NCBI GenBank assembly: GCA_900315545.1 | Contig: OMZM01000013.1 | Coordinates: 1 to 45,329 of the forward strand | Direction: 5' to 3' | Length of the DNA stretch: 45,329 bases | DNA from: an uncultured Prevotella sp. | Lineage (GTDB): Bacteria > Bacteroidota > Bacteroidia > Bacteroidales > Bacteroidaceae | Translations under genes and position numbers: made by a program | The notes under the pieces: model-generated | The model's input: the letters and a program-made list of their open reading frames with translations, nothing else | The model's database searches: none | Told to the model about the DNA's origin: nothing | Shown here: piece after piece, positions 1 to 45,329 of the stretch | Layout of the letters: every line of letters begins with the position of its first letter | How positions within the stretch are numbered: the first letter of the stretch is position 1

Positions 1-121
1 AAATCGACAATTGCACTTTTTTGTACCTTTCAACTTCGGGGTGTATTTGTTTCTGTCTATGTTACAAATACTTATAAAAATCCAAAACACTTCCACATGA
101 AATTAACTAAATTTTTTTATC

Positions 122-3100
122 ATGAAAATTAGAAATTTACTTTTATTTGGTTCTCTTACCGCATTTCTTGTTGGCGGAAACATAGATCTTTCTGCCCAGA
201 CAAGTGATAACGAGAGACAAGCAAAGGCTTTCGACAGAACGGTAAAACGTGTTGGAAATCGTAATGATTTCAGGTTGAATGCACAGTTGACAAGCATCAG
301 CAAACAGCAGAACGCAGTACATAAGTCTGCAAAGAAAGAACAAGGAGACAACATCTACTTTGAGGATTTTGCCAACGAAGCAGGCTTTGGAAACTTCGTA
401 GTGGTAAACTCAAATGAAGATGACAAGACTTGGGAACTGGCAACAGGAGAACAGAAGACGTGCGCAAGGTATAATACTCACGCAACAAACTTTGCAGATG
501 ACTGGCTCATAACCCCAAAAATAACTCTTCCCGGCGGGCGAATGTACACGCTAACGTTTAAGGCTGCAAGTCGTGGTCCTTTCTACCCGGAGGCGCTGGA
601 AGTAAAGTGGGGTACAGGACAGACAGTAGCGGATATGAAAAATACCTTGCTTACGAAGACAGAGATAAAGACGGAACGTAACCAGTGGACTGAGTTTGAA
701 TACAACATAAAGGCAACGGAAGACATGGACATATATGTTGGCTTCCATGCCGTAAGTAATCCTAACTCATTCACACTTTATGTTACTGACATAACAGTAG
801 ACAACGGACGCGACCTGAATGCCCCAGACAAGGTTACCGACTTTACAGTAATTCCTGATATGGCAGGCGCAGCAAAGGCCACAGTTAAGTTCAAGACACC
901 GACAAAGACTATAGGTGGAGGCTCTTTGACGCAGATAGACAAAGTAAATGTATATCGTGACGGCGAGATGATAAAGGAGATTTCCTACAACATTTCTGAT
1001 CCGTCAACGGGTATTGAGGTGTCTTTAGAAGATATGCTTCCTAATGTAGGTACTTATAGTTGGACAGTTAAGACATACGGCACATATGGCGAAAGTCTGC
1101 CGGCAACTATTTCCAAGTATATAGGAGAAGATATACCTGCTCGCCCGGAGAATATGAAAATGGTTGACAACGGCGATAACACAGCTACGGCAACATGGGA
1201 TCCTGTAACGATAGGAGCAAATGGTGGATTTGTAAATGTAGAAAAGTTGTATTATAAAATATACAATGTGATTGACGGCAAGATAGGTGAACAGATAGAC
1301 GAGGTAAATGAGCCGACAGTAACATCAAGCGATTTGAATATTGACAACGGTATTGCACGAACAGAATATCTGGTTGTATCTGCTGAAAACAAGGCTGGCG
1401 AAGGCGACGTGGCTATAGGTATGCTCATCGCTGGCAAGCCAACCCAGATGCCATATCGTGAGTCTTTCTCAAGCAGTAATGGAACTGACAACTTTATATG
1501 GACACAGGCTGTGGGTAACTCAGAAATGGATCTTATTGATGAATTATCATCAGATGGAGACAATAGTGCACTTGCCTATATGTCAATGAACATTGGCGAC
1601 CAGAACTGGATTAACACAGAAAAGATTTCATTCCAAGCAGTTAAGAAACCTGTTCTTACATTCGACGTACATCCTGGCGACATTGCAGGATTTGAGGGTA
1701 ATGTTACTGTTAAGGTTGAAGCTAATGTTGGACAGACAGGAGCACCTGACATAGAACTCTATTCTGTTAATCTTTCAGAACTGACACCTTGTGATTGGAA
1801 CAAAGTATCAGTAGACCTCAGCCAGCTTGTAGGCGAGAAATATGCCATACTGAAATTGCATTTTATAGCTAACGATGTATATCAATTCGTTTATCTTGAC
1901 AACATACAGATAGAAGACGTAATAGACCATAACATTGCTTTGACAATGTCTGTACCATCAGAAGTAATTGTTCAAAATCCAGCTGTCATAGAGGTTAATA
2001 TTGCAAATACTGGTGTGAAAGACATCGAAGCAGGTCAGACAGTTGATATTTTTGTAAACGATGCATTGGTAAAGACATTCACCACTGAAGCGCTTACTGC
2101 AAAAACTGGAACTCAGACACTGAACTACAGCTATTCGCCAGCAATAAATGAGGGTGATGAACTCAAGGTTAAGGCATTGGTAAATTATGCAGAAGACGAG
2201 ATAGAAAACGACAATGAGGCTAATGCAGTCATTGAGATTATACCAAACGCCGTACCAACTGTTAACGTAAGTATAGACGGAACAGAGAGTGATATTACGC
2301 TTTCATGGAATAAGCCAGACCTTTATCAGCTTGGAACAGTTGTAACGGAAGACTTTGACGATGAGACAGTATATGAGCCATTCTCTACTGGTGGCATTGA
2401 CCTCAGCAGTGAATATGGAATGATAGGCGACTGGTTCATGTGGGATGCAGATGGTATTCATACTTTCACGTTTGCAAACCATGACAGTTATCCAAATGCA
2501 ACTGGAATTATGGCATGGCAGGTATTCAAGCCGGAAAGTGTTTTCGACTTCAATGGAGCAGATGCTGCATCGGCTGATATTTATGCTCCTCATTCTGGAA
2601 AGCAGTATATGGCGGCATTCGGATCTGAAATATTTGGAGGCGTAGTGGAAAGTGATAACTGGCTTGTTTCGCCACAACTCGACCGCTCGCAGCAGACAAT
2701 TACTTTCTGGACTAAGCTCTTCAACAAGAACTATACGCCTGAAACAATAGAGGTGAGATATGCCACTGAAGATGTTGACTGGGCAGATTACCGCTTGCTG
2801 ACAACAATCAATCAAGTCGATGATAAATGGACTGAGCGTACAGTAACATTGCCTTACGGAACGATGTTCTTTGCACTTCGCCATACATCTGCCAACAAGT
2901 TTGTCGTTGTTGTTGACGATATCACATATCGCAATGCTACTCCGAGTGGAGAGGGCGATGCAATGTCAATAATTGGATATCGTATCTATCGCGACGGAGA
3001 ATTGATGTCAACGATAGGACCAAATGAAGTAAGCTATACAGACAAAAATGTTCCGGAAGGTGAACATATATATAATGTGTCAGTACTTTATAGTCCGGAC

Positions 3101-3298
3101 ATAGAATCTCCAATGTCGAATACAGTTAGCATAACAGGAATAGAAAGTCTTACGGTTGAAAGTGAGAATATAAGTATATATGCTGCTGACGGCAGACTGG
3201 TAGCTAATGACAAAAATGCCATAGATAACTTGAAGGCAGGCGTTTATATCTTGAAAGATAACACGACAGGCAAATCAACTGCTGTTGTTAAGAAATAA
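122..3298 (+). CDS. Large secreted choice-of-anchor J / fibronectin-type protein with type IX secretion tail
   Basis: Secreted protein of 1058 residues. An N-terminal signal peptide (hydrophobic residues about 5-25, then SAQT) is followed by a cleaved-adhesin / choice-of-anchor-J jelly-roll domain (about 95-230, with the typical DDWLITPKI stretch). Two fibronectin-III-like stretches (about 235-435) follow, then a second jelly-roll-like segment (about 445-640), a CARDB-like beta domain (about 645-755) and a third jelly-roll (about 775-985, with SDNWLVSPQL). The last 45 residues (ISIYAADGRLVA then LKAGVYILK, ending VVKK) match type A sorting tails of the type IX secretion system, so export across the outer membrane and surface attachment or release is expected. 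Ligand and catalytic activity are unknown; no protease catalytic motif was seen. It stands alone and is followed by a hairpin. The family call is confident, the role is inferred. Confidence 0.85.
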   Translation: MKIRNLLLFGSLTAFLVGGNIDLSAQTSDNERQAKAFDRTVKRVGNRNDFRLNAQLTSISKQQNAVHKSAKKEQGDNIYFEDFANEAGFGNFVVVNSNEDDKTWELATGEQKTCARYNTHATNFADDWLITPKITLPGGRMYTLTFKAASRGPFYPEALEVKWGTGQTVADMKNTLLTKTEIKTERNQWTEFEYNIKATEDMDIYVGFHAVSNPNSFTLYVTDITVDNGRDLNAPDKVTDFTVIPDMAGAAKATVKFKTPTKTIGGGSLTQIDKVNVYRDGEMIKEISYNISDPSTGIEVSLEDMLPNVGTYSWTVKTYGTYGESLPATISKYIGEDIPARPENMKMVDNGDNTATATWDPVTIGANGGFVNVEKLYYKIYNVIDGKIGEQIDEVNEPTVTSSDLNIDNGIARTEYLVVSAENKAGEGDVAIGMLIAGKPTQMPYRESFSSSNGTDNFIWTQAVGNSEMDLIDELSSDGDNSALAYMSMNIGDQNWINTEKISFQAVKKPVLTFDVHPGDIAGFEGNVTVKVEANVGQTGAPDIELYSVNLSELTPCDWNKVSVDLSQLVGEKYAILKLHFIANDVYQFVYLDNIQIEDVIDHNIALTMSVPSEVIVQNPAVIEVNIANTGVKDIEAGQTVDIFVNDALVKTFTTEALTAKTGTQTLNYSYSPAINEGDELKVKALVNYAEDEIENDNEANAVIEIIPNAVPTVNVSIDGTESDITLSWNKPDLYQLGTVVTEDFDDETVYEPFSTGGIDLSSEYGMIGDWFMWDADGIHTFTFANHDSYPNATGIMAWQVFKPESVFDFNGADAASADIYAPHSGKQYMAAFGSEIFGGVVESDNWLVSPQLDRSQQTITFWTKLFNKNYTPETIEVRYATEDVDWADYRLLTTINQVDDKWTERTVTLPYGTMFFALRHTSANKFVVVVDDITYRNATPSGEGDAMSIIGYRIYRDGELMSTIGPNEVSYTDKNVPEGEHIYNVSVLYSPDIESPMSNTVSITGIESLTVESENISIYAADGRLVANDKNAIDNLKAGVYILKDNTTGKSTAVVKK

Positions 3299-3324
3299 GA
3301 TAAAAAGCGTTTGAATACGAAATC

Positions 3325-3349
3325 GGGGATGTACTGCATGTACATCCCC
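3325..3349 (+). terminator. Hairpin after the adhesin-like gene
   Basis: Perfect 10-bp stem (GGGGATGTAC paired with GTACATCCCC) starting 27 bases after the stop codon. No strong T run follows, so it may act as a weak terminator or as an mRNA 3' end stabiliser. Confidence 0.5.
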
Positions 3350-3495
3350 TATGCTTATATCTTATCGTCATAATCTATATGCTTAAACCTTGTTTAAGTG
3401 TATAATTATTAAATTATAACATCTTATTTAGTTAAAATATGTGTAATATGTTTTCTTTATTAACATTATTGTGTTAATGAATTAAGTTAAATTTC

Positions 3496-3503
3496 TACCT
3501 TTG
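3496..3503 (+). promoter_or_regulatory. -7 box TACCTTTG of rprX
   Basis: Matches the Bacteroidota -7 consensus TAnnTTTG. It ends only five bases before the rprX ATG, so the transcript would start at or next to the start codon. The upstream -33 element is poor: a TTG at 3469-3471, spaced 24 bases. Confidence 0.6.
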
Positions 3504-3508
3504 CATAT

Positions 3509-5068
3509 ATGAAAAAGAAGACGATTTGGATAATTTCAACAATAATGGGGCTTTCTTTTCTTGCCCTGTTATATCTGCAGCTAAAGTATATTGACGAGAT
3601 GGTCGATATGAAGCGTGAGCAGTTCGACGAGTCTGTAAATCGCTCTTTGTATCAGGCATCGCGCAATCTGGAACTCAATGAGACACTTCGTTTTCTGGAA
3701 AAAGATATAAATCAGGTGGAGCGCAACTCTAAGCGTAAGGCAAACAGCAGTAAGTCTGGTAGTGAGAATGCTGACAACGGAGCGTTGCATAAGGGCGACA
3801 GCATAGAGATAGACAGCAGCAGCTTGTCTGATTTTGAACTTAGGACGACGATGCGCAAGCCTTCCACGATGCCGAAGGGTATGATAGTCCGCAACGACAA
3901 GCAGTCTATTTCGGAGACAAGCAAGTCAATGCAGGAAATCGTGAGAAACAGATATATATATCAGAAAGCCCTTTTAGACGAGGTCGTGTATTCCATTCTA
4001 TATTCTGCATCTAACAAGCCATTGAAGGAACGCATAAACTTCAAGCTGTTAGACCAGGACTTGAAGGCGGAACTGATGAACAACGGTATCAACATACCTT
4101 ATCATTTTGTGGTTACAACGCAAGACGGGCGTGAGGTTTACCGCTGTCCGGATTATTCAGACGAAGGCAGTGAAGTTACATACAGTCAGGTTTTGTTTCG
4201 CAACGACCCGCTGGCAAAGATGGGAGAAGTGAAGATACATTTCCCCGACATGTATAAATATATCTTCTCAAGCGTAAGGTTCATGATACCGTCGGTAGTC
4301 TTCACGTTGGTACTGATGATAACGTTTATATTCACCATTGTAACGGTGTTCCGTCAGAAACGTTATACGGAGATGAAAAACGACTTCATCAACAACATGA
4401 CCCATGAGCTGAAAACTCCTATTTCAAGCATATCACTCGCAGCACAGATGCTCAACGACGATGCCATAGCGAAGAATGAAACTACGCTGAAGCATCTTGG
4501 AGGAGTCATCAACGATGATACGAAGCGACTGCGCTTCCTTGTAGAAAAAGTATTGCAGATGTCTATGTTCGACAGGAAGAATGCCGTGTTTAAGAAAAAG
4601 GAACTCGACATAAACGAGATGGTAGAGAATGCTGCCCACAGTTTTGCTCTCAGGGTTGAGCATACGGGAGGTCGCATAATGCAGGACATAGGAGCTGTCG
4701 ATTCGGCGATATACGTTGACGAAGTACACTTCACTAATGTCATCTTCAATCTGATGGACAATGCCATAAAATACCGTAAGCCGGACGGTCCTCTAAATAT
4801 TGTGCTGAGCACGTGGAACGACAATGAGCGCCTGTATCTTTCGGTAAAGGACAACGGTATAGGAATAAAGAAGGACAACCAGAAGAAAATCTTTGAGAAG
4901 TTCTATCGCGTCCATACAGGCAATGTCCACGATGTAAAGGGATTTGGACTTGGTCTTGCATACGTTAAGAAGATTGTAGACCTGCACGGAGGAGAGATAA
5001 AGGTTGAGAGCGAATATGGAAAAGGAACGAGTTTCATTATTTCGCTGCCAAAGATAGTGAGCAAGTAA
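3509..5068 (+). CDS. rprX: Sensor histidine kinase, RprX type
   Basis: Membrane sensor kinase of 519 residues. A first membrane segment (about 5-24) and a second (about 258-281) flank a periplasmic sensor region of some 230 residues. The HisKA dimerisation domain carries the phospho-accepting His299 in NMTHELKTPISS. The HATPase domain follows with an N box (NLMDNAIKYRK) and G boxes (DNGIGI, GFGLGLAYV). No HAMP domain is obvious. Length and partner match RprX of Bacteroides, which with RprY is an envelope/redox-linked two-component system; the signal sensed here cannot be read from sequence. The stop lies 29 bases before rprY, so the two are one operon. The start is supported by the adjacent -7 box and the basic MKKK followed by a hydrophobic helix. 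Confidence 0.92.
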   Translation: MKKKTIWIISTIMGLSFLALLYLQLKYIDEMVDMKREQFDESVNRSLYQASRNLELNETLRFLEKDINQVERNSKRKANSSKSGSENADNGALHKGDSIEIDSSSLSDFELRTTMRKPSTMPKGMIVRNDKQSISETSKSMQEIVRNRYIYQKALLDEVVYSILYSASNKPLKERINFKLLDQDLKAELMNNGINIPYHFVVTTQDGREVYRCPDYSDEGSEVTYSQVLFRNDPLAKMGEVKIHFPDMYKYIFSSVRFMIPSVVFTLVLMITFIFTIVTVFRQKRYTEMKNDFINNMTHELKTPISSISLAAQMLNDDAIAKNETTLKHLGGVINDDTKRLRFLVEKVLQMSMFDRKNAVFKKKELDINEMVENAAHSFALRVEHTGGRIMQDIGAVDSAIYVDEVHFTNVIFNLMDNAIKYRKPDGPLNIVLSTWNDNERLYLSVKDNGIGIKKDNQKKIFEKFYRVHTGNVHDVKGFGLGLAYVKKIVDLHGGEIKVESEYGKGTSFIISLPKIVSK

Positions 5069-5097
5069 ATTTAATTATTAACTAAAATATTTTTATT

Positions 5098-5805
5098 ATG
5101 GAAGAGACATTGAAAATTTTGTTGTGCGAAGACGATGAGAACTTGGGTATGTTGCTTCGCGAGTATCTGCAGGCAAAGGGTTACACGGCAGAGTTATGTC
5201 CCGATGGTGAGGCTGGCTATAAGGCTTTCCTGAAGTCAAAGTTCGACATCTGCGTGCTTGATGTCATGATGCCTAAGAAAGACGGCTTCACGCTTGCAAA
5301 GGAAATAAGGGCTGCAAATGCAGAAATACCTATCATATTCCTCACTGCAAAGCAGTTGAAGGAAGATATACTTGAAGGTTTCAAGCTGGGTGCTGACGAC
5401 TACATCACAAAGCCGTTCTCTATGGAGGAGCTTGTCATGCGTGTTGAGGCAATCCTGCGCCGTGTTCGTGGCAAGAAGAGCAAGGAAGCTACTCTTTACA
5501 ACATCGGTAAGTTTACTTTCGACACACAGAAGCAGCTGCTTATCATCGGCGACAAGCAGACAAAGCTGACTACGAAGGAGAACGAGTTGCTTGCACTTCT
5601 GTGCTCTCATGCCAACGAGATTTTGCAGCGCGACTTTGCCCTGAAGACTATCTGGATTGACGACAACTATTTCAACGCGCGCTCTATGGATGTTTATATC
5701 ACTAAGCTGCGCAAGCATCTGAAGGATGACGACCAGATAGAAATCATCAATATTCACGGCAAGGGCTATAAGCTCATCACTCCGGAAGAGGAACATCAGG
5801 CATAA
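5098..5805 (+). CDS. rprY: Response regulator, RprY type (OmpR/PhoB class)
   Basis: Cytoplasmic transcription factor of 235 residues. The receiver domain (about 6-120) has the acidic pair in CEDDEN, phospho-acceptor Asp55 in VLDVMMP, the conserved Thr in FLTAK and Lys105 in YITKPF. The C-terminal winged helix (about 135-230) contains the LTTKENELLALL recognition region and the VYITKLRKHL helix typical of the OmpR/PhoB family. It is the partner of the kinase encoded 29 bases upstream. By family knowledge, phosphorylation at Asp55 drives dimerisation and DNA binding. Targets are not visible here. A strong terminator follows, ending the operon. Confidence 0.93.
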   Translation: MEETLKILLCEDDENLGMLLREYLQAKGYTAELCPDGEAGYKAFLKSKFDICVLDVMMPKKDGFTLAKEIRAANAEIPIIFLTAKQLKEDILEGFKLGADDYITKPFSMEELVMRVEAILRRVRGKKSKEATLYNIGKFTFDTQKQLLIIGDKQTKLTTKENELLALLCSHANEILQRDFALKTIWIDDNYFNARSMDVYITKLRKHLKDDDQIEIINIHGKGYKLITPEEEHQA

Positions 5806-5834
5806 GCGTCAATGTGCGCTGATTGCGACAATAA

Positions 5835-5876
5835 TAAAAAGGCATGCCGTTCAGATAGGTATGCCTTTTTTATTTA
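5835..5876 (+). terminator. Intrinsic terminator after rprY
   Basis: Stem GGCATGCC / GGTATGCC (one G-T pair) flanked by an A run on the left and a T run on the right, so it can work in both directions. It ends rprXY and may also serve the leftward cassette ending at 5924. Confidence 0.85.
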
Positions 5877-5923
5877 TATGTTTTCGCAGATAAATCTATT
5901 CCTAAATTATTCTGCCGCCATAT

Positions 5924-6193
5924 CTATTTGTCAATTATTCCGGCGCTGTTCCAAAGTTCTGCCAGTCGCTTTGAGTCTTCCAGTGCCTGTTCATAGCTCA
6001 CTTCATATCTGTCTGTGAGTAGGTTAGCCATGTCTTCGCAGGTGAAATCCTTGCCTCCCAAGCTCTCCCACAGATAGGCAGAGCTGTCGTTCATGCTTAT
6101 GATGTTGCTGAAGTCTATATTGTTTACACCTTCTGCTACAATGATTTTTTCTCCGCAAACTTCGCGTATCTTAAAACCTTCTTTTGCTTTCAT
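5924..6193 (-). CDS. PqqD-like peptide chaperone / RiPP recognition element protein
   Basis: Small protein of 89 residues that fits the PqqD family (winged-helix RiPP recognition element): MKAKEGFKIREVCGEKIIV beta region, then the hallmark ISMNDSSAYLWESL, then a helical part with LTDRYEVSYEQALEDSKRLAELW. In known systems such proteins bind a leader peptide and present it to a modifying enzyme. Its start overlaps the stop of the S24/S26 peptidase by four bases, so translation is coupled. It is the last gene of a four-gene leftward cassette. No precursor peptide or radical SAM enzyme was found nearby, so the substrate is unknown. A free-standing PqqD-like domain next to an HPr-kinase-like ATPase is a recurrent arrangement in peptide-modifying loci. 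Confidence 0.8.
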   Translation of the reverse strand: MKAKEGFKIREVCGEKIIVAEGVNNIDFSNIISMNDSSAYLWESLGGKDFTCEDMANLLTDRYEVSYEQALEDSKRLAELWNSAGIIDK

Positions 6194-6729
6194 ATCTGAT
6201 ATTCATTTATATTGGTAAACTTATTATTTATTTTTGGTGGGAATATTTTCAGCCATATTCGTCTGTGGAAAGCCAGCAAATAGCGTCTTATGGGGCTCAG
6301 TGTCATCCACAGCCACGAGTAGGTCTTCCATTTCCAGCCGTCTATGCGGTCGAGTGATGTGCGGTTTTTTCGGTAGAAACCTACTATCGATGCCCTGAAA
6401 TCCTCTCTTTTGCAGTATTCGCATCCTATGTTTCCGTCTCCCCTCAGCGTTATTTTGTCGCCGTCGATGCCGACTATGCGGTGCAGGACGTAGAAATCTG
6501 GTCTCACTTCTGCCAGTATTGGGTCGCCTATTTTTGGGTTGTCCACCTTTGTCAGCAAAGCCTTGTCGCGTCCGTCTTCAAGGAATGGGCGCATGCTTCT
6601 GCCTCGCAGCAGCAGTGTTACGTTGTAGCCATCGTTGACAAGCTTTACGATTTCTGGTATGACAACCTTTGACGGCAGTTTCCTTTCCGTTGATTTTATG
6701 TTGTTTTTATCTTTATTTTCTGATTGCAT
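6190..6729 (-). CDS. S24/S26 family peptidase, SipW-like
   Basis: Protein of 179 residues with the S24/S26 (LexA/signal peptidase) fold. The nucleophile region is RGRSMRPFL (Ser about 46), followed by a beta segment with GDPILAEV. Then YVLHRIVGI, where the bacterial general-base Lys is replaced by His as in SipW/ER-type signal peptidases, and the closing GDGN box. There is no clear N-terminal membrane anchor; a modest amphipathic segment lies near the C terminus (WLWMTLSPIRRYLLAF). It overlaps the HPr-kinase-like gene by 34 bases and the PqqD-like gene by four. Inferred role: cleavage of a peptide or leader handled by the same cassette. It could instead be a regulatory, non-proteolytic member. 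Confidence 0.8.
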   Translation of the reverse strand: MQSENKDKNNIKSTERKLPSKVVIPEIVKLVNDGYNVTLLLRGRSMRPFLEDGRDKALLTKVDNPKIGDPILAEVRPDFYVLHRIVGIDGDKITLRGDGNIGCEYCKREDFRASIVGFYRKNRTSLDRIDGWKWKTYSWLWMTLSPIRRYLLAFHRRIWLKIFPPKINNKFTNINEYQI

Positions 6730-7595
6730 ATTATGGCAGCCTCTTTGTTTGGCAGGCAGTGGAGCGTATAGATTTTTGTTGTTTCTATCACTTCCCTGAC
6801 TGCTTGGAATATGTTTTCAAATATTTCTCCGTCCCATCTCATCGTCGAGCATGATGTCAGCACCGAGCCGAAAGCCTCTGTCGGCGACAGTTCCTCTATG
6901 CTGTTTTCCTTAGCCCTGTCTATGCGCGTTATGGCGCCCAGCGGTGCCTTCGTGTTTCTGTAGCATGGTGTCTTGCCGCTCCACGGGCTTCCGTATATGT
7001 ATGGTTTGCCGTCTATCATGCGTATCACGGGGTTGTCGTCGTTCATGAGGTCGCAGTTGGGTATGTGTCTGAGCCATAGGCTTACCTGCGTGGATTTTCC
7101 CGTGCCGCTTTTGGCGTTGAAGGCATAGCCGTAGCCATCGTGTCTTACAAGTGAAGCGTGTATGAGCAATGCTTTCTTGAAGCATGCAGAGAAAGCAAAC
7201 GCCAGCATCAGTACATTGTTCAGTCCGAAGCATCTCATGTCGTAGTTGCCGTTCAGTGCGCAGCGGCAGCATGTGAAATGGCTGTCTGCTATCATCAGGC
7301 TGCATTCCTTGTTGTTCAGGTCTTTGATGATGAACTGGTAGCCGCCGTCTTTCAGTCTGTCGACGACAGTCTCGCCGTTGCCTGTGTCGAAGCGTCTGAT
7401 GCGCTCTCTTTCCTCTTTTGCCACAGGCTTTACAGTGTCGTCAACCGTCAGTGTGAAGAGTAGTGGCTCGGCACATGCTTCTGTGGCGAATGCACTGAAT
7501 GACGGTATCAGGTGAATGCCGTTGTATTTCGATTCTGCAAAGCTGATGTTGACGAGGAAGTCTGCTATTCTGAAATAGTTGCTACTTGCCTTCAT
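6696..7595 (-). CDS. HPr kinase-like ATPase (peptide-modification type)
   Basis: Protein of 299 residues. The C-terminal half carries an HprK-type P-loop: NAKSGTGKSTQ around residue 160, preceded by LLIHASLVRHDGYGYAF and followed by LMNDDNPVIR, whose acidic residues suit Mg2+ binding. Next comes the IYGSPWSGKTPCYRN stretch seen in HprK-like proteins next to PqqD proteins. The N-terminal 130 residues are a poorly conserved domain. True HprK acts on HPr of the sugar phosphotransferase system. Homologues in lasso-peptide clusters instead phosphorylate a peptide, which fits this PqqD/peptidase context better. The start overlaps the end of the secreted-protein gene by 14 bases. Function is inferred, the fold is well supported. 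Confidence 0.8.
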   Translation of the reverse strand: MKASSNYFRIADFLVNISFAESKYNGIHLIPSFSAFATEACAEPLLFTLTVDDTVKPVAKEERERIRRFDTGNGETVVDRLKDGGYQFIIKDLNNKECSLMIADSHFTCCRCALNGNYDMRCFGLNNVLMLAFAFSACFKKALLIHASLVRHDGYGYAFNAKSGTGKSTQVSLWLRHIPNCDLMNDDNPVIRMIDGKPYIYGSPWSGKTPCYRNTKAPLGAITRIDRAKENSIEELSPTEAFGSVLTSCSTMRWDGEIFENIFQAVREVIETTKIYTLHCLPNKEAAIICNQKIKIKTT

Positions 7596-8061
7596 CGTTT
7601 TTCTTTGTTTTCTTTGCAGTCTTGTTCTGCTTGTCTTTCATTTTCATTTCCGTCATTTCTGTGTCAACGGTCTTGAATGAAAACGACTGCTTGCCTATGG
7701 TTTCTACGTTGTATTTCTTTTTCTTGTTTTCGGCATATCTTTTCTTCAGGCGTGCATATTTCTTCTGTATTTTTTTCTCGTTGTTGTCGAACACTACCAG
7801 TGCAACCATGTCTGCCTTGCCCATGCCCGACAGGTAGTCGCGCAGTTGCAGCGAGTAGTCGGCACGGTTGAGCACAAAACCGTTTTTGTCTTCAACCCAT
7901 ACGTTTCCCACCTCCATTACGTCGGTGAAATAAACCGTAGAATCCTTAAACGAGGAAGCAAAGCCATAGATAAACATGCGTTTCTCCAGCCGTCCCTTAG
8001 CCTCCGTCGTCAGCGCAAAGACTGTCAGCGCCAACAACAGTAACGTCAGCTTACGTCTCAT
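7582..8061 (-). CDS. Small secreted protein of unknown function, Lys-rich tail
   Basis: Protein of 159 residues, not recognised. A signal peptide (MRRKLTLLLLALTVFALTTEA) is followed by a beta-rich region (residues 25-85, GFASSFKDSTVYFTDVMEVG). The second half is very lysine-rich (KKIQKKYARLKKRYAENKKKK), and the tail is almost all Lys, Asn, Thr and Asp. It is the first gene of the cassette with the HPr-kinase-like, peptidase and PqqD-like proteins, overlapping the next gene by 14 bases. A -7 box ends just before its ATG, so its message is likely leaderless. Whether it is a substrate of the cassette or an envelope accessory protein cannot be decided from sequence. Confidence 0.75.
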   Translation of the reverse strand: MRRKLTLLLLALTVFALTTEAKGRLEKRMFIYGFASSFKDSTVYFTDVMEVGNVWVEDKNGFVLNRADYSLQLRDYLSGMGKADMVALVVFDNNEKKIQKKYARLKKRYAENKKKKYNVETIGKQSFSFKTVDTEMTEMKMKDKQNKTAKKTKKNDEGK

Positions 8062-8065
8062 CTGT

Positions 8066-8073
8066 CAAATATA
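8066..8073 (-). promoter_or_regulatory. -7 box TATATTTG of the HPr-kinase/PqqD cassette
   Basis: Reads TATATTTG on the minus strand. Only four bases separate it from the ATG at 8061, so the predicted transcript begins at the start codon. The -33 element is weak. Confidence 0.5.
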
Positions 8074-8123
8074 TTTTTAATAAACAACTATCAATTTTAT
8101 CAATGGTGCAGGTGCTGAAAGTT

Positions 8124-8768
8124 TCATCTAAAGTCGGTCAGTCCTGCGTCGCGAGCTATCCTGCGCAGTCGCCTCATGGCCTTGCGGCATATTTGCCTTG
8201 CTCTCTCGCGCGACACTCCGAGCCATTCGCCAGCCTCAGCAAACGTCATCTGGCGGCTGCCGAAACCATATACTGCCGTCAGCACCAGCCGCTCTCGCTC
8301 GCTGAGCTTGGCAAGACATGCTGTCATCGCCTCCGGCAGTCCGTCGGCAGCCATCGTGTCGGCACCGTCTGTAGCCAGTCCGTCTGCCAGACTGCGGCCG
8401 TTGCGCCCACGTTCATCTGCCGAACGCATCTTCTTGCCCTCTGCAGCTGTTGCAGCCTTCATCCGACTGCTTACAAATCGCGAAGCATACGCTGTGAAGC
8501 TCGTGCCGCGACTGCTGTCGAAACGCTCGGCAGCTATCAGCACGCCGTAGCAGCCCTCAGCCACGAGGTCGTCCATGCTCACGCCCTTGCCGCGAAATCT
8601 CTTGGCTACGTTCACCACAAGACCGCGACATGCCTCAGTGAGGGCTGTCGCTGCCGCCTTGTCGCCGCGCTGCACGCTGTCGACAAGCTCTGCCATGAAC
8701 TCTGCCGACATCGCGGAGCCGCTGTGTCCGTCGCCAGTTCTCAATGCATGCTTTTCGCTATTCTGCAT
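8124..8768 (-). CDS. Short sigma-70 family RNA polymerase sigma factor
   Basis: Protein of 214 residues with sigma region 2 (LVVNVAKRFRGKGVSMDDLVAEG, then FDSSRGTSFTAYASRFVSSRM) and region 4 (LSERERLVLTAVYGFG, then FAEAGEWLGVSRERARQI helix-turn-helix). It looks like a housekeeping-type sigma stripped of region 1 and most of region 3, rather than an ECF factor, because region 4 keeps the SRERARQI motif of primary sigmas. A longer frame upstream is rejected: a full promoter (TTTG, 20 bases, TATTTTTG at 8797-8828) lies inside it, which fixes the start at 8768. Repeat copy A lies just upstream in the same direction. Regulon unknown. Confidence 0.85.
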   Translation of the reverse strand: MQNSEKHALRTGDGHSGSAMSAEFMAELVDSVQRGDKAAATALTEACRGLVVNVAKRFRGKGVSMDDLVAEGCYGVLIAAERFDSSRGTSFTAYASRFVSSRMKAATAAEGKKMRSADERGRNGRSLADGLATDGADTMAADGLPEAMTACLAKLSERERLVLTAVYGFGSRQMTFAEAGEWLGVSRERARQICRKAMRRLRRIARDAGLTDFR

Positions 8769-8796
8769 ATTGTTATATACTAATATAAAACGAATG

Positions 8797-8828
8797 CAAA
8801 AATACGAATAATAATCATCATACACAAA
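8797..8828 (-). promoter_or_regulatory. Promoter of the short sigma factor gene
   Basis: On the minus strand, TTTG (8825-8828), 20 bases, then TATTTTTG (8797-8804): a full match to the Bacteroidota consensus, 28 bases before the ATG. Confidence 0.75.
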
Positions 8829-8912
8829 AAAATGCGTAAATATTTGTCGATACACCGCATACTAAGCAGTTTCTGCATAGCTGTTATGGTTGACTTCATG
8901 GCTGATGTTTTC

Positions 8913-9346
8913 TTCCCCTGCAAAAACCGTGCCAAACTCGTCTGGATTTTCTTTCGGGGCGAAAAACGATGAAAATTTTTGACACGGAAAAACTGTCCAA
9001 ATAGATGCGGAACAGCCCATGAAACTGTGAAAATATGCAAAAATCGTGCTGAAACGTGCGTGCTAAAATCGTCAAAGAGCATGTTTGAGGCTGAAAACTG
9101 CATGTTTTCGCGCGGTTACGGCTTAGCAGTCATATCGTTACAGAGTGTTTGTAACGGTGTGACGGAGTATCTGTAATAGGATTACAAGATGCTTGTAAAA
9201 ATCCTGTAATCCGTATTTCAGTGTCAAAATGCTGATAGCCAACGACTTATCCGACAAGCCGAAATACTCGCGTATTTGCCGAAAAATATTTCGAGACGAC
9301 TTTCGCGGGCATTCTCGCGGCAGTAAACGGGCGAAAATTGATTATA
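8913..9346 (-). repeat. Dispersed intergenic element, copy A
   Basis: First of four copies of a non-coding repeat. Read on the minus strand it starts with ATAATCAATTTTCGCCCG and continues with GAGAATGCCCGCGAAAGTCG and ATACGCGAGTATTT (left module). The centre carries the stems GGATTACA/TGTAATCC and TTACAGA/TCTGTAA. It ends with a right module built on TTTTTCC-TGTCAAAA-ATTTTCAT and GAGTTTGGCACGGTTTTTG. Copy B is its closest relative. It ends about 145 bases before the sigma factor ATG, pointing towards it. Short open frames inside it are by-products of the repeat. Confidence 0.9.
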
Positions 9347-9532
9347 CTTTTTGTCAGTGCGCGGAGGTAGATGAGACTGGTAACAGATGATGATAAAGTT
9401 GCCAGACAAGAAGTCTCCTAAGCGGGGAGTTCAGGACCGACACAGAAACGGACTCTCATCGCGCAGACATTGCTTAGGTAACAATTATTTGATTTCCTGC
9501 AACATAAACTAAAAGCACTGTTACAGTCAATA
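9347..9532. other. Unassigned spacer between repeat copy A and the htrA terminator
   Basis: No coding frame, RNA gene or clear repeat was recognised in this stretch. Confidence 0.4.
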
Positions 9533-9575
9533 TAAAAAACAAAGGCAGGCGTGATGTTTTCACTGCCTGCCTTTG
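9533..9575 (-). terminator. Intrinsic terminator of htrA
   Basis: Stem AAAGGCAGGC / GCCTGCCTTT with extra pairs near the loop, followed on the minus strand by a T-rich run (GTTTTTTATA). It lies about 30 bases past the htrA stop. Confidence 0.9.
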
Positions 9576-9602
9576 GTGTATCGTCGTTGTTTCAGCTTGC
9601 TT

Positions 9603-11048
9603 TTACTGCTGCTGCAGTTCAACGGCGAAGTATCCCTTCTTTCCAGTCGGGTAGATACCCTTTATGTAGAGTACCGGGTCTTTGCTCGTTGATGCTTCCT
9701 TAACGGCTTTCTCCATGTCTTCGAGCGAGCGGATAGGCTGGTTGTTGACGCTCTGGATGATGAATCCCTTGTTTATTCCGCTTTGCTTCATGGCTCCGGC
9801 TTCAACCTTCATAACTTCAATTCCGTAGTTAATGCTGAGCTGTTGCTTCTGTGCATCGGTTATTTCGCGGAAGTTTGCTCCGAGTACGTCGAGGTCGGCA
9901 CTCTTCACAACCTTAGTGTTGCCCTGTGCGTTTTTCAGCGTTACGCTCTTGGTGTACTTCTTCTTGTTGTGCAGGTAGCTTATCTCCACCTTGTCGCCAG
10001 GACGCTTGCTTGCCATAATCTCCATGAGTTCTGCCTTCTTTGTAACGCTCTTTCCGTCGATAGCCGTTATTACGTCGCCTTCTGCAATGCCTGCATCGGC
10101 AGCAGCACCGTTGTCTTCAACTTTGTCAACATATACGCCGTTGTTGGTGCCGAGATCTACTTCCTTGTCTTTCTCTTTCTGTCCGTCGATGTATTTGTGT
10201 ACGTCGGTGCCCTGTATGCCGAGCAGTGCTCGCTGCACAGTGCCGTACTGCTTGAGGTCGTCGACGACTTTGTTCATTATGGTTGTCGGTATTGCAAATC
10301 CGTAACCGGTGTAAGAGCCTGTTAGCGAAAATATCATGGCATTGATGCCAACGAGTTCTCCTTGTGTGTTTACAAGTGCACCGCCAGAGTTTCCGGCGTT
10401 AATGGCAGCGTCAGTCTGTATGAACGATTCCACACCGTTGGCTCCTATTGAACGAGCTTTAGCGCTGATGATGCCTGCCGTTACAGTGTTGTTGAATCCA
10501 AATGGATTGCCAACTGCAATAACCCATTCACCCACTTTCAGTTTTTCACTGTCGCCTATAGGCAGTGTAGGCAGGTCTTTACCGTCTATTTTTATCAGTG
10601 CGAGGTCGGTAGTAGGGTCGTTTCCAATGATGCGTGCCGAGAATTCTCGGTTGTCATTGAGTGTTACGGTCAGTTCGTCGGCACCCTCTACGACGTGGTT
10701 GTTGGTTACGATGTAGCCGTCTTTAGATATGATTACGCCCGAGCCTGTGGCAGTTTTCTTTGGAGTCTGTATCTGGCGCTTCTGTGTGCCGCCGCCACCG
10801 GGATTGCCGAAGAATCCGAATGGGTCGAAGAAATCGGCAAACGGGTCCTGCACCTCAACCGTTTTGGTCTTCGAGTTTTGTACATATTTAATGTGTACCA
10901 CTGCCGGCAGCGATTTCTCAGCGGCGTATGTGAGGTCTACTTGTCCTGTTGGTGGTGTGGCAGCGTGAGTGGTTATGAACGTGCCTGTTGCGAACATTAC
11001 TGCTCCGAAGCAGAGTCCTGCAAGTAAATGCTTTGTTGTTGTTTTCAT
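9603..11048 (-). CDS. degP: Periplasmic serine protease/chaperone, Do/DegP (HtrA) family
   Basis: Envelope quality-control protease of 481 residues that degrades or refolds misfolded periplasmic proteins. The signal peptide spans about 1-30 (GLCFGAVMFATGTFITTHAA). The trypsin-like domain carries His118 (TNNHVVEG), Asp148 (TTDLALIKI) and Ser221 (NAGNSGGALV), a complete triad. A glycine/phenylalanine-rich LA-type loop (FFDPFGFFGNPGGGG) sits near residue 73-87. Two PDZ domains follow (about 280-375 and 390-475), as in Do-type members; the second has the NKGFIIQSVNNQPI ligand groove. Length fits the family. It is a single gene with its own -7 box and terminator. Confidence 0.95.
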   Translation of the reverse strand: MKTTTKHLLAGLCFGAVMFATGTFITTHAATPPTGQVDLTYAAEKSLPAVVHIKYVQNSKTKTVEVQDPFADFFDPFGFFGNPGGGGTQKRQIQTPKKTATGSGVIISKDGYIVTNNHVVEGADELTVTLNDNREFSARIIGNDPTTDLALIKIDGKDLPTLPIGDSEKLKVGEWVIAVGNPFGFNNTVTAGIISAKARSIGANGVESFIQTDAAINAGNSGGALVNTQGELVGINAMIFSLTGSYTGYGFAIPTTIMNKVVDDLKQYGTVQRALLGIQGTDVHKYIDGQKEKDKEVDLGTNNGVYVDKVEDNGAAADAGIAEGDVITAIDGKSVTKKAELMEIMASKRPGDKVEISYLHNKKKYTKSVTLKNAQGNTKVVKSADLDVLGANFREITDAQKQQLSINYGIEVMKVEAGAMKQSGINKGFIIQSVNNQPIRSLEDMEKAVKEASTSKDPVLYIKGIYPTGKKGYFAVELQQQ

Positions 11049-11169
11049 TTTCTTTTTGTTTTTATGTTTATAATTGTTTGTTGTTTTTACCTGTTTTCTT
11101 TTCTTTTAGTTTATGTTTTGTCCTCTTTCCGACGTTTTGTCAGCGGTGCGGACTCATAAATGATGGATG

Positions 11170-11177
11170 CAAATTTA
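11170..11177 (-). promoter_or_regulatory. -7 box TAAATTTG upstream of htrA
   Basis: Minus-strand TAnnTTTG match about 120 bases before the htrA ATG, which implies a long leader. No good -33 element was seen. Confidence 0.45.
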
Positions 11178-11294
11178 GGCGCAAAATGTGTTAATCTGCC
11201 ATTTTGGCACTCATTTTTATTCCTATTTAACTCTCGGAAAGGTGTTATTAACTGCCTTTAAGCGCGTGAGAGCAGATTTTTACATTCGTTTATA

Positions 11295-11325
11295 TTCGTA
11301 ATTTATAGTTTTTTATGTACCTTTG
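11295..11325 (+). promoter_or_regulatory. Promoter of the RNase P RNA gene
   Basis: TTCG (11295-11298), 19 bases, then TACCTTTG (11318-11325). The predicted start, about 11330, coincides with the first base of the P1 helix region. Confidence 0.65.
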
Positions 11326-11329
11326 CAGG

Positions 11330-11764
11330 GTCGGAACGCAGTGTTTCGTTCTGCCGCTGGCGACATTTCGCGTCGCGAGAGGAAAGTCCGGGCAGCGCAG
11401 GGAACTCCACTTCTGAAAATGGAAGCTGCTGGCGACAGTGGGTTAAGGCAGAAGAAAACGACCGCCCCAACGACGGCGACACCATGTGTTGCTGCATGGG
11501 GTAAGGGTGAGAAGGTGTGTGTAAGAGACCACCAGCCAATGGGTGATCATTGGGCTGTGCCTGCTGGAGGCTGCAAGTTCATGTAAACCGTCGACAGAGG
11601 GTGCCCGCCCGAATTGCGGAGCCGTATGGCTGTGCATGCGACGGAGGGTAGAACGCTTGAGTTGCAGGGCGACTTGCAACCTAGATAAATGGCAGATGCC
11701 GGCTTTGCCGAGAGGCTTTGTCGGAACAGAACCCGGCTTACAGAGACACTGCTTTCCGCTTTTT
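11330..11764 (+). ncRNA. rnpB: RNase P RNA (bacterial type A)
   Basis: Catalytic RNA that trims tRNA 5' leaders. The universal core motifs are present: GAGGAAAGTCCGGGC near 11379-11393 at the 5' end, and ACAGAACCCGGCTTACAG near 11726-11743 at the 3' end. The terminal P1 helix pairs 11332-11347 (CGGAACGCAGTGTTTC) with 11743-11758 (GAGACACTGCTTTCCG) with one mismatch and one G-U pair. A T run follows and serves as terminator. A good promoter sits directly upstream. The open frames crossing it on both strands are not genes. Confidence 0.96.
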
Positions 11765-11774
11765 ATGAGAAAAA

Positions 11775-12176
11775 TCAGAAGTTTTCTATGGCTTCGATAT
11801 ATTCCACAACACCGCTGTTGGCAAGCTTTTTCATTCTGAAATTGCGCATCGTACGGTGCAGCAGATAGTAACAGCCGCACATAAGAAGGCCTGCCGCAAC
11901 GCCAATGATGAAGTTCTGCATCGACTGTTTCATAAGAGCAACGATGGCAATGGGCACTACAAAGCAAATGCCGTAGCGAGTATAAACCTTCTTTTGCTCC
12001 TCGATACTCTGCGGACCGTCCATCACTTCATACAAATAGTCGTCTACTATGTCTTCCGTAACGTTGAAGTCTTCTGGTTTCGGAAACGATTTGTCGGCAC
12101 GGTGCTCGGCTATTTTCCTGCGAATGGCATAAACATATTCGCGGTCTTTCACTTCTATTCTCTTTTCGTTGCTCAT
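11775..12176 (-). CDS. Small two-helix membrane protein of unknown function
   Basis: Protein of 133 residues, not recognised. A charged N-terminal part (residues 1-68, rich in Glu, Asp and Lys, with a basic NEKRIEVKDREYVYAIRRK start) is followed by two adjacent membrane segments (about 69-84 and 88-106, GICFVVPIAIVALM and NFIIGVAAGLLMCGCYYLL). A short cytoplasmic tail ends in EYIEAIENF. It converges on the RNase P RNA gene, whose 3' end lies 11 bases away. It has no operon partner on its strand. Confidence 0.7.
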   Translation of the reverse strand: MSNEKRIEVKDREYVYAIRRKIAEHRADKSFPKPEDFNVTEDIVDDYLYEVMDGPQSIEEQKKVYTRYGICFVVPIAIVALMKQSMQNFIIGVAAGLLMCGCYYLLHRTMRNFRMKKLANSGVVEYIEAIENF

Positions 12177-12240
12177 AATTCAATAAAATAAATAATTCCC
12201 TGCGAAATTACGAAAAATGCCAATATCACACAAAATAATG

Positions 12241-12271
12241 TTTGGTTATTTCAAAAAAAATATTACTTTTG
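12241..12271 (+). promoter_or_regulatory. Promoter of the DUF1232-cutC operon
   Basis: TTTG (12241-12244), 19 bases, then TACTTTTG (12264-12271), about 70 bases before the ATG. Confidence 0.7.
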
Positions 12272-12340
12272 CATTGTTATAGCGTTTGTCGATGCAGACG
12301 AACGATGCTTATATACATTAATATATAGGAGACTCGAACA

Positions 12341-12727
12341 ATGGATTTACCTGAATTTATGTCCTATAAGGACAATTTTTCGACAAAAGCCTTTGCCGAA
12401 AAGATATCAAAGATAGCAAAGCGTGCAGGCTCCAAGCTTGTTTATGCAGCTCTGATACTCTACTACAGTCTTCAGAGCAAGAGCGTTTCGATGAAAGACA
12501 AAGCCCTTATTCTCGGAGCATTAGGCTATCTTATCAGTCCGCTGGATGCCATTCCGGATGCATTCCCTATCTTGGGACTTGGTGACGACCTTGCCGTATT
12601 GACTTTTGCACTAAAGAAAATATGGGACAATGTATCAGATGAGATGCGCGAGAAGGCTCAGTCGAAACTGTCAAAGTGGTTCGATGAAGACGAAATAAGC
12701 GAGATTGACAATCTTTTTGAAGAATAG
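12341..12727 (+). CDS. DUF1232 (YkvA-like) membrane protein
   Basis: Protein of 128 residues of the YkvA/DUF1232 family. The hallmark segment GALGYLISPLDAIPDAFPIL followed by GLGDDLAVLTFALKKIW (about 64-105) holds the conserved Pro-Leu-Asp-x-Ile-Pro-Asp core. A helical N-terminal part and a charged C-terminal tail (KLSKWFDEDEISEIDNLFEE) flank it. The family is membrane associated with no settled function. The stop is 11 bases before cutC, so the two genes are likely co-transcribed from the promoter at 12241-12271. Start chosen at the first ATG after that promoter. Confidence 0.88.
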   Translation: MDLPEFMSYKDNFSTKAFAEKISKIAKRAGSKLVYAALILYYSLQSKSVSMKDKALILGALGYLISPLDAIPDAFPILGLGDDLAVLTFALKKIWDNVSDEMREKAQSKLSKWFDEDEISEIDNLFEE

Positions 12728-12738
12728 TTTAGACCCTC

Positions 12739-13497
12739 ATGCTGCAACGCAACGATTTCAGAATAGAGATATGCGCCAATGGCGTAGAGAGCTGCATGGC
12801 TGCACAACAGGGTGGGGCAGACCGTGTGGAACTGTGTGCCGGAATACCGGAAGGCGGCACTACGCCGTCGTTTGGTGAGATATTGACGGCTCGCAAAGTG
12901 CTTACGACAACCAGACTGCATGTCATCATACGTCCGCGCGGCGGTGATTTCCTCTACACAGACATGGAGACGGAGCGCATGATTGCCGATATCGACATTG
13001 CCAGAGAACTTGGTGCCGACGGCGTAGTGTTTGGATGTTTGACAGAAAAGGGCGACATCGACATGGACAGGAATGCCACTCTCATGAGCCATACGGCAGG
13101 AATGGCGACGACATTCCATCGTGCTTTCGACCACTGCAACAACCCGCAAACGGCTCTCGAACAGCTCGTTACGCTCGGCTTCGACCGCGTGTTGACTTCC
13201 GGACAGCAGCCTACGGCGCCGCAGGGAGCGCCATTGCTGGCTGAACTGTATCGTCAGGCAGACGGCAGAATAGCCATTCTGGCAGGTTGCGGAGTAAATG
13301 AGACAAACATACACCAGCTCTTTCTCGACACCGATGTGCGCGAATACCACTTCTCTGCGCGTGAACTGACGAAAAGCAATATGCTCTACCGCAACGACAA
13401 GGTGTATATGGGTGCTCCCGATGCCGATGAACTGTCGCTGCCATACACTACGGTGCGCCGTGTGGAAGACACTATTGCAGCACTGATGAAACAGTAA
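12739..13497 (+). CDS. cutC: CutC family protein
   Basis: Cytoplasmic TIM-barrel protein of 252 residues, the usual CutC length. Diagnostic stretches are FRIEICANGVESCMAAQQGG and ADRVELCAGIPEGGTTPS at the N terminus, VIIRPRGGDFLYT around residue 56, ELGADGVVFGCL around 93, TFHRAFDH around 128 and GFDRVLTSGQQPTA around 150. CutC was first linked to copper tolerance in Escherichia coli, but direct copper handling is doubtful and the biochemical role is unsettled. Second gene of an operon with the DUF1232 protein. Confidence 0.93.
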   Translation: MLQRNDFRIEICANGVESCMAAQQGGADRVELCAGIPEGGTTPSFGEILTARKVLTTTRLHVIIRPRGGDFLYTDMETERMIADIDIARELGADGVVFGCLTEKGDIDMDRNATLMSHTAGMATTFHRAFDHCNNPQTALEQLVTLGFDRVLTSGQQPTAPQGAPLLAELYRQADGRIAILAGCGVNETNIHQLFLDTDVREYHFSARELTKSNMLYRNDKVYMGAPDADELSLPYTTVRRVEDTIAALMKQ

Positions 13498-13577
13498 ATT
13501 CGCAATAAAAACTTATTCCGACATGAGGCGCGGGATTAGCGTCGACATTATGAAGGAAATAATTTTTGGGGATTATA

Positions 13578-13628
13578 AATAAACAACAACAGTCGCAGGA
13601 AGTATGTTTCTCTGCGACTGTTGTTGTG
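13578..13628 (-). terminator. Intrinsic terminator of tRNA-Cys
   Basis: Long perfect stem (about 15-16 bp: ACAACAACAGTCGCAG with CTGCGACTGTTGTTGT) directly 3' of the tRNA, then a T-rich run on the minus strand. Confidence 0.9.
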
Positions 13629-13700
13629 AGGTGCCTGGCGGATTCGAACCGCCGTAGACGGTTTTGCAGACCGTTGACTAAGCCACTCATCCAAGGCACC
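13629..13700 (-). tRNA. tRNA-Cys (anticodon GCA)
   Basis: Minus-strand cloverleaf: acceptor GGTGCCT/AGGCACC with T discriminator, D arm GATGAGTGGCTTAGTCAAC, anticodon stem ACGGT/ACCGT around CTGCAAA (anticodon GCA), and T arm GGCGGTTCGAATCCGCC. No CCA is encoded. It has its own consensus promoter upstream and a terminator downstream, so it is a single-gene unit. Confidence 0.97.
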
Positions 13701-13717
13701 GTTTCGATTTGCGGATG

Positions 13718-13749
13718 CAAAGGTACGTTTTTAATTCGTACTAACCAAA
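13718..13749 (-). promoter_or_regulatory. Promoter of tRNA-Cys
   Basis: Minus strand TTTG (13746-13749), exactly 20 bases, then TACCTTTG (13718-13725), 17 bases before the mature tRNA. Confidence 0.8.
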
Positions 13750-13764
13750 TTTTTTCAGTGTTTT

Positions 13765-13950
13765 TTATTTAGAACACATGTTTTTGTGTTTATTTTTGTC
13801 GGCATTGCATCCTCCGTCGGTGTAGAACGGGCAGTCCTTGCAGCCGCCACATCCGCAGTCGTTGCTGTTGAATGCGTTGTAGATTTTCCTTGCAATGTAT
13901 GCTGCGCACAGTGCAAGTACGATGATAACTATAATGTTTTGCAGTGTCAT
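13765..13950 (-). CDS. FeoB-associated Cys-rich membrane protein
   Basis: Protein of 61 residues: one N-terminal membrane helix (IIVIIVLALCAAYIARKIY), then a short Cys-rich tail (CGCGGCKDCPFYTDGGC, last Cys near the end), a pattern suited to metal or thiol chemistry. This is the small partner often encoded after FeoB in Bacteroidota. Its ATG overlaps the feoB stop by four bases, so translation is coupled. Presumed role: assisting ferrous iron transport, in the place of FeoC. No experiment-level function can be read from the sequence. Confidence 0.9.
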   Translation of the reverse strand: MTLQNIIVIIVLALCAAYIARKIYNAFNSNDCGCGGCKDCPFYTDGGCNADKNKHKNMCSK

Positions 13951-16361
13951 TTGAATATCTGGTAGACCGCCGCGCTAACTATCCATGCCAGTGCCGTCGT
14001 GTAAAATGCTGCGAACAGAGCCCATTTCCACGAGCCGCTCTCGTTTTTTATTGCTGCAACGGTGGCAATGCATGGGAAATATATCAGCACAAAGAGCAGG
14101 AAGCAGAATGCCGTCAGCGGCGTTATGCCGTCGGCTTCCATCTTCTGTCGCAGCCTGTCATACTTTGTCATGTCGTCGCTGTAGCTGTCGTCGTCGGCAA
14201 AACTGTCGTCGGCAGAGTAGAGTACGCCCATCGTAGAGGCAACAATCTCCTTTGCGCCAACGCCTGCTATGAGTCCCACGTCGAGCTTCCAGTCAAATCC
14301 CTGAGCCTTAAACACCGGCTCGATGGTCTTTCCAATGCGTCCGATGTAGCTTTGTTCCTGCTGTTGCTGAACGGTCAGTTCGCTGTTGTGCGGGAAGTAT
14401 CCGAGAGCCCATACCACGATGCTTGCCACGAGGATGATGCCTCCCATCTTCTTCAGGTATTGCTTTCCTTTCTCCCATGTGTGTCTCATCATCGCCTTAG
14501 CCGTAGGGAAGCGGTATGGCGGCAGTTCCATTACGAAGGGTGTGTCTTCGCCTTTTATGAGAAATCGGCTGAACAGTCGGCTCATCAATACTGCCAGAAG
14601 TATGCCTATGACGTAGAGGCTTATCATTATCGTTGACCTGTATTCTACGGCGAAGAACGTTCCTATTATCATAATGTATATAGGCAGTCGTGCCGAGCAG
14701 CTCATCATCGGCAGCACGAGCATCGTTATCAGTCGCGAGCGCCGGCTCTCTATCGTGCGTGTAGCCATGACTGCCGGCACGTTGCATCCGAAGCCCATTA
14801 TCAGCGGTATGAACGACTTGCCGTGCAGACCCATAGTGTGCATCAGCCTGTCCATTATGAATGCTGCGCGCGACATGTAGCCCGAATCCTCCATAAACGA
14901 TATGAATGCGTAGAGTATGAGTATCTGCGGCAGGAAGACGATGACTGCTCCGACGCCTCCAATGGCTCCGTCTACTATCATGTCGCGCAGTGCTCCTTCG
15001 GGCATCAGCCGGCTTATGGTGTCGCCGAGCCATCCGAAAGCGGCATCTATCCAGTCCATTGGGTACTGTCCGAGTGAGAAAGTAACCTGAAACATGGCGT
15101 AGAGTATGAGTATGAAGATTGGAAATCCCAAGTATTTATGCGTTATCACGGCATCCAGCATGTGTGTTATCTGGTATGTATCCTTCTTCTTTCCAGTTTC
15201 ATATTTTGCCTCTTGCAGTGCTCCGTGAATAAATCCGTACTTCGCATCCATCATTGCCGTCTCCGAGTCATCGTTTGTTTCCTCCTTTATCTTGTCGGCT
15301 TCGGCGTTGCGCACTGCTATGATTTTGTCGGCATTGGGCAGTGTCTTGATAAACTTTTCGCTGTCCTTGTCCTGTTCCATCATCTTTATGGCAAGGTATC
15401 GTGTAGAGTATCTGTGTCGTATCTGCGTATCCTTTATTATTTCGTCCTGCACGCGACCGATGCTTTCCTCCAGCTGTTTGCCGTGATTGATGTGTATGTG
15501 TCTGAAGTCGGGCGTATCGCCTTCGTTTGTCTCCACCATTCTTATGACCGTCTTAAACAGTTCCTCTATGCCTCGTCCCGACGTGAAGACTGTAGGCACC
15601 ATAGGCACGCCGAACAGTTCGCTCAGCTTCTTGTGGTCTATGTTGTCGCCCCGTTGCTCGGTCTCGTCATACATGTTGAGTGCGCATACCACGCGTATGT
15701 GCATGTCGATGAGCTGCGTCGTGAGATACAGGTTGCGTTCGAGGTTGCTCGTGTCGATGACGTTGATGATGACGTCTGGAGTCTGTTCTATAATCTGCTT
15801 GCGCACATAGAGTTCTTCGGGGCTGTAAGCCGAGAGCGAGTAGGTGCCCGGCAGGTCGACGAGGTTGAAGCGGTAGCCGAAATATTCGGCATGTCCCACC
15901 TTAGCGTCTACGGTAACTCCCGAGTAGTTGCCCACGCGCTCGTGAGCCCCCGATGCAAAGTTGAAGAGCGAAGTCTTGCCACAGTTGGGATTGCCCACCA
16001 GAGCCACGTTTATCGTGCGGAAGCGCTTGTCGTCGTCATCGTCGTTGCCGATGCTGCCGTACGGCTCGTCTGCCGGCAGCGACGGCTGTGTGTTGCCGTC
16101 AGCCGAAGCACCGGTGCCGTCGTTTTTTCGTGCAGTCTCGTCGGTAAACACCTCTATCATGTCTGCCTCTTCATGGCGCAGCGACACCTCGTAGCCCATG
16201 ATGCGGTATTTCACGGGGTCCTGCAGCGGAGCATTGAGCAATACCTCCACCTTCTGTCCCTTGATAAATCCCATTTCCACGATGCGTTTGCGGAAACCAC
16301 CGTGTCCGAGCACTTTCACAATGATGCCGTGTTCTCCAGTTGACAATGCTGACAGTTTCAT
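13947..16361 (-). CDS. feoB: Ferrous iron transporter, FeoA-FeoB fusion
   Basis: Inner-membrane Fe2+ transporter of 804 residues. The N-terminal 73 residues are a FeoA (SH3-like) domain fused to FeoB, common in Bacteroidota. A linker rich in Asp, Gly and Ala (75-112) leads to the G domain: G1 GNPNCGKTS (123-131, Cys in place of the usual Ser), G3 DLPGTYS (169-175) and G4 NMYD. The helical GDI-like region follows, then the membrane part with two gate domains (GFGCNVPAVMATRTI, and CSARLPIYIM). Near the C terminus LIAGVGAKEIVASTMGVLY is typical. It is co-transcribed with the Cys-rich partner and divergent from the exbB operon. A perfect palindrome at 16431-16448 is a candidate operator. Confidence 0.96.
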   Translation of the reverse strand: MKLSALSTGEHGIIVKVLGHGGFRKRIVEMGFIKGQKVEVLLNAPLQDPVKYRIMGYEVSLRHEEADMIEVFTDETARKNDGTGASADGNTQPSLPADEPYGSIGNDDDDDKRFRTINVALVGNPNCGKTSLFNFASGAHERVGNYSGVTVDAKVGHAEYFGYRFNLVDLPGTYSLSAYSPEELYVRKQIIEQTPDVIINVIDTSNLERNLYLTTQLIDMHIRVVCALNMYDETEQRGDNIDHKKLSELFGVPMVPTVFTSGRGIEELFKTVIRMVETNEGDTPDFRHIHINHGKQLEESIGRVQDEIIKDTQIRHRYSTRYLAIKMMEQDKDSEKFIKTLPNADKIIAVRNAEADKIKEETNDDSETAMMDAKYGFIHGALQEAKYETGKKKDTYQITHMLDAVITHKYLGFPIFILILYAMFQVTFSLGQYPMDWIDAAFGWLGDTISRLMPEGALRDMIVDGAIGGVGAVIVFLPQILILYAFISFMEDSGYMSRAAFIMDRLMHTMGLHGKSFIPLIMGFGCNVPAVMATRTIESRRSRLITMLVLPMMSCSARLPIYIMIIGTFFAVEYRSTIMISLYVIGILLAVLMSRLFSRFLIKGEDTPFVMELPPYRFPTAKAMMRHTWEKGKQYLKKMGGIILVASIVVWALGYFPHNSELTVQQQQEQSYIGRIGKTIEPVFKAQGFDWKLDVGLIAGVGAKEIVASTMGVLYSADDSFADDDSYSDDMTKYDRLRQKMEADGITPLTAFCFLLFVLIYFPCIATVAAIKNESGSWKWALFAAFYTTALAWIVSAAVYQIFK

Positions 16362-16385
16362 CTTATAGAATATTTATTTAGTTTG

Positions 16386-16393
16386 CAAAAGTA
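16386..16393 (-). promoter_or_regulatory. -7 box TACTTTTG of feoB
   Basis: Minus-strand TAnnTTTG match 24 bases before the feoB ATG. The -33 side is weak, as expected for a regulated promoter. Confidence 0.55.
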
Positions 16394-16430
16394 CGCAAAA
16401 ACGCGGTAATATGCCATTTCCGCGCGAAAA

Positions 16431-16448
16431 ATACCTACAAGTAGGTAT
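16431..16448. promoter_or_regulatory. Palindrome ATACCTAC-AA-GTAGGTAT, candidate operator
   Basis: Perfect 8-bp arms around a two-base centre, 38 bases upstream of the feoB -7 box. Position and symmetry suit a dimeric repressor or activator. The cognate protein is not identified; no close match to a classical Fur box was recognised. Confidence 0.5.
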
Positions 16449-16465
16449 GTCGGCGACGTGTTCAC

Positions 16466-16502
16466 AGCGTCGGCAGTCATTATAGTTTGCTATGCCGACG
16501 CT
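16466..16502. other. Intergenic hairpin
   Basis: Perfect 10-bp inverted repeat AGCGTCGGCA / TGCCGACGCT with a 17-base loop in the feoB-exbB divergent region, just outside repeat copy B. It has no T run on either strand, so it is not a normal terminator. Confidence 0.5.
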
Positions 16503-16566
16503 CGAAAAAATCTCCACGCCGTAGACTGTTTTCAGCATCGGCTGATAACCATCCGCAGAAAAATAC

Positions 16567-16998
16567 ATAATCAATTTTCGCCCGTTTACAGTCGCAAGAA
16601 TGCCCGCGAAAGTCGTTCCGAAATATTTTTCGGCAAATACGCGAGTATTTTGGCTTGTTGTCTAAGTCGTTGACTGTTAGCACTTTGACTCTTAAATACG
16701 GATTACAGGATTTTTACAAGCATCTTGTAATCCTCTTACAGATACTCCGTCACATCCTTACAAGCACTCTGTAACGATATGACAGCCAATCCGTAATCGT
16801 GTGAAAACGTACATTTCCCAGCCTCAAACATGCCCTTTGACATTTTTAACACGCATATTTGACGATAATATTAACAGGTTTTCACACTTTCAGCACCTGT
16901 TCCACATCTATTTGGAGAGTTTTTCCCTGTCAAAATTTTTCATACTTTTTCGTCCCTCAGCAAAACCGCGCACACTTTGGCACACTTTTTGTAGTGAA
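16567..16998 (+). repeat. Dispersed intergenic element, copy B
   Basis: Plus-strand copy, closest to copy A. It has the left module (ATAATCAATTTTCGCCCG, GAATGCCCGCGAAAGTCG, ATACGCGAGTATTT), then the shared stems GGATTACA/TGTAATCC and TTACAGA/TCTGTAA, then TCAAACATGCCCTTTGACA. The right module has TTTTTCCCTGTCAAAA, TTTTCATACTTTTTCGTCC and TTTGGCACACTTTTTG. It ends about 140 bases before exbB and points towards it. Confidence 0.9.
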
Positions 16999-17075
16999 GT
17001 TTTTTCTTTCGCCCCGCTTTTGGCTTTTTGCTTCCATTCTGACGGTTTCTTACAGTTTTTTAATACCTTTTCTGC

Positions 17076-17104
17076 TTGTATATGCGCAAATTTATCTACA
17101 TTTG
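17076..17104 (+). promoter_or_regulatory. Promoter of the exbB operon
   Basis: TTG (17076-17078), 18 bases, then TACATTTG (17097-17104), 36 bases before the exbB ATG and outside the repeat. Confidence 0.6.
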
Positions 17105-17140
17105 CACACTGAAAATAAATGAAACAAAAATAAATCATAT

Positions 17141-18001
17141 ATGAAACAGTTTATGTGGAAATACATGTTTGTCGTAGGCTTCATGGCTTTTATGCTCTTG
17201 CCTGTGTCTGCCCAGCAGAAGACCGACAGTGCTGCGCAGCGGGAGACCGACACGTTAGTGGCAGATAATGAAGTTGTTGCGGCAGACAGTGATAGTGTTT
17301 TGTCATCACAGCTGACCGACGTAGCCGACGACAGTATGGCTGCCGATGAGGAAGATGCAGGTGTATATCAGACGCTGAAAACAAAGTTCATCGAGGGCAA
17401 TGCCGGCTTTATGTCGCTGGTGGCACTCGCGCTTGTTCTCGGACTGGCTTTCTGCATAGAGCGAATAATATACCTGACACTATCGCAGGTAGACACTCAG
17501 AAGTTGATGGCAGACATCGACCGTCTCGTGGAGGCTGGCGACATAGAGGGCGCCAAGACTTTGTGCCGCAATACGCGCGGACCGGTGGCATCGGTGTGCT
17601 ATCAGGGACTGCTGCGCATGGGCGAGCCGATGGAAGACGTGGAGCGCTCGATAGCCAGCTATGGCTCAGTGATGGTTGCCAACATGGAGAAGGGATGCTC
17701 GTGGATAACGCTGTTCATCGCTATGGCGCCGTCGCTCGGATTTCTCGGAACGGTCATCGGCATGGTCATGGCTTTCGACCAGATACAGAGTGCAGGCGAC
17801 ATAAGCCCGACAATCGTGGCTGCCGGAATGAAGGTAGCGCTGATAACAACCATATTCGGTATTATCGTAGCACTGATACTGCAACTCTTCTACAACTACA
17901 TTCTGACTAAGATAGAGCGTCTGACGGTGGAAATGGAAGATGCAGCCATAACACTGATGGACACAATAGTTAAACATCGCGCGACACATGAACATAAATA
18001 A
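17141..18001 (+). CDS. exbB: MotA/TolQ/ExbB proton channel family protein
   Basis: Inner-membrane proton-channel subunit of 286 residues that, with ExbD, harnesses the proton gradient for TonB-type transport or a related envelope machine. The N-terminal signal-like segment (MKQFMWKYMFVVGFMAFMLLPVSAQ) and an acidic region of about 50 residues precede the canonical three helices: FMSLVALALVLGLAFCIERIIY (about 90-112), then after a cytoplasmic domain WITLFIAMAPSLGFLGTVIG, then VALITTIFGIIVALILQLFY. The LGFLGTVIGM motif is diagnostic. An extra N-terminal secretion-like segment is common in Bacteroidota ExbB. It overlaps the next gene by 14 bases and heads a four-gene operon. Confidence 0.92.
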   Translation: MKQFMWKYMFVVGFMAFMLLPVSAQQKTDSAAQRETDTLVADNEVVAADSDSVLSSQLTDVADDSMAADEEDAGVYQTLKTKFIEGNAGFMSLVALALVLGLAFCIERIIYLTLSQVDTQKLMADIDRLVEAGDIEGAKTLCRNTRGPVASVCYQGLLRMGEPMEDVERSIASYGSVMVANMEKGCSWITLFIAMAPSLGFLGTVIGMVMAFDQIQSAGDISPTIVAAGMKVALITTIFGIIVALILQLFYNYILTKIERLTVEMEDAAITLMDTIVKHRATHEHK

Positions 18002-18590
18002 ATACTATCATAGGCGACCATCGAGAATGCGACGGATAAAAGACAGGAGCGCAAGCACTACTGTCTTCCGCATCATGCTGGCGCTCATCGTGCTGGTGTT
18101 TGTGCTGTTCTACACTGTGGGCTACAGGCATACTGACAACGACATACCTCAGTTTAACGCTCCGCTGCTGACAGGCGTGCTCGTGGCTGTTGCCATTCTG
18201 TTTGTTTGCGGAACGCTGGCAATGATGCTGTGGTCGGCACTGCGCAGCCACCGCAAGGGCATGCCTTTCTGGAAACAGAAGGAAAACGGTGTGCCGAAAG
18301 GAATGATAACGCTCGTAACGTTTTGTGCCGTATTTGTGCTTATGCAGCTGACATTCGGCTTCGGCAGCAGTCGCGAAATACAGATAAACAACCAGCCATA
18401 CGCTAATGTGATGTGGCTGAAAGCAGCAAACATGTTCATCGTAACGGCTGCGGTAATGCTGGCTGTCGCCATTGGAGCAATAGTGGCAGACTGGTATGTG
18501 GGCAGAAAGAACAGGGGCAGCGTCCCGTCAGCCGAAAACTACGGCTCTGCCGACACGGAAAAATATAGCACCGAGAAAGAAAAAGAATAA
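17988..18590 (+). CDS. Membrane protein of unknown function inside the exb operon
   Basis: Protein of 200 residues with four predicted membrane helices (about 27-45, 58-80, 101-121, 144-169) and a basic N terminus (MNINKYYHRRPSRMRRIKDR). The charged C-terminal tail is rich in Glu and Lys. It has no homology I recognise. It sits between exbB and exbD, overlapping exbB by 14 bases and ending three bases before exbD, so it is made together with the motor and probably belongs to the same complex. The AMLWSALRSHRKGMPFWKQKENG loop on the cytoplasmic side is the most polar stretch. Confidence 0.75.
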   Translation: MNINKYYHRRPSRMRRIKDRSASTTVFRIMLALIVLVFVLFYTVGYRHTDNDIPQFNAPLLTGVLVAVAILFVCGTLAMMLWSALRSHRKGMPFWKQKENGVPKGMITLVTFCAVFVLMQLTFGFGSSREIQINNQPYANVMWLKAANMFIVTAAVMLAVAIGAIVADWYVGRKNRGSVPSAENYGSADTEKYSTEKEKE

Positions 18591-18593
18591 GAA

Positions 18594-19124
18594 ATGTTCC
18601 TGAAAGACAGACTTCGCAAGGTTCCAGAACTCAACACTACGTCGACGGCAGACATATCGTTCATGCTGCTGATACTGTTCCTCGTAACCACATCGATGGA
18701 CATCGACAAGGGATTGTCGCGGCAGTTGCCACCCACGACACCGCCCGAAGAGATGATGAAGGAGCGCGAGGTGGAACGCGAAAACATAGTGAACATTGAG
18801 GTAGAAGCCAACGGAAAAATTACCGTCGACGACAAGGAAACAAGCCTGAAGCAACTGAAAAGCCTGCTGAAAGCATTTATCGAAAAGAAGAAAACAACGC
18901 ATGTCATCAGAATAACGTCGCACGACGATGCGAGCTACGAAACGTATTTCAAGTTGCAGAACACCATCATGTCTGTCTATCAAGCCCTGCGCAACGACTA
19001 TCTGAAGAAGCACTACGGCACGACGGTTGCCACCTGCACCGAAGAACAGTTGCAGGCAGTGCGCAGCATATATCCGCAGCGCATCTCGGAAACATACGAC
19101 GACGAGAAAGGAGGCGCGGAATGA
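18594..19124 (+). CDS. exbD: ExbD/TolR family protein (first of two)
   Basis: Protein of 176 residues with a short cytoplasmic N terminus (RKVPELNTTSTADISFM), then a single membrane helix (LLILFLVTTSMDIDKG) starting with the conserved Asp of TADISFM that carries protons. A periplasmic domain follows with the QLPPTTPPEE stretch and the ITVDDKETSLKQLKSLL segment typical of ExbD/TolR. It works with the ExbB-like channel upstream. It overlaps the second exbD by four bases. The C-terminal extension after about residue 135 is longer than usual. Confidence 0.92.
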   Translation: MFLKDRLRKVPELNTTSTADISFMLLILFLVTTSMDIDKGLSRQLPPTTPPEEMMKEREVERENIVNIEVEANGKITVDDKETSLKQLKSLLKAFIEKKKTTHVIRITSHDDASYETYFKLQNTIMSVYQALRNDYLKKHYGTTVATCTEEQLQAVRSIYPQRISETYDDEKGGAE

Positions 19125-19597
19125 TAATAAAAAGACGCAGGCGCAGAACCGTGCCAGGACTGAATACAGCATCGCTGCCAGACCTCATATTCACGGTGTT
19201 GTTTTTCTTTATGATAGTAACTCACATGAGAAATGTTACTACGAAAGTGAAATACACCGTGCCGAAAGGCAACAACCTGACACAGATAGCCAAGAAATCG
19301 GCAGTAGTTTACGTGTATATAGGCAGGCAGAACGCCGCATCGGGCAGCGCCGGAAACAATGCCGACAACTACAGTATACAGGTGAACGACAGGATTGTAA
19401 ATATAGATGAACTGAAAGATTGCATCGTTGCCGAACGCAACAAACTGGCGCCGGAAGACGTGCCCGACATGGTTGTGTCGCTCAGAGCCGACAAAGACTG
19501 CCCGATGAGCATAGTGAGCAAAGTGAAAATGTCGCTGCGTCAGGCTAACGCACTGCGCATAAACTACAATGCAACGAACTCCAACGAGGGATTGTAG
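19121..19597 (+). CDS. exbD: ExbD/TolR family protein (second of two)
   Basis: Protein of 158 residues, start overlapping the preceding exbD stop by four bases. N terminus MIIKRRRRRTVPGLNTASLPDLIFTVLFFF contains the conserved Asp (LPDLIF) at the head of the single membrane helix. The periplasmic domain has YTVPKGNNLTQIAKK and SIQVNDRIVNIDELK, like other Bacteroidota ExbD2 proteins. Paired, unequal ExbD subunits are common in this phylum, where a heteromeric motor is likely. Last gene of the operon; no clear terminator was seen after it. Confidence 0.92.
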   Translation: MIIKRRRRRTVPGLNTASLPDLIFTVLFFFMIVTHMRNVTTKVKYTVPKGNNLTQIAKKSAVVYVYIGRQNAASGSAGNNADNYSIQVNDRIVNIDELKDCIVAERNKLAPEDVPDMVVSLRADKDCPMSIVSKVKMSLRQANALRINYNATNSNEGL

Positions 19598-19693
19598 ATT
19601 ATAATTTAAAACAATAAATGCCATAATATAAGCAGAAAACAATCCTGAAAATACAAAAAATCGGACAGTTTGTTATATTTTTACTGATAATAG

Positions 19694-19724
19694 TTGCATA
19701 TTTAAATTATTATAGCTACATTTG
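19694..19724 (+). promoter_or_regulatory. Promoter of the Lrp/AsnC gene
   Basis: TTG (19694-19696), 20 bases, then TACATTTG (19717-19724), 32 bases before the ATG. Confidence 0.7.
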
Positions 19725-19756
19725 CAACAAATAATAAAGTAATAATATAAAACATT

Positions 19757-20242
19757 ATGTCACAACACCAGTTAGATGCTTTAGACAAGAAAATACTTCG
19801 TCTTATATCAGAAGATGCACGCGTACCGTTCCTCGAAGTAGCACGCGAATGTAATGTCAGTGGTGCAGCAATACACCAGCGTATACAGAAGTTAGTAAAT
19901 ATGGGAGTACTCATCGGCTCGCAGTTCATCATAAATCCTGAAATGATAGGATATGAAACAAGTGCCTTCATAGGCTTGTCGCTGAAGAATCCGGAAGACT
20001 ACGACAAGGTGGTGGAAGGCATAAAGAAGATTGACGAGGTAACGGAATGCCACTTTACTACGGGCGGCTACGACTTGTTTATCAAGGTTTATGCGTTCAA
20101 CAATCATCATCTGATGAACATAATACACGACAAACTGCAGCCGCTTGGACTGGCTCGCAGCGAAACAATCATCTCTTTCCACAACTCGGTGAACCGTTCG
20201 CTGCCTATCGTAGACATTCCGAAGGAATACCAAAACAAGTAA
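19757..20242 (+). CDS. Lrp/AsnC family transcriptional regulator
   Basis: Cytoplasmic regulator of 161 residues. The N-terminal helix-turn-helix (residues 5-60: LDALDKKILRLISEDARVPF, then CNVSGAAIHQRIQKL) and the C-terminal RAM/ligand domain (about 70-150: AFIGLSLKNPEDYDKVVEG, TECHFTTGGYDLFIKVYAF) have standard family length. These proteins sense amino acids or small metabolites and control metabolic or transport genes. The ligand is not deducible. It has its own promoter and is followed by a strong hairpin shared with folA. Confidence 0.92.
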   Translation: MSQHQLDALDKKILRLISEDARVPFLEVARECNVSGAAIHQRIQKLVNMGVLIGSQFIINPEMIGYETSAFIGLSLKNPEDYDKVVEGIKKIDEVTECHFTTGGYDLFIKVYAFNNHHLMNIIHDKLQPLGLARSETIISFHNSVNRSLPIVDIPKEYQNK

Positions 20243-20278
20243 GCCGACAGTCAGACACATTATTATATATATAAGAAC

Positions 20279-20316
20279 AATGCTCCTCAGCACATTTTCC
20301 AGTGCTGGGGAGCATT
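20279..20316. terminator. Shared hairpin between lrp-type gene and folA
   Basis: Long stem AATGCTCCTCAGCAC / GTGCTGGGGAGCATT between two convergent genes, with one G-T pair. The T runs are weak on both sides, so it is a likely two-way terminator of moderate strength. Confidence 0.7.
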
Positions 20317-20364
20317 GTTGCAATATGTGTTCGGGCATGCATGGCTATGCCTGCGTGCTGCCGT

Positions 20365-20841
20365 TTATCTCACATAGTCGACGAAATCGTAGCAGAATTC
20401 ATGCTTCTCGTCCTTCGCGTGGCTTTCCCTTTCCACCTCTTTCCAGTCGCTGTAGTCGGGAAAGAACGTGTCGGCATCGGCAGGCGTGTCGTCAATCTCC
20501 GTCAGACAGAGCCTGTCGGCAAAGGCAATGGCTTGCTCATAGATGCTTCCGCCACCTATTATATATACGTCCTCGTCTTTACGGCAGTTGGCAAATGCTT
20601 CCTCGAGCGAGCCGTAGCACTCGCATCCGGGCAGGCTGGCAACGCTGCGGCTGATGACAATGTTTCTGCGGTTAGGCAGTGCTCCTTTAGGCAGCGACTC
20701 GAAAGTGCGGCGTCCCATGATGATGGTATGACCTGTAGTAAGCGACTTAAAGCGTTTCAAGTCGTTCGGAAGCCAGTACAAGAGCTTGTTCTTGTAGCCT
20801 ATGGCCCTGTTCTTTGCGACAGCAGCAATGATGTTTATCAT
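20365..20841 (-). CDS. folA: Dihydrofolate reductase
   Basis: Enzyme of 158 residues that reduces dihydrofolate to tetrahydrofolate with NADPH. Motifs: N-terminal INIIAAVAKNRAIGYKNKLLYWLPNDLKRFK (with the active-site loop and the acidic Asp of PNDLKRF), GHTIIMGRRTFESLP, NRRNIVISR, and the second NADPH region VYIIGGGSIYEQAI. Length and order are standard. It lies 39 bases after thyA, whose product dihydrofolate it recycles, a frequent pairing. Confidence 0.96.
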   Translation of the reverse strand: MINIIAAVAKNRAIGYKNKLLYWLPNDLKRFKSLTTGHTIIMGRRTFESLPKGALPNRRNIVISRSVASLPGCECYGSLEEAFANCRKDEDVYIIGGGSIYEQAIAFADRLCLTEIDDTPADADTFFPDYSDWKEVERESHAKDEKHEFCYDFVDYVR

Positions 20842-20880
20842 GTTTGTTGTATATGTTTTTTAATTTGTTGTCATTAGTTC

Positions 20881-21675
20881 CTATACTGACACCGTTGCTG
20901 CGATGTGCGGATAGGGGTCGTAGCCTTCAAGCTGGAAGTCTTCGTACTTGAAGCTGAAAAGGTCTTTCACGTCAGGATTTATAACCATCTTTGGCAATTT
21001 GCGAGGTGTTCTCGTCAGCTGAAGACGTGCCTGCTCGAAGTGGTTTTTATATAGGTGAGTGTCGCCGGTGGTGTGTATGAAGTCGCCGGCTTTCAGTCCT
21101 GTGGTCTGCGCCATCATCATCAGGAGCAGTGCGTAGGATGCAATGTTGAACGGAACTCCCAAGAATGTGTCGGCAGAACGCTGGTAGAGTTGCAGCGATA
21201 GTCTGCCGTTGGCAACGTAAAACTGGAACATTGTGTGGCATGGAGGCAGTGCCATCTTCTCAACTTCAGCCACGTTCCATGCGCTGACAATCATTCGCCG
21301 AGAGTCGGGAGAGTTCTTTATAAGGTTCAGAACATTCTGTATCTGGTCTATCGTGCCACCATGATAATCTGGCCATGAGCGCCATTGATGTCCGTAGACA
21401 GGACCCAGTTCTCCGTTTTCGTCAGCCCATTCGTTCCATATACGCACTCCGTGTTCCTGCAAATAGCGTACGTTTGTGTCGCCGTTGAGAAACCACAGCA
21501 GTTCGTAGATTATCGATTTCAGGTGCAACTTCTTTGTCGTGAGCAGCGGAAAGCCGTCTTCGAGATTGAAGCGCATCTGGTGTCCGAAGATGCTTTTCGT
21601 GCCGGTGCCGGTACGGTCGGTCTTTTCCACGCCTTCGGTCATTATCCTGTTTAGTAAATCCAAGTATTGTTTCAT
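20881..21675 (-). CDS. thyA: Thymidylate synthase
   Basis: Enzyme of 264 residues that methylates dUMP to dTMP with methylenetetrahydrofolate. The catalytic Cys146 lies in [11 protein letters not shown], and the DRTGTGT phosphate-binding loop is at residues 20-26. The nucleotide-binding [24 protein letters not shown] and DTHLYKNH stretches are all present, and the C terminus ends HIAATVSV. Length equals that of the Escherichia coli enzyme. It starts 25 bases after the stop of the RsmF-like gene and is followed by folA. Confidence 0.97.
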
Positions 21676-21700
21676 GTTTATATTTTATTGTTTTCGTTCG

Positions 21701-23119
21701 TCATAGAGTCATTCTCACCCTCCATTCGTTAGGGTATAAGTTGTTCGATCTGTTGCCAATGTTCTTCACAAAGCCCAGTGGCAGACCTTTATAGCATACC
21801 ACTACGTATCCGCGAGGCACGTCGCCATGAAGTTCGATGGACTCCTTTCGCAGATATTTTATGGCATCTTCGTATTCCAGATCTACGCATGGGAACGCAT
21901 CTTTCTTGAGTATCGTCGACAAGGCGAGCGCCTGATGCGGTATGAAGTCGCGCCCTTTTGTCTGTCCGATGGTAATTCCTGCATGAACGATGCGCAGGTT
22001 TTTCCCTGCAGTTTTATATATCTGTTCCCACATTTTAGGGAAAGCGACAATGTCGCCGTCAGTCTCTATCGTAGTGAAATCATCGGCACGACGTATGTAT
22101 TTAGACAGGTCAACGGTACCATTCTTGCCATTGTTCCTGTTCTTTCCCTTTATGTTTCTGTTGGCTTTGCTATATATTGTAGTGTCGTCCTTTTTCCTTA
22201 TGACCGCCATGAACAACCCTTCGCCTTCAGTCTTGCCTGGAATGAAGCGGTAGACAGGCATGTTGAAATCTTTGAGCAGGCTGCCGCTGATGTTCCACGA
22301 AGGCTCTGTCGGTATGTCGATAACCTCGCCTCCGAGCTCGTCTGCTATCCATCTGATGTTCTCCTCGTTCTCTCTGGTGTTGAAAGTGCATGTGGAATAA
22401 ATCATCGTTCCTCCGTCGCGAAGACATTTCCAAGCCTCGCTCACAATCTCGCGCTGCAATGCCTGACATTTCGCAACGCTCTGCGGGCTCCATTCTTCTA
22501 TGGCTTGATGGTCTTTACGGAACATCCCTTCGCCTGAACATGGTACGTCGCACAGTATGAAATCGAACATTATGCCAGATCGCGAAAAGTCTTTGGGGTA
22601 GTTGTTGGTAACTATCGTATTCGGGAAACCCTGCTTCTGTATGTTTTCCGACAGTATGTTGGCACGCTTTCCGATAGGTTCGTTGGCTATCAGAAGGCTG
22701 TCTTGCGGCATTATTGTCCTCAGTATTGTCGATTTCCCACCAGGTGCGGCACACATGTCGAGTATTGCCAGTGGCGCCAAGTCTGTCTTTTCGATGTCAT
22801 CGTCAGCAGTTCTTTTGCCGAGCAATGTGCCTACTACGTGGTTGAGAAACATAGAAGATGCTTCCTGAACATAGTATGCTCCGGCATGAAGCAATGGGTC
22901 GAGGGTAAACAGTGGCCGCTCTTTCAGGTAGAAACCATCGTTGCACCATGCCACAGGCTTGCCTACAGTGTCTGTGTCAAACGGTATGTCGCTTGTCTTA
23001 GCACGGTTTAGTCGTATGCTGACGGTAGCTTTTTCTGCCAAAGCATCACACAATCGACGACTATTTTCGTCGCCGATAATATCTTTCATCTGCAATATAA
23101 AGTCGTTTGGCAGTTGCAT
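21701..23119 (-). CDS. RsmF-like rRNA cytosine-C5 methyltransferase
   Basis: SAM-dependent RNA m5C methyltransferase of 472 residues (NOL1/NOP2/Sun family). The Rossmann core has the SAM motif MCAAPGGKST (about 122-131), the DVPCSGEGMFRK motif (Cys194) and the nucleophile Cys244 in YSTCTFNTRENE. An N-terminal domain carries the substrate-binding LDPLLHAGAYYVQEASSMF. The C-terminal extension (about 330-472, with VDLEYEDAIKYLRKE and GYVVVCYKGLPLGFVK) is the PUA-like RNA-binding part seen in RsmF, which distinguishes it from RsmB. Likely target is 16S rRNA. It is in a leftward run downstream of gldH. Confidence 0.93.
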   Translation of the reverse strand: MQLPNDFILQMKDIIGDENSRRLCDALAEKATVSIRLNRAKTSDIPFDTDTVGKPVAWCNDGFYLKERPLFTLDPLLHAGAYYVQEASSMFLNHVVGTLLGKRTADDDIEKTDLAPLAILDMCAAPGGKSTILRTIMPQDSLLIANEPIGKRANILSENIQKQGFPNTIVTNNYPKDFSRSGIMFDFILCDVPCSGEGMFRKDHQAIEEWSPQSVAKCQALQREIVSEAWKCLRDGGTMIYSTCTFNTRENEENIRWIADELGGEVIDIPTEPSWNISGSLLKDFNMPVYRFIPGKTEGEGLFMAVIRKKDDTTIYSKANRNIKGKNRNNGKNGTVDLSKYIRRADDFTTIETDGDIVAFPKMWEQIYKTAGKNLRIVHAGITIGQTKGRDFIPHQALALSTILKKDAFPCVDLEYEDAIKYLRKESIELHGDVPRGYVVVCYKGLPLGFVKNIGNRSNNLYPNEWRVRMTL

Positions 23120-23212
23120 TTACAGTATAGTATGTTGGTCTCTGACACGTTGCAGTGTATACCGTGCATAGACGATTCTTATATTGTGAAGCAGAAAGTT
23201 GTGCCTGTTTTG

Positions 23213-23701
23213 TCAGTCATCTTTCTCTATTATCAGTCCAATGTCTGACACTCCGCGCAATATATCCCTTCTCATATTGTGTCTGATGTTTATGTGCAGA
23301 GAGTCATCTTTGTTGAGAGTCAGTTTCCTGAAAGGTATTATTTGCAGCCACAGGCTTTGTCCGTGTCCCAGTTTTCGTCCGTTTCTGTCAGCCAGCTGAC
23401 AGTCTACCGTGTCGGTCAGTTGTCTTCCCGACGGCATCACGGTTTGCTCTACAATCAGATTTAGCGACATGAACGGATACTTGTCGTTAGTGCGTATGCC
23501 TATCATCTCGTTGTAGTTTCCAGCGGATTTTATGTGTGCTACGTCGTAGACTGTTGTAGTTGTCTTGTCCCATCCGTCTATTTCCACGCTCTGGTATGAC
23601 GTGTAGACCACATTGTCTTGGCATGCCATGAGTGGAAAGGCAACAACTGCGACGGAAAGAAGTCCGGCAGCGGCAACATATTTCATCATGTTATTCCGCA
23701 T
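23213..23701 (-). CDS. gldH: Gliding motility-type lipoprotein GldH
   Basis: Lipoprotein of 162 residues from the chosen start. The signal peptide MRNNMMKYVAAAGLLSVAVV ends in a lipobox (PLMAC), giving a lipidated Cys27. The mature part has a beta-rich fold with QDNVVYTSYQSVEIDGWDK and a C terminus GVSDIGLIIEKDD typical of GldH. In Flavobacterium GldH is needed for gliding; in non-gliding Bacteroidales it persists with no proven role, though it may be tied to envelope function. The longer frame upstream runs into ricT and lacks a sensible signal peptide, so the internal ATG four bases after the ricT stop is preferred. Confidence 0.87.
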   Translation of the reverse strand: MRNNMMKYVAAAGLLSVAVVAFPLMACQDNVVYTSYQSVEIDGWDKTTTTVYDVAHIKSAGNYNEMIGIRTNDKYPFMSLNLIVEQTVMPSGRQLTDTVDCQLADRNGRKLGHGQSLWLQIIPFRKLTLNKDDSLHINIRHNMRRDILRGVSDIGLIIEKDD

Positions 23702-23705
23702 GAAG

Positions 23706-24866
23706 TTATCCGTTTTTATCCTCTTTGTTGTTCTTTGCCTGAGCCTGTTTGCGGCGTTGCTGCTGGTTGCGGTTGTTTTTCTTCTTCTTTTTCTTGCTCT
23801 TGTCAAATCGCGTTATGCTTTCTCCTTCGAGCAAGTCCTTGCTGCGGTTGTCGTTGTCGGCAAGTGTGTCGCTCAGCGATGCAGGTTTTTCGCCTCTCTT
23901 GTTCATCTCTATAATTTTTATAGCCCTGCTTGCCGGTATAGTCTCAAGGTTTGCCGCAATGCGTTTGTCGGTAGAGTATGTAACAAGTCCAGCAAGTATG
24001 TCAGCCTTGAAGTGATAGTAGTCTGCGTCTTGAGTCTGCAACACTACTTCGCGGCTCGGCATTTTTTTGCCAGCCTCAATGTAGTCGTCAACCTCGTAGT
24101 TGAGGCAGCATTTCAGTTTGGCGCACATTCCTGCCAGTTTCTGCGGGTTGAGTGATATGTCCTGATAGCGTGCAGCGTTGGTGCCGACCGAAACAAAGTT
24201 CTTCATCCACGTTGCGCAGCAGAGTTCGCGTCCGCATGGTCCTGTGCCTCCGATTCTGCCTGCCTCCTGTCGCGCGCCTATCTGTTTCATTTCTATTCTT
24301 ACGTGGAATGTTGCTGCCAGGTCCTTTATGAGTTGTCGGAAGTCAACTCGTTCGTCGGCAATATAGTAGAATATGGCTTTTGTTCCGTCGCCCTGATATT
24401 CCACGTCGCCTATTTTCATGTCGAGTCCCAGTCCCTTTGCTATCTCTCGACTGCGTATCATTGTTTCGTGTTCGCGTGCCTTAGCCTCGTGATATTTGTC
24501 CATGTCGGTCGGCTTAGCCAGTCGGTAAATCTTCCTGATGTCGTCTTCCGACTTCAGGTTTACCTTTTTTATCTGCAATTTCACCAGCTGTCCTGTCAGC
24601 GTAACCACACCTATGTCGTGTCCTGGATTAGCCTCCACAGCCACGATGTCGCCCTTGTGCAGTTCCAGTCCAGCCACGTTGTGATAGTATCCCTTGCGTG
24701 TATTCTTGAATTGCACTTCCACCAGGTCGGTAGACGTGTCGTTTCCGGGAACGTCGGCAAGGTAGTCGTATGTGTTGAGTTGCTTGTTTTGCCTTCCTAT
24801 TCCCTTGTGGCACAGTCCGCGTCCGCAGCCGTGCACTATCTTGAAGTTCATATCTTTGTAGTCCAT
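23706..24866 (-). CDS. ricT: PSP1/RicT family protein
   Basis: Protein of 386 residues matching the PSP1 C-terminal domain family (RicT/YaaT). N-terminal part KIVHGCGRGLCHKGIGRQNK and DLVEVQFKNTRKGYYHN; the core carries ADERVDFRQLIKDLAATFHV, then RIGGTGPCGRELCCATWM and MCAKLKCCLNYE, whose Cys residues can bind an iron-sulphur cluster. In Bacillus RicT belongs to a complex that helps RNA processing by RNase Y. In Bacteroidota the family sits near holB, as here. The C-terminal tail (after about 345) is Lys-, Asn- and Gln-rich and low in complexity. It starts seven bases after the holB stop. Confidence 0.9.
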   Translation of the reverse strand: MDYKDMNFKIVHGCGRGLCHKGIGRQNKQLNTYDYLADVPGNDTSTDLVEVQFKNTRKGYYHNVAGLELHKGDIVAVEANPGHDIGVVTLTGQLVKLQIKKVNLKSEDDIRKIYRLAKPTDMDKYHEAKAREHETMIRSREIAKGLGLDMKIGDVEYQGDGTKAIFYYIADERVDFRQLIKDLAATFHVRIEMKQIGARQEAGRIGGTGPCGRELCCATWMKNFVSVGTNAARYQDISLNPQKLAGMCAKLKCCLNYEVDDYIEAGKKMPSREVVLQTQDADYYHFKADILAGLVTYSTDKRIAANLETIPASRAIKIIEMNKRGEKPASLSDTLADNDNRSKDLLEGESITRFDKSKKKKKKNNRNQQQRRKQAQAKNNKEDKNG

Positions 24867-24873
24867 CGGATAT

Positions 24874-26037
24874 TTATTTTTTCAGTATCAACATTATAAT
24901 TTTCAGTGCCATGTCGAAGAAAACAATCTTGGCGTTGGCATTTTGTCCTATATCTCTGTAGCATCGTGACAGCAGTTCTTGTATTTCGATGACGTTTTTC
25001 TCGTTGATGAACGGTGAGAAACGCTTTGTAAAGTTTTCCTCTTCCAGTGTCATGTACGACAGTTCCGGTATGTGGAAGTTGTACATAAAGCTCTCTCTTG
25101 TCATTCGTTGGAAGTACAGTAGCAGTCTTTTCTGCTGTTCTCGTCCCATCGATGCTATTCCGTCGCTCCACTGGCGCAGGTCGGCTATTCTGCGTTCGTA
25201 TGCTTTTCTCATCAGCGTTATGAACAGGTTAAGGAATTCCTTGTTCTCGCTGTCGGCATCAAGTTCGGCTATTGCCTTTGCCCAGCTTCCGTTGCTTATG
25301 CGTGCAATCCTGTGTGCCGTTTCCTGGTCCAGTCCGCGTCGCTCTTGCAGTGCAGCCTCTATTGTCGGCGTGTCGATGCGCGGTATGTCGATGCGCTGTG
25401 TTCGGCTCCTTATTGTTTCGAGCAGTTTTTCCGGCTCTTCCGAAGCCATGATGAAAACAGTCTGCTGTGGCGGTTCTTCCAGAACCTTCAGAAGTTTGTT
25501 TGCGCTGGTGCCGTTCATGCGTTCGGGCAGCCATATTATAGACACCTTGTAGCCTCCCTGACTCGATTTCAGAGCAAGTTTCTTCGACAGTTCGTCGCTT
25601 TCTGCTCCTGTGATGATGGCTTGTTGGTTTTCTGCCTTCATCATTTCCATCCATTCGTTTATAGTGAAGTATGGTCCCGACTCCAGCATCTGTCGCCATT
25701 CTTTGGCATAGTCGTTGCTCACGGGCTGTCTTTCCGAGGGCCATCCTTTCGGCTTAATCGTGGGATAAGTGAACAGCAAGTCGGGGTGTTCCATCTTGCG
25801 TAGCATTGCCATTTGTCGTGCGGCATGTTCCGACTGCGGATTTTCCTCTGCTTCATGTCCGCCGAGAATATATGTCGCCAGCGACATGGCAAGTGCCATT
25901 TTGCCGAAGCCTTGACCTCCGCAGAGCAGCAATGCGTTTGGTATGCGTCCGTCGTCTACGAGCGAGCGCAAGCGATTGATGGCTTTTTCCTGTCCTATTA
26001 CTTCGTCAAATCCCATTGCGATTATTTTTTGAAACAT
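24874..26037 (-). CDS. holB: DNA polymerase III delta-prime subunit
   Basis: Clamp-loader subunit of 387 residues. Early family segment EVIGQEKAINRLRSLVDDGRI, P-loop-like GGQGFGKMALAMSLA (G40-K46, Met in place of Thr/Ser), the VSIIWLPERMNGTSANKLLK sensor stretch and VLEEPPQQTVFIMASEEPEKLLETIRSRTQ typical of HolB/DnaX clamp loaders. A second in-frame ATG at 26016 (MGFDEVIGQ) aligns better with family N termini and is an alternative start. The degenerate P-loop suggests weak or no ATP hydrolysis, as in other delta-prime subunits. It opens a leftward run with ricT, gldH and the RsmF-like gene. Confidence 0.93.
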   Translation of the reverse strand: MFQKIIAMGFDEVIGQEKAINRLRSLVDDGRIPNALLLCGGQGFGKMALAMSLATYILGGHEAEENPQSEHAARQMAMLRKMEHPDLLFTYPTIKPKGWPSERQPVSNDYAKEWRQMLESGPYFTINEWMEMMKAENQQAIITGAESDELSKKLALKSSQGGYKVSIIWLPERMNGTSANKLLKVLEEPPQQTVFIMASEEPEKLLETIRSRTQRIDIPRIDTPTIEAALQERRGLDQETAHRIARISNGSWAKAIAELDADSENKEFLNLFITLMRKAYERRIADLRQWSDGIASMGREQQKRLLLYFQRMTRESFMYNFHIPELSYMTLEEENFTKRFSPFINEKNVIEIQELLSRCYRDIGQNANAKIVFFDMALKIIMLILKK

Positions 26038-26074
26038 GGCACTGCCGTCAGTGCATATATACTATTTCAACCTG

Positions 26075-26082
26075 CAAAGATA
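26075..26082 (-). promoter_or_regulatory. -7 box TATCTTTG of holB
   Basis: Minus-strand consensus match 37 bases before the first holB ATG; no strong -33 element. Confidence 0.55.
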
Positions 26083-26182
26083 CTAAAAACTTTTTATATC
26101 GTTGCCGATTGTCGAAAAAAACACATTATTATTTCATAATAGTCGTGGCGATATGTGTTTGCGGACGGTGCTTTGGTGCATG

Positions 26183-26246
26183 AAAAAACCGTTTGCCGGT
26201 AGCGTTGCTGATTGCTCGTGTGCGTTGCAGCGCGTGTGGCAAACGG
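26183..26246 (-). terminator. Terminator of the PorE-like gene
   Basis: Outer stem CCGTTTGCC / GGCAAACGG with nested pairing in the loop, followed by a TTTTTT run on the minus strand, about 20 bases past the stop at 26268. Confidence 0.75.
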
Positions 26247-26267
26247 TGTGTATGTCGCCTGGCGGGT

Positions 26268-28343
26268 TTAGAAGTCGATGTCGAAGAATTCCTCGTCTTC
26301 CTCCAGTTCCTGTTTCTTTGGCTTTGGTGGATTCTTCAGTTTGCCGTCCTTGTCGAACATTCCGTATGTTGTTCGCAGCACGATGAATTCTGTCCGTCGG
26401 TTCAGCTGGTTAGCCGTTTCCTGCTTGTCTTTGTCGAGTTTCTTTATGAAATCTTCTGTCAGCACGTCGTTTTCCTTAAGCCAGTTGTATTTCTCGGTCA
26501 GTTTTTTCCTTATGGTCTTTGGCTTTTCCTTGCCATATCCGCGTGGGGTCAGTCGGTCTTTGCTTATTCCTTTGGCTATCAGGTAGTTCACTACCGTTTC
26601 TGCGCGTCGCTGCGACAGTCGCTTGTTGTATTGTGCCGAGCCTTTGTAGTCGCAGTGTGCGCTCAGTTCTATGGTAACGTTAGGGTTTTCGTTCAGCAGT
26701 TTCACGAGTTCGTCGAGTGCTGCTGCCGATTCCGGTCGCAGTGTAGCCTTGTCGAAATCGTAGAAGATGTTGTCTATCATCACAGGCACCGTTATGCTCG
26801 GCAGTGGGAATTGCAGCACGTATTCCTGCGATTCCTCCACTTCGCCTACGCGCAGTTCCTGCTTGTGGTTCAGGTATCCTTTGCACGAGGCGAGGAAAAT
26901 GTAGTCTACGTTTGGCTTTATCACCTGTTCAAATGAGCCGTCGCCCTTGACGCTGAGCTTCACGTTTGTGCCGTCGTTGCCTACCATGTAGACCTGTGCC
27001 GCCGGCAGTTCGTAGCCTTCCAGTTCGTAAACCCATCCCTTGACCGACTGTACTATCTCCGGATTTTCAAACGAATAGATGTGGTCCCATCCGCGTCCGT
27101 CGCCTCGATTCGACGAGAAGAAGCCTCGATTGAACGGTCCTTCAAAGGTCATTCCGAAGTCGTCGCCCTGCGAGTTGAGTGGAAATCCCGGATGTTCCAG
27201 CTGATATTTGCCGTTTGTTCCTACTGTTGCTATGAATATGTCGAGTCCTCCGAGTCCCTGATGTCCGTCGCTCGAGAAGTAGAGGTCGCCGTTAGGTCTG
27301 AATGTTGGGAAGCATTCGTTGCCCGAAGTGTTTATCGGTGCTCCCAGATTTTCCACTCCTCCGTATCCGTTAGGCACTATTCTCACTCGCCAGATGTCGA
27401 GTCCGCCCATTCCGCCTGGCATGTCCGACGTGAAGTATAGCCAGTGTCCGTCTGGCGATACTGCCGGATGTGCGAAGCTGGATAGTGTGTCGCGCGAGAG
27501 GGGCACTTCCACAGGCTTGCTCCATGCTGCGTCGCTGCGGTTCGACTTCACTATCTGTGCGTAGCGAGGGTAGGAGGGATCGGTCTTGCATTGTGTCAGA
27601 AACATCTCGCGCTGGTCAACAGAGAAGCAGCAGGCGCCCTCGTCGAAGTCGCTGTTCAGTCCCGATTCTATCTGCTGTGGCTTGCTCCATTTGCCCTTGT
27701 CGTCTTTCTGCGAGAAGAATATGTCGCCTGCCTTTGCGCCCGTTATGCCCGAAACCTCGTCGCCCTGAGCCTCGTTGCGTGTCGACGTGAAGTAGAGTTG
27801 GTCGTGCTGGTCGCCGAAGAGCATGGGCGAATAGTCGGCGCGTCGCGAGTTGAAGATGTCCATTTTCTTCACTGTGTAGCGCGAGCCGTCCTTCTTCCAT
27901 TTGGCTGCCTGCTGTGCCGACTTCAGTCCTTCGCGTGCCAATGTGTTTTTGGGCATCGAGTCGAGCACCATCTTAAACTCCTTTTCCGCCTCCTTATAGT
28001 TGCCGTTTCTCATCAGCTGACGGGCAAAGTCGAGGTGTGTCAGCGTGCTGTCCTGCTCGTAGCGTATGACGTTTCGGTAAGCCGCGATGGCTTTCTGCGT
28101 AGAGTTTATGCGGTCGTAGCAGTAAGCCAGCTTGCCCGAAATCTGCCCGCGCTTCTGGCGCTCCTTAGGAGGTGTCTTAGAGTAGGCTTGCTTAAACTGT
28201 GTGGCAGCGTCGTAGTATTCGCCGATAGCGAGATATTTCTCTGCCTTCTTCAGGTTTTTCTCTGCGCCGCAGGACACGAGCAGCAGGCTGAGAATGGCGA
28301 TGGCTGAGCACGCCAGTGATATATTTCTGTAGCGGTAAGTCAT
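26268..28343 (-). CDS. PorE-like OmpA-family lipoprotein (TPR, beta-propeller, CRD, OmpA_C)
   Basis: Lipoprotein of 691 residues from the preferred ATG at 28343, giving signal MTYRYRNISLACSAIAILSL and lipobox LVSC. Domains in order: TPR-like repeats (AEKYLAIGEYYDAATQFKQA and onward), a PD40/WD40-type propeller (YFTSTRNEAQGDEVSG, HWLYFTSDMPGG, GDLYFSSDGHQGLGG, RGFFSSNRGDGRGWD), a carboxypeptidase-regulatory-like domain (QSVKGWVYELEGYELPAAQV), and OmpA_C (FDFDKATLRPESAAALDELV-like, ELSAHCDYKGSAQYNKRLSQ) for peptidoglycan binding. This architecture matches PorE of the type IX secretion system. A longer frame from 28430 is possible and would add 29 basic residues. Confidence 0.82.
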   Translation of the reverse strand: MTYRYRNISLACSAIAILSLLLVSCGAEKNLKKAEKYLAIGEYYDAATQFKQAYSKTPPKERQKRGQISGKLAYCYDRINSTQKAIAAYRNVIRYEQDSTLTHLDFARQLMRNGNYKEAEKEFKMVLDSMPKNTLAREGLKSAQQAAKWKKDGSRYTVKKMDIFNSRRADYSPMLFGDQHDQLYFTSTRNEAQGDEVSGITGAKAGDIFFSQKDDKGKWSKPQQIESGLNSDFDEGACCFSVDQREMFLTQCKTDPSYPRYAQIVKSNRSDAAWSKPVEVPLSRDTLSSFAHPAVSPDGHWLYFTSDMPGGMGGLDIWRVRIVPNGYGGVENLGAPINTSGNECFPTFRPNGDLYFSSDGHQGLGGLDIFIATVGTNGKYQLEHPGFPLNSQGDDFGMTFEGPFNRGFFSSNRGDGRGWDHIYSFENPEIVQSVKGWVYELEGYELPAAQVYMVGNDGTNVKLSVKGDGSFEQVIKPNVDYIFLASCKGYLNHKQELRVGEVEESQEYVLQFPLPSITVPVMIDNIFYDFDKATLRPESAAALDELVKLLNENPNVTIELSAHCDYKGSAQYNKRLSQRRAETVVNYLIAKGISKDRLTPRGYGKEKPKTIRKKLTEKYNWLKENDVLTEDFIKKLDKDKQETANQLNRRTEFIVLRTTYGMFDKDGKLKNPPKPKKQELEEDEEFFDIDF

Positions 28344-28443
28344 TGCATTGTGTATTTTTAATACAAAACGCGAAACTCTCCGTTTTATTGTGTTTCGACG
28401 CCGCATATCGTTTTCGCCGTTGTTTTCCATTGCCAGCCGACGG

Positions 28444-28451
28444 CAAAGTTA
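28444..28451 (-). promoter_or_regulatory. -7 box TAACTTTG of the PorE-like gene
   Basis: Minus-strand TAnnTTTG match abutting the left edge of repeat copy C, so the repeat supplies the sequence just upstream of this promoter. Confidence 0.5.
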
Positions 28452-28903
28452 TAATCAATTTTGGCTCGTTTACTGTCGCGAGAATGCCCGCGAAAGTCGT
28501 TTTTGAAATCAAAGGTGCAAAATACGCGAGTATTTCGCGTGTAAGCGTAACGGTCTGATAGTCAGTGTGATAGTGCGAAATATGGTCGGTTTGTGCGCTA
28601 AATACAAGTGTTAAAATTGTCAAAGAGTATGTTTGAGATTGTCAAACACACTGTTTGAGGAGGTCAGACACGGTGTTTGAGGGTGTCAAACTATATGTTC
28701 TGCAAGCCAAAACAGTAGAAACAGACGTGTCAAAGATGCTCTTTGACAATTTTAACACTTATGTTTGACCTCGAATTTTGCATATTTTTGCAGTCTGAAA
28801 GGTTTGTTTGCATCTCTTTTGCGAGTTTTTCCCTGTCAAAATTTTTCATACTTTTTCGTCCCGAAAGAAAATCCGGATGAGTTTGGCACACTTTTTGCTG
28901 TGA
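28451..28903 (+). repeat. Dispersed intergenic element, copy C
   Basis: Plus-strand copy, closest to copy D. The left module is as in the others (ATAATCAATTTTGG, CGCGAGAATGCCCGCGAAAG, ATACGCGAGTATTTCGC). The centre has a perfect 22-bp inverted repeat, 28606-28627 with 28739-28760, enclosing tandem TGTTTGA-type words. The right module has TTTTTCCCTGTCAAAA, TTTTCATACTTTTTCGTCC and GAGTTTGGCACACTTTTTG. A -7 type box TATTTTTG lies at 28783-28790. It points towards the symporter gene. Confidence 0.9.
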
Positions 28904-29045
28904 GAAAAAATCCACCTGTAAAATAACGTATCTTTAGTCGGAAAAACGTAAACAAGTTTTGGCTTTTGCCCGCATTTCATACATTCCCACTGCCCGACAC
29001 AATAAATTTATCAATTTATATTCACTCTCTTATTCATATTTTTCG

Positions 29046-29053
29046 TACTTTTG
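29046..29053 (+). promoter_or_regulatory. -7 box TACTTTTG of the symporter gene
   Basis: Lies 30 bases before ATG 29084. Because it overlaps the TTG of a longer frame at 29051, it argues for the ATG start. Confidence 0.65.
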
Positions 29054-29083
29054 CAGGCGAAAAACATAAAAATAAGCAAACGT

Positions 29084-30577
29084 ATGACTTCTTCTGTCCA
29101 TATTCTCGGAGTATTGCTGACAGTGGCACTGCTGCTGGCAGTCAGTTGGCTTTCGGGACGCAATGTCAGGGATGCCCGCAGTTTCATGACTGGAGGCACG
29201 TCTGGCACGTGGATGGTCGGGGGCGCACTGCTCGGCACAATGGCAGGCGGACAGTCCACCATAGGCACCGCACAGCTGGCGTTCTGCTACGGGCTGTCGG
29301 CATGGTGGTTTACGCTCGGTGCAGCCATAGGATGCCTGTTGCTGGGCTACGCCTATGCCGGACCGCTGCGACGGAGCGGATGTACGACGCTGCTCGAGAT
29401 AGTTCGCAGCGAATATGGACGCCGAGCCGAAACCATAGGGTCGGTGCTCTGCATGGTCGGCATCTTCATCAGCATCGTCTCGCAGGTGCTCTCGTCGGGC
29501 GCCATGATAAGCAGTTTCTTCAGCATACCCATGCTGTGGGCATCCATAGCAGGCGCAGTGCTGATACTGCTGCTCGTCTTCTTCGGAGGCATACGCAGTG
29601 CCGGAGTGAGCGGATTGGTGAAACTGATACTCCTATATTTCAGCTCGCTGGCAGCCGGAGCCATCGTCTGGCACATTGGCGGAGGCATAGACGGACTGCG
29701 CAGCGGTGTGGAAACAATATATCAGTCGGACACGCTGACCCGTATTGGCAGCCTGCCCGACATCGAGAGCATACACCATCGCTACGGCAGCCTGGTGGCT
29801 CGAGGCGTCATGAAAGACTTGGGCGGATGCCTGTCGCTGGTGCTTGGCGTAGTGTCTACGCAGACCTATGCACAGTGTATATGGTCGGCATCTACAACAC
29901 GACACGCCCGCCGCGGTGCGCTGATATGCGCCTTCAGCCTCCCGCTCATAGGAGCAGCCTGCACACTCGTAGGCATATACATGCGCGGACATTATATTAC
30001 TGCCGACGAATGGGCAGCCATGCAGCAGGCAGGCGAGACACTGCCCGACGGGATAGGCATAATAGAAAACTCGGCTCAGGCTTTCCCAGCCTTCATACTG
30101 GGACATCTGCCCTCGTGGCTGGGCGGCATCATGCTCGGAACACTGCTCATCAACATTCTGGGCTGTGGCAGCGGACTGTCGCTCGGAGCAGCAACGATAC
30201 TCGTGCGCGACGTCTACGGAAACCTGACGCGCAAGGCTTCGCAGTGGTCGCAACTGGCAGAGACACGGCTCTCAATAGTCATCATACTCGTTGTGGCTGT
30301 CGTCTGTGCCATGATGTGGAACAATTCCTTCATCAACGATCTTGGCTTCCTGTCGCTCGGATTGCGTGCCGTGTCGATACTTTTCCCACTCAGCCTTGCA
30401 CTGTGGATGCCCAAACGCTTTGCAGCAAGCCGCATACTGACAGCCATGCCGGTAGGAGTAGCAGCCATGCTGGCAGCCAAGACACTGTCAATGCCAGGCG
30501 ATGCAGTCTACTATGGACTCGCCGTAGAACTGTCGTACATACTCATCCCTACAGGAAAGAAAGCCGCCAAACAATGA
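29084..30577 (+). CDS. Sodium:solute symporter family transporter
   Basis: Inner-membrane secondary transporter of 497 residues (SSS/SLC5 fold) with about 13 predicted helices. Family features: N-terminal LLLAVSWLSGRNVRDARSFM, then GALLGTMAGGQSTIGTAQLAF (the sodium-site helix 1 region), GCTTLLEIVRSEYGRRAET, SLVLGVVSTQTYAQCIWSA and GCGSGLSLGAATILVRDVYG. The substrate cannot be read from sequence; related proteins carry sugars, proline, pantothenate or iodide. The ATG at 29084 is chosen because the -7 box overlaps the upstream TTG. Repeat copy C lies about 180 bases before it. It is a single-gene unit with no terminator recognised. Confidence 0.9.
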   Translation: MTSSVHILGVLLTVALLLAVSWLSGRNVRDARSFMTGGTSGTWMVGGALLGTMAGGQSTIGTAQLAFCYGLSAWWFTLGAAIGCLLLGYAYAGPLRRSGCTTLLEIVRSEYGRRAETIGSVLCMVGIFISIVSQVLSSGAMISSFFSIPMLWASIAGAVLILLLVFFGGIRSAGVSGLVKLILLYFSSLAAGAIVWHIGGGIDGLRSGVETIYQSDTLTRIGSLPDIESIHHRYGSLVARGVMKDLGGCLSLVLGVVSTQTYAQCIWSASTTRHARRGALICAFSLPLIGAACTLVGIYMRGHYITADEWAAMQQAGETLPDGIGIIENSAQAFPAFILGHLPSWLGGIMLGTLLINILGCGSGLSLGAATILVRDVYGNLTRKASQWSQLAETRLSIVIILVVAVVCAMMWNNSFINDLGFLSLGLRAVSILFPLSLALWMPKRFAASRILTAMPVGVAAMLAAKTLSMPGDAVYYGLAVELSYILIPTGKKAAKQ

Positions 30578-30655
30578 CAGCACCAACGTATAAAGAGGAA
30601 AAAACAGCACGGCAACCATTAAAATAGCAATAAAAACTAAATTTTATGCTTTTAT

Positions 30656-30686
30656 TTTGCATATTCGGCTATAATGGTTATCTTTG
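30656..30686 (+). promoter_or_regulatory. Promoter of the glutamine synthetase gene
   Basis: TTTG (30656-30659), 19 bases, then TATCTTTG (30679-30686), 36 bases before ATG 30723. It also rules out the upstream TTG as start. Confidence 0.75.
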
Positions 30687-30722
30687 CAACAAAATATAAA
30701 ATTTAATATTAAAGAAAACATA

Positions 30723-32228
30723 ATGACAAACAAGGAACTAATGTTGAATGCTAACCCAGTAGTAGCATTCTTGCAGAAACCGGCTTCAGAATTTACAAAA
30801 GCCGACATTATCAAGTATGTCACAGAGAATGACATAAAGATGGTTAACTTCATGTATCCAGGCGGCGACGGCAAGTTGAAGACACTAAACTTCGTCATCA
30901 CAAACCTCGACTATCTTGAAACAATCCTCACTTGCGGTGAGCGCGTAGACGGCTCAAGCCTCTTCTCGTTCATACAGGCAGGCAGCTCAGACCTCTATGT
31001 ACTGCCGCGCTTCTCTACGGCATTCGTCGATCCATTCGCCGAAATACCGACAATATGCATGCTTTGCTCATATTTCGACAAAGACGGAAACCCACTTGAG
31101 TCTTCACCGGAACACACACTGTGGAAGGCTTGCGAGGCTTTCCGCAAGGTAACAGGCATGGAATTCCATGCAATGGGCGAGCTGGAATACTACGTTATAC
31201 AGGAAGACGAAAAGATGTTCCCTGCCGTTGACCAGCGCGGATACCATGAGTCGGCTCCTTACGCAAAGGCTAACGAGTTCCGTCAGCAGTGCATGCAGTA
31301 CATCGCGCAGGCTGGTGGACAGATAAAATACGGACACTCGGAAGTAGGAAACTTCTGCCAGAACGGACTCAACTACGAGCAGAACGAAATAGAATTCCTG
31401 CCAGTGAAGGCTGAACTCGCTGCCGACCAGCTGACCATCGCCAAGTGGATTATACGCAATCTCGGCTATCAGTATGGCTACGACATAACTTTCGCACCGA
31501 AAATCACTACAGGCAAGGCAGGCTCAGGTCTGCACATTCACATGAGAATGATGAAAGACGGCAAGAACCAGATGCTCGACAACGGCGTACTGAGCAAGGA
31601 CGCACGCCGCATGATAGCAGGCATGATGGAACTGGCACCAAGCATTACGGCTTTCGGAAACAAGAATCCGATGAGCTACTTCCGCCTCGTGCCGCATCAG
31701 GAAGCACCTACCAACGTATGCTGGGGCGACCGCAACCGCTCAGTTCTCGTTCGCGTGCCGTTAGGATGGGCTGCCGACGTAGACATGAGCCAGAAGGCTA
31801 ACCCGCTCGAAGCGCGTTCTGGATACGACACATCAAGCAAGCAGACTGTGGAAATGCGCTCGCCGGACGGCTCGGCTGACGTTTACCAGCTCATCGCAGG
31901 TCTCTGCGTGGCTTGCCGTCATGGCTTCGAGATGGAGAATGCGCTCGAACTCGCAGAAAAGACATACGTCAACGTGAACATCCACGCTGCTGAAAATGCA
32001 GACAAACTGGCACAGCTCGCATGCCTGCCAGACAGTTGCGAGGCTTCAGCCGACTGCCTCGACAAGCAGCGCAAGGTGTTCGAGGAGCACGGAGTGTTCT
32101 CTCCGGCAATGATAGACGGTATCATCAAGCAGCTCCGCTCATTCGGAGACAAGACTCTGCGTGCTGATATCGAAAACAAGCCAGAGGAAATTCAGAAGCT
32201 CGTCGACAAGTACTTCCACTGCGGATAG
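30723..32228 (+). CDS. glnA: Glutamine synthetase (type I-like)
   Basis: Cytoplasmic ammonia-assimilating enzyme of 501 residues joining glutamate and ammonium with ATP. Catalytic signatures: MGELEYYVI (metal-binding Glu pair), AGSGLHIHMRMM (GxGxHxH ATP/metal loop), NKNPMSYFRLVPHQEAPTNV and GDRNRSVLVRVP (substrate arginines), and EMRSPDGSADVYQLIA. The N-terminal beta-grasp domain is around residues 20-110 (VNFMYPGGDGKLKTLNFVI). No adenylation motif of the NLYDLP type was seen, so control may differ from enterobacterial enzymes. Far shorter than the 700-residue type III enzyme. It is a monocistronic unit ending at a hairpin. Confidence 0.94.
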   Translation: MTNKELMLNANPVVAFLQKPASEFTKADIIKYVTENDIKMVNFMYPGGDGKLKTLNFVITNLDYLETILTCGERVDGSSLFSFIQAGSSDLYVLPRFSTAFVDPFAEIPTICMLCSYFDKDGNPLESSPEHTLWKACEAFRKVTGMEFHAMGELEYYVIQEDEKMFPAVDQRGYHESAPYAKANEFRQQCMQYIAQAGGQIKYGHSEVGNFCQNGLNYEQNEIEFLPVKAELAADQLTIAKWIIRNLGYQYGYDITFAPKITTGKAGSGLHIHMRMMKDGKNQMLDNGVLSKDARRMIAGMMELAPSITAFGNKNPMSYFRLVPHQEAPTNVCWGDRNRSVLVRVPLGWAADVDMSQKANPLEARSGYDTSSKQTVEMRSPDGSADVYQLIAGLCVACRHGFEMENALELAEKTYVNVNIHAAENADKLAQLACLPDSCEASADCLDKQRKVFEEHGVFSPAMIDGIIKQLRSFGDKTLRADIENKPEEIQKLVDKYFHCG

Positions 32229-32242
32229 TATCTGAAATCAAT

Positions 32243-32326
32243 GGGATAGTATGACTCCTTAACGGGACAATACATCTCCTTGATAAGAAAATACAACTCT
32301 TTGATTTTGACAATACAGCTCAATCC
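32243..32326 (+). repeat. Four imperfect 21-bp tandem units after glnA
   Basis: Units at 32243, 32264, 32285 and 32306 share the pattern ATA-C-A--ACTC-TTGAT with a period of exactly 21 bases. The last unit overlaps the left arm of the terminator. No frame here looks like a gene; the reverse strand reads as a heptad-like repeat. Confidence 0.6.
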
Positions 32327-32370
32327 AGTTTCGCTGCGTAGATTTCTGCGCGTGAAACTGGATTGCTTTA
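32321..32370 (+). terminator. Terminator of glnA
   Basis: Perfect 12-bp stem CAATCCAGTTTC / GAAACTGGATTG with a 21-base loop, followed by CTTTATATAT. Confidence 0.75.
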
Positions 32371-32412
32371 TATATATAATATAAGGTATAGCATGTTTTT
32401 CGGTGCTTATTC

Positions 32413-32444
32413 TTTGGCGTTTTGCATGAAAAAAGGTATCTTTG
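32413..32444 (+). promoter_or_regulatory. Promoter of the hydrolase-nucleotidase fusion gene
   Basis: TTTG (32413-32416), 20 bases, then TATCTTTG (32437-32444), 39 bases before the ATG. Confidence 0.75.
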
Positions 32445-32483
32445 CGGTAGTATTTCAAATGCAGATAAATAAGCAAAACAAAA

Positions 32484-33491
32484 ATGGAAAACCAATATAT
32501 CAAGCAGTTTCCAGACCTTATGAAGGGAAAGAAGGTCATGTATGTTCACGGTTTTGGCTCCAGTGGACAGTCTGGCACGGTAGGAAGGATGCGAGAGGTG
32601 ATGCCCAATGCCACTGTCATAGCTCCCGATTTGCCTGTCCGTCCGCAAGAGGCTCTCGCCCTGCTGCGCGATGTCTGCGAGCGTGAAAAGCCTGACCTGA
32701 TACTCGGAACGTCGATGGGTGGCATGTATGCCGAGATGCTTTATGGCTACGACCGCATACTGATAAACCCTGCTTTCGAGATAGGCGACACGATGGTGAG
32801 CCACAATATGGTAGGCAAGCAGACGTTCCAGAACCCGCGAGCCGACGGTGTGCAGGAGTTCATGGTTACTAAGGCGCTCGTCAAGGAGTATAAGGAGATG
32901 ACGCTGCAGAACTTTTCCGGCGTTACGGAAGACGAGAGCCTGCATCGCGTAACGGGACTTTTCGGCGATGAGGATACGCTGGTAGACACGCGCGACATGT
33001 TCTGCCGACACTACAAGCATGCCATCAGTTTCCATGGCGAGCACCGCATGAGCGACAAGAGTTTCATGCATTCCGTTCTGCCCGTCATACGCTGGTACGA
33101 CGACCGACAGCAAAGGCGCGAGCGTCCTATAATATATGTCAGCATCGATGCCTTGCGCGACAGGTATGGCAAGCCGCTGAGCAGCAGTCAGAAGACATTC
33201 CGCAGGCTTGCCGAGAGCTATGCCCTGTACGTCGTGGCACCTGCCGAGACTAATTCGGCAGACAGCATGCCGCTGGTTGTGGAGTGGGCTACAGAGTATA
33301 TTGGCGTGCTGGCTTACGACAGGGTGGTGTTCGCTGAAGATGTCGGACTGCTGTATGGCGACTATCTCGTGGCGCCGTCGAGCCTGCAGGGGGCCGACCG
33401 TTTCATGGGAACGCACATTGATTTCGGCAGCGATACGTTCAAGACGTGGGAGGAGACAAGCGAGTTTTTCGAGCGTCTGGGCGGTCAGTAA
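32484..33491 (+). CDS. YqiA/YcfP-type alpha/beta hydrolase fused to a degenerate nucleotidase-like domain
   Basis: Protein of 335 residues with two parts. Residues about 15-210 form a YqiA/YcfP-like alpha/beta hydrolase: KVMYVHGFGSSGQSG (oxyanion region), LILGTSMGGMYAEML (nucleophile Ser in GTSMGG) and SFHGEHRMSD near the end with the likely catalytic His. Residues about 215-335 resemble a 5'(3')-deoxyribonucleotidase (HAD class): YVSIDALRDRYG, DRVVFAEDVGLLYGDYLVA and FMGTHIDFGSDTF. The usual DMDG nucleophile is replaced by SIDA, so this half is probably inactive as a phosphatase. The second part, if correct, may bind a nucleotide or serve structure. It is flanked by a promoter and a two-way terminator. 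Confidence 0.72.
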   Translation: MENQYIKQFPDLMKGKKVMYVHGFGSSGQSGTVGRMREVMPNATVIAPDLPVRPQEALALLRDVCEREKPDLILGTSMGGMYAEMLYGYDRILINPAFEIGDTMVSHNMVGKQTFQNPRADGVQEFMVTKALVKEYKEMTLQNFSGVTEDESLHRVTGLFGDEDTLVDTRDMFCRHYKHAISFHGEHRMSDKSFMHSVLPVIRWYDDRQQRRERPIIYVSIDALRDRYGKPLSSSQKTFRRLAESYALYVVAPAETNSADSMPLVVEWATEYIGVLAYDRVVFAEDVGLLYGDYLVAPSSLQGADRFMGTHIDFGSDTFKTWEETSEFFERLGGQ

Positions 33492-33540
33492 TGCCGTCGT
33501 CGGCTGTTGCCTGGCAGGTTACACATTATATTATATATAG

Positions 33541-33585
33541 AAAAAGTGTTCAAAGCTGCGTACTTTGAACACTTTTTTATTTTAC
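33541..33585. terminator. Two-way intrinsic terminator
   Basis: Stem AAGTGTTCAAAG / CTTTGAACACTT with A and T runs on both sides, between the convergent hydrolase-fusion gene and the YitT gene. Confidence 0.9.
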
Positions 33586-33610
33586 TATCCTTATGTGCTT
33601 ATCGTCAGAA

Positions 33611-34558
33611 TTATTCTGTCGGGAGTGCTCGGAAACCTGTTCCGAGAATTTCAGAACTGTCCATTATGTTTACGAAAGCATTTGGGTCGATGTTGTGGAG
33701 TGCCGACTTCAGCTTTACCATGCCTGCGCGGTCGAGCGTAACGTAAATCATCTTGCGCTCGCTGCCGTTGTAAAGTCCGGTACCCGTGAGGCATGTTCCG
33801 CCGCGCTTCACGTCGTTGATGATGTAGTCGCGCACCTCGTCGAGCTTGTCGGTAACGATGAACATGGTCTTGTAGGTCTTCATTCCGTCGACAACAAGGT
33901 CGATAACCTTACCTTCGATGAAGATGACAATTACCGAGTAGATAGGCAGTCGGATGTCGCCGAAGGCAATGAGCGTTGTCAGCGTGATGATGCTGTCGAC
34001 TATCATTACGAGTGTTCCGAGCGAAATCTTGGTATATTTGTGGAGTATCATCGATATGATGTCCGAGCCGCCGCTTGTTGCTCCTGAGCGGAAAATCATA
34101 CCTATGGCAATACCGTAGATGATACCTGCCACTACCGTGTTGAGGAAGTAGTCAGGCTGGAACCATCCTCCGTTGTGCGGTATCGGCACCATCGACAGGT
34201 CGGGGTTGGCAGCCGTAGCTATGGCGCCGTCGTGTATGACCGGATTGTAGCCCCATACGCTTTCGAGGATGTATGTAAATCCGAAAATCAGTGCTGTCGA
34301 GATGATGGTCTTGATGCCGAATTTCGGTCCAAGAATCCACGTTCCCACGAGCAGCAGAGGTATGTCCATGCAGATGGCATAGAGTGAGATTTTCCAGGGC
34401 CATACCGTGTTCAGCACGTTGCTGAGTCCGTATGTTCCGCCTGGAGCCATGAGGTAAGGGTTCACGAACATCACGTCGCCAATGGCGAAGAGTGCGCTAC
34501 CGACGATGAGCAGGATGTAAGCAATGATTTCCTGCTGCATTTTCTTTTTACTGTTCAT
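33611..34558 (-). CDS. YitT family membrane protein (DUF161/DUF2179)
   Basis: Integral membrane protein of 315 residues. Five predicted helices occupy residues about 10-180, including IIAYILLIVGSALFAIGDVMF, and the YitT motif MAPGGTYGLSNVLNT occurs early. Next comes a hydrophobic FRSGATSGGSDIISMIL motif typical of DUF161. The C-terminal DUF2179 domain (about 220-300) holds GKVIDLVVDGMKTYKTMFIV, RDYIINDVKRGGTCLTGTGLY and the KSALHNIDPNAFVNI ending. Proteins of this type may bind a small ligand in the DUF2179 part; transport substrate is unknown. Single gene with a strong promoter and a terminator shared with its convergent neighbour. Confidence 0.9.
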   Translation of the reverse strand: MNSKKKMQQEIIAYILLIVGSALFAIGDVMFVNPYLMAPGGTYGLSNVLNTVWPWKISLYAICMDIPLLLVGTWILGPKFGIKTIISTALIFGFTYILESVWGYNPVIHDGAIATAANPDLSMVPIPHNGGWFQPDYFLNTVVAGIIYGIAIGMIFRSGATSGGSDIISMILHKYTKISLGTLVMIVDSIITLTTLIAFGDIRLPIYSVIVIFIEGKVIDLVVDGMKTYKTMFIVTDKLDEVRDYIINDVKRGGTCLTGTGLYNGSERKMIYVTLDRAGMVKLKSALHNIDPNAFVNIMDSSEILGTGFRALPTE

Positions 34559-34608
34559 ATTGTCTTCGTTGTTTTATTGTTTATTCTATGTTTTTCAGAA
34601 AACGCCTG

Positions 34609-34639
34609 CAAAGGTACAATTATGTGAGGAAACTACAAA
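34609..34639 (-). promoter_or_regulatory. Promoter of the YitT gene
   Basis: Minus strand TTTG (34636-34639), 19 bases, then TACCTTTG (34609-34616), about 50 bases before the ATG and outside repeat copy D. Confidence 0.8.
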
Positions 34640-34712
34640 ATTTATTTTGGAATTTCGAGCGTGAGGGTTCTTTGTTCAAGTCCTGAAGTGGTTTGCCTGC
34701 GTAAGAAAAGAT

Positions 34713-35168
34713 ATAATCAATTATTGCCCGTTTACTGTCGCGAGAATGCCCGCGAAAGTCGTTTTTGAAATCGAAGGGGCAAAAAACGCCCGTATTTCGC
34801 ATGTCTTTATAATTGTCTGACAGTCAGTTTGTTATGTTGAAATATAGCGTTTGTGTGCACGAATTGTATATGTTAAAAATGTCAAAGAGTATGTTTGACA
34901 TTGTCAAACACACTGTTTGAGGATGTCAGACATAGTGTTTGAGGGTATCAGACACTATGCTCAGCAGTGCAAAAAAGGCGAAATAGTAGGCTCAAACATA
35001 CTCTTTGACATTTTTAACACTTATCGCCGACTCGAAAATTAACATATCTTTGCGCTTTCGGAGGCTATTCCGCATCTATTTTGCAACTTTTTCTCTGTCA
35101 AAAATTTTCATCATTATTCGGCTCTGAAGAAAAACTTGATGAGTTTGGCACGGTTTTTGTAGGGCGGA
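34713..35168 (+). repeat. Dispersed intergenic element, copy D
   Basis: Plus-strand copy, closest to copy C. Left module ATAATCAATTATTGCCCG and CGCGAGAATGCCCGCGAAAG. The centre has a perfect 27-bp inverted repeat (34872-34898 with 34992-35018) that encloses TCAAACA/TGTTTGA and CATAGTGT/ACACTATG smaller stems. The right module has TTTTTCTCTGTCAAAA, TTTTCATCATTATTCGG and GAGTTTGGCACGGTTTTTG. A -7 type box TATCTTTG is at 35045-35052. It points to the flavodoxin gene. Confidence 0.9.
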
Positions 35169-35305
35169 GAAAAATGTTAACCTAAAGCGACAGTTTTTCG
35201 GTTTATCGGTCCGACAGATATCGCTACAGACATCGCGGTAGCGTTTTGTGATTTTTTGGAAAAATGTTCGGAAAAATGTGTAAGTGCCTTTTCTTCCGAA
35301 GTGCG

Positions 35306-35313
35306 TACCTTTG
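35306..35313 (+). promoter_or_regulatory. -7 box TACCTTTG of the flavodoxin operon
   Basis: 17 bases before ATG 35330 and 47 before ATG 35360. It excludes the longer frame starting at 35264. Confidence 0.65.
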
Positions 35314-35359
35314 CCGATGGAAAATAACAATGACAAACAAAGCAAAAACCAACAGTATT

Positions 35360-35878
35360 ATGGCAAAAGTATTGATAGCTTATTATTCGCGTCGTGGCGA
35401 AAACTACGTCAACGGCAGCATTCGCAATCTGAAACTCGGCAATACGGAGGTTGTGGCAGCAAAGATAAAGGCGCTGCTTCCCGATGCCGACATGTTCCGC
35501 ATAGACACCGTGCGCCAGTACAGCGAGTCGTACATGACCTGCATAGAGGAAGCCAAGCAGGAACTTCGCGAGCAGGCTCGTCCCGAAATGAAGGAAACGA
35601 TAGACAGCATCGACCAGTATGACACTATCATTCTGGGCTACCCAAACTGGTGGGGCACGATGCCGATGGTGTGCTACACGTTTCTCGAGTCGTTCGACTT
35701 CAGCGGCAAGACCATCATTCCCTTCTGCACCAACGAAGGCAGCGGTATGGGCTCGTCGGAGAGATTTATCAAGAAACTCTGCCCGTCGGCAACGATACTG
35801 AGCGGAGTAGCCATTCACGGCGCAGAGGCAGAGCATGCCGACCGCGAGGCAGAGGTAATAGCCAGAATGGCAAAGTAA
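35360..35878 (+). CDS. Flavodoxin-like protein
   Basis: FMN-binding electron carrier or flavodoxin-type oxidoreductase of 172 residues. The FMN phosphate loop appears as LIAYYSRRGENYV at the very N terminus, and later the ring-binding loops are LGYPNWWGTMPMV and PFCTNEGSGMGSS. This is the Bacteroidota flavodoxin type that opens with YYSRRGENY. Start chosen at ATG 35360 because the first residues align with the family; ATG 35330 would add ten residues. It precedes an acyltransferase gene by 26 bases and is likely co-transcribed with it. Repeat copy D ends about 190 bases upstream. Confidence 0.9.
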   Translation: MAKVLIAYYSRRGENYVNGSIRNLKLGNTEVVAAKIKALLPDADMFRIDTVRQYSESYMTCIEEAKQELREQARPEMKETIDSIDQYDTIILGYPNWWGTMPMVCYTFLESFDFSGKTIIPFCTNEGSGMGSSERFIKKLCPSATILSGVAIHGAEAEHADREAEVIARMAK

Positions 35879-35904
35879 AATTGTGTAAAATAAATAATGT
35901 ATAT

Positions 35905-36429
35905 ATGGAAGGATTTATAGTAGACCCCCGCAAGACCACTCCCGAAGAGTTTGAACAGGGAATGCGCGACGTGAAACTGCTGTTCGGCATCAATCACACG
36001 ATGCCCTACACCGAAGAGTACGACAATCTGGTAAAGGAACTGTTTGCAGGCAACATCGGCGAAGGCAGCCGCGTCATGCCTCCGCTCAATCTGGTGTGTG
36101 CCAATCAGGTGAAGATAGGCAGGAATGTATTGATAATGGGCGGCTGCCTGATGATGTCGCGAGGCGGAATAACCATCGACGACGATGCCATGATAGCCGC
36201 CAACGCGCAACTCATTTCCAACAACCACGACCTGCACGACCACGCTTTGCTCGTGTGCAAGCCAGTGCACATCTGCCGTAATGCATGGATAGGAGCAGGA
36301 GCAACCATCCTGCCGGGCGTTACCGTAGGCGAGAATGCCGTCGTTGCAGCCGGAGCAGTGGTAACAAAGGACGTGGAAGCCAATACCATTGTAGGCGGAA
36401 ACCCAGCCAAGTTTATCAAGAGTATATAA
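35905..36429 (+). CDS. Left-handed beta-helix acyltransferase (maltose/galactoside O-acetyltransferase-like)
   Basis: Enzyme of 174 residues with an N-terminal helical cap and a hexapeptide-repeat beta-helix. Typical turns are VKIGRNVLIMGGCLMMS, GITIDDDAMIAANAQLISNNHDLH (with the catalytic-type His in NNHD), HICRNAWIGAGATILPGVTVG and ENAVVAAGAVVTKDVEANTI, ending GNPAKFIKSI. Family members transfer acetyl from CoA to sugars. The N terminus is also like family members (FEQGMRDVKLLFGINHTMPY). A longer in-frame start inside the flavodoxin gene is rejected. It is likely co-transcribed with the flavodoxin gene. Confidence 0.9.
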   Translation: MEGFIVDPRKTTPEEFEQGMRDVKLLFGINHTMPYTEEYDNLVKELFAGNIGEGSRVMPPLNLVCANQVKIGRNVLIMGGCLMMSRGGITIDDDAMIAANAQLISNNHDLHDHALLVCKPVHICRNAWIGAGATILPGVTVGENAVVAAGAVVTKDVEANTIVGGNPAKFIKSI

Positions 36430-36498
36430 TATATAGACAGTAAGCATGCTTATCGACGAAAAAATGGCACAGGTGGACAGTTTTTCTAAAAAAATGCT

Positions 36499-36506
36499 TA
36501 TATTTG
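36499..36506 (+). promoter_or_regulatory. -7 box TATATTTG of the DUF3667 gene
   Basis: Eight bases before ATG 36515. It excludes an upstream start at 36446 and implies a near-leaderless message. Confidence 0.55.
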
Positions 36507-36514
36507 CAAGTGAT

Positions 36515-37396
36515 ATGAGCAAAAAACTGAAGAACAAGTACAAGGCTTTCTGCCGATGGCAGAGAATGCCGCACCATGTTGCGCCGATCTCGGAAACCGA
36601 GACAGAGTGTCCGACATGCCATACATGCTATGTGGGTAACTTTTGTCCGCGATGCGGACAGTCGGCAAAGGTCAGCCGGTTCTCTATAAAGTCTGCACTG
36701 CTCAACTTCATCGACGTGTGGGGCATGGGCAATCGTGGCATGTACCACTCTCTGCGCGACCTCGTGCTGCGACCGGGATATATGATTCGTGACTATCTCG
36801 ACGGCATGCGAATGGCGTATTTCCCACCGTTCAAGATGCTTTTCATACTCACCACGTTCTCGCTGATAGTCAATTACGGATTCAACATCAAGATGACAAC
36901 CTACGACGAGCATAGGCAGGAGACACTGATACACGAAGATAAACCGGCAGACAACGGCAAGGAGAAGAATAACATAGGAAACAAGACATTCAGACTGATA
37001 AACAATTTCCAGCAGAACTATCCCAACATGGCATCGTTGCTGACGGTGGTGCTGATGTCAGTATTCCTCTTTCCGTTCTTCCGACGCATGAAGACACGCA
37101 CAGACCTGCGCTATACGGAGTTTCTGGTGGCAATGATATATTCCGCCAACATGATGACACTCTACGAGATAGTCATAATGTTCTTCTGCCTGCCGTCAAC
37201 GCTCTACATACTGGTCCCGCACGGAATGATTCTTCTGCCGCTGAAGCAGTTGAGTGGATTCTCGTGGATGAAGACGATATTCAGAACTGTCATCGGTACG
37301 GCAATAATGATGGTATCAATAATAATAGTAATAACGATAGTGCTGATAGTGCTGGAATACCCAGACATAGTGGAGCCGACAAAGTATAGGGTTTGA
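36515..37396 (+). CDS. DUF3667 zinc-ribbon membrane protein
   Basis: Protein of 293 residues. The N-terminal zinc ribbon CPTCHTCYVGNFCPRCGQ (about residues 34-51) has two Cys pairs. The family motif SIKSALLNFIDVWGMGNRG and LVLRPGYMIRDYLDGMR follows. Four predicted membrane helices complete it (FPPFKMLFILTTFSLIVNYG, SLLTVVLMSVFLFPF, FLVAMIYSANMMTLYEIVIM, and the C-terminal MMVSIIIVITIVLIVLE). The function of DUF3667 proteins is unknown. It follows the acyltransferase but has its own -7 box. Confidence 0.9.
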   Translation: MSKKLKNKYKAFCRWQRMPHHVAPISETETECPTCHTCYVGNFCPRCGQSAKVSRFSIKSALLNFIDVWGMGNRGMYHSLRDLVLRPGYMIRDYLDGMRMAYFPPFKMLFILTTFSLIVNYGFNIKMTTYDEHRQETLIHEDKPADNGKEKNNIGNKTFRLINNFQQNYPNMASLLTVVLMSVFLFPFFRRMKTRTDLRYTEFLVAMIYSANMMTLYEIVIMFFCLPSTLYILVPHGMILLPLKQLSGFSWMKTIFRTVIGTAIMMVSIIIVITIVLIVLEYPDIVEPTKYRV

Positions 37397-37555
37397 TGAA
37401 AGAAAATATAACAAAGGATTTATAATAAAAGCAACGAAATGCTATTGTATTAAAGCACTTTAGCACATTTTGCGATAATTATTAAACTTTGCTAACTTCC
37501 GCTATTGTGATGCACTTTTTGTTGCATATTTGTTACGCCATTCAAATTTTTGTTG

Positions 37556-37563
37556 TATCTTTG
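37556..37563 (+). promoter_or_regulatory. -7 box TATCTTTG of the recombinase pair
   Basis: 43 bases before the first recombinase ATG. A TTTG at 37529-37532 is 23 bases upstream, slightly long for the consensus. Confidence 0.55.
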
Positions 37564-37606
37564 CACCGAGTTTTGAACGTTATGTGTAACTTTTAATAAT
37601 GTCGCA

Positions 37607-38818
37607 ATGGCAAGACCTAAGAAATCATTGAAGGTAAAAGAACCCATCCGCATTCGAGAACGCAAATTAGCGGATGGCAACATCAGCCTGTACCTTGACA
37701 TCTATGTGAAGGGTACTCGCAAGTATGAATCGCTTGGGCTGTATCTCATCCCAGAGAGTCTGCCCAATGCCAAAGCCGCCAATGCGAGGACACGAAGCAT
37801 TGCCGAGAAGATAAAGTCTGACCGCATTATCGCCCTGCAAGACCGTGGCATCAAGCAGTGGGACAAGATAAAGCGTTCTAATATGTCGCTCGTCGAATGG
37901 CTTACCCAATACGAGCAGGACAGCACGGGCTTCAAGCCCTCAACCTTGAAAGGTCGCCAGGACATGCGCAAGAAGGTGGAAATGTATCTGGAGCAAGAAG
38001 GGCTGTCCTATATCGGCATGAACGAGATTGATCAGGACTTTTGCCGCGGCTTTCTCCGTTTTCTTGAAACGGCTAAGAACAGCGTAGCCAAGAAACAGAA
38101 AGACCGTACTATCAGCAAAGGATGCGCCCACCACCATCAGGCGGTGCTGAACGGGGCCTTAAACAAGGCTGTACGTGAAGGCATCTTGCAGCAGAACCCC
38201 ATGAAGATGCTCGACAAAAGAGAAAAGTTCCAGCCGTCACCAGAGGAGCGTGAGTTTCTGACCATCGAGGAACTGCGTAACCTGATGGACGTTCCATGTG
38301 CCAATGAGCAGGTGAAGAAAGCGTTCATCTTCTCCTGTTTCTGCGGCTTGCGTCTCAGCGATGTGCGCACACTGACATGGAACAAGATACACAAGATGCC
38401 GGACGGGAAAACGCTCTACGTTCATGTCTTTATGCAGAAGACCCAGAAGCCTTTGAATGTGCCACTATCAGGCGAAGCCCTCAAAGTCCTTGAAGAAAAG
38501 AAGAATCCCGATGAACCCATCTTCAAGTTGCCAACAAGTGATGCCACCATCAACTACCATATTAAGAAGTGGGTGAAGAATGGTCATATTGACAAGGCAA
38601 TCTCATTCCATTGCAGCCGCCACACCTTCGCTACAATGATGCTCACCCTTGGAGCCGACCTCTATACGACAAGTAAGTTGCTTGGCCATGCCAATGTGAC
38701 CACGACCCAGATATACAGTAAAATCATAGACAAGAAGAAGACGGAGGCTGTCAGCCTCGTTGACGAACTATTCACCCAACAATCAAAAGAGGCACATGGA
38801 GAAGAGTCAGAAGATTGA
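37607..38818 (+). CDS. Tyrosine recombinase/integrase (first of pair)
   Basis: DNA strand-exchange enzyme of 403 residues. The N-terminal arm-type and SAM-like core-binding parts cover about 1-215 (NISLYLDIYVKGTRKYESLG at the start). The catalytic domain has Arg249 in CGLRLSDVRTLTW, His335 and Arg338 in HCSRHTFATM, His361 in LLGHANVTTTQIY, and the nucleophile Tyr370 (IYSKI). All key residues are present, so it is probably active. It overlaps the next recombinase by 23 bases, which suggests translational coupling. No phage or conjugation gene is nearby. Confidence 0.93.
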   Translation: MARPKKSLKVKEPIRIRERKLADGNISLYLDIYVKGTRKYESLGLYLIPESLPNAKAANARTRSIAEKIKSDRIIALQDRGIKQWDKIKRSNMSLVEWLTQYEQDSTGFKPSTLKGRQDMRKKVEMYLEQEGLSYIGMNEIDQDFCRGFLRFLETAKNSVAKKQKDRTISKGCAHHHQAVLNGALNKAVREGILQQNPMKMLDKREKFQPSPEEREFLTIEELRNLMDVPCANEQVKKAFIFSCFCGLRLSDVRTLTWNKIHKMPDGKTLYVHVFMQKTQKPLNVPLSGEALKVLEEKKNPDEPIFKLPTSDATINYHIKKWVKNGHIDKAISFHCSRHTFATMMLTLGADLYTTSKLLGHANVTTTQIYSKIIDKKKTEAVSLVDELFTQQSKEAHGEESED

Positions 38819-39956
38819 GTTACGGCACAGGACATTGCCAAGTGGCAACCAGTCACTATATCTGGAGTTCTACGAGAAGGGCGGCAAGCGGCGGTACGAG
38901 TCGCTGAACCTGTATCTCATTCCCGAAAAGGACGAGAATGACAGGCGAGTCAATGAGAACACGCTCAAACATGCCCTCAAACTGAAGTCCGAGCGTGTTC
39001 TGGGCATCGAGCATCCGCAGGAAACGGGAGAAAAGATACTTCCGTCAAAGGCGTTCGCCGATTTCATGGACGAGTACCAGGTATATCTTAGGGACATCAA
39101 ACGGGCATCCGATTCATACCAGAAGATGAACCATTCCACCATCAACATCGTCAAGTCATACCTTACAAACATCAGGAGGCCACGGATATTGCTCTCCAAA
39201 GTCGATAAACGCTTTTACCTGAACCTTCTCGCTTACGTCAGGGACACGTACAAAAACACCAAGTCGCCCGACAACCCCAAGGAATTGTCCGGCAATACCA
39301 AGCTTGTTTTCCAGACAACCCTCAATACGATGCTCAACTATGCCGTCAAGAAAGGACTCCTTCTGCGGAATCCCTTCTATGAGATAGAAGTACGCGAGAA
39401 ATTCGGGAAAGTACCGAGTGACAGGACGTTTCTCACCATCGAGGAGGTGAACAGCATGGCCAAGGCCCCAACTGGCAGTCCTGGCACCAAACAGACTTTC
39501 ATGTTCTGCTGTTTCACTGGACTGCGACACGGCGACATGGCGGCACTCCGCTGGAAGGACATCCGCAAGACCGACGAAGGCGAGGTGATATTTGTGCCGT
39601 CGATGCAGAAGACGAAGCATCCCGTCATCGTTCCGCTGGGGAAACAGGCAAAGTCGTGGATGCCAGAGAGACCGAAGGATGCAAACGACCAACTGGTGTT
39701 TCCCAACGTCCCGTCATTGGGTGCATCCAACAGGGCTTTGAAGACCATGGCGAAACGTGCTGGAATCAACAAGCTCGTCACTTTCCACACCAGCCGCCAC
39801 ACCTTTGCCACAATGACCCTGACAGCCGGGACAGACATCTACACGACGAGCAAACTTCTTGGGCATACCAGCGTCCACACCACGGAGATTTATGCCGACG
39901 TGGTGATGGAGAAGAAAGCAGATGCCGTAAACCTGACTAACGGACTGTTCGGATAG
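38796..39956 (+). CDS. Tyrosine recombinase/integrase (second of pair)
   Basis: Integrase of 386 residues, starting inside the last 23 bases of the first recombinase. Same architecture but different sequence: the arm-type N terminus (TLPSGNQSLYLEFYEKGGKR) is followed by the core-binding domain. Catalytic residues are Arg244 (TGLRHGDMAALRW), His331 and Arg334 (HTSRHTFATM), His357 (LLGHTSVHTTEIY) and Tyr366. Its last 30 residues resemble the fragment at 41630-41722. Tandem integrases often act as a pair on one element. Its start was chosen at the internal ATG preceded by the overlapping upstream gene; a longer frame would extend to 38760. Confidence 0.93.
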   Translation: MEKSQKIELRHRTLPSGNQSLYLEFYEKGGKRRYESLNLYLIPEKDENDRRVNENTLKHALKLKSERVLGIEHPQETGEKILPSKAFADFMDEYQVYLRDIKRASDSYQKMNHSTINIVKSYLTNIRRPRILLSKVDKRFYLNLLAYVRDTYKNTKSPDNPKELSGNTKLVFQTTLNTMLNYAVKKGLLLRNPFYEIEVREKFGKVPSDRTFLTIEEVNSMAKAPTGSPGTKQTFMFCCFTGLRHGDMAALRWKDIRKTDEGEVIFVPSMQKTKHPVIVPLGKQAKSWMPERPKDANDQLVFPNVPSLGASNRALKTMAKRAGINKLVTFHTSRHTFATMTLTAGTDIYTTSKLLGHTSVHTTEIYADVVMEKKADAVNLTNGLFG

Positions 39957-40061
39957 GACATCCATTGAGAATTCGGCATATTCCAACAATAAACCTTTGA
40001 GGATTTCGGCATTGAACTTATAGATGCTATTTTGGGGTAAAATGCAACGGAATTGTAAATC

Positions 40062-40138
40062 TCGTTAGGAAAAAGGCATAAAAATATATAAAAGTCGCTG
40101 GAAAAATGACATCAACCATTGCGAATGTCGTTAGAAAA
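40062..40138 (+). repeat. Three 33-bp-spaced TCGTTAG-AAAAA boxes upstream of the AAA gene
   Basis: TCGTTAGGAAAAA (40062), TCGCTGGAAAAAT (40095) and TCGTTAGAAAAAC (40128) are exactly 33 bases apart, about three helical turns. The last one abuts the -7 box. Such spacing suits cooperative protein binding. Confidence 0.5.
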
Positions 40139-40149
40139 ACGTATCTTTG
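40119..40149 (+). promoter_or_regulatory. Promoter of the AAA ATPase gene
   Basis: TTG (40119-40121), 20 bases, then TATCTTTG (40142-40149), 20 bases before the ATG. Confidence 0.7.
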
Positions 40150-40169
40150 CGCACAAAATTTGATATATT

Positions 40170-41606
40170 ATGCTTAAAAGAAAAATATCTGAGACGCTAA
40201 AGAAGTGGAAGGAGCAACCGAACCATTTCCCACTTGTCATCATGGGCATTCGTCAATGCGGAAAGACCTATATCTCCCAATTATTCGCAGAGGAAAACTA
40301 CAAGCATGTGGTATATATCAATTTCATCAAGCAAAAAAGACGGAAAGAAGCCTTCTATGACTCAAAGGATGTGGATAGCATTATCCTTAATCTTTCTGCC
40401 CAGATGAGGACTGCCAAGTTTGTTCCGGGAGAGACGTGCATTATCCTTGATGAAATCCAAGACTGCCCTGAAGCGCGTACTAGCCTGAAGTTCTTCAAGG
40501 AAGATGGTCGTTATGACATCATCGCTACAGGGTCGTTGCTTGGTGTGCAAGGCTATGGTAAGGAGGAAAAGAAGCAGCGTACAAGAAAACCCATCAAACA
40601 AGAAAGGGGAAGCAATTCCGTCCCTGTAGGCTATGAGCAAATAGTGGAGATGTATCCACTCGACTTTGAAGAGTTTCTGTGGGCGAACAACATGAATGAA
40701 GAAATCATCAATGTGTTGAAGCGTTGCCTGGAAGAGGAAAAACCCGTACCAAGTGGCATACATGTTGCGATGAAAACTCTCCTGTATCGATATGTCGCTG
40801 TGGGAGGGATGCCTGCTGCAGTTAATGCACTGATAGAAACAGGAAACATGGGCAAGGTAAATGACGTTTGGAATTCTCTTCTCAAAGAATATCGTTCAGA
40901 CATGGTTAAATATGCCGACGACAAGGACAAGCCTCACATTCGCGCCTGTTTTAATGCCGTTCCAAAGCAACTGGCCAAGGAAAACAAGAAATACCAGTGG
41001 TCCAAAGTGGAAAGCGGTGGACGTGGCGTGTTTTACAGAGACTCCCTTCAATGGTTAGAAGATGCCGACATCATACGCCGTTGCTATAACTCCAACATTA
41101 CGGGACTTCCGTTGGAGGGCAATGCCATAGACAACGTGTTCAAGGTCTATACTGCTGACATTGGCATGTTGGTTGCCATGCTTGGAGGTACGACAAGAGC
41201 GGACATTCTTCAAGGCAATCTGGGAGGATTCAAAGGAGCAATCTTTGAAAACCTGATGGCAGATACACTTATTAAAAAGGGACAGAGTTTATACTATTTC
41301 CAAAAAGATTCTGGCTTGGAGTTGGATTTCCTTATCCGTTATAAAGGCGAGTGCGTTCCTGTAGAGGTGAAAGCAAAAAGTGCCCAGGCTAAAAGTTTCT
41401 CTACCATCAGGAAACATCCAGAGAAATACGGCATTAAGCACTTCGTCAAGTTTGGAGATTATAACGTTGGGCGTGATGGCGACCTGCTTACTCTCCCCGC
41501 CTATATGCAGTTTTTGCTCGATTTGGAGCCGGAAGAAGTGATTTTGGAGACGTTAGACACCGATGAACTTACACGAATGGCCAGAGAGTTTCTCGACCAA
41601 AAGTAA
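40170..41606 (+). CDS. AAA family ATPase with DUF4143 domain
   Basis: Cytoplasmic ATPase of 478 residues. Walker A is GIRQCGKTY (26-34) and Walker B is CIILDEIQDCPEA (about 87-99), followed by sensor ATGSLLG. A low-complexity basic loop (EEKKQRTRKPIKQERG) interrupts the ATPase domain. The C-terminal DUF4143 part has the restriction-nuclease-like GLELDFLIRYKGECVPVEVKAK stretch (Asp, Glu and Lys). Proteins of this family are common in accessory islands, with no settled role; defence or regulation is possible. It lies between a recombinase pair and a recombinase fragment, and is therefore part of a mobile-type segment. It has its own promoter with three upstream boxes. Confidence 0.9.
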   Translation: MLKRKISETLKKWKEQPNHFPLVIMGIRQCGKTYISQLFAEENYKHVVYINFIKQKRRKEAFYDSKDVDSIILNLSAQMRTAKFVPGETCIILDEIQDCPEARTSLKFFKEDGRYDIIATGSLLGVQGYGKEEKKQRTRKPIKQERGSNSVPVGYEQIVEMYPLDFEEFLWANNMNEEIINVLKRCLEEEKPVPSGIHVAMKTLLYRYVAVGGMPAAVNALIETGNMGKVNDVWNSLLKEYRSDMVKYADDKDKPHIRACFNAVPKQLAKENKKYQWSKVESGGRGVFYRDSLQWLEDADIIRRCYNSNITGLPLEGNAIDNVFKVYTADIGMLVAMLGGTTRADILQGNLGGFKGAIFENLMADTLIKKGQSLYYFQKDSGLELDFLIRYKGECVPVEVKAKSAQAKSFSTIRKHPEKYGIKHFVKFGDYNVGRDGDLLTLPAYMQFLLDLEPEEVILETLDTDELTRMAREFLDQK

Positions 41607-41629
41607 CAATCGTTCAGCTCTCGATATGA

Positions 41630-41722
41630 CACACCAACATCCACATGACGGAGAAATATGCTGATGTGGTGATGGAAAAGAAAGTGGATGCCGTTAATCT
41701 TATGATGGCATTCATTGTGTAG
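41630..41722 (+). pseudogene. C-terminal fragment of a third tyrosine recombinase
   Basis: In the frame starting at 41630 the sequence reads H-T-N-I-H, then MTEKYADVVMEKKVDAVNLM and a stop. This aligns with the end of the second recombinase (YADVVMEKKADAVNL). The Tyr nucleophile is kept but everything upstream of the last His is missing. It looks like the tail of a deleted or displaced integrase, so the AAA gene sits between one complete and one broken copy. Confidence 0.8.
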
Positions 41723-41758
41723 CCTATGTATCAAAATTGTTATGTTCAAACAAACCAA

Positions 41759-41800
41759 AAACACTGCCCGTACATCGTTTGAACGACATCCGGGCAGCGT
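41759..41800 (-). terminator. Terminator of the leftward preA operon
   Basis: Stem CTGCCCG / CGGGCAG with a nested TCGTT/AACGA stem; the minus strand continues with a T run (GTTTTTGG). Confidence 0.75.
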
Positions 41801-41819
41801 TATATATGCTGTTGATTTA

Positions 41820-42155
41820 TTACGGTGCATTACTCGATACGGGCGTCAGTCTGCAGGGGCACGCCGTCTGCACAAACTCGATGTTCATTCCCAGCCGCTC
41901 TGCCATCTTCCTTGTCATCTCAATGCCGAAGCCCCAGTAGTCGCCGTCGCTCTCCAGATACGAAAGCGGGCGATAGTCACCCATGATATCCACCAGCAGC
42001 ATACCGCACCCGACTATCTCTGCGACTTTGCTGTCAAGAGGGATGCCGCTCTCCCTCTTAGCGTTTTACTCGTTTCCGCACGATAGGAATGCACTCGCGC
42101 CGCCGAAAACGAGGGTGGTAGCGAGCACCCAAATGAGTTTTTTCTTTTTTTATAT
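41820..42155 (-). pseudogene. Broken lipoprotein, transporter-type solute-binding protein
   Basis: In one frame on the minus strand a lipoprotein signal (KKLIWVLATTLVFGGASAFL then SCGNE) meets an in-frame TAA. It continues as KRESGIPLDSKVAEIV and then MGDYRPLSYLESDGDYWGFG and EMTRKMAERLGMNIEFVQTA, which is typical of periplasmic amino-acid-type solute-binding proteins. It lacks an ATG at the front and stops at 41820, short of the family length, so it is a double-damaged fragment. It lies at the end of the leftward operon and shares its signal-encoding DNA with two neighbours. Confidence 0.75.
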
Positions 42156-42167
42156 TGTCCAAAGTTT

Positions 42168-42926
42168 TTACCAGTCATCATCCTCGTTACCGACGATGCC
42201 GTTCTTCAGCGCTTCCTCCACCTTGTCGATGATGGCGTTGGAGTAGGCATGTGTCATCACCAGTGCCTTGGCGCAGGTGCGCTTCTGGGCATCCTTCTCC
42301 ACGAACGGGTAGTGGTGGGCTATCTCCCACTGCTCGTCGTAGAGGCTCACGTTGGTCTTGTCGTCCTTCTTGCGCTTGCCGTCGCCATACGATTTGTTAT
42401 TCTCACCGTCCGGGGTGATGCCGAACCAGCCGCCCGAGATGTCGCGCAGGATGTCATAACTCTGCACGGTGTAGGTCACGCGCACCCGACCGTCCTTGAT
42501 GTCCAGGCGGATGACGGGGGTGATGCTCACGGTGTACTTGCTGATGGTTCCCATATGCTCCACGATGCCGGGGATGGTCGAGGTGATGATGATGCAGCCC
42601 GCCTCCTTGTCGTTCAGGGTGATGGGGGGGCCTCCGCTGGACGACGGTGGGAAGGTGGCCGTAGCCCAGTAGTTCAGGGCCACGTAGAGTTGCTCCCTGG
42701 TCTTGCCCTCGGCCTGAATCACCTCTTGATAGGTCAACGACTCGTTCTTGTCGAGCGTCAGACCTTCGGCGATGTTCTTGGCGGCGTCGATCCACTTGTC
42801 GCCGTACTTCTCCTTGGCATACTTCTCCAGGTCAGCCGCCTTTAGCGCCTGGGCCTGGGCTGTCGTTGCGCCGCTGAAAACGAGGGTGGCGGCGAGCATC
42901 CAATGTCTGAAGATTGTCTTTCTCAT
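42168..42926 (-). CDS. Secreted DUF4468 domain protein
   Basis: Secreted protein of 252 residues with signal peptide MRKTIFRHWMLAATLVFSGA and cut site near TTAQAQA. The central DUF4468 domain (about 60-165) has SLTYQEVIQAEGKTREQLYV, ALNYWATATF, and the beta strands of a TBP-like fold (KYTVSITPVIRLDIKDGRVRV then YTVQSYDIL). A C-terminal helical part ends GIVGNEDDDW. The function of DUF4468 proteins, frequent in Prevotella, is unknown. It is nine bases from the deaminase gene, so probably in one operon. A run of seven C bases (42624-42630 on the complementary strand) sits in the coding sequence. Confidence 0.85.
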   Translation of the reverse strand: MRKTIFRHWMLAATLVFSGATTAQAQALKAADLEKYAKEKYGDKWIDAAKNIAEGLTLDKNESLTYQEVIQAEGKTREQLYVALNYWATATFPPSSSGGPPITLNDKEAGCIIITSTIPGIVEHMGTISKYTVSITPVIRLDIKDGRVRVTYTVQSYDILRDISGGWFGITPDGENNKSYGDGKRKKDDKTNVSLYDEQWEIAHHYPFVEKDAQKRTCAKALVMTHAYSNAIIDKVEEALKNGIVGNEDDDW

Positions 42927-42934
42927 ATATACTC

Positions 42935-43432
42935 TTAGTATTCTGTTTTGTCTTCTTTCTCCGTCCAGCGGCGGAAGGTTTCGAGAGCTTCGTCACGCAG
43001 CAGAGGAATGATTGGCACGGTGCGCTCCGACAGAGGGAGGTCTAACTCTTCATAGATAAAGTCGTCAGCAAACTGGATGTCGCGGGCATCCTTGCGGGTG
43101 TTGCCGTAGTAGATGCGGCTTATACGGGCCCAGTAGATGGCACCGATGCACATCGGGCATGGTTCACACGAGGTATAGATGACACAGCCACTGAGGTCGA
43201 ATGTGCCTAACTTGCGGCAGGCCTGACGGATGGTGTTCACCTCGGCATGGGCTGTAGGGTCGTTGTCGAGGGTCACGCTATTGCTACTTCCTGCGACTAT
43301 CTCGCCGTTCTTCACGATGACGGCACCAAAAGGCCCGCCGCCACGTTCCACGCTCTCGTTGGCCAGTCGGATGGCCTCGCGCATAAATTCGCGGTCCTGA
43401 TTGGTAATATTCATGTCGTATTCTATATTCAT
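42935..43432 (-). CDS. Nucleoside/guanine deaminase-like protein
   Basis: Cytoplasmic zinc hydrolase of 165 residues of the cytidine/deoxycytidylate deaminase fold. Zinc-binding motifs are PTAHAEVNTI (His and the catalytic Glu) and SCEPCPMCIGAIYWARI (two Cys). The C-terminal YEELDLPLSERTVPI and LRDEALETFRRW resemble guanine deaminases of the GuaD type; tRNA adenosine deaminase is less likely because of this tail. The start overlaps the stop of the GH3 gene by four bases. A second ATG at 43414 is possible. Substrate is not certain. Confidence 0.88.
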   Translation of the reverse strand: MNIEYDMNITNQDREFMREAIRLANESVERGGGPFGAVIVKNGEIVAGSSNSVTLDNDPTAHAEVNTIRQACRKLGTFDLSGCVIYTSCEPCPMCIGAIYWARISRIYYGNTRKDARDIQFADDFIYEELDLPLSERTVPIIPLLRDEALETFRRWTEKEDKTEY

Positions 43433-44643
43433 GTCTCTGATTGTAACAATCGCCCTATTTGCCTCTTCAGTTTCAGGATGCGGCGGACGCTTTGGTCGAT
43501 GCGCTGTTCGGTGAGCACGCCATCATCCACGGCCTTGACCACGGCATCGAAGGCTTCGACGAAGTTCTGCGGGCCAAGCACGATGTCGGCTCCGGCCTGC
43601 AGCGTGCCTACAGCGGCCACGGCATTGCTGTACTGCTGGGTAATGGCCCCCATCTCCATCGCGTCGGTGATGATGATGTTCCGATAGCCCAGTTCGCCAC
43701 GTAACTTATCCTGCAGGATGACCGACGACATCGTTGAGGGAATGTCAGAGCCTATCACGCGAGGCGCAGCAATATGAGCCGTCATGATCAACTGTGTGCC
43801 CCACTGGATGCCAACCTTGAAGGTTATCATTTCGCAGTTCAGCATCTCGTTCCATGTCTTCAGGCTCTGTGCATAGCCGTAATGCGTGTCGGCCTTGGTG
43901 TCGCCGTGACCGGGGAAGTGCTTGATGCATCCCGTCACGCCGGCATCCTTCAGCCCCTGCAGATAGCTGACGACCATCGGCGCGGCCACCTCGGGATTGT
44001 CGCTGAAGGCCCGGGCACCGATGACGATGTTCTCGGGGTTGGTGTTCACGTCGGCCACGGGTGCAAAGTCAATATCGAAGCCGTAGCGATGCAGGTAGGT
44101 GCCGATGGTGTTGCCGCAGTGGTAGGCATTCTGCGGGTCGCCCGTAGCACCGATGGCACCCATCGACTCGAATTTCTCAACCTCGAAGTTCGCATTGTTG
44201 GCGATGCGTGCCACGCGGCCACCCTCCTCATCGATGCAGAGCAGCGGCGAGCCATTCAGGGAACGTATCTGGGAAATGAATGCCGCAAGTTGTGCCTCGT
44301 CCTCGATGTTGTGGGCATAGAGGATGATGCCGCCCACGGGATATTTCTCGTTCACGCCCTTCATCGTGGCGTTCACGGCCTGCAGTTTGATGGCCTTGAT
44401 GTCATCCGTACTGCCGTCGATGCTGCTGGGCTGGTTGAAGTGGATGGTGGTGTCGAGGCACTCGGGACGCACGTAGAACAACTGCCCCACCTTTTCGCGC
44501 AGCGTCATCCGCTGCAACTGCGCCTCCACCTCGTCGGTCGGCACGACGGGGTTGTCGTCGTTGTCCGACGTACACGAGGTGAATACGCTTGCGCCGCAGG
44601 TGAGGATGGCGGCGAGCATCCATAGTTTTATTGTCTGTTTCAT
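43429..44643 (-). CDS. Glycoside hydrolase family 3 lipoprotein, NagZ-like
   Basis: Lipoprotein of 404 residues. Signal MKQTIKLWMLAAILTCGASV with lipobox VFTSC24, then a GH3 N-terminal barrel: LREKVGQLFYV, CIDEEGGRVAR, the His-containing KHFPGHGDT (241-249, general acid/base His in NagZ), and ITDAMEMGAI with the nucleophile Asp327. It lacks the second GH3 domain, as NagZ does. NagZ hydrolyses beta-N-acetylglucosamine from muropeptides; a surface or periplasmic lipoprotein could act on peptidoglycan or on dietary/host glycans. Coupled to the deaminase by a four-base overlap. It follows preA. Confidence 0.9.
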   Translation of the reverse strand: MKQTIKLWMLAAILTCGASVFTSCTSDNDDNPVVPTDEVEAQLQRMTLREKVGQLFYVRPECLDTTIHFNQPSSIDGSTDDIKAIKLQAVNATMKGVNEKYPVGGIILYAHNIEDEAQLAAFISQIRSLNGSPLLCIDEEGGRVARIANNANFEVEKFESMGAIGATGDPQNAYHCGNTIGTYLHRYGFDIDFAPVADVNTNPENIVIGARAFSDNPEVAAPMVVSYLQGLKDAGVTGCIKHFPGHGDTKADTHYGYAQSLKTWNEMLNCEMITFKVGIQWGTQLIMTAHIAAPRVIGSDIPSTMSSVILQDKLRGELGYRNIIITDAMEMGAITQQYSNAVAAVGTLQAGADIVLGPQNFVEAFDAVVKAVDDGVLTEQRIDQSVRRILKLKRQIGRLLQSET

Positions 44644-44650
44644 ATATACC

Positions 44651-45329
44651 TTATTTCTTATTGATTCGTTTAGTCATGCCAATGGCGCCCGTGGGGCAGA
44701 CCAGTCGGCAGAGGTGACAGCCGACGCATTTGCTGCCGACGATGCGGGGCTGACGGGTGTCAACATCGAAGGTGATAGCCTGATGGCCGCCGTCCATGCA
44801 CGATACGTAGCAGCGGCCGCAGCCGATGCACTGCTCACGGTCTATCTTCGGATAGACGATGGTCTCGCGGTCCAGATGGTCGGGGTTCAGGAACTTCGGC
44901 AACTGCTCGCCCACCAACTGCTGCAAATGCGTGATGCCGCGCTTGGCCATGTAGCGCTGAAGACCGAGGATGAGGTCGTCGATGATGCGGTAGCCGTACT
45001 GCATGACGGCGGTGCATACCTGTACGTTGCTGCAGCCCAGTTGGATGAACTCCAAGGCGTCGCGCCACGTCTCGATACCGCCGATGCCGCTCAATTGGAA
45101 CCCACCCCCATCCCCTCCCGAGGGGAGGGGAGTTTGATTACTCCCTGCCTCAGTTTCTGTTGCCAGTCTATCCAGACTCCCCTCCCCTCGGGAGGGGTTG
45201 GGGGTGGGTCTCATCTGTGCCAGTTCCAGTATGTGGCGCAGGGCGATTGGCTTCACTGCACGACCAGAGTAGCCCGAAAGTGTCTGCTTGCCGCTGACCT
45301 CCGCCTCGTGGCTCATCGTCACGCTCTTG
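44651..45329 (-). CDS. preA: NAD-dependent dihydropyrimidine dehydrogenase subunit PreA, 5' part off the window
   Basis: C-terminal 226 codons or so of a 4Fe-4S flavoprotein that reduces uracil/thymine (with PreT). Visible parts: GYSGRAVKPIALRHILELAQ and SGIGGIETWRDALEFI of the FMN barrel, GCSNVQVCTAVMQYG, and then two ferredoxin-type clusters CIGCGRCYVSCMDGG and CVGCHLCRLVCPTGA. The N-terminal part continues past the window end, so the start is not seen. Between the ELAQ and SGIGG regions about 37 extra residues are read from an inserted palindromic element (45100-45209) without loss of frame. It leads a leftward operon with the GH3, deaminase and DUF4468 genes. Confidence 0.9.
   Translation of the reverse strand, partial: KSVTMSHEAEVSGKQTLSGYSGRAVKPIALRHILELAQMRPTPNPSRGEGSLDRLATETEAGSNQTPLPSGGDGGGFQLSGIGGIETWRDALEFIQLGCSNVQVCTAVMQYGYRIIDDLILGLQRYMAKRGITHLQQLVGEQLPKFLNPDHLDRETIVYPKIDREQCIGCGRCYVSCMDGGHQAITFDVDTRQPRIVGSKCVGCHLCRLVCPTGAIGMTKRINKK
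45100..45209. repeat. Palindromic element inserted in frame in preA
   Basis: Arms 45100-45133 and 45176-45209 are inverted repeats (33 of 34 positions), each containing a smaller CCCCTCCC/GGGGAGGGG palindrome, around a 42-base centre. The reading frame is kept, and the translation contains TPNPSRGEGS and TPLPSGGDGGG. Confidence 0.9.

Follow-up and report, generated by a model that had tools for sequence, protein, structure and literature searches.

What are the non-coding blocks that recur along one contig of an uncultured Prevotella sp., and what might they do? The window, that is, the whole stretch of DNA analysed here (45,329 nt, contig OMZM01000013.1, assembly GCA_900315545.1), had been predicted to carry four such blocks, one on the minus strand and three on the plus strand. 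All four are present at the expected positions and on the expected strands, and their parts, the left motifs having been located by motif search, were mapped as follows:

8913 to 9346, minus strand: copy A, A/B type (9 copies), 432 bp in the model
16567 to 16998, plus strand: copy B, A/B type
28451 to 28903, plus strand: copy C, C/D type, 5-copy branch
34713 to 35168, plus strand: copy D, C/D type, 93-copy branch
9297 to 9315, minus strand: left motif AGAATGCCCGCGAAAGTCG of copy A
16597 to 16615, plus strand: left motif of copy B
28481 to 28499, plus strand: left motif of copy C
34743 to 34761, plus strand: left motif of copy D
9069 to 9222, minus strand: central 22-bp register of copy A, TTACA..TGTAA dyads
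16690 to 16843, plus strand: central 22-bp register of copy B, TTACA..TGTAA dyads
28618 to 28771, plus strand: central 22-bp register of copy C, TCAAACA..TGTTTGA dyads
34880 to 35033, plus strand: central 22-bp register of copy D, TCAAACA..TGTTTGA dyads
34871 to 34898, plus strand: left arm of the central inverted repeat of copy D, 28 bp, perfect
34992 to 35019, plus strand: right arm of the central inverted repeat of copy D
28609 to 28639, plus strand: left arm of the central inverted repeat of copy C, imperfect
28727 to 28757, plus strand: right arm of the central inverted repeat of copy C, imperfect
8921 to 8937, minus strand: right-end motif GTTTGGCACGGTTTTTG of copy A, sigma-54-like (-24/-12), reading outward
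16975 to 16991, plus strand: right-end sigma-54-like motif of copy B
28881 to 28897, plus strand: right-end sigma-54-like motif of copy C
35143 to 35159, plus strand: right-end sigma-54-like motif of copy D

Copy A is flanked by a sigma-70-like gene and an HtrA-like protease gene (window 8124-11048), and the best relatives of the gene adjoining it are only about 31-42% identical. The window also holds a class A RNase P RNA (11338-11756) and a tRNA gene (13629-13700).

The number of copies was determined in the source genome (2,288,422 bases in 56 contigs, 92% complete). The left 19-mer gave 117 matches at up to three mismatches, against 2 for a reversed-pattern control, and the right motif 134 matches at no more than one mismatch, against 0 for its control. 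Up to 100 matches to each motif were merged with the places found by BLAST, which made 138 places, later 145 with further motif places; 138 stretches were fetched, 137 of them distinct (L016 duplicates L015). An HMM for the element, built from the four window copies, recognised the element or a piece of it in 135 of the 137 distinct stretches and found none in L017 and L138. Both ends were present in 111 cases, 17 were cut at the end of the stretch (7 left and 10 right pieces) and 7 were otherwise incomplete or altered. With one further place known from BLAST, 136 places are confirmed in the 2.29 Mb of the genome, which correspond to 129-136 physical copies, since as many as 7 left pieces may each belong with a right piece at another contig end. 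The high genome-wide number anticipated by the original prediction is thus borne out, and the whole-genome module search that it had proposed returned many further copies.

Elements covering more than 350 of the 454 model columns were taken as near complete, and 122 qualified. In five of them (L062, L067, L073, L088 and L090) one end or both are degenerate; L021 contains an internal duplication, L095 a 15-bp insertion that brings it to 468 bp, and L109 is a short left piece. L067, L062 and L090 share an alternative sequence, AAAATCACAAA, after TGTCAAAA, and the right-end motif is absent from them. Short repeats like AACGGGAACGATAACC follow the right ends of L063, L105, L110, L112, L113, L116, L128 and L137.

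The anatomy of the element, whose GC content is 39%, is nearly fixed. Nearly all C/D copies measure 453-456 bp, and the A/B type, at 432-433 bp, is one 22-bp unit shorter. The left end consists of a loose AAAA, three free bases and TAATCA, and the right end reads GGCAC-N2-T[TA]TTTG[CT][AT]G, with TAATCA and GGCAC..T.TTTG serving as required anchors in this analysis. In the C/D type the centre holds inverted arms and TCAAACA..TGTTTGA dyads; in the A/B type, TTACA..TGTAA half-sites occupy the same 22-bp register and the left arm is absent. Self-identity of the centre at a lag of 22 is 0.52 versus 0.26 after shuffling, and that of the right block at a lag of 66 is 0.49 (shuffled controls cover lag 22). 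At the middle of the central dyad, three neighbouring columns are split C69/G28, A70/T28 and C70/G28 among 98 copies, as if this dyad had been inverted in 28 of them. The centre had been described as variable; its half-sites do differ by type, but the 22-bp register is constant and the C/D half-sites are among the most invariant columns.

Clustering of the 111 copies gave 9 of the A/B type, two C/D branches of 5 (with C) and 93 (with D) copies, and 4 single outliers. The predicted division into A/B and C/D therefore stands, with the correction that C and D belong to separate branches of the C/D type and that outliers exist. No protein is encoded, as had been foreseen: the longest stop-free runs reach 43-96 codons and no frame is conserved, and length differences of 1 bp among copies shift it. 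In line with the original prediction, no described family was found to match. At gathering score Rfam gave no match to the elements, and the open-licence PMC literature yielded no account of a family like this one.

How strongly is the sequence constrained? Across 98 aligned C/D copies, 149 of 454 columns show at most one deviant and 215 show at least ten, and indels are confined to nine places. Because the conserved columns had been defined on the same data, a held-out test was made, in which columns invariant in 49 copies deviated in 0.6% of cases in the other 49, against 33% for variable columns. Among 16 reciprocal nearest pairs, with columns taken from the same data, differences amount to 0.25% in conserved and 25.7% in variable columns. 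All copies were found through the left or right motif, so that the motif columns are partly selected, and the central ones are not. At many of the variable columns each of the four bases occurs, and linkage decays almost to background over tens of bases, a pattern that we read as long independent evolution of the copies.

A second strain offers a small comparison. An exact-motif scan of genome contigs uncovered one copy (L160) on contig JAFVDX010000004.1, titled Paludibacteraceae RGIG5082, the sole copy found in that bin. The stretch is 97.8% identical over 2,161 bp to locus L023 of the source genome, so it comes from the window's species or a very close one, and its label is apparently a binning error. 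Over positions 1-475 it corresponds to locus L139 on the left and to L023 on the right, the two parts being joined in the central palindrome; they differ from these loci by 5 in 155 bases and 4 in 294 bases, respectively. All nine differences lie outside the 206 columns that have five deviants or fewer (p=0.0043), and outside the 149 that have no more than one (p about 0.03); the cut-offs were chosen by us, and the single contig used joins two loci. The comparison is small, though the copies compared stand at fixed sites. L139 and L023 have a 79-bp identical run in common, and the stretch may represent either recombination between copies or a chimeric assembly. Purifying selection on each copy is supported by the constrained columns together with this small two-strain comparison.

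Left and right halves of the copies correlate at r=0.24, whereas a random split of the same columns gives 0.60; the weakest correlation, 0.08, is that between left and centre. This suggests that copies have exchanged parts. Breaks lie in the centre in a relic in L044 (column 202), in L009 (column 280) and in L160 (about columns 155-235); other incomplete copies (L062, L067, L090 and L109) end elsewhere than in the centre.

The elements avoid genes. With genes called by our codon-usage caller, overlaps with a gene never exceed 60 bases in the 122 near-complete elements, in surroundings of which 83% was called coding. The 108 copies with both neighbours lie between divergent (36) or convergent (25) genes, or within tandem pairs, co-directionally in 26 and counter-directionally in 21 cases, that is, with no preference of orientation (p=0.56). 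The right-hand gene is co-directional in 66 of 114 cases (p=0.11); in the other 48 the right end of the element faces the 3' end of its neighbour. Intergenic regions that bear an element are longer even without it (medians 225-365 bp versus 16-189 bp for 152 others). A marker of the replication strand was considered and rejected, the GC skew of the flanks in element orientation being 0.004 ± 0.005.

Moreover, the copies keep their distance from one another. On contigs with at least two confirmed elements or pieces, 88 centre-to-centre intervals were measured, with a median of 11.9 kb and a mean of 14.8 kb; the shortest, 6.16 kb, leads to the short piece L109 and the next, 6.26 kb, separates window copies C and D. 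No interval is below 6 kb, where 32.6 were expected and the fewest in 20,000 shuffles was 19, and the coefficient of variation is 0.57 versus 0.96 ± 0.09 for uniform placement. Intervals minus the minimum follow an exponential (KS p=0.37), as expected if copies were placed at random except within a strictly excluded distance of about 6 kb. A-type copies are likewise spaced, their nearest other places being 7.7-29.8 kb away. The exception is a 181-bp relic 141 bp from an intact copy in L044, which the spacing test omits. It also omits three right-motif-only places at 1.4, 1.7 and 3.8 kb from listed places, all inside fetched stretches and with no HMM match there, and five further motif places, four of which have neighbours, all more than 6 kb away. 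Short contigs lost in assembly probably do not explain the spacing, because most copies are assembled through. Deletion between direct repeats was also rejected as a cause: same-orientation pairs account for 11 of 32 intervals below 10 kb (p=0.11), and inverted pairs are absent below 6 kb too.

Is the family found elsewhere? Copy D was searched against 399 genomes of the genus, its own included, in a shallow search that scored two candidates per genome, so that weak families could be missed. Matches at E≤0.001 occurred in five genomes, and no full copy was met in the 398 others. Besides the source genome, another species (G005) carries one right half of a copy, G137 only related dyads, and G059 and G246 matching stretches some 40 bp long. 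When copy A was searched more deeply against 40 genomes, it matched the source genome, G005 and, as short pieces, G001. The exact motif had three matches in genome contigs, one being the element and two the motif alone, and no match in viral contigs, scans which may leave out the source genome and near ones. Two other species of the genus (G137 and G010) possess intergenic palindrome arrays, most spaced by 22 or 66 bp (L151, 1497-1653; L155, 1459-1591 and 1633-1712; L170, 1370-1765 and 2086-2169); one kind of palindrome in G137 resembles the C/D dyad and the others differ. A 22-bp palindrome register may be common in the genus.

Taken together, the fixed length, phased dyads, invariant blocks, gene avoidance, indifference to orientation and 6-kb exclusion fit best with a protein-docking element, and we tentatively prefer the view that this dispersed non-coding DNA serves in place as a docking site for a multi-protein complex. 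The sequence, phasing and fixed length of such an arrangement are directly visible; the left block, the array of 22-bp-phased dyads and the right block would be binding sites held at fixed helix distances. The family would have spread anciently by a transposition-like process, each copy having since presumably been maintained by purifying selection, and near neighbours would be excluded within about 6 kb because close copies are harmful or redundant, unless inserted copies themselves repelled new ones. Because context and orientation do not matter, the likeliest role would concern the chromosome as a whole, in DNA architecture, topology or a function linked to replication, instead of the regulation of adjacent genes. 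The more specific proposal of an acquired genome-architecture element, whose conserved 450-bp docking sites, about 6 kb apart at the least and indifferent to orientation, divide the chromosome into domains, we regard as rather unlikely. Against docking, no protein partner was found, the family was not found in the other sampled species of the genus, which is odd for a housekeeping role, a relic lies beside an intact copy, some copies are degenerate and the left and right halves correlate less than a random split. Conservation could also stem from selection for transposition competence, as the main rival holds. On this view, which we consider possible, if doubtful, the element is mobile, non-autonomous and of a novel type; machinery acting in trans would recognise the conserved blocks and refuse targets close to an existing copy (target immunity). 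Mobility with immunity explains the dispersal and the spacing equally well, and the high number, the intergenic position and the failure to find full copies in other sampled species agree with it; some 290 bp from the right half in G005 lies a frame that, judged by eye, resembles an IS3-like transposase. However, no terminal inverted repeat was found (60-base ends gave 8.0 versus 6.6 ± 1.3 when shuffled), and the target duplications at both ends that the original prediction had suggested looking for were not found in 109 copies (12 set aside, 1 without left anchor) for k of 3-10; the best z, 2.6, is unremarkable given the many offsets. No autonomous partner with the same ends was met in the fetched stretches. 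The most alike copies are only about 93-94% identical, which argues against a recent burst, and mobility accounts less well for the scarcity of relics in the fetched stretches and for strain differences that avoid constrained columns. The predicted non-autonomous mobile unit thus retains its explanation of dispersal and does not by itself explain conservation site by site.

Two further readings were considered. The right end matches the published sigma-54 consensus (TGGCACN5-7TTGCT; PMC12316311), and the whole could be a sigma-54-dependent promoter-enhancer cassette, its dyads being sites for an enhancer-binding protein and its right end an outward -24/-12 promoter; this we judge improbable. 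The sequence TTTGGCAC is invariant in all 98 C/D copies, an invariance partly selected since the right motif served to find copies. In 109 anchored copies the base that follows is C in 80 and T in 29, and the one after it A in 59 and T in 50. In 449 kb, exact TGGCAC-N5-TTGC occurs 83 times inside elements and 6 times outside; TTGGCAC-N5-TTGC sites number 98 in the source genome and at most 16 in each of 199 others. The genome also encodes rpoN (one strong and one borderline domain match) and one strong activator among four domain matches, which appears to carry a C-terminal helix-turn-helix. A promoter role for neighbouring genes is nevertheless disfavoured by the indifference to gene orientation described above, and we retain the sigma-54 reading as a rival, or regard the motif as a site that is bound for some other purpose. 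The regulatory cassette once proposed thus keeps its sigma-54-like right end and lacks any preferred orientation. A family of large structured non-coding RNAs seems very improbable. Single copies do fold better than shuffles (z -5.76 for D and -3.05 for A), the folding of D coming largely from its central inverted repeat, and the nine A/B copies reach consensus folds of -65.3 and -82.9 kcal/mol on the two strands, with little covariation. However, the 93 C/D copies together give a weak consensus fold of -30.5 kcal/mol, against -140.5 for D alone, with almost no covariation term; the A/B type has other half-sites in the register and no left arm, and Rfam offers no match at gathering score. Bacteroidetes promoters carry the box TAnnTTTG within the full pattern TTTG-N17-21-TAnnTTTG. 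Of the 98 copies, 50 have the box on the plus strand (9 of them preceded by a loose TTG) and 86 on the minus strand (30 so preceded); the full pattern occurs in none. The suggestion of a structured RNA therefore finds no support for the main type.

If the copies act in place, they would give direct access to the way in which a bacterial chromosome is partitioned into domains; if mobile, they would represent an element without visible terminal repeats or duplications whose copies repel one another strongly on a genome scale. On either reading, the spacing rule is directly testable.

Among known systems, Mu, Tn7 and Tn3 display target immunity, by which a copy keeps further copies out of nearby DNA, and the transposase sites of Mu and Tn7 are 22 bp long. 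The likeness lies in the depletion of neighbouring copies, seen here with one relic excepted, and in the 22-bp sites; in contrast to those transposons, the dyads here are central rather than terminal, and no terminal repeats, duplications or transposase were found. Of the properties of MITEs, the element is short, non-coding, multicopy and intergenic, and terminal inverted repeats and target duplication were not found. Sigma-54 promoters resemble the right-end motif in having TGGCAC-N5-TTGC, and RpoN and an activator are present, but here the motif has no fixed relation to a downstream gene and is not directed at a gene start. The BrickBuilt MITE of Porphyromonas gingivalis (PMC4596501) comprises 19 copies of 84-991 nt with 1 to 22.8 repeats of 23 nt, IS5-like terminal repeats and some target duplications. 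It is similarly species-restricted and always intergenic, with an unlike leader and tail around its 23-nt repeats, which recalls the 22-bp register; the present family differs in its ~130 copies, fixed length, spacing of at least 6 kb and the absence of detected terminal repeats or duplications. Its register is near-constant (exceptions L021 and L095) rather than variable in repeat number, and by inspection its ends, TAATCA and TTTTTG[CT][AT]G, are not the IS5-like GAGACC.. of BrickBuilt. PMC2817692 describes REPs and BIMEs as intergenic palindromic elements in more than 100 copies, a likeness to the present family, and as binding sites for gyrase, IHF and polymerase I. In contrast to the present 450-bp element, with its 39% GC and unlike ends, REPs are short, GC-rich palindromes that carry GTAG-type heads and are associated with RAYT transposases; by eye, the consensus of the present element holds no such palindrome. 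Since REPs and BIMEs bind these proteins, the docking role that we tentatively prefer would have a precedent among dispersed intergenic repeats.
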